Positions 1 to 64,000 of a DNA stretch of 64,000 nt are shown piece after piece; the first letter of the stretch is position 1, and each line of letters begins with the position of its first letter. The position numbers were made by a program, and so were the translations under genes. This DNA is from Marinobacter maroccanus (GTDB lineage Bacteria > Pseudomonadota > Gammaproteobacteria > Pseudomonadales > Oleiphilaceae): positions 372,001 to 436,000 of the forward strand of contig NZ_PSSX01000002.1 in the NCBI RefSeq assembly GCF_002933275.1, given 5' to 3'. The notes below the pieces were generated by a model. That model saw only the letters and a list, made by a program, of their open reading frames with translations, was not told where the DNA came from and did not search any database.

Positions 1-46
1 CAAGCGCACATGGATGTGCTCGTAGCGTGTTTTGGAAAGCATCCCC
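1..46 (+). repeat. Partial copy A of the dispersed hairpin-core element
   Basis: The window opens inside this copy. Bases 1-27 match the cores at 20856-20909 and 40213-40266 when those are reverse-complemented, with one mismatch to each. Bases 6-19 form a GCAC/GTGC stem around loop ATGGAT. From base 30 the sequence TTTTGGAAAGCATCCCCC would be the downstream arm; its partner must lie upstream of base 1. It sits just before valS and has the same orientation relative to valS as the other copies have to their neighbours. Confidence 0.75.
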
Positions 47-99
47 CAAACTCACCGGCACTAACTCCTCAGTCCTGAAGCAAGAAGCCACCTCCAGGG

Positions 100-129
100 T
101 TCGCCGCAAACCGGGCGACCATGTATAAT
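100..129 (+). promoter_or_regulatory. Probable valS promoter
   Basis: A perfect TATAAT lies at 124-129, with a weak -35 candidate TTCGCC at 100-105 and an 18-bp spacer. It falls between element A and the valS start at 182. The start site would be near 136, giving a leader of about 45 bases. The -10 is strong; the -35 is poor. Confidence 0.5.
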
Positions 130-181
130 CGGGCGTCTCAATTTTCCCTTGTGAATCAACCAACGGTCACTGCAGAACCCC

Positions 182-3034
182 ATGGAAAAAACCTACCAGC
201 CAGAAAACATCGAGCGCCAGTGGTACGAAAACTGGGAATCCAAAGGGTACTTCCGCCCCAGCGGTGAAGGCCAGTCCTACAGCATCGCCATCCCGCCGCC
301 CAACGTCACCGGCAGCCTGCACATGGGCCACGCGTTCCAGCACACCATCATGGACACCCTCACCCGCTTCAAGCGCATGCAGGGCCACAACGCACTGTGG
401 ACCGTCGGTACAGACCACGCCGGCATCGCCACCCAGATGGTGGTTGAACGCAAACTGGCCGCTGAAGAAGACAAGACCCGCCACGACCTGGGCCGGGAAG
501 AGTTCATCAAGCGCATCTGGGACTGGAAAGAACATTCGGGCGGTACCATCACCCGTCAGATCCGGCGCCTCGGCAACTCCGTGGACTGGGACAACGAACG
601 CTTCACCATGGACGACGGCTTCTACAAAGCCGTTCAGGAAGTGTTTATCCGTCTTTACGACGAGGGCCTTGTCTATCGCGGCAAGCGGCTGGTCAACTGG
701 GACCCGAAACTGCACACCGCCATTTCTGATCTGGAAGTGGAAAACAAGGAAGAAAAAGGCTTTTTCTGGCACCTTCGTTACCCGCTGGCTGACGGTGCGC
801 AAACCCAGGATGGCAAGGATTACCTGGTGGTCGCCACCACCCGACCGGAAACCATGCTCGGTGACACGGCCGTGGCCGTGCATCCGGAAGACGAGCGCTA
901 CCAGCATCTGATTGGCAAGCACGTGATGCTGCCACTGGTGAACCGCCGTATCCCCATCGTTGCCGACCACCACGCCGATCCGGAAAAAGGCTCCGGCTGC
1001 GTCAAGATCACGCCGGCCCACGACTTCAACGACTACGCCGTCGGCAAGCGCAACAACCTGCCGATGATCAACGTCATGACCCAGGATGCCAACATCAGGG
1101 ACGTGGCCGAAGTGTTCAACGCTGACGGCACTGAAAACACCGACCTCGACGGCACCATGCCGAGCGCCTACGCGGGGCTGACCCGCGAAGCGGCCCGCAA
1201 ACAGATCGTCGCCGACATGGAAACCGAGGGGCTGGTGGAGAACATCGAGGATCACGTCCTCAGCGTCCCCCGTGGTGACCGCTCCGGCCTGATTATCGAG
1301 CCGATGCTCACCGACCAGTGGTTTGCCGACGCCAAGACCCTGGCCAAACCGGCCATCGAAGCCGTGGAAGATGGCCGCATCCAGTTCGTACCCAAGCAGT
1401 ACGAGAACATGTATTTCTCCTGGATGCGGGACATCCAGGACTGGTGTATTTCCCGCCAGCTCTGGTGGGGCCACCGCATCCCGGCCTGGTACGACTCCGA
1501 AGGCAACATCTACGTTGGCCGCAGCGAAGACGAAGTTCGCCAGAAGCACAACCTGGATACCAACATCGCCCTGGAGCAGGACGAAGACGTTCTCGACACC
1601 TGGTTCAGCTCTGCCCTGTGGACCTTCGGCACCCTGGGCTGGCCGGAGATCACCGAACGCCTGAAAACCTTCCATCCAACCGATGTGCTGGTCACCGGCT
1701 TCGACATCATCTTCTTCTGGGTAGCCCGGATGATCATGATGACCATGCATTTCATGAAAAACGAAGACGGTACGCCCCAGGTGCCCTTCCATACCGTGTA
1801 TGTCACCGGCCTGATCCGGGACGAGCACGGCGACAAAATGTCCAAGTCCAAGGGCAATGTGATCGATCCGCTGGACATGATCGACGGCATCAGCCTGGAT
1901 GACCTGCTGGAGAAGCGCACCGGCAACCTGATGCAGCCCAAGCTGGCCGAGAAGATCGGTAAGCGCACGAAGAAGGAATTCCCGGAGGGCATCACCGCCC
2001 ACGGCACCGATGCCCTGCGCTTCACCCTGGCGGCCATGGCCACCACGGGCCGCGATATCAACTGGGACATGAAGCGCCTGGAAGGCTACCGCAACTTCTG
2101 CAACAAGCTGTGGAACGCGGCCCGCTACGTGCTGATGAATACAGAGGGCGAAGACTGCGGCGTCAACGATGAGCCGGTGGAGCTTTCCCTGGCCGACCGC
2201 TGGATCATAAGCGAGCTGCAGAGCTGCGAGCAAGATGTGATCCGCCACCTGGACCAGTACCGTTTCGACCTCGCGGCCTACGCGTTGTACGAATTCATCT
2301 GGAACGAGTACTGCGACTGGTATCTGGAACTGTCCAAGCCGGTTCTGAATGATGAAGACGCCAGTGCCGAAGCCAAACGCGGCACCCGCCGCACCCTGGT
2401 GCGCGTACTGGAAGCCGTTCTGCGCCTGGCCCACCCGATGATGCCGTTCATCACCGAGGAAATCTGGCAGCGCATTGCGCCCCTGGCCGGCAAGACCGGC
2501 GACAGCATCATGCTGCAGGCCTACCCTCAGCCGGATGCCACCAAACAGGACGCGGCGGTGACCGCAGATATCGAATGGCTGAAAGGCGTTATCGTGGCCG
2601 TGCGGAACATCCGGGGCGAGATGAACATCTCTCCGGCGAAAAAGATTCCGGTATTGCTGCGCGGCAAAGACGCGGAAGACCAGCGACGCATGAACGACAA
2701 CCGCCAGTTCCTCAGTTCCCTTGCCAAGCTGGAGAGCCTTGACTGGTTCGAGGGTGACAAAGCGCCGATGTCTGCCACCCAGTTGGTGGGAGAAATGGAA
2801 GTACTGGTCCCCATGGCCGGACTGATTGACAAGGATGCAGAACTCAAGCGTCTGGACAAAGAGCTCGAGCGCCTGCGGAAAGAGATTGGCCGTCTGGAGG
2901 GCAAATTGGGGAACGAGAAGTTCACCGCCAAGGCCCCGGCCGAAGTGGTTGAGAAGGAGCAGGAGAAACTCCGGGACGCCCAGAGCAGCCAGGCTCGCCT
3001 GAGCCAGCAAAGGGCCGACATCGAGGCCATGTAA
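182..3034 (+). CDS. valS: Valyl-tRNA synthetase
   Basis: Charges tRNA(Val) with valine in the cytoplasm. The 950-residue length is normal for bacterial ValRS. The class I signatures are intact: HMGH at residues 47-50 after PPPNVTGSL, and KMSKS at about 552-556. The editing (CP1) domain lies between them, followed by the anticodon-binding domain. The last 80 or so residues are rich in Lys, Glu, Leu and Arg and match the C-terminal coiled coil of this enzyme. The start follows a clear TATAAT. panE begins five bases after the stop, so the two are probably co-transcribed. A 947-residue open frame on the opposite strand is a shadow. Confidence 0.98.
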
Positions 3035-3039
3035 CCATC

Positions 3040-3933
3040 ATGATCGGTATTCTCGGTGCAGGCTCTCTGGGCAGGCTTTGGGGCGCATTGCTACCCGCTG
3101 GTCGCGTTGCCTTCATTGCCAGGCTTGGCGAGCCGACCGACACCGATCTCAGTTACCGTTTCCAGCCCTTTGAAGGGCCGGAATCGCCCGTAACGATTCC
3201 ATTCCTCAAGACTGGTAACAAGCCACAGCTGATTCTGGTCACAACCAAGGCCGGAGACACCCTGAATGCCCTGGCGGGGGTGATCGACCGGTTCGCCATG
3301 GACACCCCCATCCTGCTTTTCCAGAATGGGCTGGGCAGCCAACAGGCTGTTGCCGACCGATGGCCGGGGCGCCCGATCCTGGCCGCCAGCACCACCGAAG
3401 GCGCCAACCGGCCGGAGCCCGAGCTTCTCGTTCATGCCGGCACCGGTGATACCTGGGTAGGGCCAATGACCGAGCCCGCTCGAGCCGCTGTCAGCAAAAC
3501 CGTAGCCTTGCTGGCAGCCACCGGCCTGGCTGTTCATCCCGAGCCGGACATTCTCCAGCGACTCTGGCAAAAACTCATCATCAACGCCGGCATCAATGCC
3601 TATACCGCCATCCTGGACTGCCCCAATGGCGAGATTTTAAGTACGCACCTGTATCAGAGCACCATCGACGACCTTTGCCAGGAATTGTCACAACTGATGG
3701 GCGCCGCCCTCCAGATCAGGGAAACACCGAACTCCCTACGGCAACGCATCGAGCGGGTGGCTCGCAATACCGCCGGCAACACATCTTCCATGCGTGCCGA
3801 TGTTCTCCGGGGCCGCCGAACCGAGATAGGCTTTATCAACGGCTACCTGACACAGCTGGGAAATGAACTCGGTATCAAAACGCCAGTGAACCAAATGCTG
3901 ACCGAACGGGTACAACAACTGTCGTCACACTAA
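3040..3933 (+). CDS. panE: 2-dehydropantoate 2-reductase (ketopantoate reductase)
   Basis: NADPH-dependent reduction of ketopantoate to pantoate in pantothenate and CoA synthesis. The protein has 297 residues. It opens with the Rossmann glycine motif GILGAGSLG and carries the family's central lysine in the LWQKLIINAGINAYTAI segment (about residue 180), where the KxxxNxxxN pattern is typical of ApbA/PanE C-terminal domains. It follows valS by five bases and precedes the adenosyltransferase by 13, so the three form a probable operon. Family members can also act on other 2-oxo acids, so the substrate is inferred. Confidence 0.88.
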   Translation: MIGILGAGSLGRLWGALLPAGRVAFIARLGEPTDTDLSYRFQPFEGPESPVTIPFLKTGNKPQLILVTTKAGDTLNALAGVIDRFAMDTPILLFQNGLGSQQAVADRWPGRPILAASTTEGANRPEPELLVHAGTGDTWVGPMTEPARAAVSKTVALLAATGLAVHPEPDILQRLWQKLIINAGINAYTAILDCPNGEILSTHLYQSTIDDLCQELSQLMGAALQIRETPNSLRQRIERVARNTAGNTSSMRADVLRGRRTEIGFINGYLTQLGNELGIKTPVNQMLTERVQQLSSH

Positions 3934-3946
3934 CAGGAGCAGACTG

Positions 3947-4504
3947 ATGGGCAACCGCCTTTCCAAGATTTACACCCGCACCGGAGATGATGGCTCCACG
4001 GGCCTGGCCGATGGCAACCGTATTGCCAAGAATGCCCAGCGGGTTGAAGCCATGGGCACCGCCGATGAGCTGAATTGTCATATCGGGCTGTTGATCGAGA
4101 CTCTGGACAGCGACGACGAACTGATTGAAAGCCTGCGCCGTATCCAGCACCACCTGTTCGATCTGGGAGGCGAGTTTGCCATCCCCGGCAGCCGGGTGAT
4201 CGGCGATGATCACATCGAATGGCTGGAAAACACCCTGGACCGGCATAACGAGGGTCTGCCACCGCTGAAGAACTTTATCCTGCCAGGCGGCACACCGGCG
4301 GCAGCCCAGTGCCATCTGGCCCGGGCGGTATCCCGTCGGGCGGAACGGGTAGTTGTTGCCCTCGGCCACGAAGATTCAATCAATACCGCTTCCCGGCACT
4401 ACCTGAATCGTCTGTCGGACCTGTTGTTTGTCATCGCCCGGGTGCTGGCCCGGCGCGAAGGTGGCGAAGAAATTCTGTGGGAGCAAAAAAAATCCGGCCT
4501 CTAG
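3947..4504 (+). CDS. PduO-type cob(I)alamin adenosyltransferase
   Basis: Transfers the adenosyl group of ATP to cob(I)alamin, making coenzyme B12. The 185 residues match the trimeric PduO/MMAB family. The N-terminal nucleotide loop TRTGDDGSTGLADG is followed by RVEAMGTADELN, and the C-terminal helix RHYLNRLSDLLFVIAR carries the conserved Arg and Asp. A good Shine-Dalgarno (AACAGGAGCAG) precedes the ATG. The last codons lie inside the left arm of a terminator hairpin, so the end of the gene doubles as an RNA structure. No other cobalamin gene is in the window. Confidence 0.93.
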   Translation: MGNRLSKIYTRTGDDGSTGLADGNRIAKNAQRVEAMGTADELNCHIGLLIETLDSDDELIESLRRIQHHLFDLGGEFAIPGSRVIGDDHIEWLENTLDRHNEGLPPLKNFILPGGTPAAAQCHLARAVSRRAERVVVALGHEDSINTASRHYLNRLSDLLFVIARVLARREGGEEILWEQKKSGL

Positions 4505-4517
4505 GGGCCGGATTTTT
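4488..4517. terminator. Bidirectional terminator overlapping the adenosyltransferase stop
   Basis: A perfect 12-bp stem (AAAAATCCGGCC at 4488-4499 with GGCCGGATTTTT at 4506-4517) has a six-base loop. The loop contains the TAG stop codon at 4502-4504. T-runs on both strands suit both the upstream (+) operon and the convergent chemotaxis gene ending at 4547. Confidence 0.9.
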
Positions 4518-4546
4518 CATCACTGCCAGTCGGAAGCTGGCGCCAG

Positions 4547-6577
4547 TCAGACCTTGAAGGCCTCCACCAGGCGCTGAAGCGAGGCTGTCAGCTGAGACAT
4601 TTCCCGTGAGGAACCGAGCGTCTCCTCCGCGTTGGCGGCAGTCCTCTGCCCCAGCTCGCCGATCTGCTCTACGTTCGAATTCACATTCTTGGCAACGGCA
4701 GATTGCTCTTCCGCCGCCTGGGCGATCTGGTGACTCATATCCACGATCACCGAAATACCCTTGGCGATCCTGTCCAGAGCCTCGGTTACCTCACCCGACT
4801 TCTGCACCGTCGCCTCGGTCACGTCCCGGCTGTTGGTCATGGCGGACACCGCATCTTTCACGCCGCTCTGAAGCCGGGAAATCATACCCTCAATCTCCTC
4901 AGTGGATTTATGGGTACGCTGGGAAAGCGAGCGAACCTCATCGGCAACCACCGCAAACCCGCGCCCCTGCTCACCGGCTCGGGCTGCCTCAATTGCGGCG
5001 TTCAGGGCCAGCAGATTGGTCTGCTCGGCAATTGCCTTGATCTCAACAAGCACCTGACTGATGTTGTCACTGTCTTTGCTGACCCGGTTGATGACTTCCA
5101 CGGCACCGGAGATTTCGCCCGCCAGCTTGTTGATGGTTTCAACGGTGTCCGCAACGACGCCACGCCCGGTTTCCGTATCCTGCTCGGCGTTACTGGCGCT
5201 GTCTGCAACCCGGTGCGCGCTTTCTGTGACTTCGTGCACCGCCTCAACCATCTGGTTCATGGCTTCGTTAATCTGGCCGCTTTCTTCCATCTGGCGCGCG
5301 ACAGCCTCGCTGTTTGCCGCTGCGGTATCGTTGACCCGGGTTGCCTGCTGGTCCACGTCCGCCGTGGTCCGGCTGACGGAGCGGATCAGCTCGGCAATCC
5401 GGTCGGTCATGTTATTGAATTCCGTGGTCAGCTCGCCCAGCTCATCGCGGTTACGCAAATGGATGTGAGTGGTCATATCGCCGGCAGCAACATTCCGTGC
5501 GGCCTCGCTGAAACGATTGATGGCGGTTCGCACCGACATGAAGAAACCGATATAGAGATAGACAACCACCAGCAGGATGGCAATGAGGGCAATGACGATC
5601 AGCCGACGCTGGTTGATCTCGCTTTCCAGCCGTGCGCTGAGATTGGCATCGACCACGTTGAAAGCGGCACTCTTGACCTCGTCGAAATGAGCCAGCTGAG
5701 CTGACATCAGATCGTCGTATTCCGTCCAGGGCATTTCCAGGCGCATCGGCGTAATCACATTCAGATCCAACTGATCACGGACCACCATCAGGCTTTCATC
5801 AACCCGCTGAATGGCCTTTCCGGCCTGCTCTTCGAGGGCGGGCGATGCCTCCGAAGCCAGCGCCAGGGCCGGTGAAAGCAGTGAACTGCGATTGGTCAGC
5901 TGGTCATAGATTTCATTCAGGGTTTCGCTCAGGGCATACCCTACCTGGCCCTCAACCAGAGCAAAAATACCGTAGGACTTCGCGCGGCCAATCACGGTGC
6001 GCGCGGCAGGAAGTGAGTCGCGAACAAGGCCGAGAACCAGCTGATTTTCCCTGGACGCCCCCTGCCCCAGGCCCGAGATTTCAATGGTGGCCGAAAGCAG
6101 AGCCTGTGCCTTCTGGACAAACTCCTGATAATACTTGAACTGGGGATCGAAGCTGCCCTGATAGTTGTCATCCGCCCGAAGTGCCTCCCACTCCTGGCGA
6201 AGCGCCTCGACCTGTACGGACCAGGAGCCGCTCGTATCAAATGAGCGATCTTCTGCGGTCAGAGCGGCAAGCAGGCTGTCAATCTCACTGGCCGCCTCTT
6301 CCGAAACCGCGGTGATGGCGCTCTCATCCTTGATGATCGCCGGTGAGCGATAGTCTCTATAATCCATAGCAGCATCCACCAGCCGGTCCACCTGCTGAAG
6401 CTGCTCAAGCCCCTCGACACCTCTTGTCATGGTCTGAACCGAGCGATTCAGCTCGGAAATGGCAAGCCAGGACAGCCCACCGATCGGCAACAGGAACAGA
6501 ATGCTGATGAGACTGAACTTGTAGACCATCGGCAGCCGGTTCATCAATGCAATGGCAGGATTAATGAGTTGCTTCAC
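4547..6577 (-). CDS. Methyl-accepting chemotaxis protein
   Basis: Inner-membrane chemoreceptor that signals to CheA/CheW. The 676 residues run as: first membrane helix (about 15-40), a long helical periplasmic sensor (about 40-325), second membrane helix ([20 protein letters not shown]), a HAMP domain, and a cytoplasmic MCP signalling domain. The last contains the highly conserved hairpin tip [21 protein letters not shown] chose GTG at 6577: AGAGGG lies five bases upstream, whereas the in-frame ATG at 6604 lacks any Shine-Dalgarno. A FliA-like promoter lies upstream, as expected for a flagellar-regulon gene. The ligand is unknown. Confidence 0.95.
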
Positions 6578-6628
6578 AGGGACCCTCTTGCTGGCATATA
6601 ACAACTGAACGTTAATTCTTTTCTTATA

Positions 6629-6655
6629 TTGTCGCCTAAAGTCTTAGAAACTTAA
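6629..6655 (-). promoter_or_regulatory. FliA (sigma-28)-like promoter for the chemoreceptor
   Basis: On the minus strand TTAAGTTT (6648-6655) is followed after exactly 11 bases by GGCGACAA (6629-6636). The sigma-28 consensus is TAAAGTTT-N11-GCCGATAA, so 7 of 8 and 6 of 8 positions match with perfect spacing. The start site would be near 6622, leaving about 45 bases to the GTG start. Confidence 0.6.
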
Positions 6656-6697
6656 GCTTTATTTGTTGTTAAACTGTAACGTTTTATAAAACCGAGG

Positions 6698-7585
6698 TCA
6701 GACAACCCCGGAAATGACCAGCAGAGCGAGCGTGCATATCCATACCAGCATGCTTCTGTTCAGCAAATCCCTTACCGCTCTCAGACTCCTTCCCCCAAAC
6801 GCTGTCCACTCATCCGGGTGAATCCGGGAAAACCTCGCTGGATCCAGTGCATACCCGGTTAACGACCCGTTGGCCGAAATCATGAGCACCTCCCCGGCTT
6901 TTTTGGTTACGCCAGTGAGGGTACGACGAGTTTCCCGCAGCCAGCCGGCAAGGTCTCCTGCAATCCCGAAGGTCAAGGACAGAAGCCTCGCTGGAATCCA
7001 GCCGGCCAGGTCCGACATTCGCGTAAACCTCGGCCTGGCCGGCGCCTGAGGCCATTGATCGGCGAGCGCGACCAGACCACGCGCCAGAACCGCGAGGCCG
7101 ATACCGCCAACCACATACCAGAAAGCCACCAGGAAGAAGCGCTGGAACACTGAAACCATCAATGCCTTGGAGAGGGACAGATGCATGGCCTCGGGAGACA
7201 CCGCTGCCCCCCGTTCATCGGCCGGCAGAAGGTCTTTCACATGACGCCAGGCCGACTGCATATCTCCCCGCTGCCATGCCTCTGCGTAGGCCCGAAGCAC
7301 CTGTCGCCAGCCGGGCGTGCCCATGAGCGCGACCAGAACCAGGAACTCCAACGGGTAAGCGGCCATCCTCCAGCCGGAGGCCACCAGGAGATACTCCGCC
7401 AGACCGAGAAGAAAAGCCGGTAGAAAAACCAGTGCCAGCCCGATAACAATACCCGCCTCATGGCCCGCCCTGACCCGGCTGCCATTGCGAAACCACCGAC
7501 GCCAGACCTCATCCCCGGACAGCAGATCCAGGGAGTCCAGACGCCTGCGCACCATGTACGCCAGAAGAAACACAATAAATACCAT
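6698..7585 (-). CDS. ampE: AmpE-like inner-membrane protein
   Basis: 295-residue multi-pass membrane protein starting one base after the ampD stop, which is the standard ampD-ampE arrangement. Hydrophobic segments lie near residues 1-10, 45-70, 75-95, 145-175 and at the C-terminus (SMLVWICTLALLVISGVV). AmpE is classed as a regulatory signalling modulator in beta-lactamase control; its biochemical role is not settled. The sequence has the AmpE/CobD-like layout, and the identification leans on both similarity and position. No AmpR or AmpC gene is nearby. Confidence 0.82.
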   Translation of the reverse strand: MVFIVFLLAYMVRRRLDSLDLLSGDEVWRRWFRNGSRVRAGHEAGIVIGLALVFLPAFLLGLAEYLLVASGWRMAAYPLEFLVLVALMGTPGWRQVLRAYAEAWQRGDMQSAWRHVKDLLPADERGAAVSPEAMHLSLSKALMVSVFQRFFLVAFWYVVGGIGLAVLARGLVALADQWPQAPARPRFTRMSDLAGWIPARLLSLTFGIAGDLAGWLRETRRTLTGVTKKAGEVLMISANGSLTGYALDPARFSRIHPDEWTAFGGRSLRAVRDLLNRSMLVWICTLALLVISGVV

Positions 7586-8212
7586 TCAGACGTTCCTCAC
7601 GGATCCTTGGGCTGCCTGCAGGGCTGCCCGGAAATACTGCCAGTCGAAGGCAGGCCCCGGATCACTCTTTCTGCCTGGCGCGATGTCACAGTGCCCGGTA
7701 ATACGGGAGGTGTTGATCGCCGGCCAGGCCGCCATAATCAGGTCCGCCACTTCTGCCAGCTTGAAATACTGCTCTGGGGTGTAGGGAATTTCGTCAGTCC
7801 CTTCCAGCTCAATGCCAATGGAAAAGTCATTGCACTCTTCCTGGCCCTCAAAGCATGAGCGGCCAGCATGCCAGGCCCGATCAAGAAGGCTGACAAACTG
7901 GACCAGAGCTCCATCACGGCGTATTAACAGGTGGGCCGACACCTGAATGCCCTCAATGGTCCGGAAATAGGGGTGTGCGGAGTGGTCAAGCCGGTTGCAG
8001 AAGAAGTCTTCTATTTCAGGGCCGCCAAACTGGCCCGGAGGGAGGCTGATGTTGTGGACGACCAGGAGGGAAATGCCCGCCTTTTCCGGACGGGGCCCGA
8101 AATTCGGCGAAGGACACCAGCGGGCGAAGGGGATCCGTCCGGTGTCACGAAGCGATTCTGCGTCGGTACCGGAATCCGTATGGCGCTCGGAGAACACGTC
8201 TGTATCGGGCAA
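7586..8212 (-). CDS. ampD: 1,6-anhydro-N-acetylmuramyl-L-alanine amidase
   Basis: Cytoplasmic zinc amidase of cell-wall recycling that removes the peptide from anhydro-muropeptides and so also quiets AmpR-driven beta-lactamase induction. The amidase_2 fold is clear: the zinc His in LLVVHNISLPPGQFGG, then the C-terminal ITGHCDIAPGRKSDPGPAFDW with the second His and the Asp ligand. The conserved region starts near residue 27. The extreme N-terminus is uncertain: the frame opens with TTG at 8212 and an in-frame GTG lies at 8197, neither with a strong Shine-Dalgarno. ampE follows directly. Confidence 0.93.
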   Translation of the reverse strand: MPDTDVFSERHTDSGTDAESLRDTGRIPFARWCPSPNFGPRPEKAGISLLVVHNISLPPGQFGGPEIEDFFCNRLDHSAHPYFRTIEGIQVSAHLLIRRDGALVQFVSLLDRAWHAGRSCFEGQEECNDFSIGIELEGTDEIPYTPEQYFKLAEVADLIMAAWPAINTSRITGHCDIAPGRKSDPGPAFDWQYFRAALQAAQGSVRNV

Positions 8213-8283
8213 AGTAATTCCAAATGTTTCAGAGGATTACACTAACTCTGATTGAATCACAAAGTTGCCACGGTTGCTACGAA

Positions 8284-10593
8284 TCAGTCCTTGCGGCTGC
8301 TGCGGAGGTTGTCGATGATCGACTCCAGTGCCCGGTCGAAAATCAGGCCGTCATCGAGCATGCTGATTTTCCCGGCTTCCATGTCTGCAGCCAGCTCCTG
8401 GCGCAGATATTCAGCCACCTTGGCACCACTGCGGTTCACAAAGATGTACTTGCCGGTAGCCTTGATAAAGGCCGCAAGTTTGCAGCGCACCTTGGTTTCG
8501 TCGCGGGTTAGCTCAATCCAGGAACCCACACGGAGGCTTTCCGCCTTCTCCAGCCATTGTGGCGATACCGGAGCCGAATCGTCTGCCCCGGTTATCCCCG
8601 CCGCTTCGGAAGGCGCTTCGTTGACTACCGCAACGGGTGGTTCCACGGGCTCTGACGGAACCGGAGTTTGCTTCAACTCCTCATCTGGTGCTTGTCGGGC
8701 CACAGGCGTTTCAACCGAACGTTCGGGTTCTGGCTGGGGCAGGTCCTCAGGTTCTGCAGGTGATTCCGGACGGGACGGCGCGGTTACCAGCCGCTGGAAA
8801 ACATCTACGTGTGCCAACTCCAGATCACGAATGGCCGCATCGGTGGCAAAGGGATCCCAGGAAATCTCCTGGAGCGCCTTTCGAAGGTCATCCACAATGG
8901 CAGGAATTGCCCGCAGAAGCTCTCCCCGGGTGGAATCATTGACCGGTCGAGGATCCACACTCCACACCAGTTGTTCGGTCAGGTTCCGGGCATGCTGCCA
9001 GCGATCACTTTCTTCACCTTCCCGGAGAACCACCCATTGCAGATACTTGATCCAGGCTTCGTTGAGCAGGCCCGTAACCGACTCAGGCATGTCTCGCTGC
9101 TCAGTCAGCTCCTGCACCAATCCTTCTGCCGCCTGGGACGCCCGCTCCTGACGGGCCCGTCCCTCTTCCGCATCCCGAAGACGTTGCTCCACAAGCTCGC
9201 GACGCCTGCGGTCGAGATCCATGAAGTGACTGAAATCTTTAAGTAATTCTTCGAACAAACTGACGTTAGTGGTGAACTCGCCAAGCACCCGGTCTACCAC
9301 CGATTCGATCTTTTCCCGAAGCGGATCCCTCTGGCCGGTCTTTTTCTCAGTCCAACCAATGGCTGACAGCGCCAGCTCGTTAAGCAGCTTGCGAACCGGG
9401 TGACCGCCGCGATTGAAAAAGTTCTTGTCGCTCAATGCCACCTTCAGCACCGGGATCTGCAGACGACCGATCAACGCCTTCATCACCGGATGCAACTGGC
9501 GATCCTCCAGAATGAAGTCGAACAGCATGGAGACGAGATTGATCACATCACTGTCTACCTGTCCCACATTCAGGCTCTTGCCGTCACCGGAACGCAGGAT
9601 GGGCTGAAGCTGCTCGTTCAGCGGCACAACGGCACCTTCGCCCCATTGCCGGCTGCTGGACTGGGCCTCGGTAAGACGCGCCATCAGTCGATCAGTATCA
9701 ATGTAAGCTTCGCCAGGGGGAGCGGTCCCGATGGCAGAACCAGCATCGCCACGATGCAGCAGCGCACTGAGTTCCGAGAATGTGGCCTGCGACTGAGGCA
9801 TGCCCTGGCGCTCGCCGGTAAAGCTGGCCTGACCGTCGGCGCCTGTCGGCGCTGAACGCCCCCCTGCCGTGCGCTGACCAGAGCCCGCAGGCACTCTGCC
9901 GGTGGGAGGCCGCTTCATATCAGGCATGACTCCCTCATTAATCAGGGTTCGGTTCGCTTCTTTGTAGAAATCACCGAGGGTATCGGCAAGCAGGCGATCA
10001 AACAGCTTCAGAACCACCAACTTGGCCCGGATGTCAATGTCGAGGTCGGTACAGGCTTCGGCAACGCCGCCACAGATAATTTCCGGGCTCAAAGGCATCT
10101 GAGCGTCTTTCAGATCAATACCCGGCACCAGGTGTCCCACACGCGCTGTCAGCAGGCGGATCTGTTCGGTATAACGATTCCGGAGTTTATTGACCAGGTT
10201 GTCCACCGCCACCTGCTGCTCCAGTTCGGAGTGATCAACCAGGCTGAGTGAGTCTTCGTCAACCTCATCCAGCGACCGGCTGCCCTGCTGGGGTTGGAAC
10301 CTGCCAATTTCATTGAAAGCCTGGCTGACGTACTGGAGGATCGACACCGTCATGGACTTGCGACGAAGCCTGAGCTCGCGCATGGCATCAAAGTAGGCGG
10401 TCTGGTCAAGATTCGAGCCGGCTCTGTCGGCAAGTTCGAACAGGGCGTCATCGGCACGATCAAAAAAACTGGCAAGAACGGACTTCAGGGACTGACCCGA
10501 TGCGTCACGCAGGCGAACAAGTGCTGCAGGCAATGAAAACCGGGCGGGCGACTTCTGGCCTGAAAAGCTGACAACCTTGTTATCGTGCACCAT
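8284..10593 (-). CDS. DUF1631 family protein
   Basis: A 769-residue soluble protein of the DUF1631 family, whose function is not established (some databases use the unsupported name thymidine phosphorylase). The N-terminal 480 residues are mostly helical. A Pro/Glu/Thr-rich linker follows (about 610-680), then a compact C-terminal region of about 90 residues beginning WLEKAESLRVGSWIEL and containing RCKLAAFIKATGKYIFVNRSG, which looks like a small beta-barrel of the PilZ-like kind. I chose ATG at 10593 because GGAG sits at proper distance; the upstream in-frame start at 10620 has less support. It is transcribed away from nadC. Confidence 0.85.
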   Translation of the reverse strand: MVHDNKVVSFSGQKSPARFSLPAALVRLRDASGQSLKSVLASFFDRADDALFELADRAGSNLDQTAYFDAMRELRLRRKSMTVSILQYVSQAFNEIGRFQPQQGSRSLDEVDEDSLSLVDHSELEQQVAVDNLVNKLRNRYTEQIRLLTARVGHLVPGIDLKDAQMPLSPEIICGGVAEACTDLDIDIRAKLVVLKLFDRLLADTLGDFYKEANRTLINEGVMPDMKRPPTGRVPAGSGQRTAGGRSAPTGADGQASFTGERQGMPQSQATFSELSALLHRGDAGSAIGTAPPGEAYIDTDRLMARLTEAQSSSRQWGEGAVVPLNEQLQPILRSGDGKSLNVGQVDSDVINLVSMLFDFILEDRQLHPVMKALIGRLQIPVLKVALSDKNFFNRGGHPVRKLLNELALSAIGWTEKKTGQRDPLREKIESVVDRVLGEFTTNVSLFEELLKDFSHFMDLDRRRRELVEQRLRDAEEGRARQERASQAAEGLVQELTEQRDMPESVTGLLNEAWIKYLQWVVLREGEESDRWQHARNLTEQLVWSVDPRPVNDSTRGELLRAIPAIVDDLRKALQEISWDPFATDAAIRDLELAHVDVFQRLVTAPSRPESPAEPEDLPQPEPERSVETPVARQAPDEELKQTPVPSEPVEPPVAVVNEAPSEAAGITGADDSAPVSPQWLEKAESLRVGSWIELTRDETKVRCKLAAFIKATGKYIFVNRSGAKVAEYLRQELAADMEAGKISMLDDGLIFDRALESIIDNLRSSRKD

Positions 10594-10740
10594 GTCGCTG
10601 CTCCGCCTTGTGTTGCGCAAATGCCTGTTTGATTCTCCACTTCACATGATACGAGCTGCCCACGTCAGGTTGTGTCAGAATTTGTCACCTTTTGTGTAGA
10701 CCTGACCTGCGTCACAGTTTAGCAGTATGGGCCGAAGAGT

Positions 10741-11656
<916 letters not shown>

Positions 11657-11992
11657 TCACTCCCCGCTAAGCAGGCGGTCGATTTCCTCCAGTTCCCTGA
11701 CCAGCCTGTTGCCGGACTCGGGCCGCCCCCGGAAGTGCTCTTCAGCCATCGGCGCTATGCCGGAGGCCGAAGGCAACGGGTGATCGTTTTCGATAATTAC
11801 TTTCATCCGTTCCACAAAGATAAATTGCAGCCACTGGTGGAACTCCAGCGTATCGATGCAAAATGGCTGAACACTCTGGAAAGCCTCTTCCGGTGGTGGC
11901 TCGGACTCCCACAGCCCCAGCTGCCGCAACTCCATCTCTATGTTCAGCAGGCAGTCCGCCACCTGCCCGATCGGGTCACCGGACTCGGTCAT
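11657..11992 (-). CDS. yqcC: YqcC family protein
   Basis: Small 111-residue protein with the YqcC pattern: an N-terminal helix (VADCLLNIEMELRQLGLW), then PPPEEAFQSVQPFCIDTLEFHQWLQFIFVERM split over two helices. The function of the family is unknown. It is the last gene of the (-) block that begins with the DUF2066 gene, 12 bases after parA. Its stop codon directly abuts that of convergent nadC, leaving no room for an intergenic terminator. Confidence 0.85.
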   Translation of the reverse strand: MTESGDPIGQVADCLLNIEMELRQLGLWESEPPPEEAFQSVQPFCIDTLEFHQWLQFIFVERMKVIIENDHPLPSASGIAPMAEEHFRGRPESGNRLVRELEEIDRLLSGE

Positions 11993-12004
11993 ATCAGTCT
12001 CGCT

Positions 12005-12802
12005 TCAGTCAGTGAGCGGCTCAAGTTCCACGTTTTCGCCATGCAGGACCCGGAACAGGTCCTCGTACTGGCGCGTCAGCGGGTGCTTGGGCGCCATATG
12101 GATCAGTGGCTGCCGACTCTGATGGGACTCCTTCATTTTCACGGAACTTGAGAGCCGCACCGGCAAGACCGGCAAGCCTTCTTCGATAAGCTCCCTGACC
12201 AGCTGCTTTGGCAGGCTGGCGCGGGGCTGGAACTGGTTGGCAACAATCCCCTCCACTACCAGGTCCTCGTTGTGATCTTCCTGAAGATCGCGGATTTCGT
12301 TAAGGATGTTGTACAGGGCTTGACGGGAAAAATCGTCGCAATCGAAGGGTATCAGGCAGCGCTGGGCAGCAATCAGCGCGGAGCGGGTGTAGAAATTCAG
12401 TGCGGGCGCTGTGTCGATGTAGATTGCATCGAAGGATTCACCGAGCTTTTTCAGGGCCTCTCTCAGCTTGTAGATCTTGTGCTTGGCTTCCAGCTTGCGC
12501 TCCAGGAAGTCCAACTCCGGGCTGGAAGGCATCACAAAAAGGTTCTTGAACGGTGAGGCGTGGACGAATTCGTCCGGCCGGCGATTGAACACGGTGAACG
12601 CAACCGTCTGCTCAAGCAGATCGGCAACGGTGTCCTTGAGTTCGCTGGCGGGCTTGCCCAGCAGGTAGTGGGTGGAGTTTCCCTGGGGATCGAGATCCAC
12701 GACCAGGGTTCGCTTTCCACGAGCGGCGCTGATAGCTGCGAGGTTGCACGTGATACTGGACTTGCCGACACCGCCTTTCTGGTTGAATACCACCCGTCTC
12801 AT
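12005..12802 (-). CDS. Orphan ParA-family ATPase
   Basis: 265-residue MinD/ParA-type ATPase. The deviant Walker A box NQKGGVGKSSITCNLA starts at residue 7; LVVDLDPQGNSTHYLLG follows, and AIYIDTAPALNFYTRSAL holds the Walker B-like strand. There is no ParB or parS-like gene beside it, so it is unlikely to be the chromosome partition ParA. Orphan ParAs of this type position other cell structures; the cargo is unknown. It lies 60 bases after hda and 12 before yqcC, apparently in the same operon. Confidence 0.9.
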   Translation of the reverse strand: MRRVVFNQKGGVGKSSITCNLAAISAARGKRTLVVDLDPQGNSTHYLLGKPASELKDTVADLLEQTVAFTVFNRRPDEFVHASPFKNLFVMPSSPELDFLERKLEAKHKIYKLREALKKLGESFDAIYIDTAPALNFYTRSALIAAQRCLIPFDCDDFSRQALYNILNEIRDLQEDHNEDLVVEGIVANQFQPRASLPKQLVRELIEEGLPVLPVRLSSSVKMKESHQSRQPLIHMAPKHPLTRQYEDLFRVLHGENVELEPLTD

Positions 12803-12862
12803 TTTCTCTCTCCCTTGATGAACCCGTTATCGTTGTCTGCCCTGCAATTAATTCTGTCCAAG

Positions 12863-13561
12863 TCACCAACCCATCACTGTTTTCACAAACGGAATGGTGA
12901 GTCTTCTCTGGGCCTGAAGTGAGTTTTCATCCAGTATATCCAGAATCCCCAGCAAATCACCGAGCCTTCGAGGCGCCCGGCGCATAATGTAGCTGGCTAC
13001 ATCATCCGCCATTACCAGCCCCCGCTTTTCCGCCCGGGCCCTGAGAATCTTCATTCGATCTTCATCCCGGTAGATGCCCAGCTGGATGATCAGCCCGTGG
13101 CTGAGCCTGGAGACCAGATCCGGCAACTCGAAAGGCAAACTGGCCGGCAAATCCGCCAAACTTACCAGCAAAAGGCCGCCCCGGTCCTGTATCCGGTTAT
13201 AAAGATGAAAAATGGCCTCTTCCCACATCCGCTGGCCTGCGATGCGGTCAACATCGTCCAGACAGACGATGTCATGGGTCTCAAGCCCCGACAGAGCATC
13301 AGGACCAAAAGGCTCAAGCTCGGCAATGCTGATGCAGACCGCAGCTCTGCCCTGCTTTTCACCCAGGTGACACACCGCCTGCAAAAGATGGCTTTTGCCG
13401 GTATCGGCGTCACCACACAGGACAACCGCCGGAACATCATCAGGTTGATGAGACACGGATTCAAGACGCTGGGCTGCCCTGGTGTTCCGGTCGCCGTGGA
13501 AGTTGTCGAATCGGGCATCATCACGCAGCTTGACCCCGAGCACCAACTGGGACGCAGTCAT
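12863..13561 (-). CDS. hda: DnaA regulatory inactivator Hda
   Basis: DnaA-related AAA+ protein that, with the loaded sliding clamp, triggers hydrolysis of DnaA-ATP after initiation. 232 residues. The N-terminus MTASQLVLGVKLRDDARFDN carries QLVLGV, the position of the clamp-binding motif. Walker A is GDADTGKSHLL and Walker B is DIVCLDDVDRI. I chose ATG at 13561 because it overlaps the stop of the upstream phosphotransferase gene as ATGA and gives the standard Hda N-terminus; an in-frame start at 13594 would overlap that gene by more. Confidence 0.94.
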   Translation of the reverse strand: MTASQLVLGVKLRDDARFDNFHGDRNTRAAQRLESVSHQPDDVPAVVLCGDADTGKSHLLQAVCHLGEKQGRAAVCISIAELEPFGPDALSGLETHDIVCLDDVDRIAGQRMWEEAIFHLYNRIQDRGGLLLVSLADLPASLPFELPDLVSRLSHGLIIQLGIYRDEDRMKILRARAEKRGLVMADDVASYIMRRAPRRLGDLLGILDILDENSLQAQRRLTIPFVKTVMGW

Positions 13562-14118
13562 GGCCGGGTAGCCCTCCACGCACGTAAGCCCCATACGAAC
13601 AGGTAATGCGCCCCGCTGAACACAGTTGACACAGCCACCAGGAGAATACCTGCATCCACCACCCAGGGCTGCATCGGCAAATCCGCCAGGAGCACAATAA
13701 TGGCCAGGGCGACGAGAATCTGGATAAAGGTATTGATCTTGCCAGGGATACTGGGCTCCATATCGTAACGGCCAACCGTGTAGTGGTATGCCAGTGCGCC
13801 GATGACAATCAATAGATCCCGCCCCAGAACCAGCAAAAACAACCAGACTGGCAGAACGGCAGTGAGCGTAAGCATCAGATAAGCGGTGATCAGCAACGCC
13901 TTGTCGGCCAGGGGATCGGCGATTGCCCCAAGTCTGGAACGCCAGTTGAAATGCCGGGCCAGGAAACCGTCAACCGCGTCGGTACCCGCCGCCAGGAAGA
14001 AGATCAACAGCGCCCGGCGATAATCCCCGGCCAACAGCGCTCCCGCAAAGGGAGCGATCAACAGGATGCGCAGGAACGTCAGGGCATTGGGAATCCAGCG
14101 CCAGCGGTGCAAATTCAA
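13558..14118 (-). CDS. CDP-alcohol phosphatidyltransferase family protein
   Basis: Integral membrane enzyme of 186 residues that would join a CDP-activated lipid to an alcohol. The family motif D-x2-DG-x2-AR-x8-G-x3-D-x3-D is complete (DAVDGFLARHFNWRSRLG, then AIADPLADKALL). Several hydrophobic helices follow. PgsA (phosphatidylglycerophosphate synthase) is the nearest well-known relative, but the gene is not in the usual uvrC-pgsA setting, so the alcohol acceptor is left open. It overlaps hda by four bases and follows the DUF2066 gene by 21. Confidence 0.88.
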   Translation of the reverse strand: MNLHRWRWIPNALTFLRILLIAPFAGALLAGDYRRALLIFFLAAGTDAVDGFLARHFNWRSRLGAIADPLADKALLITAYLMLTLTAVLPVWLFLLVLGRDLLIVIGALAYHYTVGRYDMEPSIPGKINTFIQILVALAIIVLLADLPMQPWVVDAGILLVAVSTVFSGAHYLFVWGLRAWRATRP

Positions 14119-14139
14119 AAGACTCCCTCCCGTTACACC

Positions 14140-15477
14140 TTATTCGCCGCCATCGCTCCCGATGACAGAAGACGGTTGCCAACGATAATACAGAACCTGG
14201 TACAGGGATTCGAACGCCTCCCTGGCCTCTTCCTCATCAACGGGCACCGGCTGGTAGGTATACAAGGAAGTCTCCCCGGATTCTTCAGTTGAGGTCTGCT
14301 GGCCCCCTTCAACCGGTTGCGCTTCCTGGCTTTCGGGCGTTTCTTCGGCATCTTTCGCAGGCGATGCCACCGGATCGGCTGTTGTCCGGGCAGTATCGGA
14401 CGGTTCGGCCGGAACGTCTGACTCCATCGGAACAAAGCGCGGATCCAGGGCGATGTACTCGCGAAGCTGGTCCAGCTCACCGGAGAAAGCCACACGCAGG
14501 GTGAGTTGTTCATCGCGCACCCTGTGGGCACCGACACTGACAACGGGTGTCAGCCCCTCCAGCACCTTATTGGCTCTGGCGTAGTCTTCCAGTGAGGTTA
14601 CGCCGCGCAGGACAATATCCACTTGCGGGGAATCCCCCACTTCCGAGGCAGCCACGGCATATCTGCTGGCGTACAGCTCGGCCCAGCGATTAATCATCGC
14701 CTCTGCCAATGCTTCCGGAGTCTGCGCGGTTACTGACTCTTCGCCAGCATTCATGGCCATACCATCGAACACCCAACCGGCACGCCATTGCCCGCCAGCA
14801 CGGCTGACCCGCACCAGGGCCAGTACATCATGGTCCAGCTCCTCGGAGGCCGACTTAACCCGGCCAGTAAACTGCCCCCAGATATCGGACAGCAATTCCC
14901 GGTCTGCGGCGAAATCCGCTGGCGGCAGTGCCATCGGCAAGCCCCGCTTCCTGACAGCCTCATCGAACGCCGCCCGCCAGTTTCCGGCGCTTTCCTGGCC
15001 AGCGCCTGGGTCAGCGCGGGTCACGAGCGTTCGCGAACCGCGATCCTCGGCAGCAATCCAGGCCAGCGTGAGCGGTCTGTTGGCACCCCACACCGGCGCG
15101 TTGATCGAGGCCAGCGCGCGATTCACCCCGACCGCTCCGAACGACATACTCAGAACACTCTGGCCGGATTCATCCCGGGCAACCTGGTAGGAAAGCAGTA
15201 ACGACTCGGCATCGGACAGCAGTGCTTCAACGCCTTCCATCGCCAAGACTTCGCGGGTACCAGAAACCCTGACCAACACCTGCCTGAGGCCATCCGCATA
15301 GCCCTGGGCCAGCTGACCCGGCGAGGACCCAGCCACCGGTACTTTGGCCGAATAAAGACCGGAAACGGTCACTGCGGTTACCTGGGCGGAAAACCCGACC
15401 AGCAGAAAGGCAAACAGCGCAAAGAACCACGCCGGGTAAACAGACCTGTGTGCCGGCTTTTGTCCTGATACTGACAT
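14140..15477 (-). CDS. DUF2066 domain protein, exported
   Basis: 445-residue protein with an N-terminal export signal ([20 protein letters not shown]) and a DUF2066 domain starting [17 protein letters not shown]. The C-terminal 90 residues are rich in Pro, Glu, Thr and Ser. Function is unknown. I chose ATG at 15477; another in-frame ATG lies at 15498. The open frame runs far upstream to 16614, but that part is antisense to purM and is not coding. It is the first gene of the block with the phosphotransferase, hda, parA and yqcC, divergent from purM. Confidence 0.85.
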
Positions 15478-15570
15478 GAAACACCCTGCAATTCGCATGA
15501 ATGGCGCATAGGATACACCATGCCCCAGGGCGTGAGTAGCAGCCCCGGATTTCAGAAAAGCAATATACAT

Positions 15571-15599
15571 TTGGAGCACCACACCGCACCTGTTAAAAT
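15571..15599 (+). promoter_or_regulatory. purM promoter
   Basis: TTGGAG (15571-15576), a 17-bp spacer and TAAAAT (15594-15599), with an extended -10 TG at 15591-15592. The start site would be near 15606, about 30 bases before the purM ATG at 15637. I see no clear PurR box. Confidence 0.65.
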
Positions 15600-15636
15600 C
15601 CGCCGCCTGACCCACTGGCCAACGGTTAAGTACACC

Positions 15637-16701
15637 ATGAGCGAACAGAAGCCCTCCCTGACCTACCGCGATGCTGGCGTCGATATCGATGCAGGCAATG
15701 AACTCGTCAGCCGAATCAAGGACACCGCAGCGCGCACCCGCCGCCCGGAGGTTCTTGGCGGCCTGGGCGGCTTCGGCGCCATGGTCTCGATCCCCGCCGG
15801 ATACAACGAACCCGTTCTGGTTTCCGGTACGGACGGAGTAGGCACCAAGCTCAGATTGGCCATGCAGCTGGACAAGCACGACAGCATCGGTATTGATCTG
15901 GTCGCCATGTGCGTGAACGACCTGGTGGTTGGTGGTGCTGAACCACTGTTCTTCCTTGATTATTATGCCACCGGCAAGCTCAACGTAGACGTTGCAGCTC
16001 AGGTTGTCGCAGGGATTGGGGAAGGTTGCGAACAGGCTGGCTGCGCACTGGTAGGCGGCGAAACTGCCGAAATGCCGGGCATGTACGAAGGCGACGACTA
16101 CGACCTCGCTGGCTTCTGCGTGGGCGTCGCCGAGCGCAGCGAGATTATCGATGGCAGCCGTGTTCAGTCTGGAGACGTGTTGATTGCTCTGGGCTCCTCC
16201 GGCCCCCACTCCAACGGCTACTCCCTGATCCGGAAAATTCTTGAAGTCAGCAACGCCGACCTCGACCAGCCAATGGGCGACACCACCCTGGCCAACGCTT
16301 TGATGGCACCGACGCGAATCTATGTAAAGAACCTTCTGCAGCTGATTCGCGAAGTGGACGTTCGGGCACTTTCCCACATCACCGGTGGTGGCCTGCCGGA
16401 AAATATTCCCAGGGTGCTGCCGAACGGAACCATTGCAGCCATTGATACCGACAGCTGGTCGCTGCCCCCGGTGTTCCAGTGGCTCAAGAACAACGGCGGC
16501 GTTGCCAGTGAAGAAATGTACAGAACGTTCAACTGTGGTATCGGCATGATTGTCTGCGTGCCCGCCAATCAGAAAGAGCTGGCCCTGGATACCCTGAAAG
16601 CACTGGGTGAGCACGCCTGGCAGGTAGGCTTGATCGAACGTGCAGATAACGAAGAGGCAGATGCCTGCGTTCGCTACGCAGCGGGGCTGCTGTCGGCATG
16701 A
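15637..16701 (+). CDS. purM: Phosphoribosylformylglycinamidine cyclo-ligase (AIR synthetase)
   Basis: ATP-dependent closure of the imidazole ring to AIR in purine synthesis. 354 residues from the ATG at 15637 ([20 protein letters not shown]), which is the family length. The earlier in-frame start at 15520 lies upstream of the promoter and is rejected. PurM signatures include [25 protein letters not shown] and [17 protein letters not shown]. purN starts inside the stop codon (ATGA overlap), so the two enzymes are co-translated. Confidence 0.97.
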
Positions 16702-17360
16702 AGGCAGATCAGACCCCGTTGCCGAAAATCCTGGTGCTCGCCTCTGGCAGTGGCACCAACCTGCAGGCTCTGATTGATGCCAGCCGTGAGCGCGATTTTC
16801 CCGGGCAAATAGTTGCCGTCGGCTGCAACCAGCCCGGCGCGTTTGCCCTTGAGCGCGCTGCCCAGGCGAATGTCGAGACCTTTGTGGTAAACCACAAGAA
16901 TTTCGAATCCCGGGACGAGTTTGACGCCTCCCTGATGGCGGAAATCCTCCGCTATAATCCCGACGTGATTGTGCTGGCGGGATTCATGCGGATTCTGACC
17001 ACCGATTTCGTTCGGGCGTTTCGGGGCAAGATGCTGAACATCCACCCTTCACTGCTGCCGAAATACACCGGGCTGAACACTCACCGCCGGGCACTGGAGG
17101 CGGGCGATACGGTTCACGGCGTTTCTATCCACTTTGTTACCGAAGAGCTCGATGGCGGCCCCGTGATTGCCCAGGCAGAAGTTTCGATTGCTTCCGACGA
17201 CACGCCCGAAAGCCTCGCAGAGAAAGTACAGGCCAAGGAACATATCCTCTACCCCATTGTTGTGCGCTGGTTTTGCGAAGGCCGGATTCAGCTGGGCAGC
17301 GATTACGTGCTGTTCGACGGCGAACCGTTGAACGCCCCAATGCGCCTGCCGGACAACTGA
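16698..17360 (+). CDS. purN: Phosphoribosylglycinamide formyltransferase
   Basis: Transfers formyl from 10-formyl-tetrahydrofolate to GAR. 220 residues. The N-terminal [17 protein letters not shown] is the phosphate-binding loop; LAGFMRIL and [20 protein letters not shown] hold the catalytic Asn and His. [19 protein letters not shown] carries the final catalytic Asp. The ATG overlaps the purM stop by four bases, the usual purMN arrangement. Confidence 0.97.
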
Positions 17361-17450
17361 TACATCGCCTGAACGAATTGTCATCCCAGCATCCTGCCCG
17401 AGCAGCTACACTGTCGCCATTGATGACGGTAATGGTTCGGGTTTAATAAG

Positions 17451-18185
17451 ATGCTTTCACGACGACTCAGCAAAAAAGATTGCGTGGCCTTCCTGATCTG
17501 CCTTGGCATTCTGGCCGGGCCGGTCACTCTGCACGCACAGACCGAAGCCGGGCTCACACCTTTCGAGGCCAGCTATACTGCGGCCATGGAAAAGGGCCTA
17601 TCCCTCAATGGTACCGCAAAGCGCGCACTCACCTCCCAGGGCAACGACGTCTGGCTGTACCGCACGGATGTGGACTCCTTTATCGTCAGTATCGATGAAT
17701 CCCTGGTTTTTCGCTGGGAGGACGGTCAAGTCATACCCATGAGATACCGATATCGCTTATCCGGCTTTCTGGTCAGCGACCGCAAGCACTCCATCGACTT
17801 TGACTGGTCCGAGGGCATCGCGACCGGGGAATACAAGGGAAAGCCGTTTGAGCTGGCGCTGGAGGAAAGCCTGCTGGACCCGCTGGGTTATCAACTTCAG
17901 CTGCACCAGGACATCAAGAACGGTAAGCGGGAGATGACCTATCGGGTGCTCGACGGAAACTCCATCGACACTGATCGCTTCGCGGTGATCAATGGCGAGA
18001 ACATGAGTACCGGCAGCCAACAAAGGACCACCCTCAAAGCTGAGAAGATTCGGGAGGACTCGAAGCGCCAGACCCTGATGTGGTTCTCGCCGGAGCAGAA
18101 TTTCCTGCTCGTCCGGCTCAGACAGGTGGAGCCGGACGGCAGCACTTACGAACTGAAACTCAAGGAAGCGGAGTTCGAGCGCTAG
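17451..18185 (+). CDS. DUF3108 domain protein, exported
   Basis: 244-residue periplasmic or outer-membrane-associated protein with a signal peptide (CVAFLICLGILAGPVTLHAQ, cleavage after HAQ or nearby). The mature part begins LTPFEASYTAAMEKGLSLNG and is beta-rich, as in the DUF3108 family. The function is unknown. It lies 90 bases after purN and converges on avtA: the two stop codons share the bases CTAG at 18182-18185. Confidence 0.83.
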   Translation: MLSRRLSKKDCVAFLICLGILAGPVTLHAQTEAGLTPFEASYTAAMEKGLSLNGTAKRALTSQGNDVWLYRTDVDSFIVSIDESLVFRWEDGQVIPMRYRYRLSGFLVSDRKHSIDFDWSEGIATGEYKGKPFELALEESLLDPLGYQLQLHQDIKNGKREMTYRVLDGNSIDTDRFAVINGENMSTGSQQRTTLKAEKIREDSKRQTLMWFSPEQNFLLVRLRQVEPDGSTYELKLKEAEFER

Positions 18186-19459
18186 AGGCTGCGCCCTGCC
18201 TCCCGCCAGACCGCTTTGACCTCATCGGCGATAATCCGCAGTCCCTCTGCAACCCGGTCATCGTCCTGGGAATAGGTCACCCGCAGGCATTCGTGCCTGT
18301 GCTTCCAGCCATCTTCCGGCAGCCCCGGGAAGAAATAGTGCCCGGAAACCACCAGAACACCCCGGCTCTTCAGCCGCTGATACAACTCTAGGCTGGTAAT
18401 CGGCAGATCCGGAAACCAGAGCCACAGGAACATGGCGCCCTCGGGTTTATGGACATACCAGCGGCAACTGTCCTCCCCCATGGCGTCCCGGAAAGCGGCT
18501 ACGGCCCGCTCCATCTTCGCCTTGTAGAAAGGGCAAACCACATCCCGGCTCAGAGACAATATTTCACCGGAGCGAACCAGAGGCTCTGCCAGCATGGCGC
18601 CAAAACTGCCGGTGGCAAGGTTCATGATGGCATTTATACCTGACAACGCCTTGATCACCGGCTCGGCCGCAATCACGATACCGGTCCGCGCTGCCGGCAA
18701 ACCAAGCTTCGACAGGCTCAGGCAGAGGATGATCTGGTCGTTCCAGGTCGGGGTTGCATCGACGAACAGCAAGCTGGGAAACGGTGTGCCATAGGCGCCG
18801 TCAACGATCAGTGGTATGTCGTGTTGTCGGGCGAGCTCTTCAAGCCGCGCAAGCTCTTCGTCAGTAACGACGTTGCCAGTCGGATTGGTGGGGCGTGACA
18901 CACAGATAGCGCCGGTCTCGCCGGTAACCTCCACGGCATCAAAATCCACCCGGTACTTGAATTCGTGGCCATCGGTGAACGATATGTCCGGCTGGACCGC
19001 ATGGAACAGGCCCGGTTCGATGCCGGCGTCGGCGTAGCCGATGTACTCGGGCGCCAGGGGCAAGAGGATGTGCTTGCGGTGACCCTCACCATAATCGCCG
19101 CCGAACATGTTGAACAGCATGAAGAAGGCCGCCTGGCTGCCATTGGTCAGGGCAATGTTCTCGGGTTTCAGGCCCCAGCCATATTCCCGGTTGAGCAGCT
19201 CGGCGAGCGAGGCGATAAACTGCTTTTCGCCCTGGGGCGGATCGTAGATGCCGACCAGGCGACGAACGTCACCCTCGTTACGACTCATGTCCGCCAGAAT
19301 TTCCTGAACTCTCTGCTGGATCTCGGGAATGTGCCCCGGATTCCCGCCACCCATCATGATCATGTCGTCGCCGGATGCCATGGCATTACCCAGGTCATCC
19401 ATCAGAGACGTGATGCCGGCATCGGCGGTGAACTTGCGACCAAAAGCAGAGAGTTTCAT
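18182..19459 (-). CDS. avtA: Valine-pyruvate aminotransferase
   Basis: PLP-dependent class I aminotransferase that interconverts valine and pyruvate with 2-ketoisovalerate and alanine. 425 residues from ATG at 19459 (MKLSAFGRKFTADAGI), close to the 417 of E. coli AvtA. An upstream in-frame start at 19534 adds 25 unconserved residues. GGGNPGHIPEI, RPTNPTGNVVTDEEL and the PLP-lysine segment LCLSLSKLGLPAARTGI are all visible. It overlaps the convergent DUF3108 gene by its stop codon. Confidence 0.93.
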   Translation of the reverse strand: MKLSAFGRKFTADAGITSLMDDLGNAMASGDDMIMMGGGNPGHIPEIQQRVQEILADMSRNEGDVRRLVGIYDPPQGEKQFIASLAELLNREYGWGLKPENIALTNGSQAAFFMLFNMFGGDYGEGHRKHILLPLAPEYIGYADAGIEPGLFHAVQPDISFTDGHEFKYRVDFDAVEVTGETGAICVSRPTNPTGNVVTDEELARLEELARQHDIPLIVDGAYGTPFPSLLFVDATPTWNDQIILCLSLSKLGLPAARTGIVIAAEPVIKALSGINAIMNLATGSFGAMLAEPLVRSGEILSLSRDVVCPFYKAKMERAVAAFRDAMGEDSCRWYVHKPEGAMFLWLWFPDLPITSLELYQRLKSRGVLVVSGHYFFPGLPEDGWKHRHECLRVTYSQDDDRVAEGLRIIADEVKAVWREAGRSL

Positions 19460-19537
19460 GGGGTAAAATCCATCTGACCTAATCTGAAAATATCGGGTAA
19501 TACCGGAAGTGTAGCTTGCTTGCTCGCTCGCCAACGT

Positions 19538-20137
19538 TTATTCGGTAAGCGAAATGCCAAGGTTACTGACACCCTCGTTGGCTGCATCCTCCCGGAGACG
19601 GGCCACGAACTGATCGGTCGGCGTGCGTTGGCGCTTCAGCTCCAGGATCAGGTCCCGCTGGAAGGTCTTGTCTTCTTTCATCAACGGGTGATGATCAAGC
19701 AGACGGACGAGTTCGTCTTCCTCCAGGTCTTCCCCTTCGGACAGCTCAATAAAGTTCATCACGGTTCCGGTCGCCATCTGTGACGCATCGGTAGCGCGGT
19801 GTTTTGAGGGATTCAGGCGGTTCAGCAGCGCCTGCTCCAGCAGCTGACAGAAGTCGAAGGCCGGGTAAACACCGTAGGCGTCGTAGGCGTCCACGTCCGG
19901 CGACAGGGTTTCCAGTTTGGCGAGCAACTGGGGAATGGCGGATTCGGCGACGTCTTTCTGAAGCATGCCCCAGGCCAGATCCAGAAGCTGGCGCATTTTG
20001 GCACCGGTCTTCAGGCCCATGGCATCGGCAAACAGGGCGTAGTTCGGGAATGAGCGCTCGGCCAGAGCCAGCAGGAAGGCGCATTCGCGCCAGCCCTGCA
20101 GTTGTGAAACGGCTTTCAGGAACTGGTTGGCGTTCAT
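19538..20137 (-). CDS. DUF416 (YjaG) family protein
   Basis: 199-residue protein of the YjaG/DUF416 family. It opens with [21 protein letters not shown] and has the central [13 protein letters not shown] segment typical of the family. No signal peptide is present. The family function is unknown. The start overlaps the dcd stop by four bases (20134-20137), so it is translationally coupled to dCTP deaminase. Confidence 0.85.
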
Positions 20138-20700
20138 GTCCTGGGCAGGGTCACGCCGGTCTGGCCAAGATATTTGCCGCCCCGGTCTTTGTAGCTGGTT
20201 TCACAGATCTCGTCGGATTCGAAGAACAGCATCTGGGCGACGCCTTCGTTGGCGTAGATCTTCGCCGGCAGGTTGGTGGTGTTGGAAAATTCCAGGGTAA
20301 CCTGGCCTTCCCATTCCGGCTCCAGCGGGGTGACGTTGACGATGATGCCGCAACGAGCGTAGGTGGACTTGCCCAGGCAGATGGTCAGTACGCTTCGCGG
20401 GATGCGGAAGTACTCAACCGTGCGGGCCAGTGCAAAGGAGTTCGGCGGGATGATGCAGACGTCGCCGGTGTAGTTGACGAAGCTGTTTTCGTCGAAGTTC
20501 TTCGGGTCCACGGTGGCGGAGTGGACGTTGGTGAAGATTTTGAATTCGTTGCTGCAGCGTACGTCGTAGCCGTAGCTGGAGGTGCCGTAGGAGATCACGC
20601 GGCCTTTTTCGGTTTCACGAACCTGTCCGCTTTCATACGGTTCGATCATGCCGTGTTGTTCGGACATCCGGCGAATCCACTTGTCGGATTTGATGCTCAT
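20134..20700 (-). CDS. dcd: dCTP deaminase
   Basis: Deaminates dCTP to dUTP, feeding dTTP synthesis. 188 residues, near the family's usual 188-193. Signatures: [17 protein letters not shown] near the N-terminus, and [20 protein letters not shown] with the catalytic Glu. [16 protein letters not shown] carries the substrate-binding end. Element B and a 22-base tandem duplication lie between it and the upstream gene apbC. Confidence 0.96.
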
Positions 20701-20785
20701 TGGCGAAGTCTCGTATCCACTGGGAAAATTGGGGCGTAGTTTACCTGTTCCCTGAAGGTCTGTCGAAGCTTCAGCAGCTTACTTA

Positions 20786-20830
20786 TTTGCTTGAGCTTGG
20801 GGGGCTGCTTTGCTTGAGCTTGGAGGCTGC
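20786..20830. repeat. Two-copy tandem duplication beside element B
   Basis: TTTGCTTGAGCTTGGGGGGC at the start of 20786-20808 is repeated at 20809-20830 with one base deleted and one changed (GGAGGC for GGGGGGC). The repeats abut, and end six bases before the left arm of element B. This looks like a recent slippage or duplication event. Confidence 0.85.
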
Positions 20831-20835
20831 GGTCA

Positions 20836-20929
20836 CAGGAAAAGCCGTCCAAAAACCGCTACGAGCACGTCCATGTGCGCTTGTTTCCGGCCATCCATGG
20901 CCTCCAACATTTTTGGACGGCTTTTCCTG
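20836..20929. repeat. Copy B of the dispersed hairpin-core element
   Basis: Perfect 20-bp inverted arms (20836-20855 and 20910-20929) enclose a 54-base core (20856-20909). The arms read CAGGAAAAGCCGTCCAAAAA and its exact complement. On the minus strand, the direction of apbC and dcd, the core folds into GGCC-ATGGAT-GGCC (20889-20902) and GCAC-ATGGAC-GTGC (20865-20878). The core differs from copy C at about six of 54 positions, yet the arms beyond the A/T run have nothing in common with copy C. The outer GGACGGCTTTT also resembles an intrinsic terminator for apbC. Confidence 0.92.
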
Positions 20930-20971
20930 CGCCCGCGATCGGACCGCGTGCAAGCCCGCTTGCGAATCCGG

Positions 20972-22072
20972 TCAGTGTTCGGTCACTGAAACGCTTGAGA
21001 TCGAACCGGAGAGGTTCCGCTCGCGGGTCGAGAGCTCGGCCCCTACTCTTCTCGCGATATCCCGGTACCGACGGGCCACTTCGGAGTCCGGTTCGGCGAT
21101 CACCGAGGGGGTGCCGCCGTCGGTCTGTTCGCGGATGGTCATGTGCAAGGGCAGCTGGCCCAGGAGCGTGGTGTCGTATTCCTGGGCAATGCGTTCGCCG
21201 CCGCCGTGGCCGAAGAGGGGTTCTTCGTGGCCGCAGTTGCTGCAGATGTGGACGCTCATGTTTTCGACAACGCCCAACACGGGGATGTCGACTTTTCGGA
21301 ACATTTCGATGCCTTTTTTGCCGTCCAGCAGGGCGATGTCCTGGGGTGTGGTGACGATGACGGCGCCGGTTACCGGGACTTTCTGGGCCAGGGTCAGCTG
21401 GATGTCGCCGGTGCCCGGCGGCATGTCGACGATAAGGTAGTCGAGTTCGTTCCAGAGGGTCTGCTGGAGCAGTTGCATCACGGCGCCGCTGACCATGGGG
21501 CCGCGCCAGACCATGGGGGTTTTCTCGGTGACGACGAAGGCCATGGAGTTGGCCTGGAGGCCGTGGGCGTCCATGGGGACGAAGTATTTGTTTTCGCGGG
21601 TGTCGGGGAGTTTGCCTTCGGGCACGCCTAGCATCATTCCGATGCTGGGGCCGTAGATATCGGCGTCGAGGATGCCGACTCTGGCGCCTTCGGCCTGGAG
21701 TGCCAGGGCAAGGTTGACGGCGGTGGTGGATTTGCCAACGCCGCCCTTACCGGACGCCACTGCAATGATGTTTTTCACGCCGGGCACCGAGGGCAGGTCT
21801 TTCTGGACTTTGTAGGAGTGGATTTTCTGGCCCACGTGGACGTCCACATTTTCTACCCCGTCGACGTCTTCCAGGGCGTTGCCCACTAGCTGTTTCAGGG
21901 CGCCGGCGATGCCTTTCGAGGGGTATGGCAGCTCGACCATGAGGGTGACGTTTCCGCTCTCATCGGCATTCAGGGATTTAACGGCACCCAGTTCATAGAG
22001 GTCCTTGTTCAGGTACGGGTCACGGTATTGGCGAACCGCTGTTTGCAGGGCCTGCTCAGAAATCTGTGTCAT
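20972..22072 (-). CDS. apbC: Iron-sulfur cluster carrier protein, Mrp/ApbC type
   Basis: P-loop ATPase that carries and transfers Fe-S clusters. 366 residues from ATG at 22072 (MTQISEQALQTAVRQYRDPY). The N-terminal 90 residues form a DUF59/MIP18-like domain. The deviant Walker A is VASGKGGVGKSTTAVNLAL, and the cluster-binding CxxC is HICSNCGHEE. An in-frame start at 22111 is possible but adds residues outside the family. It is divergent from metG. Confidence 0.94.
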   Translation of the reverse strand: MTQISEQALQTAVRQYRDPYLNKDLYELGAVKSLNADESGNVTLMVELPYPSKGIAGALKQLVGNALEDVDGVENVDVHVGQKIHSYKVQKDLPSVPGVKNIIAVASGKGGVGKSTTAVNLALALQAEGARVGILDADIYGPSIGMMLGVPEGKLPDTRENKYFVPMDAHGLQANSMAFVVTEKTPMVWRGPMVSGAVMQLLQQTLWNELDYLIVDMPPGTGDIQLTLAQKVPVTGAVIVTTPQDIALLDGKKGIEMFRKVDIPVLGVVENMSVHICSNCGHEEPLFGHGGGERIAQEYDTTLLGQLPLHMTIREQTDGGTPSVIAEPDSEVARRYRDIARRVGAELSTRERNLSGSISSVSVTEH

Positions 22073-22269
22073 CGGGTTCTCCGGAATAAGCTCATGCTCG
22101 ATTTTAAGCACGGAAACAGGTGATTCGGGTGAAAAATATCTGCTCGGAAGGTATCATCTGTGCCCGTTTCTGACCATATGGGGTCTTTACCTGGCGCAAT
22201 CAATCTAGACAGCCGCCAGTCCCCGTTTTGTCTTTCCAACCCGTGTCAACATAAGGTTCGGACATCACC

Positions 22270-24300
22270 ATGACGCAAGCGAGCAAGCAACAGCGCGATA
22301 TTCTGGTTACCAGCGCCCTGCCGTACGCCAACGGCCCTATCCATCTCGGGCACCTGCTGGAATACATTCAGACCGATATCTGGGCGCGCTACCAGAAGAT
22401 GCGGGGCCAGAACTGTTACTACGTCTGCGCCGATGATGCCCATGGCACTGCGATCATGCTCCGCGCCGAGCGGGAAGGTATTACCTCCGAGCAGCTGATC
22501 GACCGGATCCGCGAGGAGCACCAGGAAGATTTCGCCGGGTTCCATATCCGCTTTGACAACTATTACACCACTCACTCCGAGGAGAACCGTCAGTTCTCGG
22601 AGTACATCTACCGTCAGCTTCAGGAAAACGGGCACATTGCCACACGCAAGATCACCCAGTCCTACGACCCGGAAAAGGACATGTTCCTGGCGGACCGGTT
22701 CATCAAGGGCACCTGCCCCAAGTGCAAGGCCGAGGACCAGTACGGGGATAACTGCGAGGCCTGTGGCGCTACCTACACGCCTGCCGAACTCATCAACCCC
22801 CGTTCGGCGGTCTCCGGTGCGACGCCTATCGAGAAAGAGTCAGAACACTATTTCTTCAAATTGCCGGACTTCCACGACTTCCTCGCCAAGTGGACCCGCA
22901 GCGGCACGCTTCAGCCCCAGGTGGCCAACAAGCTGGCGGAATGGCTGGACGCAGGCCTCCAGGAATGGGACATCAGCCGTGATGCGCCCTACTTCGGTTT
23001 CGAAATTCCGGATGCGCCCGGCAAGTACTTCTACGTGTGGCTGGACGCGCCGATCGGCTACCTGGCCAGCTTCAAGAACCTGTGCAACCGTGAAGGCATC
23101 GATTTCGAGCACTTCTGGAAAGCGGATTCTGAGGCCGAGGTCTACCACTTCATCGGCAAGGACATCATCAACTTCCACGCCCTGTTCTGGCCGTCCATGC
23201 TTCACGATGCCGGCTTCCGTACGCCGACGGCGGTCTGGGCCCACGGCTTTGTCACCGTCAACGGCAAGAAGATGTCCAAGTCCCGCGGTACGTTTATCAT
23301 GGCCCGCACCTACCTGGACCATCTGAACCCGGAATACCTGCGCTACTACTTCGCCGCCAAGCTGACCGGCAGCGTGGATGACATGGACCTGAACCTGGAA
23401 GACTTTGCGGCCCGGGTGAACTCGGATCTGGTGGGCAAGGTGGTCAACATTGCCAGCCGCAGTGCCGGTTTCATTACCAAGCGCTTCGACGGCCAGCTTG
23501 GCGAGGTGACCGAGCACGCCAAACTGAAGGAATTCATCGAGGCCGGCAAGGAAATCGAGGAATTCTACGAGACCCGCGAATTTGGCCGCGCGATGCGCCG
23601 GATCATGGAGCTGGCCGACATTGCCAACCAGTATGTCAATGATGAGCAGCCGTGGGTGATCGCCAAGCAGGAAGGCCAGGACGAGAATCTTCAGGCCATC
23701 TGCACCAACGCCATCAACATGTTCCATCTTCTGATGACCTATCTGGCACCGGTACTGCCAGAGACCGCCAAGGCTTCCGAGGCGTTCCTGAATGCGCCGC
23801 TGGACTGGAACCATCGTAGCGAGCGCCTGGAAAACCACGGCATCAACAAGTTCAAGCCGCTGATGAACCGTGTGGACATGGCCCAGATCGAGAAAATGCT
23901 TGATGCCTCCAAGGAGGAGTTGCCTGCAGCGACTGGCAAACCGGCACCTGCTGCCAATCTTGAGCCCATCGCGGATGAAATAGAATTTGGCGATTTCGCG
24001 AAAGTGGATCTTCGCGTCGTTAAAATTGTCAAAGCCGAGCACGTGGAAGGTGCCGACAAACTCCTTCGCCTCACCCTTGACGTAGGGCATGGCGAGCGCA
24101 ACGTGTTTGCTGGTATCAAGTCAGCCTACAAGCCGGAAGATCTTGAGGGGCGCCTGACGGTCATGGTGGCCAACCTCAAACCGCGGAAAATGAAGTTCGG
24201 GATGTCCGAGGGCATGGTTCTGGCGGCAGGCCCCGGTGGCAAGGATATCTTTATCCTGTCCCCGGATTCCGGCGCCACCCCCGGCATGCGGATTATGTAA
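22270..24300 (+). CDS. metG: Methionyl-tRNA synthetase
   Basis: Charges tRNA(Met). The 676-residue length and C-terminal extension match the E. coli-type dimeric enzyme. HLGH lies in [15 protein letters not shown], the zinc knuckle is CPKC with CEAC about 12 residues on, and the KMSKS loop is [10 protein letters not shown]. After a Pro/Ala linker near residue 560 comes the tRNA-binding (EMAP/Arc1-like) domain [20 protein letters not shown]. rsxA starts 44 bases later, so the rsx operon may share its transcript. Confidence 0.98.
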
Positions 24301-24344
24301 GGGCGGCCGGGCAACGCTGGCAGGGGTCCAATGGAGCAAGGTAA

Positions 24345-24926
24345 ATGACCGAATATCTGCTGATTCTGGTCAGCACCATTCTGGTGAACAATTTTGTACT
24401 GGTTCAGTTCTTGGGCCTGTGCCCGTTCATGGGCGTATCCAGCAAGCTGGAAACGGCCATGGGTATGTCGCTGGCTACCACGTTCGTGCTGACCCTGGCA
24501 TCGGTGTGCAGCTACCTTGCCTACACTTACCTGCTTGAACCGCTGGATCTGGCGTTTCTGAGAACCATCACGTTCATTCTAGTGATTGCCGTGGTGGTCC
24601 AGTTCACCGAGATGGTGGTTCGTAAGACAAGCCCGTTGCTTTATCGGGTGCTGGGTATTTTCCTTCCGCTGATCACCACGAACTGCGCGGTGCTCGGCGT
24701 TGCCCTTCTGAACATCAACAAGAACAACAACTTTGTTGAGTCGGTTCTGTACGGATTTGGCGCAGCAGCGGGCTTTTCCATGGTTCTGGTGCTGTTCGCG
24801 GCCATGCGTGAGCGCATCGCCGTGGCCGACGTGCCAGTTGCCTTTCGCGGTGCTGCCATCGGTCTGGTTACGGCCGGGCTGATGGCTCTGGCTTTCCTGG
24901 GCTTTGGCGGCCTGGTCAGCGTTTGA
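24345..24926 (+). CDS. rsxA: Electron transport complex subunit RsxA
   Basis: Integral membrane subunit of the Rnf/Rsx complex, which moves electrons between ferredoxin and NADH with ion transport, or in enterics keeps SoxR reduced. 193 residues with six predicted helices. [19 protein letters not shown] and [16 protein letters not shown] hold the two half-membrane Cys segments that bind the membrane-embedded 2Fe-2S cluster with RsxE. It is first of six genes in the order A-B-C-D-G-E. Confidence 0.97.
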
Positions 24927-24955
24927 CCGGCTGGCAGGATTAGGAGTAACAGGTT

Positions 24956-25534
24956 ATGTGGACAAGCGTTCTTGTTGCCGTTGTGGTTCTTCTGGCCCTT
25001 GCCGTTGTTTTCGGCGGCCTGCTCGGATTTGCCGCCGAACGATTCAAGGTGGAAGGCAACCCCCTGGTCGACCAGATCGATGCCCTTCTGCCCCAGACCC
25101 AGTGCGGCCAATGCGGCTATCCCGGGTGTCGGCCCTATGCCGAATCCATTGCCGAAGGCGGCCCCATCAACAAGTGTCCGCCAGGTGGCGAGTCCACTAT
25201 CAAGGCGCTGGCAGACCTGCTGGATGTGGAGCCGGAACCATTGGATGCCGAGCATGGCGTTGAGCAGGTCAAAAGGGTTGCCATTATTCGCGAAGACGAG
25301 TGCATCGGTTGCACCAAGTGCATCCAGGCCTGCCCCGTGGATGCCATTCTGGGTGCCGCCAAACACATGCACACAGTCATTGAGAGCGAATGCACCGGCT
25401 GTGATCTGTGCGTTGATCCCTGCCCGGTAGACTGTATCGACATGGTGACAGTGGAACCGGATATTCGCACGTGGACCTGGACACCACCCAAATCCGGACT
25501 CATTGCCACCGATCGCCAGGGAGCCAGCGCCTGA
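24956..25534 (+). CDS. rsxB: Electron transport complex subunit RsxB
   Basis: Iron-sulfur subunit, 192 residues, with an N-terminal membrane anchor ([20 protein letters not shown]). A 4Fe-4S domain follows ([19 protein letters not shown], then the fourth Cys in NKCPPGG) and then two ferredoxin-type CxxCxxCxxxCP motifs ([24 protein letters not shown]). The stop overlaps the rsxC start as TGATG, which supports translational coupling. Confidence 0.97.
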
Positions 25535-27381
25535 TGACTCAACTCTGGGACTTCTCCGGCGGTATCCATCCTCCGGAACACAAAGACATCTCGACAGCCC
25601 GTCCGATTCGCAACGCCGGCGTGCCAGACTACCTGATCCTGCCACTTCAGCAGCACATCGGCGATCCAGCCGAAGCCATTGTTGAGGTGGGTGAGCGGGT
25701 TTTGAAGGGCCAGAAAATTGCCGACGTTAAAACCGGCATAGGCGTTCCCGTTCATGCACCGACATCCGGCGTAATCGAAAGCATTGCCGACTTCCCGGTC
25801 CCCCATCCCTCAGGTATGGCGGACCGGTGCATCACCCTGAAACCGGACGGCGAGGACCAATGGTGCCTGCGCAGCCCAGTGGCGGATTATCGTTCTCTGG
25901 AGCGCGACGAGGTTCTGCAAATTATCCATGATGCCGGTATTTCCGGCATGGGTGGCGCCGGCTTTCCCACCAACATCAAACTCCGGCCACCGCGGGACCG
26001 CAAGGTAAGCACGCTCATCCTTAACGGTGCCGAATGCGAGCCCTACATCACCGCTGACGACATGACCATGCGGGAAAAGGCCGACGAGGTGGTTGCCGGC
26101 CTGAAAATCATGGCCTGGATTCTGCGCCCCGAGCGTTGCGTGATCGGGATTGAGGACAACAAGCCCGAGGCCATTGCCGCACTTCGAAAAGCCACCGAAG
26201 GCACCCAGACCGAAATAGCCGTTGTGCCGACCAAGTACCCCTCGGGTGGTGAGAAGCAGCTGATCCAGATACTGACCGGAATGGAAGTACCCAGCGGCGG
26301 CATTCCGGCCGATATTGGCGTGATGTGCCAGAACATCGGCACTGCCGTGGCCGTGGCACAGGCGGTCTTTGAGGGAACACCGCTTATCTCCCGTGTGGTT
26401 ACCATCACCGGGGAAGCCGTTCGGGAACCGGGCAATTTCGAAGCCCTTATTGGCACGCCGATTGAGCATTTGCTGGAGCAGGCCGGTATCAACCAGGACG
26501 CGGTCAGCCGCCTGGTCCTTGGCGGCCCCATGATGGGCTACACGCTGACAACAGAAGCAGTCCCGGTAATCAAAACTACCAACTGCGTGATCGCCGCGAC
26601 GGCCACTGAATTACCGGCACCACCGCCGGAGCAGCCCTGCATTCGCTGTGGACAGTGCGCCGAAGCCTGCCCGATGGAGCTATTGCCACAACAGCTGTTC
26701 TGGCACGCCAAGGCCACCGAATTTGAAAAGGCGGAGCACCTGAACCTGTTTGACTGTATTGAATGCGGGGCCTGTTCCTACGTGTGCCCAAGTTCCATTC
26801 CACTGGTTCAGTACTATCGATTCGCCAAGGGCGAGATCCGTGCACAACAGGCGGAGCAGCTGAAGGCAGACCGGGCCCGCGAAAGGTTCGAAGCCCGCCA
26901 GGCCCGCCTTGAGCGTGAGCAGCAGGAGAAAGAGCTCAGGCGCAAGGAGCGCGCAAAGGCCGCTGCCGACGCGGCGGCCAAGAAGCAGGCCGAAGCGGAA
27001 AAAGCTACAGACGAGGGTGAGGCCGTCGATGAGCGGGCCGCCAAGTCAGCCCTGGTTGAACAGGCCCTGGCCCGCAAGAAAGCAAAGGCCGAGGCATCTC
27101 AGCCACCTGGCTCCAGTGCGGCGCCGGCCCCCAGTGCCCCGCCTGCAGAGCAAAAACCGGATATTGAGGCCCTCGAAAAGCAGCTGAGCCAGGCTCAGTC
27201 GAAACTGGACACCATGCAGGGCATGCTGGATTACGCCAAAGCCCAGCAGGCAGACAACGTAGAAAAGCTGGAGCGGGCCGTGGCCAAGAACCACGACCGG
27301 GTACAACGGGCTGAAGAGGCACTGTCTGAAGCCAGAGAGAAGCTGGCCGCCGGTTTAACTGAATCCCAGCCAACCCACTAA
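25534..27381 (+). CDS. rsxC: Electron transport complex subunit RsxC
   Basis: NADH- and FMN-binding peripheral subunit, 615 residues from the ATG at 25534 that overlaps the rsxB stop. An earlier in-frame start at 25471 lies within rsxB. It has the Complex I 51-kDa-like core (GMGGAGFPTNIKL, NGAECEPYITADD) and two 4Fe-4S motifs (CIRCGQCAEACP and CIECGACSYVCP). From about residue 430 onward lies a charged Ala/Glu/Lys coiled-coil tail of roughly 185 residues; such low-complexity tails are common but variable in RsxC. Confidence 0.96.
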   Translation: MTQLWDFSGGIHPPEHKDISTARPIRNAGVPDYLILPLQQHIGDPAEAIVEVGERVLKGQKIADVKTGIGVPVHAPTSGVIESIADFPVPHPSGMADRCITLKPDGEDQWCLRSPVADYRSLERDEVLQIIHDAGISGMGGAGFPTNIKLRPPRDRKVSTLILNGAECEPYITADDMTMREKADEVVAGLKIMAWILRPERCVIGIEDNKPEAIAALRKATEGTQTEIAVVPTKYPSGGEKQLIQILTGMEVPSGGIPADIGVMCQNIGTAVAVAQAVFEGTPLISRVVTITGEAVREPGNFEALIGTPIEHLLEQAGINQDAVSRLVLGGPMMGYTLTTEAVPVIKTTNCVIAATATELPAPPPEQPCIRCGQCAEACPMELLPQQLFWHAKATEFEKAEHLNLFDCIECGACSYVCPSSIPLVQYYRFAKGEIRAQQAEQLKADRARERFEARQARLEREQQEKELRRKERAKAAADAAAKKQAEAEKATDEGEAVDERAAKSALVEQALARKKAKAEASQPPGSSAAPAPSAPPAEQKPDIEALEKQLSQAQSKLDTMQGMLDYAKAQQADNVEKLERAVAKNHDRVQRAEEALSEAREKLAAGLTESQPTH

Positions 27382-27402
27382 CCGAGATCAGGCACCACAC
27401 CC

Positions 27403-28452
27403 ATGGCATTCGTTCAGCAGTCATCGCCCCACGCACACAGTGCCCGGCCAACGTCCCGCGTGATGTTGTGGGTACTTATTGCGGCCTTGCCTGGCCTGTT
27501 GGCCCAGACGCTGTTTTTTGGCTGGGGCAACCTGATCAATGTGGTCTTCTGTATCGCCGTTGCCATTGCCTCCGAAGCTGCCCTGCTCAAGCTCAGAAAG
27601 AAGCCAGTCGCATTCTTTATCAAAGACAACACCGCCGCCGTCACCGGCCTTCTGCTGGGCCTGTCACTGCCTCAGTTTGCGCCCTGGTGGGTCTCAGCCG
27701 TCGCGGTGATTTCAGCCATCGTTGTTGCCAAGCAGCTGTATGGCGGGCTGGGCTCAAATCCGTTCAACCCCGCCATGGTGGGCTACGCCCTGGTTCTGGT
27801 CTCATTTCCGGTGGCCATGACAACCAACTGGGCGGAACCCGCCATGCTCTGGGACGGTGCACCGGGCTTTGGCGAGACCCTGGCGACCATTGCCTCCGGC
27901 CAGCAAACAGCGGTTGACGGCTGGACCATGGCAACCCCGCTTGATGAATACAAACACAAGATCACCACCCATACCGCGGCCGAGGTTCTCAACCACCCGA
28001 CCTTTGGTGAAGGTGTTGCCAAGGGCTGGGAATGGGTGAATGCGGCGTTCCTCGCCGGGGGCCTGCTGCTCATCGGCCTGCGCATTATCAGCTGGCATAT
28101 TCCGGCTGGGTTTCTTGGCGGTCTGATCGTGATGAGCCTGGCTTTTGGCAACAATGCCGATCTCTACTCGCCGCTCTCCCTGCATCTACTGGCGGGCGGA
28201 ACCATGTTGGGTGCGTTCTTTATCGCCACCGATCCGGTATCTGCCGCTACCAGCCACCAGGGCAAACTGATCTACGGGGCCGGGATTGGCATCCTGATCT
28301 ACCTGATCCGCACCTGGGGCAATTATCCGGACGCCGTGGCGTTCAGCGTTTTGCTGATGAATTTTGCGGTACCCTTCATCGATCATTACACACCCCCGCG
28401 GACATATGGGCATCACAAGGCCCGCAGGGGTGTACCGGGGAGTCAGGGATAA
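27403..28452 (+). CDS. rsxD: Electron transport complex subunit RsxD
   Basis: Membrane subunit related to NqrB, 349 residues and about nine hydrophobic helices. [19 protein letters not shown] is typical. The FMN-attachment threonine sits in [14 protein letters not shown] (about residue 270). The C-terminus [13 protein letters not shown] is standard. Gaps to neighbours are 21 bases after rsxC and two before rsxG. Confidence 0.96.
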
Positions 28453-28454
28453 TC

Positions 28455-29156
28455 ATGGCTGCAGTTGCACAGTCCATCCGTCGCAGCGCCATCGGCCTCG
28501 GCTTGTTTGCCGTGATCACCGGTGGCACCATCGCCGTAACCCAGGTGGCTACCGAAGAGCGCATTCGTGAGCAGGCGGCCCGTGCCGAGGCCCAGGCCCT
28601 CTATGAAATCATTCCGGAAAGCCGGCACAACAACGACCTGCTCCGGGACACTGTGCAGCTACCCGCCAGCGAGCGGCTCGCGCAACCCGGCCCTCTGACC
28701 GTCTGGGTGGCGAGACAGGACGAACGCCCCATTGGCATGATCATGCCAGTGGTGGCCCCGGACGGGTACTCCGGAAAAATACACCTGCTGGTGGGCGTGG
28801 ACATGCAGGGAACCATTCTCGGGGTCCGGGTAACCAATCATAAAGAAACCCCGGGGCTGGGAGACCAGATCGAGACCCGGAAATCCGACTGGATCAAGAG
28901 CTTTGATGGCCGCTCTCTGGGCAAGCCCCCGCATCGGGAGTGGAACGTCAAAAAGAATGGCGGAGAATTCGATCAGTTCACTGGCGCCACCATCACGCCA
29001 AGGGCTGTGGTAAAAGCTGTTCAGAAGGCACTGATCTACTTCCGGGAAAATCGTCAGATTATCCGGGAGCGGCTTAATGAAGAGCCGTCACCGAGAGACA
29101 CCATCCTGAACCCTGAAGCGATTGCCGGCGAATCGTCCAATACGGAGCATTCCTGA
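28455..29156 (+). CDS. rsxG: Electron transport complex subunit RsxG
   Basis: Flavin-carrying subunit related to NqrC, 233 residues from ATG at 28455 ([20 protein letters not shown]). One N-terminal membrane helix precedes an exposed FMN-binding domain. The covalent FMN site is [15 protein letters not shown]. The start two bases after the rsxD stop is preferred over an in-frame one at 28032, which lies in rsxD. Confidence 0.96.
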
Positions 29157-29158
29157 TC

Positions 29159-29875
29159 ATGGCAACCAAATCATCCAGCGAAATCGTCCGGGACGGGCTC
29201 TGGGACAACAACCCTGCCCTCGTCCAGGTGCTTGGGCTCTGCCCTCTTCTGGCCGTGACCAGTACCGTTGTCAACGCCATCGGGCTGGGTCTGGCCACAC
29301 TCATGGTGCTCATGGGATCCAATCTCGCAGTCTCGCTGATTCGCAATTTCGTGAGCGAATCCGTGCGTCTGCCCGCATTTGTGATGATCATCGCCTCGTT
29401 CGTGACCTGCGCCGAGCTCCTGATGCAGGCCTTTACCTATGAGCTGTACCTGATTCTTGGCATTTTCATCCCGTTGATCGTCACCAACTGTGCCATTCTG
29501 GGCCGGGCCGACGCCTTCGCCTCGAGGAATCCACCGCTCCCGGCACTGTTGGACGGTGCCATGATGGGCCTCGGTTTTCTGGCGGTTCTGGTGGTTCTGG
29601 GCGGCCTGCGGGAACTCATCGGACAGGGCACTCTGTTTGTCGACATGCACCTGCTGCTCGGCCCCGTTGCCGCTGACTGGGTGGTACGCCCGTTCGACAA
29701 TTACCCGGACATGCTGTTCATGATTCTTCCGCCAGGCGCGTTTGTGGGCCTCGGCCTGCTGATCGCCCTCAAGAACGGGATCGACAATCACCTGGAAGAA
29801 CGCCGCAAAGCCAATGAACCAGCACCCGTGGCAGCGGGCAGCAGGCGGGTCCGGGTTACCGGGAACGTTTCCTGA
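29159..29875 (+). CDS. rsxE: Electron transport complex subunit RsxE
   Basis: Membrane subunit, 238 residues, inverted-topology partner of Rsx[19 protein letters not shown] and [18 protein letters not shown] carry the paired cysteines. The C-terminal 30 residues are soluble and variable. It starts two bases after the rsxG stop and is followed by nth after 28 bases, as in E. coli. Confidence 0.96.
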
Positions 29876-29903
29876 TCCCCTGGTTGCAGAAAACTGAGAG
29901 CTG

Positions 29904-30542
29904 ATGAACAAACAGAAACGTAGTGAGATCTTCACCCGTCTCCGGGAGGCCAATCCCAACCCGACCACGGAGCTGAACTATTCCAGCCCGTTCGAGCTGC
30001 TGATTGCGGTTATCCTATCGGCCCAGGCCACGGATGTGGGTGTCAACAAGGCAACGGACAAGCTGTTCCCGGTAGCCAACACGCCAGAGGCCATCCTCGC
30101 CCTGGGGGTTGACGGCCTCAAGGAATACATCAAAACCATTGGCCTGTTTAACAGCAAGGCCGAGAACGTGATCAAGACCTGTCGCATTCTGATTGACAAA
30201 CACGATGGCCAGGTACCGGAACGCCGGGAAGATCTTGAGGCATTACCAGGTGTCGGTCGCAAAACCGCAAATGTGGTGCTGAATACCGCGTTCGGCCACA
30301 TGGCAATGGCGGTGGACACCCATATCTATCGCGTGTCGAACCGCACCGGCATCGCCCCGGGCAAGAACGTTCTCGAAGTGGAGAACCGGTTGATGCGCCT
30401 GGTGCCAAAAGAGTTCCTGCTGGACGCGCACCACTGGCTGATTCTGCATGGACGTTATACCTGCACTGCCCGTAAACCAAAATGCGGCGCCTGTATCATC
30501 GAAGATCTTTGCGAATTCAAGCAGAAACGGGATTATCTTTGA
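29904..30542 (+). CDS. nth: Endonuclease III
   Basis: DNA glycosylase/AP lyase for oxidised pyrimidines. 212 residues. The helix-hairpin-helix LPGVGRKTANVVLNTAFG has the catalytic Lys, and AVDTHIYRVSNR holds the catalytic Asp. The C-terminal C-x6-C-x2-C-x5-C (CTARKPKCGACIIEDLC) binds the 4Fe-4S cluster. It is the last gene of the rsx operon, closed by a terminator at 30556. Confidence 0.97.
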   Translation: MNKQKRSEIFTRLREANPNPTTELNYSSPFELLIAVILSAQATDVGVNKATDKLFPVANTPEAILALGVDGLKEYIKTIGLFNSKAENVIKTCRILIDKHDGQVPERREDLEALPGVGRKTANVVLNTAFGHMAMAVDTHIYRVSNRTGIAPGKNVLEVENRLMRLVPKEFLLDAHHWLILHGRYTCTARKPKCGACIIEDLCEFKQKRDYL

Positions 30543-30555
30543 ATTCAGGGCGTAA

Positions 30556-30580
30556 AAAAGCCGGCATTTTGCCGGCTTTT
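30556..30580. terminator. Bidirectional terminator between nth and the chalcone-isomerase-like gene
   Basis: AAAAGCCGGC (30556-30565) pairs perfectly with GCCGGCTTTT (30571-30580) over a five-base loop. The A and T runs serve both convergent genes, which end at 30542 and 30604. Confidence 0.92.
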
Positions 30581-30603
30581 CGCTTTCAAGAAGCAGGGTC
30601 CAG

Positions 30604-31179
30604 TTATCGCTGGCCAAGCATTTTCTCTTTCAGATCCTTCTGAGCCGGCTTGTCGGATAGCCAGATTCCAAACAGGGCCTTTTTGAAGGCCATGTCGCCA
30701 ACGGTGTCCTTGTGCTCGCCATTCTTGAGGACCCGGACACCTTCTCCCGGCAGATACACCAGATCAAAAACGTCACCCTCGGTGATCTCTTCCTGGAACA
30801 CCGCCATGAACTGATCCACATCTTCCTGGATAGACGCCATATCACCGTCGGTGGAGGCTTCGAAACCCTCCAGTGTCGCCTCGGTCATGCGTTCGCTGGT
30901 AATCATGCCGGAAATGATATGTAGAGTAATCACCTGGGGTTCATCCGCGTTGATCACTGCCTCACCATCGTCGATGGTCTCGGGGACGTACAGGCCTCCG
31001 ACATACAGATCCATGAACCACTTGGAACGGGTACCTGCGCCATTAAGCTTCAGTTCGGTATCCATGGCTGAATAGGTATCCGGGACATCAACACCTTCCA
31101 CGGTGATCGCAGCTGCCGGTGCCGACAGCAGGGCTGTCATCAGCACGGAGGCAAAGCCGGTTGTAAGAGCCTTCTTCAT
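30604..31179 (-). CDS. Chalcone isomerase-like exported protein
   Basis: 191 residues with a clear signal peptide (MKKALTTGFASVLMTALLSA, then PAAA before cleavage). The mature part (EGVDVPDTYSAMDTELKLNG, then KWFMDLYVGGLYVPE) matches the bacterial chalcone-isomerase-like family. No flavonoid pathway is present, and bacterial members lack a settled function; some appear to bind fatty acids or haem-like ligands. It stands alone between two terminators and so has its own promoter. Confidence 0.85.
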   Translation of the reverse strand: MKKALTTGFASVLMTALLSAPAAAITVEGVDVPDTYSAMDTELKLNGAGTRSKWFMDLYVGGLYVPETIDDGEAVINADEPQVITLHIISGMITSERMTEATLEGFEASTDGDMASIQEDVDQFMAVFQEEITEGDVFDLVYLPGEGVRVLKNGEHKDTVGDMAFKKALFGIWLSDKPAQKDLKEKMLGQR

Positions 31180-31330
31180 AGTCCTTTCCTTTTCGATCGT
31201 TATTATTGACGTGTTTCATTCGTGCACCGGGTTTCGACACCCTTATCCCCGCCCGGTCACAGCATTCTATCAATGAGGCTGGCAGCCAGTGCGCAACCTG
31301 GTTCTCATTTGCAGCGATCCTGAAACACAA

Positions 31331-31363
31331 AAAAGCCGGCCAGGAATATCCTGGCCGGCTTTT
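31331..31363. terminator. rpoS terminator
   Basis: Perfect 15-bp stem: AAAAGCCGGCCAGGA (31331-31345) pairs with TCCTGGCCGGCTTTT (31349-31363), with a three-base loop. It lies 23 bases past the rpoS stop on the minus strand, where the T run follows the stem. Confidence 0.93.
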
Positions 31364-31385
31364 CGATCGGAAGATCAAACGGGTA

Positions 31386-32381
31386 TTACTTGAACAACAG
31401 GTTTCCGGACAAGCCTTCCTTCTCCAGAATTTCCCGAAGGCGACGAAGCGCCTCGACCTGAATCTGCCGCACGCGTTCACGGGTAAGACCGATTTCCTGC
31501 CCCACTTCCTCAAGCGTACTGACCGGATAGCCCCGAAGACCAAACCGCCGTGACAGAACTTCCTGCTGCTTGTCACTGAGCTGATCGATCCACTTTTCCA
31601 GGCAGGAACACATGTTGTTGTCCTGCAGGAGATCCGCCGGATCTGACGCTCCCTCATCGGCTACGGTATCCAAAAGCGACTTTTCGCCACCGGTACCGAT
31701 TGGCGTATCCATCGACGCAACACGCTCATTCAGACCAAGCATGCGCTTCACATCAGCTACCGGCTTGTCGACCATTCTAGCGATTTCTTCGGCCGACGGC
31801 TCATGATCCAGTTTCTGGGTCAGTTCCCGCGCCGCACGCAGGTAGAGGTTGAGTTCCTTAACCACATGAATCGGCAGACGGATGGTGCGGGTCTGGTTCA
31901 TGATGGCCCGCTCAATGGTCTGGCGAATCCACCAAGTGGCGTAAGTGGAGAAGCGGAAGCCACGCTCCGGATCAAACTTCTCAACCGCCCGGATCAAACC
32001 TAGGTTGCCCTCCTCAATCAGGTCCAGCAGCGTCAGGCCCCGATTCACGTAGCGACGGGCAATCTTGACTACAAGACGAAGATTGCTCTCGATCATGCGC
32101 TTGCGGCCGGACTCCTCTCCCTTGCGCGCCAGGCGGGCAAAGTAGACCTCTTCTTCCGGCGTCAGGAGTGGTGAGAAACCGATTTCGTTGAGATACAGCT
32201 GAGTGGCATCCAGCTGTTTTTGACTGGTGAAATAACGTCCCTGGGTGGGAAAATCCTCTTCGACTTCAGCCACTTCTTCGGTGGCCTCTTTATCGACTTT
32301 CTCTTCAGCTAACAGTTGATCCTCGGCATCGTCCATGTCCGACACGCGATCAATGATGATGTCTTCTTGCTCTGCTGACAT
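31386..32381 (-). CDS. rpoS: RNA polymerase sigma factor RpoS
   Basis: Stationary-phase and general-stress sigma factor. 331 residues from ATG at 32381 ([10 protein letters not shown]). Region 1.2 is [20 protein letters not shown]. Region 2 includes [20 protein letters not shown] and [20 protein letters not shown]. Region 4.2 is [20 protein letters not shown]. It lies downstream of nlpD as in other gammaproteobacteria. The 200-base leader upstream is A-rich on the sense strand. Confidence 0.98.
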
Positions 32382-32586
32382 TTGTCTTGCCCCGCCTCTC
32401 AATAATCCTGGATGTTCGTCCGATACTTCTTTTTATTGCGGACGTCTTTGTATTCGTGCTTTTTCTTCAGGACATTTTGTTGGTCGGCCTGTAGTGGCCT
32501 TATACCGTTTTTGTTTTTCTTGCGAACGCGGTTTTTTGTCAGTGCCGGCGTGTGGGATCTGCGCAGCCTGCTGACTGCGTTATTTA
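32382..32586 (-). promoter_or_regulatory. rpoS leader with candidate promoter and A-rich segments
   Basis: The 205 bases between nlpD and rpoS hold a possible sigma-70 promoter on the minus strand: TTCGCA (32521-32526), 16-bp spacer, TATAAG (32499-32504). The spacer itself is A-rich (AGAAAAACAAAAACGG). Further A-rich stretches (CTGAAGAAAAAGCACG, GCAATAAAAAGAAG) lie downstream in the leader and resemble A-R-N repeats bound by Hfq in rpoS leaders. rpoS is often also transcribed from within nlpD. Confidence 0.4.
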
Positions 32587-33483
32587 TTAGCGCGGTGGCA
32601 AATAATGGACTGGGTCAACCGGATTGCCGTTTTTGCGAATCTCAAAATGCAACATGGGTCGTTCAGCGCCACTGCTACCGAGCTCTGCGATCACCTGCCC
32701 GGCTTTCACATCCTCCCCTTCCTGCACCAGAATCTTCCGGTTGTGAGCGTAAGCACTTAAATAGTGCTCATTATGATTCACGATAATCAGATTGCCGTAT
32801 CCAAGCAACCCGTTGCCGGCATAGACCACATTCCCGGTGGCCGCAGCCCTTACAGCATCCCCGGCTTGCCCGGCAATATCAATACCTTTATTGACTTTTC
32901 CGGATGTTGAATATCCAGCAATTACAGTGCCAACGTGAGGCCAGCGCCATTCGATTCGAGCCACGGTCTGGGTCTGGGAAGCCAGCGGCGCACCCTTACT
33001 AGGCGCCCTGGTGACCGCAGGTTTTGGTGCCGTGGCAGCTGTCTGCTTGGGCGGCGAAGCCCGGCTCGGCGTTCTGGTGGCCGAGGTCGCCGGTTTGCTG
33101 GCAGTAGTAGTCTGACTGCCGGAGGTTACATTTCCACGAAGATCCAGGCGAAGCACCTGCCCTGCCTTGAGGTTCCAGGGTGGACCAATCCCGTTGGCAT
33201 CACCCAGCTCCCGATAGTCCCGACCATACCGCCAGGCTATGCTGTAAAGGGTTTCGCCAGGCTGGACGACGTGCCGGCCCCAGTAGACCGGGGGATTGTA
33301 TATATCATCCTGGTAGAGCGCGGGGGTATTGCAGCCAGACAAAAGCAGCATGGCAATCAGAGGGAGGAGAATCAAAAGACTGGTCGGCGTTTTTTCCGCA
33401 GGGCGAGAGGATTCAGAGGCACCGGAAAGGAACCGCGGGGACACCGGTAAAACGGCATTGACTAGCCCACGCAAAAATCTCAC
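32587..33483 (-). CDS. nlpD: NlpD-type LysM/M23 lipoprotein (divisome amidase activator)
   Basis: Outer-membrane lipoprotein that activates the AmiC amidase at the septum in E. coli. 298 residues; lipobox LLLSGC near residue 51 after a hydrophobic stretch. A LysM domain follows (HVVQPGETLYSIAWRYGRDY), then a Thr/Ala/Pro linker, and an M23 domain at the C-terminus. The metal-site positions are degenerate: NKGID replaces H-x-G-x-D, and MLHFEIR replaces H-x-H. A catalytically dead activator, as in E. coli NlpD, is therefore expected. The start is uncertain: GTG at 33483 gives an unusually long pre-lipobox region. Confidence 0.9.
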   Translation of the reverse strand: MRFLRGLVNAVLPVSPRFLSGASESSRPAEKTPTSLLILLPLIAMLLLSGCNTPALYQDDIYNPPVYWGRHVVQPGETLYSIAWRYGRDYRELGDANGIGPPWNLKAGQVLRLDLRGNVTSGSQTTTASKPATSATRTPSRASPPKQTAATAPKPAVTRAPSKGAPLASQTQTVARIEWRWPHVGTVIAGYSTSGKVNKGIDIAGQAGDAVRAAATGNVVYAGNGLLGYGNLIIVNHNEHYLSAYAHNRKILVQEGEDVKAGQVIAELGSSGAERPMLHFEIRKNGNPVDPVHYLPPR

Positions 33484-33559
33484 AGGAATAAAACTGGCCC
33501 AGTTATGAAAAATCCGTATAAACCATTTTGGTTGTCGAAGCAGTTTCTAAACTTTTTAT

Positions 33560-33660
33560 AGTAACTTGCTAATATATTGCACATTTCTCGCAGGAAGCCA
33601 AGTTACTCCCCAGCCATCCTTGTTACCCCACGAAACACCCATTTTGTGCGTTAGGTAACA
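33560..33660. repeat. Paired GTTAC inverted repeats upstream of nlpD
   Basis: The 201-base gap before nlpD contains two adjacent inverted repeats. AGTAACTTG (33560-33568) pairs with CAAGTTACT (33599-33607), and TGTTACC (33621-33627) pairs with GGTAACA (33654-33660). All four arms contain GTTAC or its complement. Neither hairpin is followed by a T run, so they are more likely binding sites or RNA structures than terminators. Nothing else is recognised in this gap. Confidence 0.5.
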
Positions 33661-33684
33661 CCCTGGCACCACAATCGCCCCGAT

Positions 33685-34674
33685 TTACGTCGACGATGAG
33701 ACATATCCGCGCCTGGAACCAATCCATTCCACAAGCAGAACCAGACCGAAACCAGCCAGTGCCATAAGCACGGCGAAAAGCAACTTGGGGTCCTGCCCTG
33801 CCTGTTCCGCGAAGGTCCAGGGCCAGATACTTGCCTCATTCAGGGGCACTTTTTCACCAGAGCTGTTTTCCCGCCAACTGAGTGTTTCTTTCCAGGGCCA
33901 GACCTTGTTGAGCGCGCCGATCATGAAGCCGGTCAGCAAAGCGAGCACCAGATCATGGAAATGATGAAACGCCCAGGTGATCAGGCGGGCGATGGATAAC
34001 AGGCCCACCACGCAACCTGCCATAAACAGCAACAGAATGCCCACCTCGAACGATTTGATCGCCGCCAGCACGGGCGCATACATACCAATAATCACCAAGA
34101 TGAAACTGCCCGAGATGCCGGGAAGAATCATGGCACAGATGGCAAGGGCGCCGGCGCCGAAAAATGCCAGAGCGGAAGGCGAGACCTCGCTGGCGGAAAG
34201 GGTGGTTACCCACCAGGCGATAGCAATCCCTACCAGCAGCGGAATCAGTAATGTGGGCGTATAACGCCGGACCTGACGCCCCACATGCCACACCGAGGCG
34301 ACAATCAAGCCAAAGAAAAAGCTCCAGATCAGGATCGGATACGCCACCAGCAAGTAGCTGATGGCTGAAGCCAGAGTGGCAATACTGGTCAGAATGCCCG
34401 CCAGCAGACAGACCAGAAAGGTTCCATCGACGGCGTTCCAGAAAGCCCTGAACTGGCCCCGAAACAGCTGGCGAAAGACCGCTCCGGGAACAGCGTTGAT
34501 CGCCTCCAGCAGCCGGAAATAGATACCGGTTATGAATGCGATGGTGCCTCCGGACACACCCGGAACGATATCAGCGGCTCCCATTGCAATGCCCCGCAGA
34601 AATACTGCTGCAGGATGATGGTTACGGGCGGTTTCGCTATCTACGTCGGAGCTGAGTACTGCAGAGTCAACCAT
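33685..34674 (-). CDS. DUF368 membrane protein, probable undecaprenyl-phosphate translocase
   Basis: 329-residue polytopic protein of the DUF368 family. Both family signatures are present in mirrored halves: GAADIVPGVSGGTIAFITGI near residue 35 and AMILPGISGSFILVIIGMY near residue 195, each followed by several helices. DUF368 proteins (PopT) have been shown in other bacteria to return undecaprenyl phosphate across the membrane for reuse in wall and O-antigen synthesis. That function is inferred here. It starts two bases after the pcm stop, between pcm and nlpD; E. coli has no gene at this position. Confidence 0.88.
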   Translation of the reverse strand: MVDSAVLSSDVDSETARNHHPAAVFLRGIAMGAADIVPGVSGGTIAFITGIYFRLLEAINAVPGAVFRQLFRGQFRAFWNAVDGTFLVCLLAGILTSIATLASAISYLLVAYPILIWSFFFGLIVASVWHVGRQVRRYTPTLLIPLLVGIAIAWWVTTLSASEVSPSALAFFGAGALAICAMILPGISGSFILVIIGMYAPVLAAIKSFEVGILLLFMAGCVVGLLSIARLITWAFHHFHDLVLALLTGFMIGALNKVWPWKETLSWRENSSGEKVPLNEASIWPWTFAEQAGQDPKLLFAVLMALAGFGLVLLVEWIGSRRGYVSSST

Positions 34675-34676
34675 AA

Positions 34677-35333
34677 CTATCGGACAACCCCGCCCAGGAG
34701 CGGGACAAACCGGACCGGTTCCAGCTCCTTGTGATCGAAACGATCGCCCCTGCGGGTAACCTCCACCAATACCTGATTCTCTTCGCCCACTGGCGCAATC
34801 AGAATGCCACCGTCGGCCAGCTGAGCGAGCAATTCGCCGGGAACTTCAATTGGCGCAGCGGTCACGATAATGCCGTCGAAAGGGCCGCGCTCAGGCCAGC
34901 CCATGCCACCGTCAGCGTGTTTCAGGAACACGTTTCTGGCGCTCAACTGGCGCAATCGGTCCCGGGCCCGATCCTGCAGCGCCTTGATACGCTCAACGCT
35001 GTAGATTTCGGAAAAGAGACGGGAGAGCACCGCGGTCTGGTAGCCTGATCCGGTTCCCAGCTCCAACACCCGTGCCGGCCCATGGGCCAGCATCAATTCC
35101 GTCATCCGCGCCACAATGTAGGGCTGGGACAGGGTCTGACCATAGCCGATCGGCAGGGATGTATCTTCATAAGCGCGATGGGACAGGGCCTCATCCAGGA
35201 AGATGTGCCGTGGCACCTCCCCCATAATCTCAAGTACCCGGTCCGATTCGATGCCGGCTTCCCTGAGGCGCTGGACCAGTCGCATCCGGGTGCGTCGGGA
35301 GGTCATCCCGATGCCTTCGAGCTGAGCGGTCAT
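34677..35333 (-). CDS. pcm: Protein-L-isoaspartate O-methyltransferase
   Basis: SAM-dependent repair of isoaspartyl residues in aged proteins. 218 residues. The SAM loop VLELGTGSGYQTAVLSRL is clear, preceded by PIGYGQTLSQPYIVARMTEL, which is the PCMT signature. The start overlaps the surE stop by four bases, the conserved surE-pcm pairing of the stress-survival cluster next to rpoS. Confidence 0.97.
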   Translation of the reverse strand: MTAQLEGIGMTSRRTRMRLVQRLREAGIESDRVLEIMGEVPRHIFLDEALSHRAYEDTSLPIGYGQTLSQPYIVARMTELMLAHGPARVLELGTGSGYQTAVLSRLFSEIYSVERIKALQDRARDRLRQLSARNVFLKHADGGMGWPERGPFDGIIVTAAPIEVPGELLAQLADGGILIAPVGEENQVLVEVTRRGDRFDHKELEPVRFVPLLGGVVR

Positions 35334-36100
35334 CCCCGGCCCTCCAGCGAATCCTCCAGGGTGTCGACCCAGTCCCGGAGCCGGGACAGCGCCTCATGCC
35401 GGGTCATGTCGATATGTACCGGAGTCACCGAGACATAGCCTTCGCGGACGGCGTTGAAATCCGTACCCGGACCTGCATCACCGCCCACACCGGCGGCCCC
35501 GATCCAGTAGCGTTCCCTACCGCGGGGACAGGTCATTGGAACCGCGCCTTCGGCCCGCTCCCGATGGCCCAGGCGGGTTACCCGGATTCCAGCCAGCTCC
35601 TCCCAGGGTACGTCCGGGACATTCACATTAAGAATGGAGCGCGGCCCAAGCGCCAGGGGGCGCTCGTTTTCGAGGAGCATCCGGATCACCCGGGCAGCTG
35701 TTTCGTAGTGAAAGTGGCCATCGTTAACCAGGGAAACGGCGATGGCCGGAAGGCCAAGGTGACGCCCTTCGGTGGCTGCGGCAACGGTACCTGAATAGAT
35801 AATGTCATCGCCCAGGTTGGCATGGGTGTTTATCCCGGAAACCACCCTGTCGAATGGCTCTTTGAACAGCCCGTTGACCGCCAGATGAACACAATCTGTC
35901 GGCGTCCCATCCACGGAACGGAAACCGTTTGGATGCTCTTCCACAGTGAGGGGGCGATTGAGGGTCAGGGCGTTGCTGGCACCGCTGTGATCCCGATCGG
36001 GGGCCACGACCTCCAGCTCACCCAGGCCCTTCAATCCCTCAAACAGGGCGATAAGTCCCGGTGAATGAACGCCGTCATCGTTCGACAACAGAATACGCAC
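35330..36100 (-). CDS. surE: 5'-nucleotidase SurE
   Basis: Divalent-metal nucleotidase and polyphosphatase of stress survival. 256 residues. The N-terminus MRILLSNDDGVHSPG carries the DD metal ligands; VAPDRDHSGASNALTL and VSGINTHANLGDDIIYSGTV hold the remaining Asn and Ser ligands. It lies 11 bases after truD and is translationally coupled to pcm. Confidence 0.97.
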   Translation of the reverse strand: MRILLSNDDGVHSPGLIALFEGLKGLGELEVVAPDRDHSGASNALTLNRPLTVEEHPNGFRSVDGTPTDCVHLAVNGLFKEPFDRVVSGINTHANLGDDIIYSGTVAAATEGRHLGLPAIAVSLVNDGHFHYETAARVIRMLLENERPLALGPRSILNVNVPDVPWEELAGIRVTRLGHRERAEGAVPMTCPRGRERYWIGAAGVGGDAGPGTDFNAVREGYVSVTPVHIDMTRHEALSRLRDWVDTLEDSLEGRG

Positions 36101-36111
36101 AGTGTTCTCCG

Positions 36112-37161
36112 CTAGCCTTGTTGTTCGTTATGTCGGCTGAGGCTCATGTCCTCAAGCTCGAAAATATCACTCAAAATCGTTGTGGCGTACTGGCCGGGTG
36201 ACAGAACAAACGTCAGTTCCAGGCTGTCGTCAGCCAGCCACTGCCAGGAGAGCCTCTCGGGCTTCACCGCCAGGGGCCGTCGCTCCGGTTTCATCCGGGT
36301 GACCGAGAACAGGCTCGCCAGACCCGGGGTTTGCGCAACAATGTCCCGCTCAAGAGTTTCCAGTGGCCCGGAAGCGGTCGTGCCGCCGTCACCCCAAAGG
36401 GGCCCTGTCGCCCCTGCCTCAGCCCAGCTACCATCTTCTACCCGAGCTGCGAGTACCTCGTTGAACAGCCATGAGCGCGCCGCCGAAAAATACAATACGT
36501 TTTTCGAGCCGTCGCTGCCAGCACGCTTTTTGCCGCCGCGGCCTTTTCCGCCAGATCGGCTCCGACGGTTCAGGGTGGCGGGATCCAGGTGCACCGCCCG
36601 GTCAAGGTTTGCGCCGCCGTTGCCGAACCGCTGGGGACCAAAGTAATTGGGAGCGCCAATATCTGCCAGACGCGCCAGGGCACGATCAATGACCTCGTGC
36701 TCCCCGGTAACAGCCCGCAGGGTGACAATAAAGCCATTGCCCTTGTGCTCTCCTCGACGTAATTTCCGCGCCTGTCGGGAGGCCGCCAGAACGGGCCAGC
36801 GAGCGGCAATATCCTCAATCAACGAGGCGTCCTGGGCTTCACACCCTGGTCGATAGAGACTGAACCATTGACGTGTTACCGCATGCCGATCCTTGAGACC
36901 GCAAAAGCCGACATCAAAGTTCCGACAATCCGCCATTCTGGCCAGTTCGCGAGCGACATACTCCGTGTTATCGCCCACTTTCTCCAGTTTCAGGCAGAGA
37001 TGTTCTCCACTTCCCGGAGTTGCGTCTGCCTCGACATCAGAGCCGCTTTCCAGAAATTCCAGTAACTCGTCGACAATGAAATCGCCGGGCGTTGTCTTTA
37101 AACGACCAGAAGCAATACGGCCACCGCCAGATGTGGGCCAGTCAAGACGCCATTGACTCAC
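36112..37161 (-). CDS. truD: tRNA pseudouridine(13) synthase
   Basis: Makes pseudouridine 13 in tRNA(Glu). 349 residues. The catalytic motif [18 protein letters not shown] contains the active Asp, and [18 protein letters not shown] is the TruD signature. The insertion domain (about 155-310) contains a basic segment ([17 protein letters not shown]). The start overlaps the ispF stop by four bases. Confidence 0.97.
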
Positions 37162-37637
37162 GAATCCACCGGTTCAAGCAGGCAGATGGCCTGGCAGGCA
37201 ATGCCTTCACCCCGCCCTGTAAAACCCAGTTTTTCCGTGGTAGTGGCTTTTACGCTCACACGACTGGCGGACACGCCCAAGTCTTCCGCAATATTTAGAC
37301 GAATGGCATCAATGTGAGGCGCCATTTTCGGAGCCTGAGCGATGATGGTGGTATCTACATTCACCACGTTGAAACCTTCGTCGCGAACACGGCTAATGAC
37401 CCGACGCAGAAGATCGCGGCTGTCGGCACCCGCCCACTCATCACTGGTGTCCGGGAAAAAATGTCCGATGTCGCCAAGTGCTGCGGCGCCCAGCAGCGCA
37501 TCTGCCAGCGCATGCAGCAGGACATCACCATCGGAATGGGCCTTCAGCCCATGGGAATGGGGAATGCTTACGCCGCCAATAATCACAGAATCGCCTTCAC
37601 AGAAGGCATGGACATCAAAGCCCTGACCAATACGCAT
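37158..37637 (-). CDS. ispF: 2-C-methyl-D-erythritol 2,4-cyclodiphosphate synthase
   Basis: MEP-pathway enzyme of isoprenoid synthesis. 159 residues. Metal ligands appear in [12 protein letters not shown] (Asp8, His10) and [20 protein letters not shown] (His near 42). [20 protein letters not shown] is the C-terminal signature. It lies 26 bases after ispD, supplying the two steps around the kinase IspE, which is elsewhere. Confidence 0.98.
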
Positions 37638-37663
37638 AATGTGCTCCGGAAAACTCCGAACGT

Positions 37664-38371
37664 TCAGAACCGGCTAAGAATAAAGCCTGCGAGTGCCAGA
37701 TCCGCGGGTACGGTGATCTTGATATTGTCCGGCCGCCCTTCTACCAGCACCGGCATGTTACCGGAAAACTCCACGGCAGAGGACTCATCAGTCACCGGAA
37801 GTTCCCTGGCAAGGGCCGCTTCCAGGGACTCCACCAGAATACGATAGCGAAACATCTGGGGCGTTAGTGCCCGCCACAGATTTGTGCGATCCACCGTGCC
37901 GGAAACCTCCGGCAGCTCGCCGGTGCCAGCGCTCTTGATGGTGTCCGCCACTGGCGAAGCCAGGAGCCCCCCGACAGGGTGGTTGTAGAGTTGGTCAATA
38001 AGATTGGACAGATCCCGGGTATGAAGACATGGCCGTGCCGCATCGTGAACCAGAACCCAGTCATCATCACTGACCTGTTCCGCCATGGCATGCAGTGCCG
38101 ACAACACCGAGCCTGCCCTCTCGGAACCGCCGGTGCAGGTCTGGATTCGGCTATCGCCGCTGGCGACGGTATCCGGCCACCAATGGTCGGCCGGATGCAA
38201 TGGCACCATGCAACCGGAAAAAGGCGCGGAATCCATCAGTCGGGAAAGGGTGATATCGAGAATGAAACGTTGGTCGATCCGAAGATACTGTTTCGGTTGC
38301 TCAGCCTGCATACGCTGGCCGATGCCGGCGGCAGGAACAATCAGCCAGAGTCTTGGAGCAGGCATAGACAA
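37664..38371 (-). CDS. ispD: 2-C-methyl-D-erythritol 4-phosphate cytidylyltransferase
   Basis: Transfers CMP to MEP. 235 residues. The nucleotide loop is [19 protein letters not shown], and [13 protein letters not shown] is the second family motif. The start is the base next to the ftsB stop, as in the conserved ftsB-ispD-ispF-truD order. Confidence 0.97.
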
Positions 38372-38644
38372 TCAGTTTTCAACAACCAGGAAAAAGGTCT
38401 CGTCTTCTCTTATCAGGCCGAGGTTCATTCTGGCCCGTTCCTCAACGGCGCCCTGCTCGTTACGCAGATTCCTGACTTCGGCATAGAGACGTTCATTGCG
38501 GGTAGCCAGTTCGGCATTTTCTTCACGTTGCTCGGCGATGGACTGCTCGAGTGCCCATACCTGCGCAAAGCTGCCCTCCCCGACCCACAGGCGCACCTGC
38601 AGCAGGAGAATCACAACCACCATTATGGTCCAGAGCAACTTCAT
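38372..38644 (-). CDS. ftsB: Cell division protein FtsB
   Basis: Bitopic divisome protein that joins FtsL and FtsQ. 90 residues: membrane helix LLWTIMVVVILLLQVRLWVG at the N-terminus, then a coiled coil (VWALEQSIAEQREENAELAT and onward) and a short periplasmic tail. Size, topology and position directly before ispD identify it. A promoter lies upstream at 38696-38725. Confidence 0.94.
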   Translation of the reverse strand: MKLLWTIMVVVILLLQVRLWVGEGSFAQVWALEQSIAEQREENAELATRNERLYAEVRNLRNEQGAVEERARMNLGLIREDETFFLVVEN

Positions 38645-38695
38645 TGCCGATTCCGTTCAAAATTCAATCATTCAAAATACCAACGCCGGACGTTG

Positions 38696-38725
38696 AGTAT
38701 AGACCTTAGAGTAGATTAGCAACAA
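38696..38725 (-). promoter_or_regulatory. ftsB operon promoter
   Basis: On the minus strand TTGTTG (38720-38725), an 18-bp spacer and TATACT (38696-38701). The start site near 38689 leaves about 45 bases to the ftsB ATG. It lies just beyond the eno terminator, so the ftsB block is an independent unit. Confidence 0.6.
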
Positions 38726-38748
38726 ATTCTTCTAACTGCCTGTACAAA

Positions 38749-38791
38749 AAGGCCATCGCATCCAGGTTTTCACCCGGAACACGATGGCCTT
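38749..38791 (-). terminator. eno terminator
   Basis: AAGGCCATCG (38749-38758) pairs with CGATGGCCTT (38782-38791). The 23-base apical part can extend the stem (CCaGGT with ACCcGG). On the minus strand the stem is followed by TTTTTG, about 58 bases past the eno stop. Confidence 0.85.
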
Positions 38792-38849
38792 AACAGTTTT
38801 TCGCCGATTGCCGGCCTGACACTTTGCCAGAACCGGTCAGATCAGTCGA

Positions 38850-40163
<1,314 letters not shown>

Positions 40164-40185
40164 TCATGTTCAAATTTGGGAGTCA

Positions 40186-40293
40186 GAGCGAGCGGGAACG
40201 GCCCTGCGAAAACCGCTACAAGCACATCCATGTGCGCTTGTTTCGGGCCATCCATGGCCCTCTACATTTTCGCAGGGCCGTTCCCGCTCGCTC
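40186..40293. repeat. Copy C of the dispersed hairpin-core element
   Basis: Perfect 27-bp arms (40186-40212 and 40267-40293) surround a 54-base core (40213-40266). The arm ends GGCCCTGCGAAAA on the core side and shares only the AAAA/TTTT junction with copy B. On the minus strand, the direction of kdsA and eno, the core forms GGGCC-ATGGAT-GGCCC (40245-40260) and GCAC-ATGGAT-GTGC (40222-40235). It fills most of the 180-base gap between kdsA and eno. Confidence 0.93.
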
Positions 40294-40325
40294 CCATAGT
40301 CCGCGTAAAACGCCAACACCGCCAA

Positions 40326-42844
<2,519 letters not shown>

Positions 42845-42889
42845 TCATCTCAAGATGGGACGCCAGACTACCAGAAAGGCCCCATTGAC

Positions 42890-44245
42890 TCAATCACATT
42901 CCCGCTCTACAACCAGCCGCCAACCGGCGGCATGGGCGCCTCCCGAGTATTGTTCAGAACACCATAAATCGCCAACAGCAATGAGCTCCGCCGCCTCCCC
43001 GGAACCGGCGAAAACCAGCGGCAGACGGGCCCTTTCCCAGGGTGGAACGGCAACTTCCTGCAGCCACTTCTTGAGCGAACGGGACGGACCATCGGGACGG
43101 AAACGGACCCGCTCACCACCCTGCCTCGTAAATATCCGTATTGGCGGCAACGGCCTTTCCGGGGTAATGGCAGGTTCCAGCCTGAGGAACCATTCGCCAA
43201 AGTTCAACCCGGGACCGGGCTCCAGAGCAAGGGGAACGTCCTGCAGAGGCGGTTGATCGCGAACCAGGTAAAGATCGCCCTGAAAACGGCGCAGACTGAA
43301 GCCGTCGGATCGGAACTCCGGCTCCCGATCTTCCCCTGCAAACAGCAGGTCGTGAATGACCTGCTGCCAGTCAGCAATCGTTGGCGCATGAAACCCGCGC
43401 TCCCGAACCCACCAGCGAATCAGATTTTTCTGCTCCGCCAGAGGCAGCTTTTTCAGGCCATCAACGGGCAGACGGTCCCGGTCGCCGCCGACAGCCTGCC
43501 ACTGCATAGCCGCCAGCTTACGGTTAAGCGCCTCGCTTTCGGCGCAGGACTCCGCCGTGTGCCGGAGCCGGCGATTCAGGCCCGGCCAGCGCTCCCGCAG
43601 AGGCGGTAGCACGGTGTGGCGCAGAAAGTTCCGGTCGAATCGCTGGTCGGTATTGCTGGGATCGTCAATCCATGTCAGGCCGGCGGATCGCGCCCAGTGC
43701 TCAAGCTCGGCCCGCTCAAAACCCAGGAGGGGCCGGGCAAGGATCGCCGGGCCCAGTGGGCGACTGGCAGGCATGCCGGCCAGTCCTGCCACGCCACTGC
43801 CTCTGAGCATCCGGAACAGAACCGTTTCCGCCTGGTCGTCGCCATGGTGCGCCATCAAGAGCAGGTCTCCGCGCTGTATCAGCGCCTCGAAGGCGGAATA
43901 CCGCGCCTTGCGGGCCGCCTCTTCGATACCACCACCGCCAGCCGCATTACCCGCTGCAGCAACGTTTACCCGTTCGACCACCAGCGGCACACCCAGACGA
44001 TCACACAGGTCGCGGCAAAACGACTCGGTATCCGGCGCATTGGGCTGAAGCTGATGATTGATGTGCACTGCCCGCACGGTTCCGGTGCGGCCATGACAAT
44101 GAACTGCAAGGTGTAATAGCAGTGTCGAATCGAGGCCGCCGCTCAGGGCAACCCACAGGCGGGCGTGATCTGGGAGTTCTCTGACCGGGGCGCAAAGGGC
44201 CTCCGGCCAGCGGAATCCGGAGCCGGGCTCAGCGCCCGGTGTCAT
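42890..44245 (-). CDS. tilS: tRNA(Ile)-lysidine synthase
   Basis: Modifies C34 of tRNA(Ile2) so that it reads AUA. 451 residues. The PP-loop is [20 protein letters not shown]; the [19 protein letters not shown] segment is typical. N-terminal catalytic, central and C-terminal TilS domains are all present. Its start overlaps the accA stop by 17 bases. An accA-tilS-pyrG order is common in this group. Confidence 0.96.
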
Positions 44246-45182
44246 AGCGGGTCAGCCGCTCGTAGCGGCGGGATACCAGCTCATCCAGTGGCAGGCGGCT
44301 AAGTTCAGCGACGCCTTTTGCCAGAACCTCCTTCAGGGATTCCGACATTTTTTCGGGATTGCGGTGAGCGCCGCCTAAGGGCTCGGTCACCACGTTATCG
44401 GCCAGGCCGAGATCTTTCAGTCGATCGGCGGTAACACCCATGGCCTCTGCGGCCTGGGCGGCGTATTCCGCGCTCTTCCACAGGATTGAGGCGCAACCTT
44501 CCGGAGAAATAACCGCGTAGGTGGAATACTGCAGCATGTTTAACTGGTCACAGACACCGATGGCCAACGCGCCACCGGAACCGCCCTCGCCGATTACCGT
44601 GGAAATAATGGGTGTCTTCAGGCGGGACATAACAGCCAGATTGAAGGCAATGGCCTCACTCTGGCCCCGCTCTTCCGCACCAATGCCCGGATAAGCGCCC
44701 GGCGTATCGATAAAGGTAAGGATGGGCATCTTGAACCGCTCGGCCATTTCCATCAGACGCAGGGCCTTGCGATACCCTTCTGGGCGAGGCATACCAAAGT
44801 TACGCTTGACCTTGTCCCGCACTTCCCGGCCCTTCTGATGACCAATCACCATCACCGGCTTGTCATCCAGCCGGGCAGTGCCGCCGACGATGGCCAGGTC
44901 GTCTGCATAACGACGGTCACCGTGCAGCTCATCAAAATCCTCAAACATGGATTCGATGTAGTCCAGGGTATAAGGCCGGCGGGGATGGCGAGCCAGTCGG
45001 GCAACGTCCCAGGGCTTGAGATCGGAGAAAATGCTCTCGGTCAGGCTGACGCTCTTCTTCTTCAGCCGGGTGATCTCGTCGGTGATATTGATGTCGGTGT
45101 CGTTGCCAACCATCCGAAGCTCTTCAATCTTGGCTTCCAGGTCGGCGATTGGCTGTTCGAAATCCAGATAGTTAGGGTTCAT
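44229..45182 (-). CDS. accA: Acetyl-CoA carboxylase, carboxyltransferase alpha subunit
   Basis: With AccD, transfers carboxyl from biotin to acetyl-CoA in fatty-acid synthesis. 317 residues. [20 protein letters not shown] is the usual N-terminus, and the crotonase-like core has [40 protein letters not shown] and [18 protein letters not shown]. It lies 140 bases after dnaE. Confidence 0.98.
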
Positions 45183-45242
45183 GATGTTCCATCATTTTTT
45201 GCCAGGCGGGAAAATGCTCCGCCAAACCAGAATTTGACACAA

Positions 45243-45297
45243 AGATAGCAGCGCCCGGTCAGTGGCTAAAGCGGACATTGGTATGAGTCCGCTATCT
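45243..45297. other. Competing inverted repeats between dnaE and accA
   Basis: AGCGGAC (45270-45276) can pair with GTCCGCT (45287-45293), while AGATAGC (45243-45249) can pair with GCTATCT (45291-45297). The two stems share bases 45291-45293 and so compete. There is no good T run. It may be a weak terminator or a leader structure for accA; nothing else is recognised in this 140-base gap. Confidence 0.35.
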
Positions 45298-45322
45298 GAC
45301 AAACTTTTAATTTTCAGCTTTC

Positions 45323-48300
45323 TCAATCATAGACCAGTTCTACCGACTGGTCGCCTACCAGGTAACGGAGCTCCAGTAGCAGGTTGTCATCCGGCTGCAC
45401 CCGCCAGGACTCGCCCAACTCGATCCGGGTAGACGCCTCGGGGCTGCTGTACTCTATCCAGACCGGACTACCCTCACACCGGAAAGGTCTCAGGGTGGTT
45501 TCCAGTTTCTCCAGCAGGCCGTTCTGTAGCTGATCGGCATGCAGGTTCAGCTTTAGTCCGCGGCTGAACTGCTGGCGAGCGCTCGCCACATCCATAACCG
45601 TGCTCACCCGCATCTTCATCTGGCCGGAATAGTCGTCGTGGCTGACCTGCCCCTCCACCACGATCACCTGGTCTGACTGCAACAGTTCCCGATTTTCGAA
45701 GAAAGCTTCCGAGAACAGGGTGGCCTCGATCCGGGCACTCCTGTCGTCCAGCGTAATGAAACACATGGTGGAGCCGGTGCGGGTTTTCATGGTGCGCTGG
45801 GCAACCACCAACCCGGCGACCCGCTGGGGAGACTTGTTCGGCTTCAGATCGGCAATGGAAGACCGGACAAACCGCCGAACTTCTTTTTCGTACTCATCAA
45901 ACGGGTGGCCGGTGAGGTAAAGCCCCAGGGTATCTTTCTCGCCTTTCAGCCGCTGTTTTTCAGGCCACTCGCGCATACCGGCCACGTCCTCGTAGGGATC
46001 GCCACCGTCGCCCGCCTCGAGCATTTCACCGAACATATCCATCATGCCAACGGATTCGTTCCGGGATTGCTGGCCGGCCTGCTGCACGGCCTTATCGATG
46101 CTGGCCATCAGCTGAGCCCGGCTGGCACCAAGCTTGTCCATGGCGCCGCACCGGATCAGCGCTTCCATTGCGCGTTTGTTGACCTTTTTCAGGTCAATGC
46201 GCCGGCAAAAATCGAAAATATCCTGATAGGGCTCGCCATCACCACGCCCTTCGACGATGCTCTGGATCGGGCCCTCGCCCAGGCCTTTAATCGCACCGAG
46301 GCCATAAACAATCTGGCCCTCGTCGTTGACGGTAAAAGTGTATTCCGAGCGGCTGACGTCGGGCACCAGAAGATCCAGCTTCATGTTCCGGCACTCTTCC
46401 ACCAGCGTGACCACCTTGTCGGTGTTCTGCATATCGGCGGTCAGTACCGCGGCCATGAATTCCGCCGGGTAATGGGCTTTCAGCCAGAGGGTCTGGTAGG
46501 ACACCAGCGCATAGGCGGCCGAGTGGGATTTGTTGAAGCCGTAGCCGGCAAACTTTTCCACCAGGTCGAAGATGTTTTCTGCGAGGGTTGTGTTGATGCC
46601 ATTTTTCTCGCAACCATCCAGAAAGAACTGTTTCTGCTTGGCCATCTCCTCGGGTTTTTTCTTGCCCATCGCCCGACGCAGCATGTCAGCGTTACCGAGG
46701 CTATAGCCTGCCATCACCTGGGCAATCTGCATGACCTGCTCCTGGTAAAGGATGACCCCGTAGGTGGGTTCCAGAACCGGCTTCAGGCCTTCATATTGAT
46801 AATCCGGGTGCGGGAAGGACATGGGTTGGCGACCGTGCTTACGGTCGATAAAGTCATCCACCATGCCCGACTGCAGAGGCCCCGGCCGGAACAGGGCCAC
46901 CAGGGCGATCATGTCTTCCAGAGAGTCCGGCTGGAGGCGGCGAATCAAGTCCTTCATGCCCCGGGATTCCAGCTGGAACACCGCCGTGGTTTCGGCTTTC
47001 TTGAGCATGTCGAACGAGGGCGCGTCATCCAGCGGGATCTCGTTGATGTCGAGCGGCTGCATGCCCTTCTTTTCCCGGCGCGGATTGATCATGTTCAGCG
47101 CCCACTTGATGATCGTGAGCGTCCGCAAGCCCAGGAAGTCGAACTTCACCAGTCCGGCGTCTTCCACATCGCCCTTGTCGAACTGGGTCACCAGGCTGCC
47201 ACCCTCGTCGTCGCAGTACAGGGGCGAGAAATCGGTGATCTTGGTGGGCGCGATCACCACACCACCCGCGTGTTTACCGGCGTTCCGGCACACGCCCTCA
47301 AGTTTCAGGGCCATTTCCCAGATTTCCTGGGCTTCCTCGTCGTTCTCGAGAAACTCGACCAGCTGGGGCTCCTGCTCCAGAGCCTTTTCCAGGGTCATGC
47401 CCGGCTCGAAGGGGATCATCTTGGAGAGTTTGTCAGCCAGACCGTAGGATTTGCCCTGGACCCGGGCGACGTCACGCACAACCGCCTTCGCCGCCATGGT
47501 GCCAAAGGTAATGATCTGCGACACCGCCTCTCGCCCGTACTTCTGGGCGGTGTACTCGATTACCCTGTCCCGGCCTTCCATGCAGAAGTCAACGTCGAAG
47601 TCGGGCATGGAGACCCGTTCCGGGTTCAGGAAGCGCTCGAACAGCAAGTCGTATTCCAGGGGATCCAGGTCGGTAATCAACTGGGCATAGGCCACCAGCG
47701 AGCCGGCACCGGAACCCCGGCCTGGCCCCACGGGCACACCGTTGTTCTTGGCCCACTTGATGAAGTCCATCACGATCAGGAAGTAGCCCGGGAACCCCAT
47801 CTGGATGATGATGTCCAGCTCGAAGTTCAGGCGTTTGTAGTAGGCCTCGCGTTTGGCATCGTATTCCGGATCGTCCTTGCTCAGAGTCTTGGCCAGCCGC
47901 TCTTCCAGACCCTCCTCGGAGACCTTCCGGAAATAGTCGTCCATGGTCATGCCATCCGGAATCGGATAGTTCGGCAGGAAGTATTCGCCCATCCTGACCT
48001 TCACCGAGCAACGCCGGGCAATCTCCACCGTATTCTCGATCGCTTCCGGGATGTCGCTAAACAGCTCGATCATTTCATCGGCGCTGCGCAGGTACTGCTG
48101 ATCACTGAAACGACGGTCACGGCGCGGATCATCCAGGGTACGGCTTTCGCCGATACAAACCCGGGCCTCGTGGGCTTCGAAGTCTTCCGCCTCAAGAAAG
48201 TGGACATCGTTGGTGGCCACCACCGGGAGTCCCAACGCACCGGCAAGCTCCACACTCAGGTGCAGACAGTCTTCGTCTCCAGGGCGACCGGTGCGCTGTA

Positions 48301-48805
48301 GCTCGAGGTAGTAGCTGTCAGGGTACAAATCCATCCAGTAACGGGCGCGCTCGCGGGCCAGTTCCGGCTTGCCCGCCGTCAAAGCCTTGCCCACATCACC
48401 CAGCTTTGATCCGGAGAGCGCGATCAGACCATTCGCCCGTGCCTCCAGCCACTTGCGCTGGATAATCGGCTTGCCGAACCGCTGGCCCTCGGTGTAACCC
48501 AGGGAAATGATTTCAGTGAGATTGAGATAACCATCGTTATCCCGCGCCAGCAGTGTCAGCCGGAACGGGTTCTCGGGCTCGTCCGGGTTTTCCAGCCACA
48601 GATCCGCGCCGATAATCGGTTTTACACCCGCTCCCATGGCCGCTTTGTAGAAACGTACCAGCGAGCACATGTTGGATTGCTCAGTGAGGCCAACGGCCGG
48701 CATGCCCAGCTCGGCAACGCGGTTGATCAGCGGTTTAACCCTGACCAGGCCATCCACCATGGAGTATTCGGAATGGACTCGGAGGTGTACAAAAGTCTGC
48801 GACAT
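45323..48805 (-). CDS. dnaE: DNA polymerase III alpha subunit
   Basis: Catalytic subunit of the replicative polymerase. 1160 residues, as in E. coli DnaE. The N-terminal PHP domain begins [37 protein letters not shown] and [20 protein letters not shown] hold the polymerase catalytic aspartates. The C-terminal part has the helix-hairpin-helix, the OB fold ([20 protein letters not shown]) and the tau-binding end. It follows the TlpA-like gene by 45 bases. A 798-residue opposite-strand frame is a shadow. Confidence 0.99.
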
Positions 48806-48850
48806 AACGTCAGGTTATTCCTGCTTTGAAATTCAGTTAGGGTAGCGGTC

Positions 48851-49318
48851 TCAGCCGCCGATCACGGCCCGGAGTTCTTCTTCAGTCTGAGGACCGAAAC
48901 GGGTTTCAACCGTATCGCCTTCCGGGTTGATCAGGAACGTGGCCGGCAGCGCGACCGGCAATTTCCAACCGAACCCGGGCCCGGGATCGTCCGCCAGCAT
49001 GGTGAATTCGATACCCATTCGGTCGCCGAGTTCCACCAGGGCATCGCCCCGTACGCCATCAAAATTGACACCCAACACAGTGATGTCGGGCGCCTTGTCC
49101 AGCTCATTGAGCTCTGGTATTTCTTCAAGACATGGCTTGCACCATTCCGCCCAGTAGTTAACCAGCACCCATTGACCGCGCAAGTTGTCCCAGTTCAGCT
49201 TTGTCCCCTCGGCCCGCTCAAGCTCGATCTTTTCACAACCCGCCATCGACAGAACAAGCAGCACAACAGCCACCGCATGAAGGCGGGAGCGACCACGAAC
49301 AGAATCAGGGTACTGCAC
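48851..49318 (-). CDS. TlpA-like thioredoxin-fold lipoprotein
   Basis: 155-residue lipoprotein with thiol-disulfide oxidoreductase fold. Lipobox LSMAGC follows a hydrophobic stretch (LHAVAVVLLVLSMAGC). The redox motif CKPC lies in LVNYWAEWCKPCLEEIPELN, and the cis-Pro segment is VALPATFLINPEGD. I chose GTG at 49318 because a near-perfect TAACAGGAGG lies about eight bases upstream; the in-frame ATG at 49366 has none. It is divergent from arsC and precedes dnaE on the same strand. Its partner protein is unknown. Confidence 0.88.
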   Translation of the reverse strand: MQYPDSVRGRSRLHAVAVVLLVLSMAGCEKIELERAEGTKLNWDNLRGQWVLVNYWAEWCKPCLEEIPELNELDKAPDITVLGVNFDGVRGDALVELGDRMGIEFTMLADDPGPGFGWKLPVALPATFLINPEGDTVETRFGPQTEEELRAVIGG

Positions 49319-49386
49319 TGGAAAACCTCCTGTTAGACTACCGGCCACATAAATCGTGGACTCCATTCAGACAATCAGGCACGAAG

Positions 49387-50389
<1,003 letters not shown>

Positions 50390-50446
50390 TACAGGCTCGG
50401 GTACCAGACGTACGTTGCTTAACACTTATTTATCCCGGAACACACT

Positions 50447-50818
50447 ATGCTGAATAACCCGAAAGCCCGCACCACGGTGCGGGCAACCATCGTGCTCTAT
50501 ATCGGCGTGCTTGCCACCCTGCTGATCACGACCTTCTACCCGGCACCCGTCGAAGGCGTATCAATACCGTTGATGCTGGCTGTGAAGCTGATTCCGCTGC
50601 TGCCCTTTGCGGTTACGGTGTTTCGGGGCCACAATCGGGGCTATATCTGGATGTCGTTCGTGGTGATCTTCTACTTTACCCAGGCCGTCGTTTCCGCCTG
50701 GCTGAGTGAGGGCGCTCCCGGACCGGTCATTCTGACGGTACTGACCTTCCTGCTGTTCACTGTTGCCATGATTCACCTTAAAGTGAACCGGCCAGTGGCG
50801 GATGGAAATACACCCTGA
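50447..50818 (+). CDS. DUF2069 membrane protein
   Basis: 123-residue inner-membrane protein with four hydrophobic helices (for example IVLYIGVLATLLITTFY and LTVLTFLLFTVAMIHL). The loop RGHNRGYIWMSFVVIFYFTQ is typical of DUF2069. The family function is unknown, but its pairing with wrbA is widely conserved. Confidence 0.86.
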   Translation: MLNNPKARTTVRATIVLYIGVLATLLITTFYPAPVEGVSIPLMLAVKLIPLLPFAVTVFRGHNRGYIWMSFVVIFYFTQAVVSAWLSEGAPGPVILTVLTFLLFTVAMIHLKVNRPVADGNTP

Positions 50819-50838
50819 ATACCTGGACCTGACCTTTT

Positions 50839-52656
50839 ATGGCTGAAGCAAGCAACTCCGGAACCGTGCAGCGGCCACCCGCGCCGCCCAGAAGTACCCT
50901 GACCCTGAGAGATGTTTGCACCGCACTTGTGACCAGCGGAGAAATCGGCCAGGAAGACGCCGAACGGGTGCTTTCGGCCAATCTCGGCGCAGCCACTGGC
51001 GAAGGACAGAAGGGAAAACGCCATCCGCTGGAACTGGTTGCCATTGCCGCGCTTACCAGCCAGAAAAGCGGCCGCACCCTCGACCTGGACCGACTGACCC
51101 ACTGGCTGGCCGATTGGGCCGGGCAACCCTACTACCATATTGACCCTCTGAAGATCGACACACCCGCCATTGCCCGGGTGATGTCTTACGCCTTCGCCCA
51201 ACGCCACGGCATTCTGGCGGTAGAGATCGGCACGGAAGAGGTACTGGTCGCCAGCAGTGAGCCGTTCAAGAGCGACTGGGTGCAAAACCTTCAACAGGCT
51301 GTCCGCAAGGACATCCGTCGCGTTGTCGCCAACCCCGAGGATATCCGCCGGTATACGGTGGAGTTCTACCAGCTGGCCAACTCCGTCAGCAAGGCCAGTG
51401 GCGGCCAGGGCCCTGGGGTGGCGGGCAATCAGAATTTCGAACAGTTACTGGATCTTGGCGCCAGCGAACATCCGGACGCCAATGACCAGCACGTCGTCAA
51501 GATCGTCGACTGGCTTCTGCAGTACGCCTTCGACCAGCGCGCCTCGGATATTCACATCGAGCCCCGCCGCACCGTCACCCAGGTGCGGTTCCGGATCGAC
51601 GGCGTGCTGCACAACGTTTATGAGTTCCCCGAGCATGTGGGCGTGGCGGTGACCAGTCGCCTCAAGATCCTCGGGCGCCTGAATGTCGCGGAAAAACGCC
51701 GCCCCCAGGACGGTCGCATCAAGACCCGCAAACCCGACAACCGAGAGGTGGAACTGCGTCTCGCCACTATGCCGACTGCCTTTGGCGAAAAGATGGTCAT
51801 GCGGATCTTTGATCCTGACGTTCTTTTGAAGTCCTACGAGCAACTGGGATTCGGCAAGGAAGACCGCCAGCGCTGGCAGGAAATCACGTCCCGTCCGCAC
51901 GGTATTGTCCTGGTGACCGGGCCGACCGGGTCCGGCAAAACCACGACCCTGTATTCGACCCTGAAACAGATTGCCTCTCCCGAGCTCAACGTCTGCACCA
52001 TTGAAGATCCCATCGAAATGGTGGAGCCGGCGTTCAACCAGATGCAAGTTCAGACCAACATCGACCTGACCTTTGCGGCCGGCGTGCGGGCCCTGCTGCG
52101 ACAGGATCCGGATATCATCATGATCGGTGAGATCCGGGATCTGGAAACAGCGGAAATGGCGGTTCAGGCCGCTCTCACTGGCCATCTGGTGCTCTCAACC
52201 CTGCACACCAACGATGCCCCGAGCGCGATTACCCGGATGATGGAACTCGGCATTCCGCCTTACCTGATTCGGGCCACGGTACTGGGCGTGATGGCACAAC
52301 GGCTTGCCCGAACTCTGTGCCCCCATTGCAAGGCGCCCGGCCCTGCTGACGAACAGGCCTGGCAGACCCTGACCCGGCCCTGGAAAGCGCCGGTTCCCAA
52401 GCAGTTCTATCAGCCCGTGGGTTGTCTGGAGTGCAGGAACACCGGGTATCTCGGCCGCGCAGGGGTTTATGAAATCATGACACTATCAGGCCCGTTGCTA
52501 CGTCAAATCACCGATCATTGCGAGCTGGAGCAGCTGAGGCTGGATGCCTACAAGGAAGGCATGAAATCCCTGCGCCTGAGTGGTGCCCAGAAAGTGGCCG
52601 CCGGGCAGACAACGGTCGAGGAAATTCTGAGGGTAACGCCTGAAAGCCAGCGTTGA
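50839..52656 (+). CDS. Orphan GspE/PulE-type secretion ATPase
   Basis: 605-residue hexameric ATPase of the type II secretion/type IV pilus family. An N-terminal region (about 1-180) resembles the T2SSE_N/MshEN domain. Walker A is VTGPTGSGKTTTLYSTLKQ; the Asp box is ICTIEDPIEMVEP-like (CTIEDPIEMVEPAF), and Walker B is DPDIIMIGEIRDLETAEMA. The zinc tetracysteine has CPHCKAPG and CLECRNTGYLGRAGVYEIM. No other secretion or pilus gene is in the window, so the system it drives is unknown. It ends six bases from the convergent DUF3080 gene. Confidence 0.92.
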   Translation: MAEASNSGTVQRPPAPPRSTLTLRDVCTALVTSGEIGQEDAERVLSANLGAATGEGQKGKRHPLELVAIAALTSQKSGRTLDLDRLTHWLADWAGQPYYHIDPLKIDTPAIARVMSYAFAQRHGILAVEIGTEEVLVASSEPFKSDWVQNLQQAVRKDIRRVVANPEDIRRYTVEFYQLANSVSKASGGQGPGVAGNQNFEQLLDLGASEHPDANDQHVVKIVDWLLQYAFDQRASDIHIEPRRTVTQVRFRIDGVLHNVYEFPEHVGVAVTSRLKILGRLNVAEKRRPQDGRIKTRKPDNREVELRLATMPTAFGEKMVMRIFDPDVLLKSYEQLGFGKEDRQRWQEITSRPHGIVLVTGPTGSGKTTTLYSTLKQIASPELNVCTIEDPIEMVEPAFNQMQVQTNIDLTFAAGVRALLRQDPDIIMIGEIRDLETAEMAVQAALTGHLVLSTLHTNDAPSAITRMMELGIPPYLIRATVLGVMAQRLARTLCPHCKAPGPADEQAWQTLTRPWKAPVPKQFYQPVGCLECRNTGYLGRAGVYEIMTLSGPLLRQITDHCELEQLRLDAYKEGMKSLRLSGAQKVAAGQTTVEEILRVTPESQR

Positions 52657-52662
52657 TCCGAG

Positions 52663-53718
52663 TCAGGCCCCGGGTCGCAATCCGCACTGGCCCAGTAATT
52701 CCTGCCAGGCCTTGGTGTGGGCCGTCATGGCCATGTCCAGCTCACGCCAGAGACTGTCTTGGGCAACCTGCGATAGATGGCGCTGGTACCAGCCGGTGAA
52801 ACTCTCTGGCATGACCTCTTCCTGAACTTTGGCCAGCTGCTCGAACGGCTCGATGAGCGCAACCCGTCCCTGGGTCACGGCGCTCATGTAGGGCTGGATC
52901 TTTTCGATATACACGCTGAAGAACATGTTCTGCACAATGTCCGACTGGTTATTGGGCTTACCATCGAGGCACAGGGGGCGGCCGTCGATTCTCTGCCTGA
53001 GCAATTTTGTCCCGTCCTGCAGCCGTGTAGTCAAAAGAAGCGCGCTGTTGATCAACTGGCCGGCGCGGTATTCCGCCTGCCAGCGCTGATGAACGTCGCC
53101 GGCAAAATCGAGGGAAACCGCCAGATCTTCAGAGTACAAGCGGGCAACTGCTGCATTCAGGCTTTCAATATCAAGGGCCAGATCGGACACGGGATTGCCC
53201 TCTGGCGCGACCGGATAATAGCCCTTTGCCAGGGTGAACAGCTTCTCGATTTCTTCGACGCCCCAGGTGGCATTCCAGATGGCGATGGGCAGGGATTCAA
53301 GCTTGCTGTCGATACCACCGGCAAGCTCTTCGGCGAATTCTTCATCCTCTATTTCTGGCAGACAGTCCCTGGCCGCTTCGATAAACCGGATTTCATAACG
53401 AAGGCGGTTCAGGGGCTGCATAACCCGCCCCATTACCGAGGCTTTCTCACCAACCACATACTGCAGTTCGCAGCCGTAAAGCGAGAGAAAGTCGAGCATC
53501 CCCATGTCCAGCTCGGGCATGGTCAACACACGGTCGCGGCGGCGGGGAAGCTGGCTTGCGGAAGAGATGTCAGAAAACTCAGGGTCGGTCTCCAGTACCC
53601 GGGCCACCCGCTCCACATATTCATCCATCATGGGGCGGGCATCAGAGAAAGGGTCGCAACCGGCAAGAAGCACGACGAGAACCGGCGCAACGATTCTGCA
53701 AAATCCGGTTCCGGGCAT
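52663..53718 (-). CDS. DUF3080 lipoprotein
   Basis: 351 residues with a lipoprotein signal (IVAPVLVVLLAGC, Cys near residue 20). The mature, mostly helical protein has the DUF3080 segments DEYVERVARVLETDPEFSD, FLSLYGCELQYVVGEKASVM and GWYQRHLSQVAQDSLWRELD. Function is unknown. It is probably anchored to the outer membrane, as Asp follows the Cys (CDP), which is instead an inner-membrane retention signal in E. coli; the location is therefore uncertain. Confidence 0.85.
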   Translation of the reverse strand: MPGTGFCRIVAPVLVVLLAGCDPFSDARPMMDEYVERVARVLETDPEFSDISSASQLPRRRDRVLTMPELDMGMLDFLSLYGCELQYVVGEKASVMGRVMQPLNRLRYEIRFIEAARDCLPEIEDEEFAEELAGGIDSKLESLPIAIWNATWGVEEIEKLFTLAKGYYPVAPEGNPVSDLALDIESLNAAVARLYSEDLAVSLDFAGDVHQRWQAEYRAGQLINSALLLTTRLQDGTKLLRQRIDGRPLCLDGKPNNQSDIVQNMFFSVYIEKIQPYMSAVTQGRVALIEPFEQLAKVQEEVMPESFTGWYQRHLSQVAQDSLWRELDMAMTAHTKAWQELLGQCGLRPGA

Positions 53719-53754
53719 TCATTCCTCCTGCGATGGCGTTAAAAAGCCGTTGGC

Positions 53755-54447
53755 CTAGCGCTTTTGCAGCAGGGTATCAACCTCCGCAAAATCACGGGCA
53801 ACAAAACGTCCGGTTTCCGGCAGATCCCCCTCGCGAACAAGCCAGGCGGTTTGCATACCTGCTGCCTCGGCTGCCTCAAGTTCGGCTTCCACGTCTGACA
53901 GGAACAACACCGTGGCCGCCTCCACGCCCAACTCCGACAGAATATTGCGGTATGAGGCCGCCTCTTTCTTGCCACCGATACGGGTATCGAAGTAGCCGGA
54001 GAAGAATGGCGTAAAGTCGCCTTCCGTGGTGAAACCGAAAATCAGCTTCTGGGCCTTGACCGACCCTGATGAGTATACGAACAGACGCAAACCCCGATCA
54101 TGCCAGCGCTGCAGGTAATCGGCAGCATCGGCGTAGATATGGCCCTTCAACTCTCCCCGCTGGTATCCCTGCTCCCAGACCATGCCCTGCAGCGCCTTCA
54201 GGGACGTTTCCTTGCGATCCTCTTTGATCCAGGTCTTTAGAACTTCGATCAGGCCATCAATATCCTCACGAGCAATACCTGACGCCTCTGCCACTGCATC
54301 CAGCTGCTCGGACACCGCAGGCGTGTCCTGATGCTGATCGCGGACAAATCCCGGCAGGTGTTCGCTCGCGTAGGGGAAGAGGACATCGTGCACAAACGAG
54401 ATCGAGCTGGTGGTCCCTTCGATGTCCGTCAGCACAACCCGGATCAT
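53755..54447 (-). CDS. mtnC: Acireductone synthase (enolase-phosphatase E1)
   Basis: HAD enzyme of methionine salvage that enolises and dephosphorylates 2,3-diketo-5-methylthiopentyl-1-phosphate to acireductone. 230 residues. The HAD nucleophile is in VVLTDIEGTTSSISFVHDVL; LFVYSSGSVKAQKLIFGFT and LFLSDVEAELEAAEAAGMQ are motifs II-IV. The start overlaps the mtnD stop by four bases; it is the last gene of mtnBDC. Confidence 0.97.
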   Translation of the reverse strand: MIRVVLTDIEGTTSSISFVHDVLFPYASEHLPGFVRDQHQDTPAVSEQLDAVAEASGIAREDIDGLIEVLKTWIKEDRKETSLKALQGMVWEQGYQRGELKGHIYADAADYLQRWHDRGLRLFVYSSGSVKAQKLIFGFTTEGDFTPFFSGYFDTRIGGKKEAASYRNILSELGVEAATVLFLSDVEAELEAAEAAGMQTAWLVREGDLPETGRFVARDFAEVDTLLQKR

Positions 54448-55004
54448 TCCGCCGCTCCTGCCAGTGCCTCGTAACGGGGCAACCTGCTGGCGATGTCTTC
54501 ACCGGTAAAATCGGCGACCCAGCCTTCAGGGTTGGTGAACAGGCGAATACAGGTAAACGCGGGTTCAGGCCCCATATCGAACCAGTGCCGCGTGCCATCT
54601 GGCACGCTGATCAGATCGTTTTTCTGGCACAGCACCGCAAACACCTCGTTGCCAAAGTGCAGGTAAAACAGGCCCTGGCCACGAACAAAGAAACGGACCT
54701 CATCCTCACTGTGGGTGTGCTCATCGAGGAATTTCTGGCGGAACGCCTCTCTCTGCGGATTGTCCGGATTCAGGCTAATCACGTCGGCAGTCTGAAAGCC
54801 GCATTCTTCTTTCAGTTTCGAAACTTCCTCGCTGTAAGCGTCGAGGATGTCCTCCTGGAATGCGTCCGAAGGCAGATCCTTGGTTGGCCACTGCTCAAAG
54901 CGCACACCCTGGCGAGCCAGGAGGTCACGAATCTCCGCGGGGTTCTCGGTAACCTTGCTCGCCCTTTCGGGCTGGCTCTGGTTAAAAATACTCAGGGTAG
55001 TCAT
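54444..55004 (-). CDS. mtnD: Acireductone dioxygenase
   Basis: Metal-dependent cupin that cleaves acireductone to formate and the ketoacid precursor of methionine (Fe form) or to CO (Ni form). 186 residues. The metal ligands lie in HTHSEDEVRFFVRGQGLFYL and SVPDGTRHWFDMGPEPAFTC. Both ends overlap neighbours by four bases. Confidence 0.97.
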   Translation of the reverse strand: MTTLSIFNQSQPERASKVTENPAEIRDLLARQGVRFEQWPTKDLPSDAFQEDILDAYSEEVSKLKEECGFQTADVISLNPDNPQREAFRQKFLDEHTHSEDEVRFFVRGQGLFYLHFGNEVFAVLCQKNDLISVPDGTRHWFDMGPEPAFTCIRLFTNPEGWVADFTGEDIASRLPRYEALAGAAE

Positions 55005-55627
55005 GGTCGGACCCTCATGGTTTCAAGCTCACATTCAAACAGGAATTCAAAAGCCTCGACATGGCGCAGGCAATCGGCCATGGTTTTGCCCCAGGTGTAC
55101 AGGCCATGGCCACGAATCAGATAACCGGGCTGCTCGGGGTGTTCCTGGAACCACGCCCGGGTCTGCTCCGCCAGCGCGTCGATATCCTGGGTGTTGTCGA
55201 ACACCGGAACGGTCAGGACCGATTCGTGGGTGTCGACACCGGTAAATGCCTTTTGCAATTCGTAGCCCTCCAGCGACAGTGGCTGGCCGGGTTCCAACAG
55301 GCGACTGAGAACCGTTGCCTTCACCGAGTGAGTGTGAAGCACCGCGCCAACCTCCGGAAACACCTCGTACAACACCGTATGCAACCGGGTCTCCGCGGAG
55401 GAGCGACAGTCACTCTGAACCGGGCGACCAGCCAGATCCACAACCATAACATCGCCGGCGCCCAACTGGCCCTTGTGGCGGCCGGAAACCGTTATGGCAA
55501 TGTGCTCTGCGTCTACACGGGCCGAATAGTTGCTGCTGGTTGCCGGTGACCAGCCCTGTTGGTAAAGGAAGCGGCCGGCCTCAACAATCGCCTCCGCGGC
55601 GACTGCGTATCGGGTAACATCAAACAC
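55001..55627 (-). CDS. mtnB: Methylthioribulose-1-phosphate dehydratase
   Basis: Zinc class II aldolase-like dehydratase of methionine salvage. 208 residues from the GTG at 55627 (read VFDVTRYAVAAEAIVEAGRF), which has GGGAGAGAG just upstream and gives the usual family length. The in-frame ATG at 55720 would run into xdhC. QGWSPATSSNYSAR is the substrate loop, and AVLHTHSVKATVLSRL has the zinc HxH. The gene order mtnB-mtnD-mtnC is fully overlapped. mtnA and mtnK or mtnP are not in the window. Confidence 0.95.
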   Translation of the reverse strand: MFDVTRYAVAAEAIVEAGRFLYQQGWSPATSSNYSARVDAEHIAITVSGRHKGQLGAGDVMVVDLAGRPVQSDCRSSAETRLHTVLYEVFPEVGAVLHTHSVKATVLSRLLEPGQPLSLEGYELQKAFTGVDTHESVLTVPVFDNTQDIDALAEQTRAWFQEHPEQPGYLIRGHGLYTWGKTMADCLRHVEAFEFLFECELETMRVRP

Positions 55628-55676
55628 GAGCTCTCTCCCGGGTTTCGGAGTGTTTACAACACTCCCATGGCCGCCA

Positions 55677-56672
55677 TTATAGGGACGAAGCAGCGCCCCG
55701 CAAATGGTGCCTTGCAGCAATCAGATCAGCGACAATGGAGATGGCAATTTCTGCCGGCGTCTTGCTCGGAATATCGACACCAATGGGCGCGCGCAGTCGT
55801 TCCAGTGCTGCCTTATCGAGCCCCAGAGAGGCGAGTCTTTCCCGCCGGGCTTCCGAGGTTTTGCGGGACCCCATGGCGCCAATGTAAAAGGCATCAGAAT
55901 GAAGGGCCGCCAGCAGCCCCATATCGTCGATGCGAGGATCGTGGGCCAGGGCCAGAATGCCGGACCAGGCATCGCCAAACCGGGCCGATATCAGATCATC
56001 GGGCAGGCGCCGGTCCAGCGGAATCTGATCAAAACTCCAGCCGGCGGCAAATGTCTCCCTGGGCTCGCAGAGAGTTACGGCAAATTCTGCCGCCGTCGCA
56101 AACTCGAAAACGTAACGGGCCACCTCACCAGCGCCAATCAGCAACAGCCGGCATTCAGGCTGCAGGGCGTGGATAAGCTGCTCGCCATCGAAGCGAACCG
56201 ATTTGCCGGTCATGGCCACGGCATGCTCAAGGGCCGCAACACCTTTCATGGGTACGCGACGTACCACTGGCTCGCGATCCCGTAAGGCAACCGCCATCGC
56301 CTGGACGTGATCAAGGCCTGACTGGCCCTCAAGGGGTTCAACAAGAAGCCGGATCCGCCCCCCGCACGGCAGTTGGAAGTGGTCCCGGTCATCATCGGTG
56401 ATTCCGTAATCAACGAATACAGGATGATCCGGCCCGTCTTCCGCTGTGCGACGCAGAAGGTCTTCCTCCAGGCAACCACCGGATACCGAACCGCTCCAGT
56501 GACCGGATTCGGCAATCGCCAGCCAGGAGCCGACCGGGCGTGGCGAGGAACCCCAGGTTTCAACGATGGTGCACAGCCAGGCCCGCTGCCCAGCCTGCAG
56601 CCAGCCAGACATCCTGTCTATGACTGTCTGGCGGCCGGTAGCAACCGAATGGGCGACGTGAGACTCAGGCAT
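55677..56672 (-). CDS. xdhC: XdhC/CoxI family molybdenum-cofactor chaperone
   Basis: Binds and modifies (sulfurates or cytidylates) Moco before insertion into the hydroxylase encoded upstream. 331 residues. The N-terminal XdhC_CoxI domain shows AWLCTIVETWGSSPRPVGSW and SGSVSGGCLEEDLLRRT; the C-terminal Rossmann domain includes LLLIGAGEVARYVFEFA and FYIGAMGSRKTSEARRERL. The start overlaps the large-subunit stop by eight bases, so the chaperone is coupled to its client. Confidence 0.92.
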   Translation of the reverse strand: MPESHVAHSVATGRQTVIDRMSGWLQAGQRAWLCTIVETWGSSPRPVGSWLAIAESGHWSGSVSGGCLEEDLLRRTAEDGPDHPVFVDYGITDDDRDHFQLPCGGRIRLLVEPLEGQSGLDHVQAMAVALRDREPVVRRVPMKGVAALEHAVAMTGKSVRFDGEQLIHALQPECRLLLIGAGEVARYVFEFATAAEFAVTLCEPRETFAAGWSFDQIPLDRRLPDDLISARFGDAWSGILALAHDPRIDDMGLLAALHSDAFYIGAMGSRKTSEARRERLASLGLDKAALERLRAPIGVDIPSKTPAEIAISIVADLIAARHHLRGAASSL

Positions 56673-58869
56673 TGGCTTTCAGTGGCAGGCTGCGCTGACG
56701 CTTGCCGTTCAGTGCGAACAGGGCATTACCCAGGGCCGGGATGACTGGAGGCACCCCCGGCTCACCGACACCCGTCGGCGCCTCGCTGCTATCAACAATA
56801 TCCACCACCACCTCAGGTCGTTCGTACTGCCTCATCAACGGATAGTCGTGGAAGTTGCTCTGCTGGACCTCGCCGTCCTGCAGGGTAATCTCGCCGTAGA
56901 GTGCTGCGGTCAGCCCGAACAGAATGCCGCCCTCGATCTGGTCCTCCACGATCCGCGGATTCACCACCTGACCACAATCCACCGAACAGGTGACCCTGTA
57001 AACCCGGACGGCACCATTCTCGATTCCGGCTTCCACCACCTGCGCCACGTAGGTGCCGAAACTCCGGAACAAGGCGAGTCCCCGGGCCCGGCCCTCTGGC
57101 ACAGGCGACTGCCAGTCGGCAAGCCTGGCAACCCGTTCAAGCACTTCAAGGTGCCTTGGCTCATGAGAAATCAGCCGACGACGGAACTGGAAAGGATCCT
57201 CGCCTGCTTCATGGGCCAGTTCGTCCATGAAGGTTTCAACCGCAAACCCGTTGTGGGAATAGCCCACGGAACGCCACCAGGTAATGGGAATACCGGGATC
57301 GGTACGGGTATGGCGGATATCAATGTTGGCCACCTGGTAGGGATACTCGATGGCGCCCTCGATCGCAGAGATATCTTTGGGTGTGGCGAGGCCTTCGGCC
57401 ATCAGCCCGACCGTGGCCAGGGTGTCGTACATGAATTTCGGTGCCCAGGGATACTGGGCCGGCGCCGCATTCCGGACATACCAGTCAAGAATCTGCGGGC
57501 CAACAATCTGGTGATGCCAGCCCGTCAGTTCACCACCAGAAAGACTGGCTTTCATACGGTGCAGCATTGCCGGACGATAGAGGTCGTGGCGGGTGTCTTC
57601 TTCCCGGGACCAGATGACCTTTACCGGCCGCCTGATGCGATAGGCCAGCGCTGCCGCTTCTTCAATGTAATCCTGGGTCAGACGACGACCAAAACCGCCA
57701 CCGAGGAAGGTGGTATTGATGGTGATATCGTCAGGCCCGAGATCGGTCGCCCTGGCCGCCGCGATCCGACCAAGATCCGGTGCCTGGGTGGGGGCCCAGA
57801 CTTCCATCCGGTCTCCACGGTACCAGGCCGTGGCATTCATGGGTTCCAACGTCGCATGGGCAAGGTAGGGCTGGGCGTACTCCGCTTCCACTACCCTGTC
57901 CCCCGCCTCCATGGCGCTGGCAAAACTGCCTTCACTGCGCTCGGATTCTCCGGGATCGTCATCAGCTGCGGAGCGATAGGAATCAAACACATCGTCCGTG
58001 GACAAAGACACGGCATCCGAGAAATCCCAGTCTATCTGGAGGGCGTCCTGGGCCTTTCGGGCACGCCAGTACTTGTCTGCGACCACGGCAACGCCGCGCT
58101 CGATCTCGAATACCTCAAGCACACCCGTCATTGCCCGGACCTGATCAGCGTTGAAGTCCCGGACCCGGCCTCCGCGACGGGGGGACCGTGAAACCACCCC
58201 GTACACCATGTCCGGCAGATCCACATCAATTCCGTAAACCGCGGTGCCCGTTGACTTGGCCCGGGCATCCAGTTTGCCCCGTTGCTTACCGATATACTTC
58301 CATTCACTCCGTGGCTTGAGGGCAATATCACCCCGCACCACCTCTTTGGCAGCCAGCTCCACCAACTTGCCATAGGCCATGGAATCGATACCGTTCGGGT
58401 GCACCACCCGCCCTTCACTGGCCTGGCACTCGGCCGCTTTGACGTTCCAGACTCGGGCGGCGGCCATAACCAGCATCTGGCGGGCTTCCGCGCCGGCCAT
58501 TCGCAGAGGCTCCCAGCTGGTTGCAACACTGGTACTGCCGCCGGTGAGCTGAAGTTTGTAAAGAGGATTTCGATACTCGGGCGCCACCGGCGCGAAGCGG
58601 GGTGTAATCCGCTCCGGCTGGATTTCCAGCTCCTCCGCGATGAGCGTCGTCAATCCGGTATAGGTGCCCTGCCCCATTTCGACCCGGGCCAGGGTGAAGA
58701 AGACCTCGTCATCGGTGGTCAGTTCGAGCCAGGCATCGGGCCGCCATTCACCGGTATCCGGCTCGTAGCCGGTCTGGATTCCGGCACAGCCCGGCAGCGT
58801 CATTGAAACCATCAGACTGCCAGAGGCGCCGGCACTGACCTTGAGGAAATTCCGTCGGTTCATGGCCAT
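56665..58869 (-). CDS. Molybdenum hydroxylase large subunit (IorB-like), Tat-exported
   Basis: 734-residue molybdopterin-binding subunit of the xanthine dehydrogenase/isoquinoline 1-oxidoreductase group. A twin-arginine signal starts the protein (NRRNFLKVSAGASGSLMVSM, with a possible lipobox TLPGC). VEMGQGTYTGLTTLIAEELE and NTTFLGGGFGRRLTQDYIEE are Moco-site segments. Start is at ATG 58869 (second ATG 58863), directly after the small-subunit stop. No FAD subunit is encoded, so electrons probably leave through the 2Fe-2S subunit to a cytochrome. Substrate unknown: isoquinoline, aldehyde or N-heterocycle are possible. Confidence 0.9.
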   Translation of the reverse strand: MAMNRRNFLKVSAGASGSLMVSMTLPGCAGIQTGYEPDTGEWRPDAWLELTTDDEVFFTLARVEMGQGTYTGLTTLIAEELEIQPERITPRFAPVAPEYRNPLYKLQLTGGSTSVATSWEPLRMAGAEARQMLVMAAARVWNVKAAECQASEGRVVHPNGIDSMAYGKLVELAAKEVVRGDIALKPRSEWKYIGKQRGKLDARAKSTGTAVYGIDVDLPDMVYGVVSRSPRRGGRVRDFNADQVRAMTGVLEVFEIERGVAVVADKYWRARKAQDALQIDWDFSDAVSLSTDDVFDSYRSAADDDPGESERSEGSFASAMEAGDRVVEAEYAQPYLAHATLEPMNATAWYRGDRMEVWAPTQAPDLGRIAAARATDLGPDDITINTTFLGGGFGRRLTQDYIEEAAALAYRIRRPVKVIWSREEDTRHDLYRPAMLHRMKASLSGGELTGWHHQIVGPQILDWYVRNAAPAQYPWAPKFMYDTLATVGLMAEGLATPKDISAIEGAIEYPYQVANIDIRHTRTDPGIPITWWRSVGYSHNGFAVETFMDELAHEAGEDPFQFRRRLISHEPRHLEVLERVARLADWQSPVPEGRARGLALFRSFGTYVAQVVEAGIENGAVRVYRVTCSVDCGQVVNPRIVEDQIEGGILFGLTAALYGEITLQDGEVQQSNFHDYPLMRQYERPEVVVDIVDSSEAPTGVGEPGVPPVIPALGNALFALNGKRQRSLPLKANA

Positions 58870-58870
58870 G

Positions 58871-59359
58871 TTACGCCTCTCGTCCCGATGTGCTGCCTGA
58901 GGACTCAGTGCCGGCCACCGATTCCACAGCGGCAATGATCCGGGAGTAGGTTCCGCACCGGCACAGGTTGCCTGTCATGGCGGCAACAATCTCTTCCCTA
59001 GACGGAGCCGGATTATTTGCCAGCAAGTGGGCGGCACTCATGATCTGGCCAGACTGACAGTAGCCGCACTGCGGAACGCCGTGCTCAATCCAGGCTTCCT
59101 GCAAGGCATGAAGCCGATCACCGTCCTTCAATCCTTCGATCGTGACCACCTGGCCGCCGGCAGCCATTTCAACCGGAGTAGAACAGGAGCGTACAGGCTG
59201 ACCGTTCAGGTGCACCGTGCAGGCGCCACACAGGCCCGCACCACAACCGAATTTGGTGCCCTTGAGCCCCAGCTCATCGCGCAACACCCAAAGAAGCGGC
59301 GTATCTCCTTCGATGTCCAGCGACCGCTCGTCGCCGTTAACTGTCAGGCTCACGGCCAT
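58871..59359 (-). CDS. Molybdenum hydroxylase 2Fe-2S subunit (IorA-like)
   Basis: 162-residue small subunit with two 2Fe-2S clusters. The plant-type ferredoxin cluster is [21 protein letters not shown]; the second, helical cluster is [16 protein letters not shown] with [13 protein letters not shown]. It has no signal of its own and would be co-exported with the Tat-bearing large subunit. First gene of the ior-like/xdhC operon. Confidence 0.95.
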
Positions 59360-59438
59360 CCGTACTCTCTCCTTTACATCGCCGGCCTTGTTGCCGGATT
59401 CTATTGTTGTGCCCGCGCCTGCGGCAGAGGCTCAGCTT

Positions 59439-59630
59439 TTATTTGACGACGTCTTCGCCATCCTTGTTAACCCAGATCTTGCGCTCGCCGGATTCCATCT
59501 TGCCTTGGGAGTTCCAGACCTCCCGATCCGTTGTGGCCTCTTCAACCTTGCCGTTATCGTTCCAGATCACTCGATCCTTACAACCCGCCAATGCCAGTAC
59601 GGCGAATACAACCAATACAGCTTTTTTCAC
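59439..59630 (-). CDS. Small lipoprotein with three WNxxGK-type repeats
   Basis: 63 residues. A lipoprotein signal (KKAVLVVFAVLALAGC) is followed by only about 46 mature residues. These consist of three degenerate copies of one unit: DRVIWNDNGKVEE, DREVWNSQGKMES and ERKIWVNKDGEDV. The pattern is charged-charged-x-aliphatic-Trp, then Asn/Asp and Gly. I do not recognise a named family. Context gives little: the hydroxylase genes lie downstream and an Smr gene upstream on the same strand. Confidence 0.8.
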   Translation of the reverse strand: MKKAVLVVFAVLALAGCKDRVIWNDNGKVEEATTDREVWNSQGKMESGERKIWVNKDGEDVVK

Positions 59631-59693
59631 GACGATAACCTCCGTTCAGCCGCCGTGGCGGCTTTTGTTAAAGGATGTCTGGGATCGGAGCCA

Positions 59694-60275
59694 CTAACGG
59701 CTTCCGTGGAGTTCACGATTATGTTGCTTGTCCCGGTCACTTTTTCGCACCATGACATAAACCGCACCGGTGCCACCATGGTGTTTCTGGGCCGAATGAA
59801 ATGCCAGGACATCATCCAGCTCGGGAAGCCATTTGGCGAGGTAGCTTTTGAGCTGGGCAATACCGTCGGGATTGCGCTCGCCCTTGCCATGAAGAATGAT
59901 GACCGAACGCAGGCCATAGCGCACACAATCGCCAATGAACCTGAACACTTCACGTCGGGACTGCTCAACGGTCATCCGGTGCAGGTCGAGGCGGGCCTCG
60001 ATAGGATACTGGCCAAGCCTAAGCTTGCGAAACACGCCGTGCTGAATGCCCGGGCGTTGCCAGCTCAATACATCGTGGGCTGTGAGCGGCTCCACCATGT
60101 CGGAAGTCAGTGGGTTGGTATCCCGCAACGGCTTTTCCACGGCCGCCCTCTGGCGCTCCAGGTGGCCTGGCGTCAGTTCGCGGGGCGTTGTCACCTCGGC
60201 CCGGTTGGGCTTGCGGATACGCCGGACGTCTTTCATTTCCTCAAGGAAGCTGAGGCGCTCATCTTTAGTCGTCAT
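59694..60275 (-). CDS. Smr domain protein
   Basis: 193-residue soluble protein with a C-terminal Smr (small MutS-related) domain starting ARLDLHRMTVEQSRREVFRF. It contains the nuclease-type motif VIILHGKGERNP and ends HHGGTGAVYVMVRKSDRD. The N-terminal 90 residues include a DVRRIRKPNRAEV segment typical of the standalone gammaproteobacterial Smr (YdaL/SmrA-like) group. Members nick DNA or cleave RNA on collided ribosomes; the role here is unknown. Confidence 0.9.
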   Translation of the reverse strand: MTTKDERLSFLEEMKDVRRIRKPNRAEVTTPRELTPGHLERQRAAVEKPLRDTNPLTSDMVEPLTAHDVLSWQRPGIQHGVFRKLRLGQYPIEARLDLHRMTVEQSRREVFRFIGDCVRYGLRSVIILHGKGERNPDGIAQLKSYLAKWLPELDDVLAFHSAQKHHGGTGAVYVMVRKSDRDKQHNRELHGSR

Positions 60276-60433
60276 GGCATTACAGTTAATGACCTGTTTC
60301 GGATACCGACTTTACCACCCGGGTTACCGGCCTTAAAGAAAACTGATCTATGTCAGGCCTGATGCGACCAAAATCGTAGGGCGACGGACGCTTTGGCTAC
60401 ACTACACTTCAGACGGACAATAATAACCAGCGA

Positions 60434-62362
60434 GTGACTACGGACATGGCCTCAGCGAACCAGGAAAATGACCGCCCCCAGAACATCCGAGCAATCATGA
60501 CATTCCTGCGGGAACATGCACCCTTCTCCAGCATGGATGACTCGCACCTGGCGCATTTCGCCGAGAATGCCTCTATTCAGTTCTACGCCGATGGCGATGT
60601 CGTCCTGTCTCCAGACCATGACGTTGTTAAACGATTCTACGTGGTCAAACAGGGGCGGATTCGTGGCGAGCGCCACAACGACAAGGAGGACCGCACCGAA
60701 ACCACCTTCGAGATCAGCCAGGGTGAGTGCTTTCCTCTCGCCGCCATGATCGGAGAACGGCCAACCAGAACGCTGCACCGGGCATCAGGCGATACCTTCT
60801 GCCTCAGTATCGGGCAAACGGCATTTGTTAACCTGTTTTCTGAAAGTGAGCCTTTTCGGGATTTCTGCCTGCGCGGTGTCAGCAGCCTGCTGGATCAGGT
60901 GAACCGGCGCATCCAGTCAAGCGCCATGGCCTCAATGGGATCCAGCACCTCTCTGGACACCCCGCTGGAACGTTATGCCCTGCGCAATCCTATCGTGTGC
61001 TCGCCCGATCTTCCTGTGCGAAAAGCCGTGGCCCGCATGCACGAAAACAATGTCGGCAGCATCATCATTACCGATGAAAACCGTATCCCGACCGGCATTT
61101 TCACACTGCGGGACCTCAGAACCATGATCGCTGAGGGCACCGGCCCGCTGGACACGCCAATACAGCAGGTCATGACCAAGAATCCCTGCTGCCTGCCATC
61201 CCATGCCGATGCGTTCGAAGCCGCCATGCTTATGGCAGAGCACCATTTTGCCCATCTGTGCGTTATCGACGATGACCATAAGCTCATTGGCGTGGTTTCG
61301 GAACGTGACCTGTTCTCCCTGCAGCGGGTGGATCTGGTTAACCTCGCCCGTACCATTGGCACCGCTACTCATCTGCGCACCCTGGTGAGTCTGCGAACGG
61401 ATGTTTCCCGCCTGGTGGATGCGATGCTGGCCCATGGCGCTGACTCCGGGCAGGTGGTCAAGATCATCACCACACTCAACGACGTAACCGTTCGGCGGGT
61501 TCTGGAACTCAACATCAAGAAGAACGATCCCGGCATTCCCTTTACCTGGCTGACCTTCGGCAGTGAGGGCCGCCAGGAGCAAACCCTGTTGACCGACCAG
61601 GACAATGGCATCCTGTTCCAGACTCCCGAAGGCATGACCGAAGAACAGGTCCGCGAGAAACTGCTGCCCTTTGCCCGGAAGGTTAACGACGAACTGGCTG
61701 AATGCGGCTTTACCCTGTGCAAAGGCAACATCATGGCCAGCAACCCGAAGCTCTGCCTGAGCGACAAGGAATGGGACGACTGGTTTATCCGGTTCATTGA
61801 CGCGTCAACGCCCCAGAATCTGGTGTATTCCTCAATCTTCCTGGATATGAGAGCCATCTATGGGCCTACGGAGCCCCTGGATGCACTCCTGGATAAGGTT
61901 CTGACGCGAATCCGAAAAAACGCCTTGTTCCAGAAAATGCTTGCCGGCAACGCCTTCCAGCGGAAGCCGCCGCTGACCATGTTCCGCAACTTCCGCTATA
62001 TATCTGAGGGCAACAAGCACTCACTGGACCTCAAGCGCCAGGGCCTGGCGCCTTTTGTGGAGGCTGTGCGGGTCTTTGCCCTGGCGAACGGTGTTGAGAC
62101 GGCAAACACCCTGGAGCGCATGGACGAGCTGGCCAAAAAAGGCGTCTTCGACCCTAAAGATGCCAATGCATGGAAGGAAGGTTACAGCCTGATCCAGGCG
62201 ATCCGGATGCGGGCCCATCAGGAAATGCTCGCACGGGGCGAGGAACTGACAAACTACATTGATCCCGACGACCTGAACCCGCTCGACCGGCGAATCCTGC
62301 GGGAATCCTTCAGGCAGGCGCAGCGGTTGCAACAAAAGCTCGAAGTTACCTACCAACTCTGA
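60434..62362 (+). CDS. cNMP-binding/CBS/DUF294 nucleotidyltransferase-like protein
   Basis: 642-residue signalling protein (GTG start at 60434; in-frame ATG at 60446). Domains in order: cyclic-nucleotide-binding-like (about 20-145), two CBS repeats (about 175-300; RKAVARMHENNVGSIIITDE and AFEAAMLMAEHHFAHLCVID), DUF294 nucleotidyltransferase-like (about 320-470, with TFGSEGRQEQTLLTDQDNGI), and DUF294_C to the end. GSEGRQE with DQDN is the nucleotidyltransferase active-site pattern. Such proteins sit beside acetate-type symporters, as here, and probably regulate uptake; this role is inferred. Confidence 0.92.
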   Translation: MTTDMASANQENDRPQNIRAIMTFLREHAPFSSMDDSHLAHFAENASIQFYADGDVVLSPDHDVVKRFYVVKQGRIRGERHNDKEDRTETTFEISQGECFPLAAMIGERPTRTLHRASGDTFCLSIGQTAFVNLFSESEPFRDFCLRGVSSLLDQVNRRIQSSAMASMGSSTSLDTPLERYALRNPIVCSPDLPVRKAVARMHENNVGSIIITDENRIPTGIFTLRDLRTMIAEGTGPLDTPIQQVMTKNPCCLPSHADAFEAAMLMAEHHFAHLCVIDDDHKLIGVVSERDLFSLQRVDLVNLARTIGTATHLRTLVSLRTDVSRLVDAMLAHGADSGQVVKIITTLNDVTVRRVLELNIKKNDPGIPFTWLTFGSEGRQEQTLLTDQDNGILFQTPEGMTEEQVREKLLPFARKVNDELAECGFTLCKGNIMASNPKLCLSDKEWDDWFIRFIDASTPQNLVYSSIFLDMRAIYGPTEPLDALLDKVLTRIRKNALFQKMLAGNAFQRKPPLTMFRNFRYISEGNKHSLDLKRQGLAPFVEAVRVFALANGVETANTLERMDELAKKGVFDPKDANAWKEGYSLIQAIRMRAHQEMLARGEELTNYIDPDDLNPLDRRILRESFRQAQRLQQKLEVTYQL

Positions 62363-62378
62363 TCTTCAGGCGCGAGAT

Positions 62379-63086
62379 ATGCTGGAACAAATCAAACAAT
62401 GGATTGAGCATCGCCGGGGCGGAAAGATCGGCAGCCACGATCCCGGCAATCTGCCGAACCCTAAAACACCTGGAGAACAGCTCCTCACTGATTGCCGCCT
62501 GATTGTGCTTGATCTGGAAACCACCGGTCTGAATGCGGCGAAAGACGAAGTAATCGCCATTGGCGCAGTTGCCATCAGGGGTGGGGTTATCCACCTCGGC
62601 GACCAGTTCGATCTGATCCTGAGGCGGCCCGAGCTCGACATCCGTGAAACCGTGCTCATCCACGGAATCGGCCCTGAAGCGCTGACCCAGGGGCACGAGA
62701 TCGAGGACGCTCTACTTTACCTTCTCGAATGGATGAACGGCGATCCGATTCTGGCCTACCACTCGGCGTTTGATCAGAAATTCCTTGAAAAAACCCTCAA
62801 AGCACAACTGGGTTATAGCCAGCCCCATACCTGGATGGACGTAGCAGACTTGATGCCGGCCTTTTTCCCCAATACAAAAACCGGCGGCAAAGGACTCGAC
62901 AACTGGGCGGATTATTTTGGCCTTGAAGTCGGTGAACGACATCACGCGGCCTCCGATGCGCTCGCCACAGCCGAGCTCACCTTGATAGCCCTGAACAAGG
63001 CTCGAGCGGAGGGCGTAAAAACCCTGAAGGGGCTGTACGACAAGCTTCATTACCACCGGCGCCTGCAAAACATGCATCGTTACTGA
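62379..63086 (+). CDS. DnaQ-like 3'-5' exonuclease
   Basis: 235 residues with a DEDDh exonuclease fold: ExoI motif CRLIVLDLETTGLNAAKDEV (Asp-x-Glu), ExoII in LAYHSAFDQKFLEKTL (Asp), and ExoIII in RHHAASDALATAELTLIAL (His, Asp). An N-terminal 35-residue extension is basic. It begins 16 bases after the DUF294 gene, a conserved pairing in symporter modules; the substrate is unknown and it is distinct from the replicative epsilon subunit. Confidence 0.9.
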   Translation: MLEQIKQWIEHRRGGKIGSHDPGNLPNPKTPGEQLLTDCRLIVLDLETTGLNAAKDEVIAIGAVAIRGGVIHLGDQFDLILRRPELDIRETVLIHGIGPEALTQGHEIEDALLYLLEWMNGDPILAYHSAFDQKFLEKTLKAQLGYSQPHTWMDVADLMPAFFPNTKTGGKGLDNWADYFGLEVGERHHAASDALATAELTLIALNKARAEGVKTLKGLYDKLHYHRRLQNMHRY

Positions 63087-63299
63087 ATGGATGCAGGGCC
63101 AGACGTCCCGAAAATAGACCAACGTCACGCCAAATTACTGAGAATTAGACCTTTTGCCAATATCTATAAATCGCTTGACCAGTAAAGTCAGTAGGGACAA
63201 CTAGTCGGAGAAGTACTTATATGAATAATAAATTCTCTATTAGAAGTGCCTCACCAAAAACCCACCCAACCTCCACAACAACAAAACAGGAGTGATCCT
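63087..63299 (+). promoter_or_regulatory. AT-rich leader of the symporter operon
   Basis: This 213-base gap is noticeably AT-rich against its surroundings, especially 63150-63245. It contains a TTGACC hexamer (63176-63181) and a TATAAA (63165-63170) but no pair with good spacing, so I do not assign a promoter. GGAG precedes the DUF4212 start. Regulation by an acetate-responsive system would be expected from family knowledge only. Confidence 0.35.
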
Positions 63300-63566
63300 A
63301 TGTCAGCAGGTCATAGCTACGACGCTGAAGCGTACTGGAAGGCGAATCTGCGCCTGATATTCGGGAGCCTGATTGTCTGGGCCCTGGTATCTTACGGCTT
63401 TGCAATTCTGCTCCGTCCGATGCTTGCGGGTATTCCGATTGGTGGTACTGATCTGGGCTTCTGGTTCGCCCAGCAAGGTTCCATCCTTACGTTCATCGCT
63501 CTGATCTTCCACTACGCGTGGCGCATGAACAAGATCGATGAAAAATTCGGCGTGCACGAGGAGTAA
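63300..63566 (+). CDS. DUF4212 symporter small subunit
   Basis: 88-residue membrane protein with two helices (LIFGSLIVWALVSYGFAIL and GSILTFIALIFHYAWRMN). It is the small partner found before acetate-type sodium:solute symporters. ATG 63300 is preferred (AACAGGAG about eight bases upstream) over an in-frame start at 63246. The symporter gene starts six bases after its stop. Confidence 0.93.
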   Translation: MSAGHSYDAEAYWKANLRLIFGSLIVWALVSYGFAILLRPMLAGIPIGGTDLGFWFAQQGSILTFIALIFHYAWRMNKIDEKFGVHEE

Positions 63567-63572
63567 GAACGA

Positions 63573-64000
63573 ATGAGCCAATTTGCCATTAACATCATGT
63601 TCGTAGGGGGCTCATTCCTCCTCTACATCGCAATCGCTATCTGGGCCAAGGCCGGAAGCACGAGTGACTTCTACGTTGCCGGTGGCGGCGTTCACCCGAT
63701 CACCAACGGCGCAGCAATCGGCGCCGACTGGATGTCCGCGGCATCGTTTATCTCCATGGCAGGCCTGATCGCTGCCGGTGGCTACGCCAACTCCACCTTC
63801 CTCATGGGCTGGACTGGCGGTTACGTTCTGCTGGCGATGCTGCTTGCACCCTACCTGCGGAAGTTCGGCAAGTTCACGGTGCCCGAGTTCATCGGCGACC
63901 GCTTCTACAGCAAGAATGCTCGCCTGGTGGCGGTTATCTGCCTGATCGTAGCGTCTGTAACCTACGTTATCGGCCAGATGGCTGGTGCCGGTGTTGCCTT
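63573..64000 (+). CDS. Sodium:solute symporter, acetate-permease-like (cut by window end)
   Basis: First 142 codons only. Reads MSQFAINIMFVGGSFLLYIA, then a typical SSS-family start: FYVAGGGVHPITNGAAIGAD, WMSAASFISMAGLIAAGG, and PEFIGDRFYSKNARLVAVIC in the third helix region. With the DUF4212 subunit, this is the ActP-like group VC_2705 type used for acetate or other short acids. The frame is open to the window end. Confidence 0.93.
   Translation, partial: MSQFAINIMFVGGSFLLYIAIAIWAKAGSTSDFYVAGGGVHPITNGAAIGADWMSAASFISMAGLIAAGGYANSTFLMGWTGGYVLLAMLLAPYLRKFGKFTVPEFIGDRFYSKNARLVAVICLIVASVTYVIGQMAGAGVA

Follow-up and report, generated by a model that had tools for sequence, protein, structure and literature searches.

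The ERIC, REP/BIME and MITE-like repeats are short intergenic palindromes that occur in many copies and in both orientations. The TwoAYGGAY motif (Rfam RF01731), as far as its available description goes, consists of two adjacent hairpins with AYGGAY-type loops within a long, poorly conserved outer stem. The motif is listed from the human gut, gamma-Proteobacteria and Clostridiales in a table of PMC2864571, where it is rated as a probable RNA with probably no cis-regulatory role. Binding of CsrA by TwoAYGGAY RNAs has already been proposed in a passage of PMC4333381 that has Clostridia in view, so that the CsrA idea is not new for this class. The sponge sRNAs CsrB and RsmX/Y/Z also carry GGA hairpins, which are bound by CsrA/RsmA dimers according to sections of PMC7652899. 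The same sections report that RsmE binds an ANGGAN loop in which the N positions vary, give RUACARGGAUGU as the SELEX consensus, and mention that a highly stable structure may be a disadvantage for CsrA.

The DNA analysed here is a stretch of 64,000 nucleotides of the genome of Marinobacter maroccanus (the window), which holds copies of a dispersed TwoAYGGAY-like element. New here are the about 100 copies in the genome of this Marinobacter (a lower bound, obtained with model R1 from the best 150 of 1238 candidates scored) and the matches in 79 of 81 Marinobacter genomes, this genome included and many of them at the limit of 47 candidates scored per genome. The titles and abstract openings of the papers listed for TwoAYGGAY, CsrA, MITE and extragenic palindromes contained no description of this repeat. 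The copy between kdsA and eno, element A, has the loop AUGGAU twice, as expected of a TwoAYGGAY RNA, and aligns along the entire RF01731 model. However, the loops of the Marinobacter elements are ANGGAN and not AYGGAY. They also differ from the motif, as its available description has it, in being interspersed in about 100 copies and orientation-neutral, with the core inverted at one site, with divergent pairs, and with an insert domain in loop 2 of some copies. The GGA hairpins recall CsrB and RsmX/Y/Z, with binding here being predicted, but each unit has two sites and no clear promoter or T-run, and there are many copies where the sponge sRNAs have few genes. The element shares with ERIC, REP/BIME and MITE-like repeats its many palindromic copies in both orientations, and REP feet lie beside some Marinobacter elements. 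Unlike these repeats, it conserves two protein-type loops, together with the pairing but not the sequence of its outer arm.

The element between kdsA and eno

The preliminary description of this DNA reported two hairpins with ANGGAN hexaloops and a distance of about 24 bases between their GGA triplets. Both hairpins lie where they were placed, and the triplets of element A are 24 nt apart (Table 1). On the minus strand, which is the direction of eno and kdsA, the hairpins read GGGCC-ATGGAT-GGCCC and GCAC-ATGGAT-GTGC. Together they make up the core of an element of about 110 nt, with arms of 27–28 bp that extend beyond the segment first described. The RNA of element A has a predicted folding energy of -85 kcal/mol (z = -12.4), and none of 200 shuffles was equally low. 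In its predicted free fold, loop 1 is reduced to a UGGA tetraloop by pairing of its outer A with its outer U, and in the minimum-energy fold predicted for copy B hairpin 2 is paired differently. On these predictions the hexaloops would be the protein-bound form, the free form not always being predicted so.

Table 1. Features of the window, with positions counted from its first nucleotide
Feature	Position	Strand	Basis
Element A, whole TwoAYGGAY-like palindrome, kdsA-eno spacer	40185..40294	-	R1 match contig 412185-412294; RF01731 38.6 bits at 40181-40298
5' arm of element A, on GGA strand	40267..40293	-	repeat search: 27 nt, 100% complementary
Element A hairpin 1, GGGCC-AUGGAU-GGCCC, loop 40250-40255	40245..40260	-	sequence
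Element A hairpin 2, GCAC-AUGGAU-GUGC, loop 40226-40231	40222..40235	-	sequence
3' arm of element A	40186..40212	-	repeat search
eno (enolase), downstream neighbour of element A	38850..40145	-	TIGR01060, 683.8 bits
kdsA (3-deoxy-8-phosphooctulonate synthase), upstream neighbour of element A	40326..41171	-	TIGR01362, 379 bits
Element B, between apbC/mrp and dcd	20828..20937	-	R1 match contig 392828-392937
Element B arms	20829-20855, 20910-20936	-	repeat search: 27 nt, 93% complementary
Element B hairpin 1	20889-20902	-	loop ATGGAT
Element B hairpin 2	20865-20878	-	loop AUGGAC
Third element, 3' part only, cut by window start	1..56	+	R1 match contig 371947-372056; window from 372001

The nearest Rfam family of element A is RF01731, at a score below the cut-off of 43 bits. 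This cut-off was reached by none of the 34 matches in the own genome (best 42.4 bits) and by none in 12 loci, and the label is therefore limited to 'TwoAYGGAY-like'. The CsrB model RF00018 gave no match in the own genome. The microRNA rows of Rfam, all under their cut-offs, were taken as chance matches to long hairpins. Element B, the second complete copy of the window, has an arm sequence unlike that of element A in the repeat search. The earlier remark that the second loop of copy B, AUGGAC, retains the motif is borne out, with the GGA present and ATGGAT in the loop of hairpin 1. The own genome also has a csrA gene (PF02599, 92.6 bits). It is located at contig positions 362420-362575, about 9.4 kb ahead of the window start.

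Copies, loops and arms

Pattern matching in the own genome gave 56 matches, two of which were left out as spurious. Two of the remaining 54 copies were left out of the first mismatch count. Model R1 was built from the 54 copies and returned 110 rows, or 104 after six opposite-strand shadows were taken out. R2, a covariance model with the loops masked, returned 103 rows from the best 150 of 1545 candidates scored, corresponding to 95 distinct places once eight shadows were removed. All of these 95 places are contained in R1 rows; nine R1 rows are missing from R2, and eight of the nine are insert variants. Exclusion for length removed seven of the 104 R1 rows, leaving 97 full-length copies, and exclusion for poor arms removed five more, leaving 92. 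The 122 elements of a set of named records were reduced to 118 by length (four out) and to 117 by poor arms (one further out). Copies and species are not fully independent, and p-values are used as guides. Within the class, matches were found in 73 of 369 genomes and 66 of 272 genera, which are lower bounds with the best 10 candidates scored per genome. Among the matches listed, the pattern scan gave 80 loci of at least 108 stretches, and 77 of the 80 come from Marinobacter records. The other three come from a Rhodopirellula bin, a Halomonas bin and Haliea alexandrii. The elements in the bins labelled Rhodopirellula and Halomonas (L202 and L211) are of the Marinobacter type and perhaps represent contamination.

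The preliminary description had named free loss of GGA from copies that keep the palindromes as a pointer to a function at the DNA level, and had suggested a comparison of loops with stems. Such a loss was not seen. With the loop-masked R2, all 94 full-length places carry CANGGANG in both loops, and it is the arm pairs and the N positions that vary; the training copies of R2 had initially been picked by GGA patterns, and relatives with a quite different core could escape it. Among the copies, all four bases occur at the second position of the loop. In the R1 list, loop 1 is retained in all 97 full-length copies and loop 2 in 95, and the two exceptions carry an insert. Among the 118 full-length elements of named records, found with the loop-masked model, loop 1 is retained in 117 and loop 2 is lost in one. 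A seed pattern containing loop 2 had picked 83 of these 118, and loop 2 is retained in 34 of the 35 elements not picked by it. Judged from these sequences, the loops are probably a protein site, and CsrA is the leading candidate for the putative protein that binds them. In 58 of 95 copies, hairpin 2 agrees with the SELEX consensus at no fewer than 10 of the 12 positions, a count taken without a chance control and with six of the 12 positions fixed by the loop-finding motif. Hairpin 1 fits it as well as this in 3 of 97 copies and at only 7–9 positions in 94, again with six of the 12 preset by the motif. The CsrA/RsmA-type site of the preliminary description thus holds at the level of the motif, with ANGGAN kept and a csrA gene present, but the cis control of host mRNAs that was attached to it is not supported. 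Titration of RsmA, the other role suggested there, may still apply.

The left arms of differing copies have a mean identity of 0.50, yet pairing is found inside each copy. Of 1728 cells in the 54 copies, 96.6% are paired compared with 64.3% after shuffling, and the covariation score is 0.836 compared with 0.202 for shuffled copies and 0.12–0.17 for slid partners. Double changes were seen in these copies at 27 of 28 arm pairs, and the outer stem of 27–28 bp closes both hairpins. A count of 29 of 32 pairs with a double change is less telling, with a shuffled mean of 25.3 and a match in 3 of 500 shuffles. Conservation of the arm is partial and covers about the inner 11 positions only. Positions 17 and 18 of the arm are G in 45 and 48 of 52 copies, respectively. 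Copying of the arms anew from the target at insertion is ruled out by the near-constant arm length, by the G at positions 17 and 18, and by the compensated substitutions in orthologous copies. The GTAG foot of REP/BIME was found in none of the elements of alignment A1; REP feet are found beside the elements instead.

Folding strand and gene orientation

In the inner 24 pairs of the 92 copies, 2132 of 2208 pairs are Watson-Crick. The others, read on the GGA strand, are 39 G.T, two A.C and 35 of other kinds (including 19 G.G and no C.C). The 117 elements of named records have 83 G.T versus 4 A.C. A cruciform is expected to have symmetric mismatches, whereas a selected single strand is expected to have a one-sided G.T excess such as the one found. 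From the great excess of G.T over A.C it follows that selection acts on the folding of the GGA strand, and that conservation concerns this fold rather than DNA palindromy. Selected single-stranded DNA of the GGA strand would yield an equal G.T excess. A cruciform or a protein-binding palindrome at the DNA level, with loops that are incidental, would fit the near-perfect arms and the orientation neutrality. However, such a structure uses both strands alike, while the mismatches are one-sided for G.T and for G.G in the own copies, and for G.T again in the named records, and the GGA is retained while the arm sequence is not. A DNA-level palindrome is highly improbable on this evidence, and the cruciform-only reading is largely refuted by the strand asymmetry. 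The G.T excess has the same direction in all four gene contexts, of which the co-directional two alone are not significant (7:1 and 5:0).

The preliminary description read the hairpins in the direction of the flanking genes. This is correct for copies A and B and does not hold as a rule. The 95 best-scoring elements include 24 that are sense and 27 that are antisense to two co-directional genes (51 sites), 24 between convergent genes and 20 between divergent genes, with gene strands taken from a home-made ORF caller. The kdsA-eno spacer was compared in 50 of the 81 genomes (30 best matches and 20 picked from partial ones, with remnants and empty sites judged by eye). The core is sense in 23 of them, inverted in 11, and sense with an insert in one; remnants are present in six, and nine are without the element. 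A full element is thus present in 34 of the 50 genomes, and the orthologous arms differ by compensated substitutions. The sense elements at this site have 21 G.T and no A.C, partly by shared descent, and the 11 inverted elements have two G.T and one A.C, which are too few for showing an asymmetry. In L111 and L119 the flanks and outer arms are common and the cores are opposite. Inversion of the core between the arms is the simplest reading of this comparison.

It had also been suggested that RsmA/CsrA acts on hairpins in spacers or 3' UTRs and thereby sets the stability of the host mRNAs in cis. Both complete copies of the window are sense to co-directional genes, the element is retained at kdsA-eno, and the Rfam type of RF01731 is Cis-reg, all of which would agree with such control. 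However, antisense copies are as frequent as sense copies at the 51 co-directional sites (27 versus 24), and of the 34 full-length kdsA-eno elements 11, in other species, have an inverted core. The table of PMC2864571 marks the TwoAYGGAY motif as probably not cis-regulatory, and the G.T excess is also found in copies antisense to both neighbours (5 G.T versus 0 A.C, with few mismatches). Cis control of kdsA-eno is unlikely because the elements show no preferred orientation relative to genes and inverted cores occur at an orthologous site, and control of host mRNAs in cis is on the whole improbable.

Arrangement and a possible mobility or role in trans

Own-genome neighbours less than 250 bp apart are divergent in 13 of 13 cases, and lie between convergent (six), co-directional (four) and divergent (three) genes. 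At 250–1000 bp, four neighbour pairs are divergent and one is convergent. In the named records, all 24 neighbours less than 400 bp apart are divergent. REP feet within 300 bp of 101 elements are found on the left side only (18 CTAC and 15 GTAG cases, versus none on the right), and the 122 elements of named records have 11 on the left and none on the right. The unit may consist of two elements placed symmetrically on either side of a REP cluster, and a single copy would be one half of it. Several divergent neighbour pairs lie around REP/BIME, and the outer ends of the pair at L290 are CTAGCCTG and CAGGCTAG.

The family may also be viewed as a selfish, MITE-like element. A mobilising enzyme would then act on the folded GGA strand, in the form of RNA or of single-stranded DNA, and would recognise it by the loops, with CsrA irrelevant or merely exploited. 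The roughly 100 copies in random orientation, the patchy spread in the class, the inverted cores at one site, the divergence of close neighbours and the left-sided REP feet are in agreement with mobility of this kind. However, comparison of filled and empty sites at two loci by eye revealed no clean target-site duplication. At the pair locus, the empty sites comprise eight regions, of which seven were placed; L315, L318 and L319 hold other hairpins, and no duplication was seen. Long persistence at one site with compensated arms argues for a function in place, and ANGGAN is the loop of CsrA. A selfish element of this kind is considered rather unlikely and ranks second among the readings.

The reading that is tentatively put forward, with a little less than even confidence, is that the dispersed TwoAYGGAY-like element is a CsrA-binding RNA that would act in trans, away from its neighbour genes. 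The GGA strand folds closed into a stem of about 28 bp of largely free sequence around two small hairpins. Each hairpin presents an ANGGAN hexaloop, and one face of the CsrA/RsmA dimer binds loops of this form. Any transcript across the GGA strand would then carry two CsrA sites in a ligand protected by the stem, and about 100 copies together could be a distributed decoy for CsrA. We infer that the GGA strand is transcribed, that the protein is CsrA, that binding lowers free CsrA and that this has an effect. Such a trans-acting RNA may further be joined with mobility. With about 100 units and about 200 loops in each genome, a self-spreading family with an invertible core and CsrA sites would be a dispersed reservoir by which CsrA is buffered or hijacked throughout Marinobacter. 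Its units would stand in divergent, symmetric pairs with REP elements between them, and transcription from either side would meet one sense unit. This wider proposal is speculative and appears unlikely. Should CsrA bind the loops, a repeat family present across the genus would have a part in setting the level of free CsrA, and a global regulator would be tied to interspersed repeats. Even if CsrA is not involved, the asymmetry of the strands shows a high-copy bacterial repeat with a single-stranded fold that is selected regardless of the direction of the neighbouring genes. The orthologous sites in many species allow the testing of such a fold.

The best scores of promoter-like sites have a mean of 7.43 on the left side, 7.13 on the right side and 7.22 in two outward controls. 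This left-side excess is slight and speaks little for a promoter of the element itself. A terminator is likewise not indicated, as a T-run of 5 within 25 nt past the 3' arm is present in 0 of 97 copies. The hardly enriched promoter-like sites and the missing T-run make transcription of antisense copies harder to account for and count against the trans-acting RNA, as do the poorer SELEX fit of hairpin 1 and the possible disadvantage of a highly stable structure for CsrA. The right flank from +1 to +50 of the GGA strand is T-poor, with a T fraction of 0.156 in own copies and 0.154 in named records. Part of the wider base skew of the right flank resembles a gene-end effect.

In the copy at positions 423533-423681 of contig C1 and in seven other own copies, loop 2 is interrupted and destroyed by a structured domain of about 80 nt. 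The single copy of this insert that was scanned (L142) had no Rfam match at cut-off. Inserts of about 80 nt in loop 2 are also found in L122, L212, L264, L308–L311 and L313. At an orthologous site, the loop-2 insert is present in some species (L310 and L311) and absent in others (L303 and L307).
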